In this document: one piece after another, positions 1 to 23,091 of the stretch
Numbering within the stretch: position 1 is the first letter of the stretch
Layout of the letters: every line of letters begins with the position of its first letter
Source: a virus
Virus record (IMG/VR): IMGVR_UViG_3300027659_000216
Coordinates: 1-23,091 of that record
Reading direction: 5' to 3' (one strand)
Length of the DNA: 23,091 nucleotides
Made by a program: the position numbers and the translations under genes
Notes under the pieces: generated by a model
What the model was told of the DNA's origin: nothing
The model's input: only the letters and a program-made list of their open reading frames with translations
The model's database searches: none

Positions 1-60
1 TTTGCACGCCTTCGTGAAGCTGCGCTCTATCGCATTGAGTCAGCCGCAACAAACGGATAA
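1..60 (+). CDS. 3' end of an upstream gene, possibly a capsid or other virion protein
   Basis: Frame 1 is open from the first base to a TAA at 58-60 and encodes 19 residues ending RIESAATNG. The rest of the gene lies outside the window, so the family cannot be identified from sequence. It sits directly before connector-like and tail genes and is followed by a stable hairpin at 78-103. Both would suit a highly expressed capsid gene, but this is inference from position only. Confidence 0.5.
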   Translation, partial: FARLREAALYRIESAATNG

Positions 61-77
61 TTCCGCTAGTGCAACGG

Positions 78-103
78 CAGGGGTGGGGTCAAACCCATCC
101 CTG
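78..103 (+). promoter_or_regulatory. Intergenic RNA hairpin after the partial upstream gene
   Basis: A 10-bp stem (78-87 with 94-103) encloses a six-base loop GTCAAA. Nine pairs are Watson-Crick and one is G-T, so the fold is complete only in rightward RNA. No T-run follows, so it is not a classical terminator. It could be an mRNA-stabilising 3' end, a partial terminator or a processing site between the upstream gene and the gene at 124. Confidence 0.6.
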
Positions 104-123
104 TCACTTAGGAAAGGTTGGAT

Positions 124-447
124 ATGACATATACACTAATGACACCGTACGTGTGGCAAACCTATGGCGCAGGTGGCAGTGAGTTCACTCCATACTCACG
201 CCTTGCAGGTCGTCGTCTTAACGGTGGAACCAGCAGTGGATCTATTGCTCCTAGTATGACAGATATCCCACGAGGACAGACTTTAATTGTTAATGGAACT
301 ACAGTGACTTTAACTCTAACTCCAAGCCAAGATGATCTAGCAGCAGCTAGTTATTACTTCCTCGGTGGTCACGAGTATGAGATTAGCGACTACCAAGCAT
401 CAGTTCTTACTGCAGCAGGATATGGAACTTGGTTAACTCCAGTATGA
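124..447 (+). CDS. Small virion-associated protein, connector-like (107 aa)
   Basis: This protein of 107 residues has no catalytic motif I recognise. It is rich in Gly, Ser, Thr and Tyr, with beta-type segments (for example QTLIVNGTTVTLTLTP), as expected for a virion accessory protein. ATG 124 is chosen over an in-frame TTG at 118 because AGGAAAGG at 110-117 then sits at normal spacing. The stop overlaps the next start as ATGA. Its place right after the upstream putative head gene suggests a head-decoration or head-tail connector role; this is inference. Confidence 0.7.
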   Translation: MTYTLMTPYVWQTYGAGGSEFTPYSRLAGRRLNGGTSSGSIAPSMTDIPRGQTLIVNGTTVTLTLTPSQDDLAAASYYFLGGHEYEISDYQASVLTAAGYGTWLTPV

Positions 448-716
448 GTTTACATAGACGCACCACGCATCTTGAGTATGTAGAAGACTGCTTTGGTTGT
501 AAAGTAGGAGAACTAGAGTTGAGCGTAGGAGTGGCAAACCACAGAGAATTACCTACGGCTAAGCAGCACGATAGGGAATTACAGTCCTATTATGATGCTA
601 CAAGGCAGGGCATAGAACCACGTTCAACAAAGAGTAAAGATATAGATGCAGCAGTTAAACTTTCCAACGAGGCTGGTAAGGCTTTCGATGGGATATCAAT
701 GACCTTCAAAGACTAG
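444..716 (+). CDS. Conserved-looking small hypothetical protein with CxxC (90 aa)
   Basis: The start ATG at 444 overlaps the stop of the previous gene (ATGA), so the two are probably translationally coupled. The N-terminal part contains HLEYVEDCFGCK, a CxxC pair that might hold a metal or form a disulfide; the remainder is charged and probably helical. I recall similar short proteins from actinophage head regions but cannot assign a function. An in-frame TTG at 429 would lengthen it by five residues and is less likely. Confidence 0.7.
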   Translation: MSLHRRTTHLEYVEDCFGCKVGELELSVGVANHRELPTAKQHDRELQSYYDATRQGIEPRSTKSKDIDAAVKLSNEAGKAFDGISMTFKD

Positions 717-726
717 GGAGAATGTT

Positions 727-855
727 ATGCCAATGGTAGGAAAAAAAGAATATCCATACACAGCAAAAGGTATGGCAATGGCAAAGAAAGACGCCAAGAA
801 GACTGGTAAGCCAATGATTAAGAAGCAGGTTAAGAAGATGGGTAAGAAGAAGTAA
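727..855 (+). CDS. Tiny lysine-rich protein (42 aa)
   Basis: The product contains 15 lysines in 42 residues and almost no acidic residues, with a repetitive AKK/GKK texture (ending KKMGKKK). Such extreme basicity suggests nucleic-acid binding or packing inside the head, but no family is recognised. AGGGAG at 715-720 gives a good ribosome-binding site before ATG 727. The stop codon shares a base with the next start (TAATG). It opens a run of four tiny genes, three of them strongly basic. Confidence 0.65.
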   Translation: MPMVGKKEYPYTAKGMAMAKKDAKKTGKPMIKKQVKKMGKKK

Positions 856-977
856 TGGAAAACTACGAAGAAGATATCACAAAGTACCCAACACCAGACA
901 AGCAATACGATGGTGCTAAGAAGTATGAGACATACGAATCAATCCAAACTGGTGCGATGGGAAAGTCTGCTAAATAA
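855..977 (+). CDS. Tiny tyrosine-rich hypothetical protein (40 aa)
   Basis: This 40-residue product has five tyrosines and mixed charge, and unlike its neighbours it is not strongly basic. Start and stop are fused to the flanking genes as TAATG on both sides (855 and 977), which is the main evidence that it is translated. No domain is recognised. The context is the small-gene run between the connector-like genes and the tail fibres. Confidence 0.6.
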   Translation: MENYEEDITKYPTPDKQYDGAKKYETYESIQTGAMGKSAK

Positions 978-1255
978 TGGCTAAGTCTCCAGCGTGGCAG
1001 AGAGCAGAAGGTAAGAACCCTAAGGGTGGCCTGAATGCAAAAGGTCGTGCCTCTGCCAAAGCGCAGGGGATGAACCTTAAGCCTCCAGTCAAAAAGGCTG
1101 AGGCTGCTAAGTCTCCTAAGTCTGCAGGAAGGCGCAAGTCTTTCTGTGGTCGTATGTGTGGGATGAAGGCAAAGAATACTTCTAGCAAAACTGCTAGAGA
1201 TCCGAACTCTAGAATAAACAAGTCACTTCGTGCTTGGGATTGTAGTTGCAAATGA
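977..1255 (+). CDS. Basic phage protein of the SPAW-QR-EGKNPKGGLN type (92 aa)
   Basis: The N-terminus SPAWQRAEGKNPKGGLNAKG matches a short conserved protein of unknown function found in many tailed phages (I believe Pfam DUF6321; to be confirmed). A second conserved stretch, RRKSFCGRMCGMK, and a C-terminal WDCSCK add four cysteines that might bind metal. The protein is very basic. It is coupled by TAATG upstream and overlaps the next gene by four bases. A small virion or packaging-related role is possible, but none is established here. Confidence 0.75.
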   Translation: MAKSPAWQRAEGKNPKGGLNAKGRASAKAQGMNLKPPVKKAEAAKSPKSAGRRKSFCGRMCGMKAKNTSSKTARDPNSRINKSLRAWDCSCK

Positions 1256-1416
1256 AAAAGAAAGTAGCTTTCTGGGATACAAAAAATCCTAACAAGAAGT
1301 CAAAGCCTCTTACCCCAGCGCAGAAATCTGCAGCTAAGGCTAGAGCAAAAGCAGCAGGGCGACCATATCCCAATCTAGTAGATAACGCTGCAGCAAAACG
1401 AACTAAGAAGAAGTAA
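1252..1416 (+). CDS. Tiny lysine/arginine-rich protein (54 aa)
   Basis: Seventeen of 54 residues are Lys or Arg. The core LTPAQKSAAKARAKAAGRPY looks like a small basic helix followed by PNLVDN. I recall similar proteins beside the preceding gene type in other phages, but no function is known to me. ATG 1252 overlaps the upstream TGA. It may bind DNA or RNA because of charge alone. It closes the basic micro-gene run before the tail module. Confidence 0.65.
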   Translation: MKKKVAFWDTKNPNKKSKPLTPAQKSAAKARAKAAGRPYPNLVDNAAAKRTKKK

Positions 1417-1428
1417 AGGAGATATACG

Positions 1429-1709
1429 GTGGCACTAGGAGTATATGGCACAACGTTATTAGATGAACTTAATCGTTTGGCTAATGGTGGCACCTATCGA
1501 GCACCAGGTGCAATGGTTGGTGAAGCACTAGCTGCTCGTCAATGGGCAGTACAACGTTCAGTATCAACAAATTTAACAGACACGGTAGGAGTTCTTAATG
1601 CGATTGCGGGCAGGACTGGTAACAGTCTTCTTGACTATAGCGGCGTATGTAATGCTCTCGCTAGTACTACTCAACTACCTGCAGCGCAGGCTCTCAGAGG
1701 AATTTCCAC

Positions 1710-1713
<4 letters not shown>
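1429..1713 (+). CDS. Small hypothetical virion-region protein (94 aa)
   Basis: Translation starts at GTG 1429, preceded by a strong AAAGGAG at 1415-1421 with seven bases spacing. The mature protein is Ala/Leu/Gly/Thr-rich and probably helical (LLDELNRLANGG, GEALAARQWAVQRS), and lacks recognisable catalytic residues. Its stop overlaps the next gene's GTG start. It precedes the tail-fibre genes, so a minor structural or chaperone-like role is possible but unproven. Confidence 0.7.
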
Positions 1714-3016
<1,303 letters not shown>

Positions 3017-3019
3017 ACA

Positions 3020-3352
3020 ATGGCAACTGTCTATAAAGTACTAGGGCAATCTGCCCCAGCAAACACGTCAAATGCTAACGCCTATACGGTGCCAGCTCTT
3101 ACATCTGCTGTTCTATCAACGATTGTAGTTGCCAACACAACTGCAACAACAGCAACTGCTCGCATCTTTGTGCGTATTGGTGGCGCTGCAGCAGCAGCAA
3201 GTAATGCAATAGTTTATGACACAAGTTTTAATGGCAACTCAACAACTGCATTTACTATTGGAATTACCCTTGCAACAACTGACATCATTACTGTTCAAAC
3301 TGGAACAGCAAATGCCTTAACCTTTACTGTATTTGGAAGTGAGATTTCCTAA
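3020..3352 (+). CDS. Beta-rich tail-associated protein (110 aa)
   Basis: This protein is Ala/Thr-rich with alternating strand-like segments (YKVLGQSAPANTS, TSAVLSTIVVANTT, TARIFVRIGG). It resembles short structural proteins often encoded next to phage collagen-like fibres; a fibre-tip or adhesin subunit is the likeliest role, but this is inference. ATG 3020 has GGGAG at 3008-3012. Its stop abuts the next start as TAATG. Confidence 0.7.
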   Translation: MATVYKVLGQSAPANTSNANAYTVPALTSAVLSTIVVANTTATTATARIFVRIGGAAAAASNAIVYDTSFNGNSTTAFTIGITLATTDIITVQTGTANALTFTVFGSEIS

Positions 3353-4209
3353 TGGCTATCAATACAATTCCAGGACCTACTAATAGAATTTCAGAGTTTC
3401 TAACATCTGGAACTTGGGTATGCCCATCAGGTGTATACACAGCTGAGTTCCTAGTAGTCGGAGCAGGTGGCGCAGGTGGTGGGGCTGATAATTCTGTCAA
3501 TACTCGAGCATCGGCAGGTGGCGGTGGCGGTGGTGGCGCGGTCAAGCGTCAGCAATTAGTAACGATCCCAGGTTCAAGTTACACCGTCACAATCGGTGCA
3601 AAAGGCACAGGAGCCGTTGCATTGGCTGGCACAAATGGCGGATTCTCTGAAATTGTTTTGTCAGGCACAACACTTATTCGCTCATTCGGTGGCGGTGGCG
3701 GTGTTGGTATCACAGCTGCCGATGCAACTGATTCAGCAACAAGAACTAAAACTTTGGCTGGTTCAGGTGGTAATGGACAATCTTTAGCAACCGTTTCAAA
3801 CTTTATTCAAGGTGGCGGTGGCGGTGGCGCTTTATTTACAGAAAGAGTCAATCCAACTAATAGCGTTAGCGCTAACCTTTATAATGTTTATATTGGTGTC
3901 GAAGGTGGATTAGGTGGAGGAACTACTTTTCCAACACAAGGAAGAATGGGCATTGATGGTCTCGGCGCAGGCGGTGGCGGTGGGGTTGCTCGATTGACAG
4001 CATTAGACGGAAACGAAGGTGCTGCGCCATATGGCGCAGGTATTGGAGGATCAGCCAGCTCAATTGTTACAGCAACAGATGTTGCAGGAACAGCGGCACT
4101 AGCCAACACAGGTTCAGGCGGCGGCGGAGCTCTTTCAGCTTATTCAACTACAGGCGCAGCAGGTGGAAACGGCGCAGACGGATTAGTAAGGATTTCTTAT
4201 GTCGCATAG
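3352..4209 (+). CDS. Polyglycine-rich tail fibre/adhesin-like protein (285 aa)
   Basis: After an N-terminal segment with TSGTWVCPSGVYTAEFLVVG the protein contains many polyglycine runs (GGGGGGG near residue 57, GGGGG later) between short beta strands such as SSYTVTIGAKG. This is the glycine-rich domain of phage fibre tips, where polyglycine helices pack as a scaffold for receptor-binding loops. It shares order and motifs with the product at 7294-8106, suggesting paralogy. The C-terminus GADGLVRISYVA is also typical of this family. Confidence 0.85.
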   Translation: MAINTIPGPTNRISEFLTSGTWVCPSGVYTAEFLVVGAGGAGGGADNSVNTRASAGGGGGGGAVKRQQLVTIPGSSYTVTIGAKGTGAVALAGTNGGFSEIVLSGTTLIRSFGGGGGVGITAADATDSATRTKTLAGSGGNGQSLATVSNFIQGGGGGGALFTERVNPTNSVSANLYNVYIGVEGGLGGGTTFPTQGRMGIDGLGAGGGGGVARLTALDGNEGAAPYGAGIGGSASSIVTATDVAGTAALANTGSGGGGALSAYSTTGAAGGNGADGLVRISYVA

Positions 4210-4396
4210 CAGATTTGCAGTAATTGAAAATGAAGTAGTGGTCAATTGCATCGTTGCAGATGATGCCTTTGTAGCAGAGTTTTATCCAACGGCAATTGAG
4301 ATTGATGACGTAGTACCTGAGCCATCTCCTGGCTGGTGGTACAAGAATGGACAATTTATCTGTCCACCACAGCCAGAGCCAGACCCAGTAGTGTAA
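4199..4396 (+). CDS. Short tail-fibre-associated protein (65 aa)
   Basis: The product begins SRFAVIENEVVVNCIVADDAF and ends with a Pro-rich acidic tail (PPQPEPDPVV). The pattern 'uncertain value, VVN-IVADD-F, then GWWYKNGQF--PP' is familiar from small proteins encoded beside phage tail fibres, sometimes annotated as fibre-assembly related. ATG 4199 overlaps the previous gene by 11 bases, with AAGGA at 4188-4192 as ribosome-binding site. The exact function is unknown. Confidence 0.65.
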   Translation: MSHSRFAVIENEVVVNCIVADDAFVAEFYPTAIEIDDVVPEPSPGWWYKNGQFICPPQPEPDPVV

Positions 4397-4406
4397 ACTA
4401 CTTGGT

Positions 4407-5468
4407 ATGAGATTCCACGTTATCAGTCTGCCACATACACAAACAACTAAAGATTACGTTAACTGTGCCTATACCGAAAAGGTAAGGCGCTTTTGTATAA
4501 TGATGAAAAACCTTGGGCATACGGTCTATCTGTACGCCAGCGAGGATAATGAAGCACCGTGTGATGAGTTAATTACTTGTATCACAAAGGAGCAGCAAGA
4601 AGAAGCCTTGGCTGGTAAACACTTTACCGAGGCTGAGTTTAATAATGAACTACCTCATTGGCAGATTTTTAACGGCAATGCTATTAAAGAGCTAGGCAAG
4701 AGGTTAGAACAAAAAGATTTCATCTGTCTTATCGGTGGGGCATCACAAGAACCCATTGCTAAGGCTTATCCCAACCACATCAGCGTAGAGTTTGGCGTGG
4801 GTTATGGTGGTGTATTTAGTAAGTTCAAAGTCTTTGAGTCATACGCTTGGATGCACAGCATCTATGCGATGTTCAAGAACCCCACCTTGGTAGATGGAAA
4901 CTTCTATGATGCGGTAATTCCTGGTTATCTAGAACCAGAGATGTTCCCACTGCAAGAGAAGAAGGAAAATTATTACCTCTACGTAGGACGTATGGTAGAT
5001 CGTAAAGGTCTAGTCATAGCACAGCACGTGTGCAGGGAATTGGGTCTTAAACTTATTATGGCAGGTCCTGGTAAAGATCCTAAGATTGAATACGGTGAGT
5101 GGGTAGGACCAGTAGGTCCAGAAGAACGAGCAAAGTTAATGGGTGGCGCTATTGCCCTATTTGCCCCAACACTCTACATAGAACCTTTCGGTAACGTTGT
5201 TATCGAAGCACAAACCTGTGGGACTCCAACGATTACCACAGACTGGGGAGCCTTTACAGAGACTAACCCACAAGGAGTTACTGGATACCGATGCAGAAAT
5301 GCAATGGAGTTTGCAGTAGCTACAGAGTGGGTTAAAGACTTAGACCCAGTAGCAATACATAAGAGGGCAGTAGCGTTGTATTCGCTAGATGCTATAGCAC
5401 CACAATACGAACAATACTTTGCACGACTGCTAACTCTATGGGGAGATGGCTGGTATGAGAGGAAATAA
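4407..5468 (+). CDS. Glycosyltransferase, GT-B fold, GT4-like (353 aa)
   Basis: The C-terminal half carries GT4 hallmarks: YVGRMVDRKG (192-201), the Gly-rich turn MAGPGKD (218-224), and EPFGNVVIEAQTCGTP (259-274) with the E-x7-E pair (Glu259, Glu267) that contacts the donor nucleotide sugar. The N-terminal half is the acceptor-side Rossmann domain. It should transfer a sugar from an activated donor, acting in the cytoplasm. It lies inside the tail module and is fused by TAATG to the next gene, so plausible targets are virion fibres or host surface glycans. The acceptor cannot be read from sequence. Confidence 0.85.
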   Translation: MRFHVISLPHTQTTKDYVNCAYTEKVRRFCIMMKNLGHTVYLYASEDNEAPCDELITCITKEQQEEALAGKHFTEAEFNNELPHWQIFNGNAIKELGKRLEQKDFICLIGGASQEPIAKAYPNHISVEFGVGYGGVFSKFKVFESYAWMHSIYAMFKNPTLVDGNFYDAVIPGYLEPEMFPLQEKKENYYLYVGRMVDRKGLVIAQHVCRELGLKLIMAGPGKDPKIEYGEWVGPVGPEERAKLMGGAIALFAPTLYIEPFGNVVIEAQTCGTPTITTDWGAFTETNPQGVTGYRCRNAMEFAVATEWVKDLDPVAIHKRAVALYSLDAIAPQYEQYFARLLTLWGDGWYERK

Positions 5469-6370
5469 TGCCAACGTTAAATGAAATGATTGATGATGTT
5501 AGAGGAAGCCTACAGGGGTATACCTTGCGTCAAGATCGCATCACCTATGTAGCAAACCCAAGTGGTATCAATACAACCGATGACGAAATTATCGTTGGTT
5601 CATCTTCTAACCTAGCAAAAGGTGTTATAGAAATTGATGATGAACTCATTTGGATTGATTCTTTTGACAAGGCATCAAGCACACTCAATGTTATCCCTGG
5701 CTTTGGTCGTGGGTATCAAGGAACCAACCCAGCGCCACACTCACAGTATGCTCAAGTTACATTAGCTCCTACATTCCCACGAGTAAATATCAAGAAGGCT
5801 ATTAACGATACAATCAATAGTCTCTATCCTAAACTCTGGGCTACATCCTCTACAACCTTTACCTTTAATGCTTCACAAACAACATACGCATTGCCTGATG
5901 ATTTAGAAAGCATCATCTATATGTCTTGGCAAACAACAGGTTCTAGCCTTGAATGGTTGCCTATTAACCGTTGGCGAGCAGATCCTATGGCAAACACAGA
6001 TACATTTAATACAAGCAATACAGTCAACATCTATGAGAACATCCAACCTGGAAGAACAGTACAGGTTTACTACACAACTACACCTAATACTCTTGATTCA
6101 AGCACAGATGATTTTGCAGATGTTACTGGATTGCCAGGCACCTGCTCTGATGTGGTAACACTAGGTGCGGCATACAAGCTGCTTTCATATCTTGATGCTG
6201 GTCGAATTAATCTGTCTTCAGCAGAGGCAGATCTTAATGATTCAAAGATTCCATCTACTGCTGGAGCATCATCTTCTCGCTACATCTTTGCTCTTTACAA
6301 CCAACGATTAAATGAAGAAGCCTTGAAGTTGCAAGATAAGTTCCCAATCCGAATCCACTACACCCGTTAA
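5468..6370 (+). CDS. Virion adaptor/head-tail connector-like protein (300 aa)
   Basis: The N-terminus (LNEMIDDVRGSLQGYTLRQD) leads into a beta region (ELIWIDSFD, PGFGRGYQGT), then a helical segment INDTINSLYPKLWA, a beta region ending GRTVQVYYTT, and a helical C-terminus ending FPIRIHYTR. I recall this architecture in a protein family common in environmental actinophages, located among head-tail genes. An adaptor or neck function is inferred from that position and from the helical bundle parts. No enzymatic motif is visible. Confidence 0.65.
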   Translation: MPTLNEMIDDVRGSLQGYTLRQDRITYVANPSGINTTDDEIIVGSSSNLAKGVIEIDDELIWIDSFDKASSTLNVIPGFGRGYQGTNPAPHSQYAQVTLAPTFPRVNIKKAINDTINSLYPKLWATSSTTFTFNASQTTYALPDDLESIIYMSWQTTGSSLEWLPINRWRADPMANTDTFNTSNTVNIYENIQPGRTVQVYYTTTPNTLDSSTDDFADVTGLPGTCSDVVTLGAAYKLLSYLDAGRINLSSAEADLNDSKIPSTAGASSSRYIFALYNQRLNEEALKLQDKFPIRIHYTR

Positions 6371-6379
6371 GGAAAACCA

Positions 6380-7294
6380 ATGACCAGTAAATTCTCGTCT
6401 ACAAGTATTGAGACGACACTTCAAAATGCTATCACTTCATCTGGCGCTACCTCTATGGTCGTTGCTACTGGTACTGGTACTGCCTTGTTGGGTGGTGTAA
6501 CTCTTGGGGTTGGAAACGTAGACAAGTTTACAGTTGCCATTGACGTAGATACCATTAACGAAGAAATCGTCTTTATCACTAACCAGTCAAGTGACACAAT
6601 GACTATTGTGCGTGGTCAAGCTGGTACTTCTGCAACAACACATACAGCAGGGGCAAGCGTAAAGCACGTACTCTCATCATATGATCTAACAAACTTTCAG
6701 ACAACTGTATCTCCAGTAACTAACGTTGCATTTTCAGGCTCAACATCTGGCACAACAACAGTCCAAGCAACAGCAATCGCTGGAACAACAACCTTAACCC
6801 TACCAGCAGCAACTGACACTTTGGTCGGAAAAGCAACTACAGATACCCTGACTAACAAGACACTAACAACTCCAGTAATTTCTACTATCACAAATACTGG
6901 AACTCTGACATTACCTACATCTACCGATACATTAGTTGGAAGAGCAACCACAGATATATTAACAAACAAGACATTGACAGCGCCAGTAGTAAACATCTCT
7001 CTTAATGCACAGACTGGTACTACATACACACTTGTTCTTACAGACAATGGAAAACTTGTGACACTTACCAATGCTGGTGCAATCACTTTGACTGTACCTC
7101 TTAACTCATCTGTTGCTTTCCCAATTGGAGCACAGGTAGCAATTCAACAAAGCGGTGCTGGAGAGGTAACAGTAGCTGCAGCAGTTGGAGTTACTCTTAA
7201 TGCAACAGGAACCAAAACACGTGTTCAGTGGTCAGGAGCAGTACTAGTAAAAACTGCAACAGATACTTGGACAATGTTAGGTGACCTTGAATAA
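6380..7294 (+). CDS. Tail fibre protein with TLTNKTL repeats (304 aa)
   Basis: Two tandem copies of a module (TDTLVGKATTDTLTNKTL and TDTLVGRATTDILTNKTL) lie around residues 143-164 and 181-201. 'TLTNKTL' elements recur in the shafts of many phage tail fibres. The C-terminal part (SLNAQTGTTYTLVLTDNGKL) is a beta-rich domain often found at the end of such fibres. AAGGA at 6369-6373 precedes ATG 6380. Its stop and the next start share TAATG. Confidence 0.8.
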   Translation: MTSKFSSTSIETTLQNAITSSGATSMVVATGTGTALLGGVTLGVGNVDKFTVAIDVDTINEEIVFITNQSSDTMTIVRGQAGTSATTHTAGASVKHVLSSYDLTNFQTTVSPVTNVAFSGSTSGTTTVQATAIAGTTTLTLPAATDTLVGKATTDTLTNKTLTTPVISTITNTGTLTLPTSTDTLVGRATTDILTNKTLTAPVVNISLNAQTGTTYTLVLTDNGKLVTLTNAGAITLTVPLNSSVAFPIGAQVAIQQSGAGEVTVAAAVGVTLNATGTKTRVQWSGAVLVKTATDTWTMLGDLE

Positions 7295-8106
7295 TGTCAT
7301 TATTATTTAGTTTTATCTCTTCAAAAGGAACAACCATTATACCTACTGACTATCTTGTAGTTGGTGCAGGTGGTAACGGAAGCCAATTTGCAGGCAGCGC
7401 TAGTGGCGAATCTGGTGGTGGTGGCGGTGGCGGTGAGATACTTACTGGCACTCTGTCTCTATCCAAAGGAACTCCTTACACTGTAACTGTCGGAGCAGCA
7501 GCTACAAGTCAAGGTGGCAACTCTGTATTCTCATCAGTAACTGCTTATGGTGGAACACCTGGAAGATTATCTGGTGTCAGTGATGTACCTGTTTATACAA
7601 ACACAGGTTCAGGTGGTGGCGGAAGTCCAACCAATACAGGTGGAACTACTGGTGGTATTGGTGCTGGCGTTGGTAACAACGGTGGCACTGCAACAGCTAC
7701 AGCAGGCGGTGGTGGTGGTGGTGCTGGAGCAGCAGGTGCTAACGCTGCTAGTAGTACTGGTGGTGCAGGCGGTGCTGGAACAGCAAGCAGTATCACTGGA
7801 TCTTCTCTTCTTTACGCAGCAGGTGGCGGTGGTGGTGGAGTTACTGGTGGCACTGGTGGCTCTTCTATTGGTGGTAATGGTGCATCAGGTGCAACACCTG
7901 CTACTAGCCCAACAGCAAACACAGGTGCAGGTGGTGGTGGCGGAAGCACAACACAAGCATCTACAAATGCTGCTGATGGTGTAGTAATCATTGCCTACCC
8001 AACATCTTATGGACTTGCAACATCAACAACAGGTTCACCAACTCAGACCACTGCTGGAAGCAACTATGTTTACAAGTGGACAACAAGCGGTTCTATTACT
8101 CTTTAA
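7294..8106 (+). CDS. Second polyglycine-rich tail fibre/adhesin-like protein (270 aa)
   Basis: Residues 20-230 alternate short strands with polyglycine runs (SGGGGGGG, AGGGGGGAG, GGGGGG). The segment DYLVVGAGG followed by a polyglycine run and TPYTVTVGA matches, in order, the equivalents in the product at 3352-4209. A C-terminal GVVIIAYPTSY and a Thr-rich tail complete it. Receptor recognition is the probable role. Translation probably depends on coupling through TAATG, since no clear ribosome-binding site is present. Confidence 0.85.
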   Translation: MSLLFSFISSKGTTIIPTDYLVVGAGGNGSQFAGSASGESGGGGGGGEILTGTLSLSKGTPYTVTVGAAATSQGGNSVFSSVTAYGGTPGRLSGVSDVPVYTNTGSGGGGSPTNTGGTTGGIGAGVGNNGGTATATAGGGGGGAGAAGANAASSTGGAGGAGTASSITGSSLLYAAGGGGGGVTGGTGGSSIGGNGASGATPATSPTANTGAGGGGGSTTQASTNAADGVVIIAYPTSYGLATSTTGSPTQTTAGSNYVYKWTTSGSITL

Positions 8107-8115
8107 GGAGAATAA

Positions 8116-10023
8116 ATGCCTTACGGCTCAGACATTACCGAAGGAATACCGTATGTCTTATCTAATCCTTCTGGTGCTACGACCTATTCAGCAACAGGTG
8201 AAGCCTACGATGTAGCCATTGCTGGCTTACCATTTTTTCTTTTTAACTCTGATGATTCTCCTTATCGTCGTGTTACAGCTCAGTATCGCAAGCAACAGAT
8301 TGACCAAACAAGAGAAGCAGGCGAGCAAACACTAACTGGCTGGTGGCTTAGATCGCAGTCATCTTTCCACTTTGGCGCAGGGATTAAATACTTTGAACCA
8401 CAGCAGGAAGAATCGCTACGCTTCCAGTACACAGAGTCTAAAGGTTTAGATGTTTTTACTAGAGGCCAAGCTACCCTGCTCAATGACACAGCATCTTTCT
8501 ATTCAGGTGCTGCTGCTGCTCAACTCATCGGCGTTAACGATGGAACTAATGACTGTATCCTAGTAACAGATGGAACAGACTTGAAAAAGATTACAACTGG
8601 TGGTACTTCATCTACCTATATACAAACTGGTACTGCATCTACTATCTTTAGTCTTACAACTAACGGCAAGCAATACTTCTTTATCAATGGTAGCCACGTT
8701 CACCGAGGCAATCTTGCTGGCACTACTAGCGATACTGAAATCTATAACGCATCTAGCACTACTCGTGCCACTATCCGTTTTGTCAAGCAACGCCTTATTG
8801 CTGCCATTGGCAGTTCTATCTACGAACTAGATGCCAACCACGCATCAGGTGCTTTACCTGCAGCTTTTTTCACTCATCCTAATAGTTCTTGGGTTTGGTC
8901 TAGCATCTCTGAAGGACCGCAGGCTATCTACATATCAGGCTATGATCCCAATGGAACTTCATCATCTGTCTTTAAGGTTGGACTAGATACAGCAAATGCA
9001 AACTCTCTAGGTTTCCCAACATTAGAAACACCAACAGTTGTGATTGATATGCCACAAGGTGAGCGCATCAATGACTTTGATGTATACCTTGGTGTCTATG
9101 CAATCCTTGCTACAAATCTAGGATTTAGAGTTGGTGTATCAGACACCAATGGCGACATCCAATATGGCCCATTGCTGTTTAAGGATGCACCTTGTAATTC
9201 AATTGCTTTCCGTGACAGTTTTGCATACATAGCAACACTGATAGATGGAGAAGCAGGCTTAGTTCGTGTGGATTTATCTAGCACAGTGCTTGCAAGTTCT
9301 TTATATTTCCCTTGGGCTTGGGATCTTGTGGCAGGTGGTACTACAACTACTGCAAGTCAGGTTGCTTTCTTTGGTAACTCAGATAGGGCAGCCTTTACTA
9401 ATGGAAATAATACCTGGGCTGAGTCTACTACTAGCCTAGTGGCAAGTGGATATCTACGTACTGGTTACATCCGTTACAACACATTAGAGACAAAGATATT
9501 TAAGTTAATTCAGGCTCGTGTAGATACCACCAATGGTGGTCTTACTATTCAATCTATTGATGCTGTTGATAATTTCTACACTCTTGGCGTATTTAGCCAG
9601 GAATCAATAGTTCCAGAAATCAATATCAACTATCCACAAACAGCACAAGAGTATCTAGGATTTCAGTTTACACTCACTCGTTCTACTACTGATGTAACCA
9701 AGGGTCCATTGTTTACTGGTTACCAGATACGTTCCTTACCTGCAACACCACGTCAGCGACTTATCCAGTATCCACTCTCTTGCTTTGACCACGAATCAGA
9801 TCACTTTGGCGTTGAGTCAGGCTATGAAGGTTCAGCCTATGCTCGTATGTCACAGCTTGAATCCATTGAAAACGTAGGAGACACAATCCAAATCCAAGAC
9901 TTTAGAACTGGTGAATCCTACATTGGACTCATCGAGGAAATGGATTTCAGAAACAGCACACCATCGGATAGACGATTCTCTGGCTACGGTGGATTGCTCT
10001 TAGTAACCATTAGGACGGTCTAA
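8116..10023 (+). CDS. Large virion structural protein, possible tail hub/nozzle (635 aa)
   Basis: This is the largest gene of the window. It is beta-rich with recurring short blocks of about 40-50 residues (for example ILVTDGTDLKKITTGG, IYISGYDPNGTSSSVFKVG, YAILATNLGFRVGV), which suggest a propeller-like fold as in tail nozzle proteins of short-tailed phages. That assignment is tentative. AAGGAG at 8105-8110 fits ATG 8116. It is the last structural gene before lysis. No peptidase or lysin motif was seen in it. Confidence 0.7.
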   Translation: MPYGSDITEGIPYVLSNPSGATTYSATGEAYDVAIAGLPFFLFNSDDSPYRRVTAQYRKQQIDQTREAGEQTLTGWWLRSQSSFHFGAGIKYFEPQQEESLRFQYTESKGLDVFTRGQATLLNDTASFYSGAAAAQLIGVNDGTNDCILVTDGTDLKKITTGGTSSTYIQTGTASTIFSLTTNGKQYFFINGSHVHRGNLAGTTSDTEIYNASSTTRATIRFVKQRLIAAIGSSIYELDANHASGALPAAFFTHPNSSWVWSSISEGPQAIYISGYDPNGTSSSVFKVGLDTANANSLGFPTLETPTVVIDMPQGERINDFDVYLGVYAILATNLGFRVGVSDTNGDIQYGPLLFKDAPCNSIAFRDSFAYIATLIDGEAGLVRVDLSSTVLASSLYFPWAWDLVAGGTTTTASQVAFFGNSDRAAFTNGNNTWAESTTSLVASGYLRTGYIRYNTLETKIFKLIQARVDTTNGGLTIQSIDAVDNFYTLGVFSQESIVPEININYPQTAQEYLGFQFTLTRSTTDVTKGPLFTGYQIRSLPATPRQRLIQYPLSCFDHESDHFGVESGYEGSAYARMSQLESIENVGDTIQIQDFRTGESYIGLIEEMDFRNSTPSDRRFSGYGGLLLVTIRTV

Positions 10024-10229
10024 TGCAAGCACAAGACTACGCAACAGTTGCTGTTGCAGTAATGACAATCATAGGTGGCTTTGCTGGCGCGGTGCGTTGG
10101 ATGGTTAAGCACTACCTCAATGAACTTAAACCTAATTCTGGCTCAAGCCTCAAAGATTCAGTCACAAGACTAGAGGAAAAAGTAGAAATCCTTTATCAGA
10201 TGATGTTGCACAAGGGAAGAAATGAATGA
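10023..10229 (+). CDS. Small membrane protein with coiled coil, holin/antiholin-like (68 aa)
   Basis: A single transmembrane helix (about residues 8-28, VAVAVMTIIGGFAGAVRWMV) is followed by a charged coiled-coil segment (SVTRLEEKVEILYQMML). This layout is usual for lysis-cassette membrane proteins of actinophages. AGGACGG at 10012-10018 is the ribosome-binding site; the ATG overlaps the preceding TAA. The stop overlaps the peptidase start by four bases, tying it to lysis. It could be a holin, an antiholin or a spanin-like factor. Confidence 0.65.
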   Translation: MQAQDYATVAVAVMTIIGGFAGAVRWMVKHYLNELKPNSGSSLKDSVTRLEEKVEILYQMMLHKGRNE

Positions 10230-10693
10230 AGAGACTTGCCAAGAAAGCCACGCCTGCCGCTATTGCTGTTCTGCGCCAAGCCACAGCAATCAGTCCCTCT
10301 CGCAAGAAAGCCAGCGATGGTCTACTACCATCAGCAGCACATCTAAAACAGAATCCTGACAGCGACCACAACACAGGTTACGCTACAGATTTAACGCACG
10401 ATCCTAAGCACAAGATTGATTGTGCCGAGATATTCAAAGAGCTACAAAAAGATAAACGAGTAAAGTATTTAATTTTTAATCGTAAGATCTGGACACCACA
10501 AAAGGGTGTTGATACTTATACAGGCTCTAATCCTCATACAAATCACATCCATATATCAATCAACGACAAGTGCGGCAACGATACATCCCCCTGGTTTGCT
10601 TGGCTAGATAGACCAGTGTATTCAACTGTTGACCAAGCCAGGTTAGCAGCATCAAAGATAAAGCCACTCCCTAAGAAGAAAGTGAAACGATGA
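10226..10693 (+). CDS. Endolysin: M15-type zinc peptidase (155 aa)
   Basis: The motif SDHNTGYATD (46-55) gives zinc ligands His48 and Asp55, and NPHTNHIHIS (103-111) gives the HxH pair (His107, His109). These are the signatures of VanY/Hedgehog-type M15 peptidases that cut peptide bridges in peptidoglycan. The N-terminus is strongly basic and no signal peptide is evident, so access to the wall would need the holin. It lies between two small membrane proteins and overlaps both by four bases, forming a classic lysis cassette. Confidence 0.85.
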   Translation: MKRLAKKATPAAIAVLRQATAISPSRKKASDGLLPSAAHLKQNPDSDHNTGYATDLTHDPKHKIDCAEIFKELQKDKRVKYLIFNRKIWTPQKGVDTYTGSNPHTNHIHISINDKCGNDTSPWFAWLDRPVYSTVDQARLAASKIKPLPKKKVKR

Positions 10694-10899
10694 AAATAAA
10701 GATAACAAAGAAGCACAAGGCAATTGCTAAGTCATATATCCGTGCTGTTGCAGGTGCTGCAATTGCTATGGGTATTGCACTGCTAACAGATATGGCTCCG
10801 CACTATGCGGTCCTACTAGGCGCTGTCGCTGCTCCTGCAATTAAATGGGCAGACAAGACAGAAAAAGAGTTTGGATTGGTACTAGACAAGGAAATCTAA
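10690..10899 (+). CDS. Holin-like membrane protein (69 aa)
   Basis: A basic N-terminus (KIKITKKHKAIAKSYIR) precedes two hydrophobic segments, about 18-34 and 38-52, separated by a short turn (DMAPHYA), and a charged C-terminus. This matches small two-helix holins encoded after endolysin genes in actinophages. The start overlaps the peptidase stop (ATGA). It is the last gene before the terminator at 10929. Confidence 0.75.
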   Translation: MKIKITKKHKAIAKSYIRAVAGAAIAMGIALLTDMAPHYAVLLGAVAAPAIKWADKTEKEFGLVLDKEI

Positions 10900-10928
10900 T
10901 CCTTTATAGTAAGCGCGAGGCAAACGAA

Positions 10929-10963
10929 GAGGCTCACCCCGAAAGGGGTGGGCTTCTTTTTTT
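10929..10963 (+). terminator. Strong intrinsic terminator of the structural/lysis operon
   Basis: A 12-bp stem (10929-10940 with 10945-10956), closed by a GAAA tetraloop, is followed by seven T at 10957-10963. Two pairs are G-T in the rightward transcript and would be mismatches in the leftward one, so it evolved to act on plus-strand RNA. It ends the virion and lysis operon and touches the stop codon of the convergent zinc-ribbon gene. Confidence 0.92.
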
Positions 10964-11216
10964 ATGCCATTTTATCGGCAGGACAAGGAATTGTGACAAG
11001 ATTTCCACAACTAACACAGGTTCCATCAAGGAACCACCAGACTATCTCGGAATCCTCAAAGCTTGCCATAACCTGAAAGACCTGTGACCCACAGGTACAT
11101 ACGTGAATGGGTCCTAAACCCCGCAAATCGGCCCCAAAGGGCTTAGGAATGGCACTCCAGAGCTTGAACACGGACAGTCTGGGTAAGCGAAATTGCATAT
11201 AATATGATAACTCCAC
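10962..11216 (-). CDS. Zinc-ribbon protein, leftward (84 aa)
   Basis: The protein carries CTCG and CVSCG separated by about 25 residues (…VFQVMASFEDSEIVWWFLDGT…), a two-knuckle zinc ribbon with a beta hairpin between. I recall related short proteins in actinophages, without known function. The start is uncertain: GTG at 11216 gives 84 residues; ATG at 11198 would remove six. The stop lies inside the T-run of the terminator at 10929-10963. It is a solitary minus-strand gene between two rightward operons and may be independently expressed. Confidence 0.65.
   Translation of the reverse strand: MELSYYMQFRLPRLSVFKLWSAIPKPFGADLRGLGPIHVCTCGSQVFQVMASFEDSEIVWWFLDGTCVSCGNLVTIPCPADKMA
11198..11203 (+). 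promoter_or_regulatory. Candidate -10 box for the rightward replication operon
   Basis: A perfect TATAAT lies 62 bases before the start of the proteasome-like gene, in the interval downstream of the structural terminator where a new promoter is needed. No good -35 box is seen 16-18 bases upstream (CAGTCT at best), so an activator or a non-standard sigma factor may be required. It also overlaps the 5' end of the leftward zinc-ribbon gene. Confidence 0.35.
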
Positions 11217-11220
11217 CCTT

Positions 11221-11241
11221 GTGTCGTGTGACCAACGACAC
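11221..11241. promoter_or_regulatory. Inverted repeat in the leader of the proteasome-like gene
   Basis: GTGTCGT at 11221-11227 and ACGACAC at 11235-11241 form a perfect 7-bp dyad around a 7-base centre. It lies between the candidate -10 box and the start codon at 11265, so it could be a repressor operator or a leader RNA hairpin. No T-run follows, so a terminator is unlikely. Confidence 0.5.
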
Positions 11242-11264
11242 GCCGTTGCTGGTAGTCTTGGTTT

Positions 11265-11822
11265 ATGACAACGATTGTGGGTATTGAAGGTATTGATTAC
11301 GCGGTCCTAGTAGCTGACTCACAGATTACTGAGGACAACCTAGTAACTCTAGCCACTAGTACGCCAAAGATAGTTGAGGTTGGTAAGTATCTCATCGGTA
11401 TTTCAGGTGATACCAGACCAGGTGATATCCTTGCATACAACTGGAAACCTCCAGTGTATAAAGGTGAAGAACCAGCACAGTTTATGGGACGTAAGATTAT
11501 TCCTAGTATTATCCAAGTATTTACCGACAACAACTACGACTACAATAAGGCGGACAAAGATGGTGGCTTCGATTATCTCATTGCTTTTAACGGTAATATC
11601 TTTCGTATTGCTTGTGATCTCTCTTTTTTCCAAGCAAATCACGGAGCGTATGGCATTGGTTCTGGGGGTCAGCTTGCTCTTGGCTACCTGTATTCAACTG
11701 TCAAGCCTGATATGGACTTGAACTACTCAAAGAGACACGCCCAAAGAGCCGTTGAGATTGCTTCGGTTCTTGACGCTAACACAGGCAAGCCTTTACAGTT
11801 GGTGGTACAAGAACGGTTCTAG
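11265..11822 (+). CDS. Proteasome beta/HslV-like Ntn hydrolase (185 aa)
   Basis: The sequence begins MTTIVGIEG; removal of Met1 exposes a Thr nucleophile. Asp18 in VADSQIT and Lys35 in STPK correspond to Asp17 and Lys33 of proteasome beta subunits (one residue offset for Lys). GIGSGGQLALGYL (131-142) matches the GSGG turn that carries the conserved Ser. Length is close to HslV (about 175). No propeptide is present. It should be a threonine peptidase, possibly a self-assembling ring. No ATPase or unfoldase partner is encoded nearby, so it may act alone or with a host ring. It is the first gene of the rightward DNA-metabolism operon. Confidence 0.82.
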   Translation: MTTIVGIEGIDYAVLVADSQITEDNLVTLATSTPKIVEVGKYLIGISGDTRPGDILAYNWKPPVYKGEEPAQFMGRKIIPSIIQVFTDNNYDYNKADKDGGFDYLIAFNGNIFRIACDLSFFQANHGAYGIGSGGQLALGYLYSTVKPDMDLNYSKRHAQRAVEIASVLDANTGKPLQLVVQERF

Positions 11823-11833
11823 GAGGAGTTCTA

Positions 11834-11971
11834 ATGGAAGATGAAGTTAAATATATTCATATGACAGATGAGTATGCTGCACAGTATTGGCATCAACAAG
11901 GTTGGTTAGCGTGCAGACTGGCTTACAAACTATACATTGATGCACAAGAATCTGAAGCAGTGAAAGTATGA
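11834..11971 (+). CDS. Small hypothetical protein (45 aa)
   Basis: A very strong ribosome-binding site, AGGAGG at 11821-11826, precedes ATG 11834 by seven bases. The product is mostly helical with aromatic and charged residues (AAQYWHQQGWLACRLAYKLY). The stop overlaps the start of the exonuclease gene (ATGA), so it is probably co-translated with it. No family is recognised; a small partner or regulator of the exonuclease is one possibility. Confidence 0.65.
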   Translation: MEDEVKYIHMTDEYAAQYWHQQGWLACRLAYKLYIDAQESEAVKV

Positions 11972-12912
11972 TTACTGATCCAAAGGAACTATTACTTACT
12001 GCTCTTAAAGCAGGCGATGCTAAGCGTTCACGATCTACACAGGTACAGATTGGTCCATCAGAGTTAGGTGGATGTCGTCGTAAGGTTTGGTACCGACTTA
12101 ACGATCAACCTGAAACCAACGACAATGAGATGAAGCTTGCTGCAATTATGGGTACTGCCATTCACGCAGCTATTGAAGAAGCATTATCAGATAATAAAGA
12201 TGTGCTTATCGAAACAGCAGTTGAATACAACGGAATGAAAGCACACATTGACTGCTACGTACCAGGCACTGGTGATGTGATTGACTGGAAGACAAGCAAG
12301 GTAAAGAACCTTTCATACTTCCCATCAACACAACAGCGTTGGCAAGTTCAGACCTATGGATATCTATTAGCAAAGAATGGTCACGATGTAAAGCGTGTAT
12401 CTCTAGTTGCTATTGCTCGTGATGGTGATGAGCGAGATGTCAAGGTACATACAGAAGATTACAACGAAGCGATGGCACTAGAAGCATTGGGTTGGTTAGA
12501 AGCTATCAAGGTATCAGAGGTAGCACCAGAGCCAGAGCGAGAAGAAAACTATTGCAAGTTCTATTGCAAGTTCTATGACGCAAGTGGGCAGTTAGGATGC
12601 GTCGGTCTAAAAAAAGAACGTATCGCTAGTGAAGAGGTGTTAATCCAAGACAAGGATGCCTCAACCAATGCGATGAAATACTTACAATTAGACGACAAGA
12701 TTAAAGAGTTGACAAAGGAAAAAGATTCACTAAAGTCTTCCCTTGAAGGTATCGCTGGCGTTACTGATACTGGAATACAGGTGAAATGGTTTAGCGTAGC
12801 TGGACCAACATCAGTAGACAAAGATGAAGTACTTGCTAAACTAGGTTATGTACCTACAAAGCAAGGTGCAGATTCATTAAGGTTAACAATCAAACAATCT
12901 GGAGGAAAGTAA
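11968..12912 (+). CDS. RecB/Cas4-like PD-(D/E)XK exonuclease with Fe-S-type cysteines (314 aa)
   Basis: The nuclease core shows MGTAIH (His66), Asp95 in HID, the catalytic DWK (Asp106, Lys108) and QVQTYGYLL (Gln127), the order found in RecB and Cas4 nucleases. Cys36 (GGCRRKVW) and Cys196, Cys200 and Cys211 match the one-plus-three layout that binds a 4Fe-4S cluster in Cas4/AddB proteins. A helical C-terminal part (220-260) is probably coiled coil. It probably degrades or resects DNA ends in recombination or replication. No Cas genes are near, so a CRISPR role is not suggested. GGAGG starts the next gene inside its end. Confidence 0.85.
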   Translation: MITDPKELLLTALKAGDAKRSRSTQVQIGPSELGGCRRKVWYRLNDQPETNDNEMKLAAIMGTAIHAAIEEALSDNKDVLIETAVEYNGMKAHIDCYVPGTGDVIDWKTSKVKNLSYFPSTQQRWQVQTYGYLLAKNGHDVKRVSLVAIARDGDERDVKVHTEDYNEAMALEALGWLEAIKVSEVAPEPEREENYCKFYCKFYDASGQLGCVGLKKERIASEEVLIQDKDASTNAMKYLQLDDKIKELTKEKDSLKSSLEGIAGVTDTGIQVKWFSVAGPTSVDKDEVLAKLGYVPTKQGADSLRLTIKQSGGK

Positions 12913-13287
12913 ATGGCTGCAAACGAAAACACAAAGTTCCAAGTAAACTTCAAGACAAGTAGTGGAACACTTATTAATCTTTATGCAACTGACATCAAAG
13001 AACTAGAGACAGGTCTTACGGATCTATCAATGGTATCTACTCTTATCAAGTCAACAGATGTAGAACTCAATGGCGGTAAAGCACCAGCACCTACTGCTGA
13101 GTCAGTAGCACAATCATTTAATGCAGCTCCTGTTGCTGCACCTGCTGTTGTTGAAGGACAAGCACCAAGCTGTAAGCACGGTGTAATGAGTTTCCGTACA
13201 GGTACTTCTGCTCGTGGCCCTTGGAAGGGCTGGATGTGTGCTGCTCCAAAGGGCGCAGTAGATAAGTGCGCAACTATCTGGGCTTAA
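12913..13287 (+). CDS. DNA-metabolism-linked protein with C-terminal Cys/His module (124 aa)
   Basis: Residues 1-55 form a compact beta/alpha domain (FQVNFKTSSGTLINLYATDI). A Pro/Ala linker (57-82) joins it to a C-terminal module, SCKHGVMSFRTG…WKGWMCAAPKG…DKCATIW, with Cys87, His89, Cys108 and Cys118 as probable zinc ligands. I recall the same tail in other actinophage proteins between an exonuclease and replication genes. A single-strand DNA-binding or recombination-accessory role is possible but unproven. GGAGG at 12900-12904 is the ribosome-binding site. Confidence 0.7.
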   Translation: MAANENTKFQVNFKTSSGTLINLYATDIKELETGLTDLSMVSTLIKSTDVELNGGKAPAPTAESVAQSFNAAPVAAPAVVEGQAPSCKHGVMSFRTGTSARGPWKGWMCAAPKGAVDKCATIWA

Positions 13288-13290
13288 CGA

Positions 13291-13560
13291 ATGCGGGAAC
13301 CACACGAGTTTGAGGTTCCTTTATGTGCTCAGGTAGGTGGAGATCTTTTCTTTCCTGAAAAGGAGAACGAAGGCAAGCTCGTACGTCTGAACATTACATC
13401 AGCAAAATCAATCTGTCGTGGTTGTCAACACATTACTGAATGCGCTGAGTGGGGTATCCGAAAGGAACGTCACGGTATCTGGGGTGGACTCACTGATAGT
13501 GAGCGAAAGAAGATACGCAATCAACGACGAATAACATTGGAAGAGGAGAAGAGTGCTTAA
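13291..13560 (+). CDS. WhiB-family Fe-S transcription regulator (89 aa)
   Basis: Four cysteines (Cys12, Cys42, Cys45, Cys51, the last three spaced C-x2-C-x5-C) and the turn HGIWGG (61-66) define the WhiB family. These proteins hold a 4Fe-4S cluster and bind the primary sigma factor to alter promoter choice. The C-terminal ERKKIRNQRR is a basic DNA-contact tail. Phage WhiB proteins are known to repress host whiB genes (TM4). No ribosome-binding site precedes ATG 13291, so coupling with the upstream gene, three bases away, is likely. The start of the ATPase gene overlaps its end. Confidence 0.93.
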   Translation: MREPHEFEVPLCAQVGGDLFFPEKENEGKLVRLNITSAKSICRGCQHITECAEWGIRKERHGIWGGLTDSERKKIRNQRRITLEEEKSA

Positions 13561-14398
13561 CCTATCCCGTGCCTGGGGCGGTGTGACTACCAAAGCCACA
13601 CCACTTCCTGACGTGTGGAAAAATCTAGTTAAGCACTCTATCAAGTTTCGTCGCGGTCAAGTCTGTATGGTCGCTGCTGCACCTAATGCTGGTAAATCAA
13701 TGTTCGCATTGATATATGCAATCAGAGCACAGGTTCCAACGTTATTCTTTTCTGCTGATACAGACACAGCAACAGTAATGATTCGTGCTGCTGCTCATCT
13801 TTCGGGTCACACACAAGTGACAGTCGAAGGTAACATCAATAAAAGTCAGCGCCACTATGATCCTTACCTGGCTAAAGCTTCTCATATTCAATGGGTCTTT
13901 GACTCCAGTCCGTCTCTTGATGATATTGAGATGGAGATTAAAGCCTATGTTGAACTCTACGGTGTGATGCCAGAGTTGATTATCATAGACAACCTAATGA
14001 ATGTGGCAGCAGAGACAGATAATGAATGGGCTGGGCTTCGTGCAATTATGATGGAGTTGCACGATATGGCACGTAAGACTGAGGCTTGTGTGCTTGTACT
14101 CCATCACGTAAGCGAGCAGAGCGAGTATGGTTCTCCTATGATGCCACCACCTAGACGTGCTATTCACGGAAAGGTGAGTCAACTACCAGCTCTAATCCTT
14201 ACGCTTGGGTATGATCCTTCACAGGGTCTACTTCGGATAGCATCAGTCAAGAATCGCTTTGGTCCACACTATGCAGATGCTTCACAATGGGCATCTTTAT
14301 TTGTAGACTTTGGTTCTTGTCAAATAGGCGATGATGATGCGCAAGGTAGGGCCTACCTGCGTAGCAACGGTCAGGAAAGTACATATGGTGCTATCTAA
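13553..14398 (+). CDS. RecA/DnaB-type P-loop ATPase, putative replicative helicase (281 aa)
   Basis: The Walker A sequence is AAAPNAGKS (41-49), the Walker B LIIIDN (142-147), and VLVLHH (180-185) matches the sensor/H-motif region; KNRFGP later fits the arginine-bearing motif of DnaB-like proteins. No N-terminal helicase domain is present, so it corresponds to the C-terminal motor only. It is probably a hexameric DNA motor working with the primase encoded downstream. GTG 13553 follows GAGGAG at 13543-13548 and overlaps the WhiB stop. Confidence 0.85.
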   Translation: MLNLSRAWGGVTTKATPLPDVWKNLVKHSIKFRRGQVCMVAAAPNAGKSMFALIYAIRAQVPTLFFSADTDTATVMIRAAAHLSGHTQVTVEGNINKSQRHYDPYLAKASHIQWVFDSSPSLDDIEMEIKAYVELYGVMPELIIIDNLMNVAAETDNEWAGLRAIMMELHDMARKTEACVLVLHHVSEQSEYGSPMMPPPRRAIHGKVSQLPALILTLGYDPSQGLLRIASVKNRFGPHYADASQWASLFVDFGSCQIGDDDAQGRAYLRSNGQESTYGAI

Positions 14399-14900
14399 CT
14401 ACGCTCTAACAATAGAAGAGGAAGCTACTTGTGTTGAAGTTGGATATCAAAGACAGAAGCCATACTTCGGTGACCCGACAAAGAATGTCAACTACTCAGA
14501 AGGTGACCTATGGGAAACGTGGCAACACGTTGTATGTGCAGGATCAGAACTTGCATTCGCACGTATGGTTGGTAAGAACGACTTCATCCCACACTACAAT
14601 AAATGGAAGTCAGAGCTTGACATTCCAGGGTTCGGAGAAATCCGTTACTCATTTCCACCAGTAAGGGGAATGCGTTACTCAACTAGAGATAATGATAACC
14701 TTGTGTATGTGTTGATGTCTGATGGTCTATGCCATAAGACACGAAGGGTTGGACCTGATTGGAAAGGCCCTGAATACAAAGCTATTGGTTGGAAACTTGG
14801 CTCTGAATGTAAACGTGATGAGTGGAGATACAATGATAGGACTTGGTATGTACCAGTTGTACACCTTAATCCTATGGAAAGTTTAGTACTCAATGGCTAA
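14385..14900 (+). CDS. Putative restriction-endonuclease-fold protein (171 aa)
   Basis: The middle section has SELAFARMVGKND, then GFGEIRYSFPP, VRGMRYSTRDNDNLVYVLM and a GW at the end of the core. The order Glu, (G)EIR and strand-rich RD-DN-VYVL resembles degenerate PD-(D/E)XK proteins in phages, and the tail TWYVPVVHLNPMESL is typical of that group. A catalytic Lys is not clearly placed. ATG 14385 with AGGAAAG upstream is preferred to an earlier in-frame ATG at 14331, which lies within the helicase coding sequence. Function is uncertain. Confidence 0.65.
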   Translation: MVLSNYALTIEEEATCVEVGYQRQKPYFGDPTKNVNYSEGDLWETWQHVVCAGSELAFARMVGKNDFIPHYNKWKSELDIPGFGEIRYSFPPVRGMRYSTRDNDNLVYVLMSDGLCHKTRRVGPDWKGPEYKAIGWKLGSECKRDEWRYNDRTWYVPVVHLNPMESLVLNG

Positions 14901-15243
14901 TAAAAATGGACGCAAAGGTTCTCAGTTTGAGACAGATGTAATGAAATGGTTGCGCAGTAAAGGCGTAATAGCAGAACGTCTGACAAAAGCTGGGGCAAAA
15001 GATGAAGGTGATATGGTTGTTATCATATCTGGAGAAACCTACATCTTAGAACTCAAGAACAGGCAGACCCTTTCCCTGCCCGAGTTCTGGAGAGAAGCAC
15101 AAGTTGAGGCGCTTAACTATGCACAGGCACGGGGGCTTGGGGAAGTTCCTATGTCTTACGTCGTAGTTAAGCGTCGCAACGCTTCGATAGATCAGGCTTG
15201 GGTAATCCAAGACTTAACTCAATTCCTAAAGGAGAAACAATAA
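14893..15243 (+). CDS. Holliday-junction-resolvase-like PD-(D/E)XK nuclease (116 aa)
   Basis: Glu13 in the first helix (GSQFETDVMKWL), Asp40 in DEGDMVV and the pair Glu53-x-Lys55 in LELKN make a complete active site. Basic residues (RLTKAGAKDEGD) precede the Asp, as in Hjc-like resolvases and VRR-type nucleases. It probably cuts branched DNA during replication or packaging. The start overlaps the preceding gene by eight bases, and its stop is fused with the next start (TAATG). Confidence 0.82.
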   Translation: MANKNGRKGSQFETDVMKWLRSKGVIAERLTKAGAKDEGDMVVIISGETYILELKNRQTLSLPEFWREAQVEALNYAQARGLGEVPMSYVVVKRRNASIDQAWVIQDLTQFLKEKQ

Positions 15244-15341
15244 TGCCAGTACCAGGTGGAGAAATAACAACAACAGAGATACTAGTACCAGAAGTTGTAC
15301 CAGTTGAAGAGGTAGAAGATGATTTGCCAGAACTGTCATAA
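15243..15341 (+). CDS. Tiny acidic protein (32 aa)
   Basis: ATG 15243 follows AAAGGAG at 15228-15234 and overlaps the resolvase stop (TAATG). The 32-residue product is Pro/Val/Glu-rich and strongly acidic at its C-terminus (VEEVEDDLPELS), with no domain. It overlaps the next gene by 23 bases. Good translation signals are the main support; a small acidic protein could be a partner for the nuclease or a DNA mimic, but that is speculation. Confidence 0.5.
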   Translation: MPVPGGEITTTEILVPEVVPVEEVEDDLPELS

Positions 15342-15498
15342 GGCAGGAGAAGAGAACACTCTTACTCACTACAAGCGTTCAGCTCATTGGCACGATAAGT
15401 GTGATGATAAGGGGTGTGTATGTCAGCACAAGACTGGTCCAGGATACGTAAAGCGGGACGGTACAAAGGTTCCGTTGATGCGACTTCAATCCCCATAG
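15319..15498 (+). CDS. Small Cys/His-rich zinc-binding-type protein (59 aa)
   Basis: The product has CQNCHKAG at its start and HWHDKC…GCVCQHKTG in the middle, with Cys3, Cys6, His7, His23, His25, Cys28, Cys33, Cys35 and His37 as potential zinc ligands. The C-terminal GYVKRDG tail is basic. I recall 'CQHKTG' in other short actinophage proteins. GAGGT upstream of ATG 15319 is a plausible ribosome-binding site. It overlaps the neighbouring genes on both sides (15243-15341 and 15420-15797). It is placed with primase genes, suggesting a DNA- or RNA-binding role. Confidence 0.7.
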   Translation: MICQNCHKAGEENTLTHYKRSAHWHDKCDDKGCVCQHKTGPGYVKRDGTKVPLMRLQSP

Positions 15499-15797
15499 GA
15501 ACTATTGTTTCCTATTACGGTGGAGAAGTAAGGGAAGGTAAGTCAGCAGCAGTTAGATGCTGTATACATACAGATAGCAGACGTAGTGCTGTGATGAACA
15601 CGTATGACAACCTTTACTTCTGCCACACCTGCGGTAAGGGTGGCAGTTCAGTAGATGTTGTTATGCACATAGAGAATTTGGAGTTTAAGGATGCCCTCAA
15701 TCGCGCAATCGAAATCATTGACGGAAGCGGCCAAACAATACAGTCGAAGCATAAGCGCGGAGGCTCTAAATTATCTAGAAGAACGTGGAATATCTGA
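15420..15797 (+). CDS. Primase zinc-finger (CHC2) protein (125 aa)
   Basis: The module AVRCCIHTDSRRSAVMN…YFCHTCGKGGSSVDVVMH carries Cys47, His50, Cys68 and Cys71, the CHC2 zinc ribbon of DnaG-type primases that recognises the template start site. The Toprim catalytic half is on the next gene, in another frame. AAGGGG at 15409-15414 supports ATG 15420; an in-frame GTG at 15414 is possible. The tail (112-125) overlaps the Toprim gene for 107 bases. A two-protein primase is the simplest reading. Confidence 0.8.
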   Translation: MSAQDWSRIRKAGRYKGSVDATSIPIGTIVSYYGGEVREGKSAAVRCCIHTDSRRSAVMNTYDNLYFCHTCGKGGSSVDVVMHIENLEFKDALNRAIEIIDGSGQTIQSKHKRGGSKLSRRTWNI

Positions 15798-16341
15798 GGC
15801 AGTTGCCCACCAGTACTCACTAGGTACAATCATTGACCCTATCAACGGTCACGAGATGCACCAAGGCTGGTTATCTATTCCTTATATGACAGCTACTGGC
15901 ACCTGCGTAGGGTTTAAGTTTCGCAGGTTAGATGATGGCAAACCAAAGTATGGATCTCCAACAGGGCAGAAGGCACACCTATACAACGTAGGTGATATAA
16001 CTATTGACTCGTCCTATATTGCAGTATGCGAAGGTGAGTTAGATACTGTGGTCCTATCTGGATTGATAGGCATACCAGCAGTGGGTGTACCTGGCGTACA
16101 AGCTTGGAAGCCACACTTTCCAAAGCTATTCACTGGTTACGATACTGTATTTGTCATTGGTGATAATGATATTAAAGAAGATGGCACTAATCCTGGCGCT
16201 GAGTTTGCTAAGCGTGTCGCGCAAGAGGTTTCCAATAGCACAATAGTAACATTACCCCCATCAATGGACATCAATGACTTCTATCTAGCCAAAGGCTTAG
16301 ATGCAACGAAGGCTTTGTTACTAGGTGAGAAGGGTGAGTGA
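15691..16341 (+). CDS. Primase Toprim-domain protein (216 aa)
   Basis: Residues 20-45 (EALNYLEERGISEAVAHQYS) match the linker helix before the primase core, and GWLSIPY (59-65) follows. Toprim motifs are CEGELD (113-118; Glu114) and VIGDND (155-160; Asp158, Asp160), which bind the metal that catalyses primer synthesis. It ends with INDFYL-type residues typical of phage primases. ATG 15691 has GGAG seven bases upstream but lies within the zinc-finger gene. Fusion by +1 frameshift is possible but not required. Confidence 0.85.
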   Translation: MPSIAQSKSLTEAAKQYSRSISAEALNYLEERGISEAVAHQYSLGTIIDPINGHEMHQGWLSIPYMTATGTCVGFKFRRLDDGKPKYGSPTGQKAHLYNVGDITIDSSYIAVCEGELDTVVLSGLIGIPAVGVPGVQAWKPHFPKLFTGYDTVFVIGDNDIKEDGTNPGAEFAKRVAQEVSNSTIVTLPPSMDINDFYLAKGLDATKALLLGEKGE

Positions 16342-16347
16342 TGCTGA

Positions 16348-16737
16348 ATGGACCATAGTGGTACAGACTTTGCAGCATATGGGCTTTCAAGTCCTGAGCC
16401 TAGACAGGTCCAACGAGATACTGGTAGTAAGACCGCAACCAACCCGTTAGTAGATCACGCTGCAGTTACTGGCTATCGTGCGATAGGTGTATCAACTGAG
16501 GACTTAACATCCTTCATCGAATCCTTTGCTTCCCTTCGTGCTCAGCGTGTTAAAGGTGTGGGCCATAGTCAGTATGCGATAGCACAAGGTCAAAAGTTTG
16601 AGTCCTTTACTACATCAGACACCATTAGAGAATTGATTGAAGAGCTGGCTGATGCCAGTAATTACATAGACTTCCTTGCTATCAAACTACTCAACATCCA
16701 ACACACTATAGATTTGGTGCTACCTGACTGTGAGTGA
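16348..16737 (+). CDS. Hypothetical protein with MazG-like EELAD helix (129 aa)
   Basis: The C-terminal helix IRELIEELADASNYIDFLAI carries the ExxD-type motif seen in MazG and other all-alpha NTP pyrophosphatases, but the companion EExxE motif is not clear, so catalysis is doubtful. The N-terminus is polar and probably disordered. ATG 16348 has only a weak AGGGTGAG upstream. The last eight bases overlap the next gene. A nucleotide-pool enzyme would fit the neighbourhood, but I hold it as hypothetical. Confidence 0.6.
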   Translation: MDHSGTDFAAYGLSSPEPRQVQRDTGSKTATNPLVDHAAVTGYRAIGVSTEDLTSFIESFASLRAQRVKGVGHSQYAIAQGQKFESFTTSDTIRELIEELADASNYIDFLAIKLLNIQHTIDLVLPDCE

Positions 16738-17362
16738 ACTACATAAATCCATCTACGACATTGCACCTAGCGTTGCTAGTGCAATAGCCCGTCGCTTTCG
16801 TGGCTACGTAGAACGAGATGATGTATTACAAGAATGCCTTGCCTGGTCATTGACACGTGGCAAACACTTTGATGAGATGCTTAATGAACCTAATCCAGTC
16901 CAGCGTGTTATTAATGAGAAGCGTATAGCCTGGCAAATGAAACGTGCTGCTGAACGCTATGCTCGTAAAGAGAAGGCCGCTAAGTCTGGCTATCGCACAG
17001 GTGATGAAGCCTTCTACGATACAGCTATGATTGCACAGGTATTGCCACACGTTATTGCATCTATCGTTGATGATACGGTGCTAGAGCAGGCTCAGAACCT
17101 TATCAATGATGGCTCACCTAAGAAGCCTAGCGTTCCAGCAGAAGGTGGTAACCTGCTTGCTAGTTTAATTGATGTCAAACGTTCATACTTAAAGCTTGAA
17201 GTAGAAGACCAGGCCATACTTCGTATGCGCTACCACGAAGGACAGACCTTGCAACAGGTGGCAGGCATCTTAGAGTGTGCAGTATCTACTGCAGATCGTA
17301 GATGCACTAGCGCATTACGCAAGGTGCAAAATGGTCTGGGCGGTGACAACCCTTGGCAATGA
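16730..17362 (+). CDS. Sigma-70-like transcription factor (210 aa)
   Basis: The N-terminal helices (VASAIARRFRGYVERDDVLQEC) resemble sigma region 2, which holds core polymerase. The C-terminal LEVEDQAILRMRYHEGQTLQ followed by VAGILECAVSTADRR is a region-4 helix-turn-helix that reads the -35 box. The middle (80-145) is longer than usual and variable. Such a factor would direct RNA polymerase to late phage promoters, or assist replication origin firing as some phage sigma-like proteins may. GTG 16730 overlaps the previous gene. Confidence 0.75.
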   Translation: MSELHKSIYDIAPSVASAIARRFRGYVERDDVLQECLAWSLTRGKHFDEMLNEPNPVQRVINEKRIAWQMKRAAERYARKEKAAKSGYRTGDEAFYDTAMIAQVLPHVIASIVDDTVLEQAQNLINDGSPKKPSVPAEGGNLLASLIDVKRSYLKLEVEDQAILRMRYHEGQTLQQVAGILECAVSTADRRCTSALRKVQNGLGGDNPWQ

Positions 17363-17742
17363 AAGAATTAGATTTATTCTTGTTCCTAATGGATAACAAG
17401 TATCCTGACTTACAGAAGTCAGAGGGTATCTATGACTCCTTTGACTGCATTAGTCGTGATTCTGGTGCATACATAGAGTTGAAGTGTCGTAATACCCACT
17501 ATCCCACGCTACTGATTGAAGAGTTCAAGTATCGAAAGCTTATTACCCAAGCGGCAGAGAGAGATCTCAACCCCTTCTATATCAACTCGACTCCAGAAGG
17601 GGTCTTTTCTTTTGACCTAATGGAAGTGGCAGAACCAGAGTGGCTAAACCATTGGATGCCAGCGACTACAGAGTTCTCACGTTCCAACAAAGTAAGTAAG
17701 TTAGTAGGTTACTTACCGATTGAAGAGGCAGTGCAGTTATGA
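17359..17742 (+). CDS. Putative PD-(D/E)XK-fold protein (127 aa)
   Basis: FDCISRDSGAYIELKCRNTH has the layout Asp, then Glu-x-Lys (IELKCR) expected of a PD-(D/E)XK active site, followed by a helix rich in Lys/Arg (IEEFKYRKLITQA) and a strand pair (FYINSTPEGVFSFDL). A nuclease role is inferred. ATG 17359 overlaps the sigma-like stop (ATGA); a TTG at 17353 is the alternative. Its own stop overlaps the FmdB start by four bases. Confidence 0.7.
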   Translation: MKELDLFLFLMDNKYPDLQKSEGIYDSFDCISRDSGAYIELKCRNTHYPTLLIEEFKYRKLITQAAERDLNPFYINSTPEGVFSFDLMEVAEPEWLNHWMPATTEFSRSNKVSKLVGYLPIEEAVQL

Positions 17743-17912
17743 TCTATGATTACAAGTGTGGCAAGTGCAACGCAACCATATCGGTTGAGCGTTCTATCCA
17801 CGAAGAGGCATCTACTCCTATGTGCTTTGATTGCCACGAGATTATGAATCGTGTATGGGATTCACCCTCTGTTACATTTAAGGGCAAAGGCTTTTATAGT
17901 ACTGGTGGATAA
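17739..17912 (+). CDS. FmdB-type zinc-ribbon protein (57 aa)
   Basis: MIYDYKCGKC (1-10) and CFDCHE (29-34) form the two CxxC knuckles, and VTFKGKGFYSTGG is the family's C-terminal signature (FKG-GFYST). FmdB-family proteins are small zinc ribbons proposed to be regulatory; none has a settled role. The start overlaps the preceding gene by four bases (ATGA), making it the last gene of the rightward operon before the hairpin at 17916. Confidence 0.85.
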   Translation: MIYDYKCGKCNATISVERSIHEEASTPMCFDCHEIMNRVWDSPSVTFKGKGFYSTGG

Positions 17913-17915
17913 ACA

Positions 17916-17951
17916 AAGAACCCCACTACGGAAGGGTGTAGTGAGGTTCTT
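17916..17951 (-). terminator. Intrinsic terminator of the leftward operon, shared with the rightward one
   Basis: A 14-bp stem (17916-17929 with 17938-17951) has one C-A mismatch in plus-strand RNA that becomes a G-U pair in minus-strand RNA. Reading leftward, the stem runs into a T-rich tract (TTCTTTGTTTAT). It therefore works best for the leftward operon ending at 17986. For the rightward operon it follows FmdB at once but has no T-run, so it is weaker in that direction. Confidence 0.75.
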
Positions 17952-17985
17952 CGGGCCACAAGAAGGAGGGCGTGGTCAGATTGTA

Positions 17986-18393
17986 TCAGTACCATCCACG
18001 TCTGTCGCTATGTCTGAGAGCGCGACACGCACTCCCTGAATAGCGGTGGTCAATGTATCGTAGACCGTGAAGGATTTGTAGTTCAGGCTCTCTACTACGC
18101 TCTCTAAGGAGCTGAGCAATTCCGTAAGCTGTTGATCTAGGGTTGTCTGCGAGGTGGTCAAACCTGCTTTCACGGGTCCATAAGGTGACAAGGCATTTGA
18201 CTTCTGCTTTCGTATATCCGAGAGCTCTACTATATTTGTATGCAATTCGCTTGTTCTCACCCTTCTCCTCCATCGTTGCCTTGGTCTGTATCGGTTTGGG
18301 TAAAGGTAATTCCCCTAGCCTTTGCACGTGCAACGATACGAGGGCTAATAGTAGTGCCGTTAAGATCAATCCACGCTTTGCCTTCTTGTTCAT
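17986..18393 (-). CDS. Membrane-anchored lytic transglycosylase (SLT-type, 135 aa)
   Basis: A basic start and hydrophobic helix (about residues 7-24) form a signal anchor, then a Pro-rich linker (LPLPKP). The catalytic core has LWTRESRFD (71-79; Glu75), ADNPRSTAYGIAQL (82-95) and ILHGLRYIDHRY (107-118), the motifs of SLT lysozyme-like enzymes that cut glycan strands. It is short, so only the catalytic lobe is present. ATG 18393 is preceded by AAGG; GTG 18396 is possible. It overlaps the upstream gene by 137 bases. It is unexpected here, far from the lysis cassette. Confidence 0.85.
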   Translation of the reverse strand: MNKKAKRGLILTALLLALVSLHVQRLGELPLPKPIQTKATMEEKGENKRIAYKYSRALGYTKAEVKCLVTLWTRESRFDHLADNPRSTAYGIAQLLRERSREPELQILHGLRYIDHRYSGSACRALRHSDRRGWY

Positions 18394-18541
18394 CACTCAC
18401 CTTCTCCTTCTCCAGTAATTCTTTGTAGGCGTCTGGATAGGTTTGTGCCAACTTCACCAGGGCGCGATCCCTTGCTCTTCGATAGTTGCGGTAGTAGACG
18501 GCTTGCTTTGCAGCACTCGCCAGTCGCTTCTCATTCTCCAT
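18257..18541 (-). CDS. Arg/Lys-rich hypothetical protein (94 aa)
   Basis: The N-terminal half is a long basic helix (AAKQAVYYRNYRRARDRALV) followed by a charged KELLEKEKVSDEQEGKAW. The C-terminal third (TTISPRIVARAKARGITFTQ and an acidic end) is encoded where the transglycosylase start region also lies, in another frame. GGGAGG at 18551-18556 supports ATG 18541. I recall similar helical proteins in actinophages. It is probably nucleic-acid binding; that is inference from charge. Confidence 0.75.
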   Translation of the reverse strand: MENEKRLASAAKQAVYYRNYRRARDRALVKLAQTYPDAYKELLEKEKVSDEQEGKAWIDLNGTTISPRIVARAKARGITFTQTDTDQGNDGGEG

Positions 18542-18614
18542 TGATCTTATCCTCCCATACAATTAGCACGTATACCACCAGCATTACGGCCAATAGACCC
18601 AACCAATAGCTCAT
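18531..18614 (-). CDS. Tiny single-span membrane protein (27 aa)
   Basis: MSYWLGLLAVMLVVYVLIVW is a single transmembrane helix followed by a charged tail, EDKINGE. ATG overlaps the previous stop (ATGA at 18611-18614), and its end overlaps the next start by 11 bases. Coupled junctions and the clean hydrophobic pattern support translation. It might be a membrane partner of the transglycosylase encoded two genes later. No family is recognised. Confidence 0.6.
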   Translation of the reverse strand: MSYWLGLLAVMLVVYVLIVWEDKINGE

Positions 18615-18862
18615 TGATTCACCGCCAATACCGCATAGATAAGCTTGGTGATGTCAATGGGCTGGCCTACAAGGTGAGCATCTTCGTCATCACTCTCCCA
18701 ACCCGATACAAGGATCCTGCAATTGACAGGGCTATTGCGTAGATAACGGATAGCTTCGTGTGTATCGTTGCCACCCCAAATCGCCTCACCCTTCTCATCT
18801 ACCACTTCATATAGATTCACAAGCGTGGATACACGTGGGTGGAATGCAATTACTTCATTCAT
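18611..18862 (-). CDS. Conserved-looking hypothetical protein (83 aa)
   Basis: The product has an N-terminal strand (LVNLYEVVDEKGEAIWGG), a helix (THEAIRYLRNSP), a strand RILVSGWESDDED and a C-terminal helix (PIDITKLIYAVLAV). I recall the pattern VSGWE--DEDAHLVG-PIDIT in other actinophage small proteins of unknown function. AAGGGAG lies before ATG 18862. The start overlaps the previous gene by eight bases (AATGAATGA), and the stop overlaps the membrane protein. Confidence 0.7.
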   Translation of the reverse strand: MNEVIAFHPRVSTLVNLYEVVDEKGEAIWGGNDTHEAIRYLRNSPVNCRILVSGWESDDEDAHLVGQPIDITKLIYAVLAVNQ

Positions 18863-19022
18863 TCTCTCCCTTCCCTTCTGAATATACATCTACCATAGAT
18901 AAGGCGTAGGTCATTCGCATTAGATTCATTCCCGCCTCCTTCTCTGTCTCTTCGTCTTCTATCTGGATCAATGCAAGGTCACGGCACAATTCTGCCTTAG
19001 CTTGCCAGTATTCTTTATTCAT
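18855..19022 (-). CDS. Small acidic helical protein (55 aa)
   Basis: This 55-residue product is mostly helical (YWQAKAELCRDLALIQIEDE), with one cysteine and no motif. The end KGENE is encoded by bases that also provide the ribosome-binding site for the next gene. It overlaps both neighbours by eight bases through stop-start junctions (ATGAATAA upstream, AATGAATGA downstream). No function can be proposed. Confidence 0.65.
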   Translation of the reverse strand: MNKEYWQAKAELCRDLALIQIEDEETEKEAGMNLMRMTYALSMVDVYSEGKGENE

Positions 19023-19218
19023 TACTCTCACCCTTCTCGCTTGGTAAACACGATACGCACCACGCAGTATCGTTGCCCTCTCTCCCTATCTGTCCCTCTT
19101 CATCTGCCCACACTATGTCATCTTCGTCTAACGGGTCACCGCAGATAAAGCACTTGATCTCCCTCTCCTTCTCCTCTTCATAGAAGATAGGATCGTTAAG
19201 CTCTGGCTCGTATCCCAT
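19015..19218 (-). CDS. Zinc-ribbon-like protein (67 aa)
   Basis: After an acidic N-terminus (LNDPIFYEEEKE), IKCFICGDPL and DTAWCVSCLPSE supply two CxxC pairs about 30 residues apart, a zinc-ribbon layout with an acidic insert (LDEDDIVWADEEGQ). GGGAG before ATG 19218 is the ribosome-binding site. It may bind protein or nucleic acid; the strong acidity argues against direct DNA binding. The stop overlaps the next start by eight bases. Confidence 0.75.
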   Translation of the reverse strand: MGYEPELNDPIFYEEEKEREIKCFICGDPLDEDDIVWADEEGQIGREGNDTAWCVSCLPSEKGESNE

Positions 19219-19337
19219 TAGTAACTCCCGTCCTTAATTGACACCCAACCGCACCTATCGCACTTTACTTTGCCCTCCATAGTCTGACTATCTCCAGACA
19301 TAACCGAGGCGCATACCCAACACTTACCGTATCCCAT
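19218..19337 (-). CDS. Minimal four-cysteine zinc ribbon (39 aa)
   Basis: CWVCAS near the start and CDRCGW (26-31) give two CxxC knuckles within 39 residues, nearly the smallest possible zinc ribbon. TAATG junctions tie it to genes on both sides (19337 and 19218). It starts MGYGKCW, and its downstream neighbour also starts MGYE. No function is known to me. Confidence 0.7.
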   Translation of the reverse strand: MGYGKCWVCASVMSGDSQTMEGKVKCDRCGWVSIKDGSY

Positions 19338-19579
19338 TACTCACCCGCCTCTTCTTGGATCTCCTTCACCACGTCGTTCACGGCCTTGTCTGGCACGTCC
19401 GACGATAGCGTGATCTTGGATAGTGCCTCGCCTAACGCCGTGCGCCAGTTACTTCCCTCCCCAGAAGCTAAGGGAGTAGGTTCGCCACCGCTGAAATCAA
19501 ATAGCTCTACCTTATTCCACTTAGATCCAGCTTGGATCACTAGCGTTACGACGTGCGTTACTGATGTCTCTTCACTCAT
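19337..19579 (-). CDS. Small hypothetical protein (80 aa)
   Basis: Beta strands at the start (SVTHVVTLVIQAGSKWNKVE, LFDFSGGE) lead into helices (WRTALGEALSKI, DKAVNDVVKEIQEEAGE). It contains no cysteines, unlike its neighbours. The C-terminal EEAGE is encoded by bases near the next ribosome-binding region. TAATG junctions at both ends support it as part of the operon. No family is recognised. Confidence 0.7.
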   Translation of the reverse strand: MSEETSVTHVVTLVIQAGSKWNKVELFDFSGGEPTPLASGEGSNWRTALGEALSKITLSSDVPDKAVNDVVKEIQEEAGE

Positions 19580-19719
19580 TACTTATCCTCCTTCGGACAA
19601 TCGTTATACGGATTTTCATTACCTTCATTATCTTCACACGTGCAGAAATTAAACCGCTCCACTTGGGTAGCGTGTGTCAATTCTGCCAGCTCACTCCAGC
19701 TCATTGATTCTTGATCCAT
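19579..19719 (-). CDS. Small Cys-containing acidic protein (46 aa)
   Basis: The 46-residue product has a helical start (SWSELAELTHATQ) and NFCTCEDN…NDCPKEDK with three cysteines and many Asp/Asn residues; metal binding is possible. It begins and ends with TAATG junctions. GGAG precedes ATG 19719 within the upstream gene, and AAGGAGGA near its own end forms the next ribosome-binding site. No function is recognised. Confidence 0.6.
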   Translation of the reverse strand: MDQESMSWSELAELTHATQVERFNFCTCEDNEGNENPYNDCPKEDK

Positions 19720-19898
19720 TACTTACTCTCTCCTTCTACTATTGATCCACCAATTACGCGGGTGTTATCGCAATAACCTATTGCCACTCCACCAATTAGC
19801 GGGTGTTCGGTATCTTCATTGGCTATCTTCATAGCTTCTGAAAGGCTAGTCGCCTTGATTACATAATCCACTTCTAAGGTAACACGATAATTATTCAT
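19719..19898 (-). CDS. Small hypothetical protein of YRVTL type (59 aa)
   Basis: A strand (YRVTLEVDYVIKA), a helix (SLSEAMKIANED) and two more strands (GGVAIGYCDNTR, VIGGSIVEG) make a compact ferredoxin-like or beta-alpha-beta arrangement. The start resembles that of the product at 20079-20363 (YRVTFVTDYL), so the two may be distant paralogues. It overlaps the upstream gene by eight bases and is fused downstream by TAATG. Function is unknown. Confidence 0.65.
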   Translation of the reverse strand: MNNYRVTLEVDYVIKATSLSEAMKIANEDTEHPLIGGVAIGYCDNTRVIGGSIVEGESK

Positions 19899-20079
19899 TA
19901 CTCACTCCTTCTCTCTCGTTAGATAAGTCTAAATGGCAATCATCACATAGTATTTTGCCATTGAAAGCACCGTCGGCATAACCTTCATACTTACATAGCT
20001 CACAAGTGTGAACGGAACATAAGTTATTTACTATCGTCACTTCTTTATCTGTGTATCCGCATACTGAACACTCACTCAT
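19891..20079 (-). CDS. Cys-rich double zinc-ribbon-like protein (62 aa)
   Basis: Cysteine pairs CSVC (4-7), CELC (26-29) and CDDC (45-48), plus Cys21 and His24, give enough ligands for two zinc ions in only 62 residues. The arrangement resembles LIM- or RING-like cross-braced modules more than a single ribbon. Such small domains usually mediate protein contacts. Its start overlaps the preceding stop (TAATG) and its end overlaps the next gene by eight bases. Confidence 0.75.
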   Translation of the reverse strand: MSECSVCGYTDKEVTIVNNLCSVHTCELCKYEGYADGAFNGKILCDDCHLDLSNEREGVSNE

Positions 20080-20363
20080 TACTCCCCCTCCCCTTCTATT
20101 ACTGATACGTGTACGGGTGGAAATTCTCCAAACCCGCCTAGCTCTATCTCCTCATCGTCTAGCAATAAGGTAACGGTTATGTCGTTGATAATCGTCTCGT
20201 CTATCTTACCAATCTCGTCTTCTATGTTATTTATACCATTGATAGTTGCTTGCTCGTACGCCTCATCACTTAGATTCTGAAAGTGTTCATCACCTTCTAT
20301 ACATACGTTAGTAGTGATCGTTAAGTAATCCGTTACGAAGGTAACACGGTAGTCGTAACTCAT
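20079..20363 (-). CDS. Small acidic hypothetical protein (94 aa)
   Basis: Starting SYDYRVTFVTDYLTITTNV, the protein is strand-rich, with a helical middle (EAYEQATINGINNIEDEIG), a strand pair (NDITVTLLLDDEEIELG) and an acidic tail, EGEGE. ATG 20363 with GGGGAGG upstream is chosen over an earlier in-frame start at 20396. High acidity could suggest a DNA mimic or anti-defence protein, but that is speculation. TAATG junctions flank it. Confidence 0.7.
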   Translation of the reverse strand: MSYDYRVTFVTDYLTITTNVCIEGDEHFQNLSDEAYEQATINGINNIEDEIGKIDETIINDITVTLLLDDEEIELGGFGEFPPVHVSVIEGEGE

Positions 20364-20506
20364 TATGCTACCTCCCCGTAACCTATGATTACCCAAGCAC
20401 TATTGAGAATTGCATTCTGCCACTCTCCACAATGCTCGCAAGAATAGTCTGCATTGATAGCCGATAGTACTAACCCGCGTAAGCCACAGAATTTACACTT
20501 GTCCAT
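20363..20506 (-). CDS. Small zinc-ribbon protein (47 aa)
   Basis: CKFCGLRG (4-11) and YSCEHCGEW (21-29) provide two CxxC knuckles with the usual glycine after the second Cys of each pair, a classic short zinc ribbon. The hydrophobic C-terminus (AILNSAWVIIGYGEVA) may pack on the ribbon. It is coupled upstream and downstream by TAATG. Function is unknown. Confidence 0.75.
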   Translation of the reverse strand: MDKCKFCGLRGLVLSAINADYSCEHCGEWQNAILNSAWVIIGYGEVA

Positions 20507-20850
20507 TATGCGCTCACCTTCTCCTTATTAGAATCTAGTAATTGATCTACTAGCTCACGTACTGAATAGATAGCACTATCGTGCGCCTTCACCATTGAAT
20601 CTCCATTGAATCGGAGCGCCTCTACCTTGCCAGCTAATTGATTAAGGCTAGTGTGTACCGTGTGTCTCTCAAAATAGATTCCTGTAGTACCACTCTCCTC
20701 TACCGTACACTCACTTACTATGCTCCAATAAGACTTCTTATTCTTATCGTGATAGGTATACACCTTCACCCGATAGTTATTATCTAACGTCCACGTATCT
20801 ACACACTTACGCGATACGTGATTCAAGAATCTTTCGTGCTTAGCATTCAT
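20506..20850 (-). CDS. Hypothetical protein, first of a transcription sub-block (114 aa)
   Basis: The product has NNYRVKVYTYHDKNKKSYW and a strand-rich middle (IVSECTVEESGTTGIYFERH), then a helical C-terminus (VRELVDQLLDSNKEKVSA). The C-terminal EKVSA also encodes the ribosome-binding site of the next gene. GGAAGGGG lies in the leader repeat (20856-20869), with good spacing to ATG 20850. It follows a 116-base gap with a 15-bp hairpin. No family is recognised. Confidence 0.75.
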   Translation of the reverse strand: MNAKHERFLNHVSRKCVDTWTLDNNYRVKVYTYHDKNKKSYWSIVSECTVEESGTTGIYFERHTVHTSLNQLAGKVEALRFNGDSMVKAHDSAIYSVRELVDQLLDSNKEKVSA

Positions 20851-20855
20851 TACTT

Positions 20856-20869
20856 ACCCCTTCCAAGGT
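20856..20869 (-). repeat. Leader repeat containing the ribosome-binding site, copy 1
   Basis: Reading leftward, ACCTTGGAAGGGGT immediately precedes the gene at 20850. An identical 14-base copy lies at 21621-21634 before the gene at 21615. Both contain GGAAGGGG, the ribosome-binding site, plus extra conserved bases (ACCTT) that translation alone would not require. Confidence 0.7.
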
Positions 20870-20890
20870 AGTTATTAGGGCGATTCACCC

Positions 20891-20928
20891 TCCCTCCCCC
20901 TCCACTTCTGCCCGTGGAGGAGGAGAGA
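20891..20928 (-). promoter_or_regulatory. 15-bp leader hairpin in the gap between operon blocks
   Basis: Arms 20891-20905 and 20914-20928 pair over 15 bp. Two positions are G-U in leftward RNA but C-A mismatches in rightward RNA, so the structure is selected in the leftward transcript. The eight-base loop reads GGGCAGAA. No U-run follows, so it is either a non-canonical terminator or an mRNA-stabilising or processing element. Confidence 0.7.
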
Positions 20929-20966
20929 TAGCTAACCGCTATTGCATTACCTTACCGTATCTTATC

Positions 20967-21092
20967 CTATAAGTACTCAAATATATCGCCGTCTCCAATT
21001 ATATCTTCTATGTCCGACAAGGTATAAGGATCCTTGCCGTAGATTAGATCGTCTAATTGAGAGATAATCTCCTCCTTCGTATCTCCTATCAC
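20967..21092 (-). CDS. Tiny acidic protein (41 aa)
   Basis: GTG 21092 follows GGGAG and overlaps the preceding TGA (GTGA). The product (GDTKEEIISQLDDLIYGKDP, then LSDIEDIIGDGDIFEYL) is acidic with repeated DDL/EDI/GD helical turns. It resembles small acidic inhibitors or DNA mimics in composition only. It closes the middle block of the leftward operon, before the hairpin-bearing gap. Confidence 0.6.
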   Translation of the reverse strand: MIGDTKEEIISQLDDLIYGKDPYTLSDIEDIIGDGDIFEYL

Positions 21093-21280
21093 TCTTCTCC
21101 CTCCTCTCCACAATCGCATAAGTGTCCGCACGTGTAGCAGACATAAGCCCCGCCCCATTGTGTCCAATAGCCGTATCTCTTCTCACCCTCCACTTCCCTA
21201 TAGAATCTATCGTTACCGTCTAGGAGCGTGGCCCCCTGTAGCTCACGCTCACGGCGTAGCGGGCTTATACCGTTATTCAC
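21089..21280 (-). CDS. Small protein with Cys cluster (63 aa)
   Basis: A basic N-terminal part (GISPLRRERELQ) leads to YWTQWGGAYVCYTCGHLCDC, which packs four cysteines and one histidine into ten residues and may bind zinc. GTG 21280 is preferred to an earlier ATG at 21307 because it makes the same GTGAATAA junction as elsewhere in the operon and leaves the 34-aa gene upstream intact. The end GEEGEE contains the ribosome-binding site for the next gene. Confidence 0.65.
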   Translation of the reverse strand: MNNGISPLRRERELQGATLLDGNDRFYREVEGEKRYGYWTQWGGAYVCYTCGHLCDCGEEGEE

Positions 21281-21377
21281 TCTTCTCACCCTTCTCCTCT
21301 TGCTCATAAGATCCGACGGGAATAATCTGGACGATACCCGCCTCCTGGAGAATCTTCAATAGATCTTGATTACTCAC
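21273..21377 (-). CDS. Tiny hypothetical protein (34 aa)
   Basis: GTG 21377 follows GGAGG with seven bases spacing and overlaps the preceding TGA. The product has a short amphipathic helix (QDLLKILQEAG), a strand (IVQIIPVG) and an acidic tail (YEQEEKGEKSE) whose codons supply the next ribosome-binding site. It overlaps the next gene by eight bases. No function is recognised; the translation signals are its support. Confidence 0.55.
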   Translation of the reverse strand: MSNQDLLKILQEAGIVQIIPVGSYEQEEKGEKSE

Positions 21378-21463
21378 TCTTGATCCTCCTTGCAATTGTG
21401 AGGCGGATACCACGCGCTTGCCGTGTAATTATCTCCACACCACGGACACATAGCGCCACTCAC
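21374..21463 (-). CDS. Minimal zinc-finger-like protein (29 aa)
   Basis: In 29 residues it holds CPWCGD (6-11) and HNC (22-24), that is two Cys plus His/Cys, the ligand set of a single zinc knuckle. GTG 21463 overlaps the preceding stop (GTGA). An in-frame upstream extension exists but overlaps the 51-aa gene throughout, so the short form is preferred. It is one of the smallest likely genes in the window. Confidence 0.55.
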   Translation of the reverse strand: MSGAMCPWCGDNYTASAWYPPHNCKEDQE

Positions 21464-21615
21464 GCGCTCACCCGCTCCTTCTGCCCTAGTGTGATCCCCG
21501 CTAAGGCGTAGGCCTTCACGATAGCCTTCATTCGTGGCGCGGTTAGATCCGCGCTTACGATCTCTTCTCCCGTAGATAGATCTACAAGGCTCACCCGATT
21601 CTTCTCGTACTTCAT
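21460..21615 (-). CDS. Small hypothetical protein (51 aa)
   Basis: ATG 21615 has the leader repeat's GGAAGGGG at good spacing. The product contains NRVSLVDLSTGEEIVSADL, a beta-hairpin-like region, then MKAIVKAYALAGITL, a helix. The end QKERVSA is very similar to the end of the 114-aa product (KEKVSA), since both tails encode ribosome-binding sequences. It opens the middle block of the leftward operon. Confidence 0.7.
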   Translation of the reverse strand: MKYEKNRVSLVDLSTGEEIVSADLTAPRMKAIVKAYALAGITLGQKERVSA

Positions 21616-21620
21616 AGATA

Positions 21621-21634
21621 ACCCCTTCCAAGGT
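21621..21634 (-). repeat. Leader repeat containing the ribosome-binding site, copy 2
   Basis: This is an identical 14-base copy of the leader element at 20856-20869, five bases before the start codon at 21615. A GGGCAGAA sequence follows further upstream at 21640-21647, as in the hairpin loop of copy 1. Confidence 0.7.
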
Positions 21635-21640
21635 TTCAAT

Positions 21641-21685
21641 TCTGCCCCTAGTGGCAGACCACCCCGCACGGCGCGAGGCCGTGCG
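21641..21685 (-). promoter_or_regulatory. Two leader hairpins before the middle block
   Basis: TCTGCC (21641-21646) pairs with GGCAGA (21653-21658) around six bases. An 8-bp stem (21665-21672 with 21678-21685), GC-rich with a five-base loop, lies beside it. Together they fill the gap between the membrane-protein gene and the block starting at 21615. No T-run is present. They could separate transcripts or stabilise the 5' end. Confidence 0.55.
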
Positions 21686-21698
21686 AGATAGTCCGTCC

Positions 21699-21842
21699 CT
21701 ACAGATTGCAATCGGCCATTGATCCTATGCAGATCCCCCCTTCATTGATCCACACGTTACCCGTGATCCAGAAGGCCACGGCGATTAGAAGGCCGACGGC
21801 CACGCCTAACACGAAGGCCCCGCGCTTGGTGAGATTCTCCAC
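21699..21842 (-). CDS. Small membrane or exported protein (47 aa)
   Basis: GTG 21842 has GGAGG seven bases upstream. A basic start (ENLTKRG) and one hydrophobic helix (AFVLGVAVGLLIAVAFWITG) are followed by a short tail with two cysteines (GICIGSMADCNL) that might form a disulfide outside the cell. It could be a superinfection-exclusion or envelope factor, but no family is recognised. Its start lies just inside the gap left by the preceding gene. Confidence 0.65.
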   Translation of the reverse strand: MENLTKRGAFVLGVAVGLLIAVAFWITGNVWINEGGICIGSMADCNL

Positions 21843-21844
21843 GA

Positions 21845-22240
21845 TTAGGCCTCCAATCCGTCGAGCATTAGGGAGGCGTAACGCCACACGGGAGACACAC
21901 TAGGCACGTCGATTCTTGCTCCGTCGTACCAATCTTGGAATACGTATTCGATCCGCTTAATACCGTCGCCGTCGTGGTGTACCTCGATCCAATCGGCGGG
22001 GCCTCCCCCGCTCCACGTTAAGCGGGTTACCTTGTAAGTCTCATAACCGTACGCGAATTCGTAGATCTGTTCATTGGCTTGATCGCGTAGATCGTCGTCG
22101 CCTTCATAATCATCGGCAATAGTAAAGAGATCGCGTAGATCCTTCTCACGATCCGTTAATTCTTGGCCAATTCTAGCCTTGCAACTCTTGGCCTTGATCT
22201 CTTCTAATTGTGCGCCTAATTCGTCAATGCTAGTACTCAT
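21845..22240 (-). CDS. Conserved-looking hypothetical protein (131 aa)
   Basis: The N-terminal half is helical and charged (DELGAQLEEIKAKSCKARIG). The C-terminal half has VTRLTWSGGGPADWIEVHHD and IEYVFQDWYDGARIDV. I recall the 'TGGP-D…YVFQDWF' pattern in several actinophage proteins of unknown function, some of which are early genes. GAAGGAT precedes ATG 22240, and the start overlaps the previous stop (TAATG). Confidence 0.75.
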   Translation of the reverse strand: MSTSIDELGAQLEEIKAKSCKARIGQELTDREKDLRDLFTIADDYEGDDDLRDQANEQIYEFAYGYETYKVTRLTWSGGGPADWIEVHHDGDGIKRIEYVFQDWYDGARIDVPSVSPVWRYASLMLDGLEA

Positions 22241-22413
22241 TATTTTAGATCCTTCACAATAGTTTCCAATTCACCAATACACCAAGCGATCTCATCGCTT
22301 GATTCTGGAGACTCCAGAATTTCAATAACCTTCATTAACTTAATGCAGATCTCTTCATCGCGTACCAATCGGTGAAGAAGGTTTCTAACGTGATAACTAT
22401 TTGTCTCTAACAT
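22240..22413 (-). CDS. First gene of the leftward operon (57 aa)
   Basis: A small, all-helical product (HVRNLLHRLVRDEEICIKLM, VIEILESPESSDEIAWCI) with two cysteines. GAAAGGATC upstream of ATG 22413 is the ribosome-binding site. It is the gene closest to the regulatory region, so it is likely among the first expressed after infection if the promoter near 23000 is active. No family is recognised. Confidence 0.7.
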   Translation of the reverse strand: MLETNSYHVRNLLHRLVRDEEICIKLMKVIEILESPESSDEIAWCIGELETIVKDLK

Positions 22414-22536
22414 AATTTGATCCTTTCAATTAAGTGAGGAGGCAGATCCTCGCCACTAGGTAAACCTTAACATACGTTACCCCATAGGGAAGGGATCTAA
22501 CGGGGGCAATTCTTGGCCACGTGTCACGAGCTATTT

Positions 22537-22576
22537 GATCCAAGGCGGGGAGGCGGATCCAGATCCAAGGCGGGGA
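22537..22576. repeat. Direct repeat pair, 15 bases
   Basis: GATCCAAGGCGGGGA occurs at 22537-22551 and again at 22562-22576, a 25-base period. The half GATCCAAGG is also the inverse of CCTTGG-type sequences that follow, so the region mixes direct and inverted copies. Confidence 0.75.
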
Positions 22577-22586
22577 AGGGTGAAGG

Positions 22587-22615
22587 CTTGGCCCGTGATC
22601 CTTGGCCCGTGGATC
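22587..22615. repeat. Direct repeat pair, CTTGGCCCGTG(G)ATC
   Basis: CTTGGCCCGTGATC at 22587-22600 is followed directly by CTTGGCCCGTGGATC at 22601-22615, differing by one inserted G. Confidence 0.75.
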
Positions 22616-22706
22616 AATAGAAGAGTGAGGCGAGGCGAGAGGATCGAAGGCGAGAGACGAGGCCGTCGCGCCTTGGTAATCGGTAGGCCGTGAGGCCGTG
22701 GATCGT

Positions 22707-22736
22707 CTAGGCCTTGGCCTTATCGCTAGGCCTTGG
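22707..22736. repeat. Direct repeat pair, CTAGGCCTTGG
   Basis: CTAGGCCTTGG is present at 22707-22717 and 22726-22736, each preceded by ATCG within a few bases. GGCCGTG occurs twice just upstream (22686-22699 region). Confidence 0.7.
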
Positions 22737-22781
22737 GGTTATCAATGGAGGCGGTTTGTTAATACGGCTTAGGCAATTGTT

Positions 22782-22858
22782 ACGGGGATCCCCCGTGCCA
22801 GAAGGGGAGCCGACCCGTCGGGAATACCTAACGGTACGGTACGGGGCAGAAGGCCCCG
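22782..22858. repeat. Short GC-rich inverted repeats
   Basis: ACGGGG/CCCCGT (22782-22787 with 22791-22796) and CGGGGC/GCCCCG (22842-22847 with 22853-22858) are perfect 6-bp dyads. The second has AGAAG as loop and contains GGGGCAGAAG, resembling the GGGCAGAA of the two leader regions, but on the other strand. Confidence 0.5.
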
Positions 22859-22955
22859 CACGGCACAGAAGAGGCCACGGGTACGGCGAGAAGACCCTAC
22901 GGTGTTAAACTTTGCTCTGTGTATATGTATGTACCCACTACAGATATATTTCCTA

Positions 22956-22973
22956 AAGTGAACCCAGTCACTT
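22956..22973. promoter_or_regulatory. CRP-like inverted repeat, site 1
   Basis: AAGTGA at 22956-22961 and TCACTT at 22968-22973 form a perfect dyad around six bases, giving the GTGA-N6-TCAC core of CRP/FNR-type sites. It lies downstream of the leftward promoter candidate, within the transcribed leader. Confidence 0.55.
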
Positions 22974-22997
22974 ATTAATGTCCTATTTTGTACCGTA

Positions 22998-23027
22998 TTT
23001 ATAGTGACGTTAGTCACATTATGTAAA
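22998..23027 (-). promoter_or_regulatory. Leftward sigma-70-type promoter candidate
   Basis: Reading leftward, TTTACA (23027-23022) and TATAAA (23003-22998) are separated by 18 bases, close to the TTGACA/TATAAT consensus. It faces the 22-gene leftward operon with no gene in between. The spacer is almost filled by the dyad at 23004-23017, suggesting repression by a bound protein. Confidence 0.6.
23004..23017. promoter_or_regulatory. CRP-like operator in the promoter spacer, site 2
   Basis: GTGACGTTAGTCAC has the GTGA-N6-TCAC core and lies between the -35 and -10 boxes. Including flanks it reads AGTGA-N6-TCACA, one base from the CRP consensus TGTGA-N6-TCACA, which actinobacterial GlxR also recognises. 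A protein bound here would occlude polymerase. Confidence 0.6.
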
Positions 23028-23040
23028 TACTTTATACCAT

Positions 23041-23069
23041 AGGCAGGAAATGAAGTTTTTTTCCTGCCT
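23041..23069. promoter_or_regulatory. 10-bp inverted repeat at the right edge
   Basis: AGGCAGGAAA (23041-23050) and TTTCCTGCCT (23060-23069) are perfectly complementary around nine bases with a T-run in the loop. Neither side is followed by a T-run, so a terminator is not clear. It could be an operator or a hairpin at the end of a transcript from outside the window. Confidence 0.5.
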
Positions 23070-23091
23070 TATATACAGTAGGGGCGGTAAT

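Follow-up and report, generated by a model that had tools for sequence, protein, structure and literature searches.

A predicted proteasome-fold threonine protease encoded by a core gene of a freshwater actinophage family

Known proteasome homologs without unfoldases and the protease of the window

Proteasome homologs that lack a partner ATPase have been described in both bacteria and phages. The bacterial protein BPH (beta-proteobacteria proteasome homolog) is encoded by a chromosomal gene, has no partner unfoldase, forms 14-mers and binds epoxomicin at Thr1 (PMC5777263). In recombinant form BPH showed no activity towards standard peptides or casein (PMC5777263), and a cofactor may therefore be needed. 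Two groups of phage proteasome homologs, PPH and AAH, were described in 2021, neither with a co-occurring AAA+ partner; the study found no Actinobacteria-specific phage with AAH, and its Table 1 has no HslV entry for Actinobacteria (PMC8665760). Together with PHROG 1040 and a gene annotated 'HslV' in Actinomycetia phage DSL-LC01, these groups make phage proteasome homologs without a partner ATPase an already known class.

The DNA analysed here (the window) is a 23-kb IMG/VR record (IMGVR_UViG_3300027659_000216; 23,091 nucleotides) and therefore covers only part of a phage genome of roughly 40 kb. Its features are collected in Table 1; an Rfam search of the window gave no match. The protease gene encodes a protein with the N-terminus MTTIVGIEG that matches the Pfam family PF00227 Proteasome (8.8e-12; 45.5 bits, exceeding the curated cut-off of 22.4) and PHROG 1040, 'peptidase HslV family' (1.4e-25), with weak NCBIfam matches to the archaeal proteasome beta subunit (2e-9) and HslV (0.0025). 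Judged by these profiles, its homology to the proteasome family is far above chance. In IMG/VR, relatives occur on at least 597 stretches; the 80 nearest relatives share 89–94% identity and are without exception 185 aa long. Scans of 84,980 species genomes with the protease profile and a phage WhiB profile, which are pattern-based and may miss distant relatives, returned none, and a bacterial or prophage origin was rejected on this basis. Plasmids yielded only distant AAH-like relatives, most of them from Rhizobium and Paraburkholderia.

Table 1. Coordinates of the features discussed in the window.
Feature	Position	Strand	Basis or remark
M15-type peptidoglycan peptidase (lysis), probable	10226..10693	+	Residue motif only; 65% identity to E7 counterpart
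Palindrome GTGTCGTGTGACCAACGACAC, overlapping the -35 region	11221..11241		Candidate operator
-10-like hexamer TAGTCT, 6 nt before ATG	11253..11258	+	Probable leaderless promoter of the protease gene
Proteasome-fold (Ntn) N-terminal Thr hydrolase, 185 aa	11265..11822	+	Sequence, profiles, model
45-aa ORF with strong Shine-Dalgarno site (TAGGAGGAG)	11834..11971	+	Slot between protease and exonuclease genes
Cas4/PD-(D/E)XK exonuclease	11968..12912	+	Nearest conserved gene downstream of the protease in the window's clade
WhiB-family transcription factor	13291..13560	+	Marks actinobacterial host; three genes downstream of the protease
DnaB/RecA-like replicative helicase	13553..14398	+	Ortholog is the source of PF00004 matches in the E7 clade

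A single-chain AlphaFold2 model of the protease, built from 51 aligned members, has a mean pLDDT of 91.4 and a pTM of 0.87, with helices H1 (residues 50–59), H2 (70–88), H3 (135–145) and H4 (152–169) and a last strand at 178–183. Foldseek searches with this model placed BPH at the top (5.3e-12), followed by HslV and proteasome beta subunits. VIA-align comparisons gave Z values of 20–21 to solved proteasome beta subunits, with model residue 2 opposite chain residue 1 (Thr1), and of 20.4 to epoxomicin-bound BPH (5ovt). Profiles and model thus agree in confirming the proteasome (Ntn) fold of the predicted protein, and the Ntn sandwich on which the original prediction hinged is present at high model confidence.

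The catalytic residues named in that prediction are borne out in the sequence. Thr1 corresponds to residue 2, Asp17 to residue 18, the Lys33-equivalent to residue 35 and the oxyanion Gly to residue 48, the GSGG turn spans residues 132–135, and Asp170 and Thr173 lie near the C-terminal end. Among 244 relatives, Thr1, the Lys33-equivalent and both Gly residues of the GSG turn are invariant (244/244 each), and Asp17 and the oxyanion Gly are each kept in 239. The codons of the catalytic residues differ synonymously (ACA, ACC, ACT and ACG for Thr1) as the residue stays constant. The dN/dS of the gene is 0.116 over 6,481 pairs, compared with 0.10 for the phage helicase and 0.17 for WhiB; by this sequence measure it is under strong purifying selection. 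No propeptide precedes Thr1, as had been claimed, the Thr being residue 2 in all 244 relatives.

Placement among the described subfamilies is closest to BPH, the best match in profile searches (2.3e-12 over residues 2–183; HslV, 7.6e-11). Like the phage protease, BPH (PDB 5OVS, 5OVT, 5OVU) has Thr1 without a propeptide, no partner ATPase and a pore loop longer than that of HslV; however, the two share only about 21% identity, the BPH loop is more acidic (five successive Asp/Glu in Cm-BPH, where the phage segment is mostly net -2 to -3 with no Asp/Glu run), and an R51...W60-P-P motif is found in the phage clade and missing from BPH. Further clade-specific conserved positions surround H1 and H2 (W60-x-P62-P63 and K77/P80/S81). 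The protease was originally described as proteasome/HslV-like and close to HslV in size. The proteasome-fold threonine peptidase part of this description stands on profiles and model, and size is among the features shared with HslV (ClpQ), together with fold, catalytic set and GSGG turn. HslV in the strict sense was rejected on score (17.5 bits against a cut-off of 137 and 16.6 against 157.75 for the NCBIfam HslV equivalogs), on the long pore loop (an H2-to-strand segment of 15–20 residues in the 51 members, where E. coli HslV has an alignment gap) and on the lack of an HslU gene in 23 related phage records. A 20S beta subunit (PrcB/PsmB) would be accompanied by an alpha partner and, in most members, carry a propeptide; the window, itself a fragment, holds one proteasome-family ORF, and Thr is residue 2 throughout the 244 relatives.

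PPH resembles the window protease in being a phage-encoded proteasome homolog with no AAA+ partner and no propeptide, yet it is about 140 aa long and lacks helix H2, and membership was rejected on length and on the presence of H2. AAH, also found in phages without an AAA+ partner, appears to be the nearest named phage-associated group, as judged from AAH-like proteins. AAH and AAH-like plasmid proteins show about 27% identity and share with the phage protease a pattern of Arg and Pro-Pro residues downstream of the oxyanion turn, whereas the AAH-like plasmid and Moorella, Vibrio and Psychrobacter proteins have MTC...GFTSSFRMGQLL, unlike the window protease. In a subfamily tree containing such AAH-like proteins, with long branches and weak deep support so that only local groups are trusted, the AAH-like Rhizobium/Paraburkholderia plasmid and Moorella/Vibrio/Psychrobacter phage proteins cluster on one branch (99/98) and the window and E7 groups on a separate one (94/88).

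Two further observations concern these AAH-like genes. The annotated start of the 'peptidase HslV family' gene of Moorella phage MTATph1 (L089, 4001–4043) seems too far downstream; an upstream TTG start would add LTCIAGLVEDGVIYMGADS, catalytic Thr included. On Rhizobium and Paraburkholderia plasmids (L328, 229–504; L329, 241–504), the AAH-like gene overlaps a small upstream gene (about 90 aa) by 4 bases, an arrangement that suggests translational coupling and a possible partner of the AAH-like gene there.

A single-copy core gene at two genomic locations

The nearest sequenced phages to the phage of the window are LanE43-AprE7 and LanE43-AprF5 (E7 and F5), isolated on 'Ca. Planktophila' LanE-43 (PMC10202952). 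They belong to the window's phage family, with conserved gene order, and gene-for-gene comparison of E7 with a relative of the window (G001) gives identities of 46% for terminase, 50% for portal, 43% for capsid and 44% for helicase. The proteasome homologs of E7, F5 and DSL-LC01, the last of which adjoins whiB, come from the same actinophage group and share 32–35% identity with the window protease. The protease is a single-copy core gene of this freshwater actinophage family: all 34 helicase-found loci that extend far enough upstream carry it, and each of four genomes searched holds one copy and none holds two. A WhiB gene occurs in nearly all relatives with enough sequence. The actinobacterial host assumed in the original prediction is supported by the WhiB gene at 13291–13560 and by the family relation to the Planktophila phages.

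The position of the protease gene differs between the two clades of the family. At 204 loci of the window's clade, with one or both neighbours present, its place is between the lysis cassette and the exonuclease/replication genes; at 81 loci of the E7 clade it follows the portal gene within 400 bp. Because one core gene occupies two locations, its position and control have changed between clades while the gene itself was kept. The position directly after the portal gene is the classical slot of a prohead protease, and in E7 (L085, 5698–8727) the proteasome homolog stands in exactly this place; location between the portal and capsid genes was found in the 81 E7-clade loci and not in the 204 loci of the window's clade. 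The E7 protease gene is followed by genes for proteins of 84, 147 and 1,764 aa, then by a putative scaffold gene (weak match) and the capsid gene. In other phages the protease gene lies beside thyX (Microbacterium phage Pumpernickel), near RNR/PhoH (J2-1) or in the early/middle region (VpV262).

A protein of 1,591–1,764 aa follows the portal region in both clades (L249, 17540–20000 with L250, 1–2315; L085, 8727–14021). It is about 26% conserved between them, has no family matches and is possibly an internal virion or ejection protein.

Expression and surroundings of the gene in the window's clade

In the window's clade, no Shine-Dalgarno site was found ahead of the protease gene. Of 99 distinct upstream regions, 94 have a TANNNT hexamer with diverse middle triplets at a distance of 6–7 nt from the ATG, against a background of 2.7%. 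Leaderless transcripts are common in actinobacteria, and the upstream sequences suggest that the gene probably has its own promoter and a leaderless transcript. The palindrome overlapping the -35 region has the form GTGTCG-N-CGACAC, and its arms, as judged by eye among relatives, change together (GTGTCGC/GCGACAC, GTTGC/GCAAC, GTGTCT/AGACAC). Of 171 distinct upstream regions, 82 carry the palindrome in its exact form 23–28 nt upstream of the ATG, and in 1.42 Mb this form recurs at just one other place; it is best read as a candidate operator dedicated to the protease gene. A further conserved element, CATATAATATGATA / CATATTGTA, lies some 60 nt ahead of the ATG (window 11195–11264) and may be a second promoter whose transcript would run through the palindrome. 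The protease promoter of the window's clade heads the replication module, whereas the E7/F5 gene, in the structural region behind the portal gene, has a Shine-Dalgarno site and lacks the leaderless promoter and palindrome. Given these two arrangements, action at the start of infection, as suggested in the original prediction, is only one possibility.

The slot between the protease and exonuclease genes (11823–11968) looks like an accessory-gene hot spot. Among about 200 relatives it holds unrelated small ORFs, including a family of 40–53 aa with 'EYAAHYW/F..GW.ACRLA', 28-aa membrane-like peptides ending in DLWVDWKYKK, excisionase-like HTH proteins and, in some loci, a PAPS-reductase/DndC-like protein of 270–290 aa with VVMFSGGIGSWAAAK. 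Because this content is hypervariable, the 45-aa ORF of the window is not a conserved partner, and it was rejected as a partner or adaptor of the protease. Further downstream, window 17750–22300 contains small minus-strand ORFs with inverted GC skew, only some of them conserved in G001; four ORFs sampled from this region had no PHROG matches.

Proposed role in the infected cell and competing readings

A search of 23 related phage records, among them genomes of about 40 kb, detected no HslU/ClpX-type AAA_2 gene (PF07724), so on the phage side the claim that no ATPase partner accompanies the protease holds. PF00004 AAA matches in the E7 clade were rejected as an unfoldase, as they correspond to a RecA/DnaB-like helicase orthologous to that of the window.

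Taken on sequence and model, the protease is predicted to be a self-compartmentalising threonine protease that works without a phage-encoded unfoldase and remodels the proteome of the infected cell, a reading we consider probable, albeit with considerable reservation. The host methionine aminopeptidase, whose specificity is the basis for expecting removal of Met ahead of Thr, would cut the start Met directly in front of the Thr and so expose Thr1 with no autoprocessing. By analogy with BPH, the subunits would build a closed single or double ring that encloses the active sites, and the pore loop between H2 and the following strand (15–20 residues, net -2 to -3) may gate entry. ATP-independent degradation could then act on unfolded segments, on peptides or on a small number of specific proteins, and the remodelling would consist of host-factor inactivation, amino-acid recycling or both. 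Expression in the window's clade would be driven from a probably leaderless promoter belonging to the gene itself and controlled by an operator dedicated to it. Most other phages examined have the gene in the company of DNA and nucleotide genes, which favours an intracellular role over a virion role.

The E7-clade location beside the portal gene would fit a virion role too. A proteasome-fold enzyme acting as a prohead protease and trimming scaffold or internal virion proteins is proposed because the E7-clade gene occupies the usual slot for such an enzyme at 81 loci; the single copy in each of the four genomes searched and the lack of any other recognised protease between the portal and major capsid genes in the window's clade point the same way. 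We nevertheless regard capsid maturation as unlikely, since the gene of the window's clade lies far from the head genes under its own promoter and operator, the capsid protein has no N-terminal delta-like extension, and the gene is found beside thyX in Pumpernickel, in the early/middle region of VpV262 and beside whiB in DSL-LC01. Proteasome-type active sites also work inside rings, which makes them poorly suited to trimming within a capsid, and we know of no precedent for the proteasome fold as a phage morphogenesis protease. A broader form of the idea, in which a proteasome-fold threonine protease took over the proteolysis of virion assembly and maturation, from the prohead slot in the E7 clade and, in the window's clade, from a site under separate regulation, draws on the proteasome homolog being the only recognised protease linked to the E7-clade head module; it appears quite improbable, and if true would be the first known use of the proteasome fold in phage morphogenesis.

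Since the phage encodes no unfoldase, a motor could instead be borrowed from the host (Mpa/ARC or the Clp family), with W60-x-P62-P63 and K77/P80/S81 as a conceivable docking face, or the protein could replace or poison a host Pup-proteasome ring. Its relative BPH has no partner ATPase (PMC5777263), and host HslU is an unlikely partner because HslV is not listed for Actinobacteria (PMC8665760). With about 20% identity to proteasome beta chains, mixed rings with the host proteasome are unlikely; the protein has no alpha-type N-terminal helix and the window no second proteasome-family gene. No literature report of the host's proteasome content was found. The hijacking, replacement or poisoning of a Pup-proteasome put forward in the original prediction thus gained no positive support, and dependence on a host ATPase or ring is, like capsid maturation, improbable. 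A non-degradative enzyme, such as a highly selective peptidase, ligase or transpeptidase, would be in keeping with the presence of connectase in the superfamily (PMC8665760) and with the inertness of BPH towards general substrates (PMC5777263); however, the model lacks connectase's two-helix insertion between S3 and S4 and the Thr1/Asp17/Lys33 and GSGG set is ordinary, making such an activity very improbable.

What is new here is a large actinophage branch of the known class, the core status of its protease gene, the two genomic locations, and a dedicated promoter with a palindrome. These phages probably infect some of the most abundant bacteria of fresh water. Phage proteasome homologs have been catalogued, yet we know of none whose function has been demonstrated. 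Because the family includes two cultured phages (E7 and F5) and a cultured host (LanE-43), the function of a viral proteasome subunit becomes testable. The two locations lead to two sharply different predictions, takeover or recycling versus virion maturation, which a single proteomics experiment could separate.
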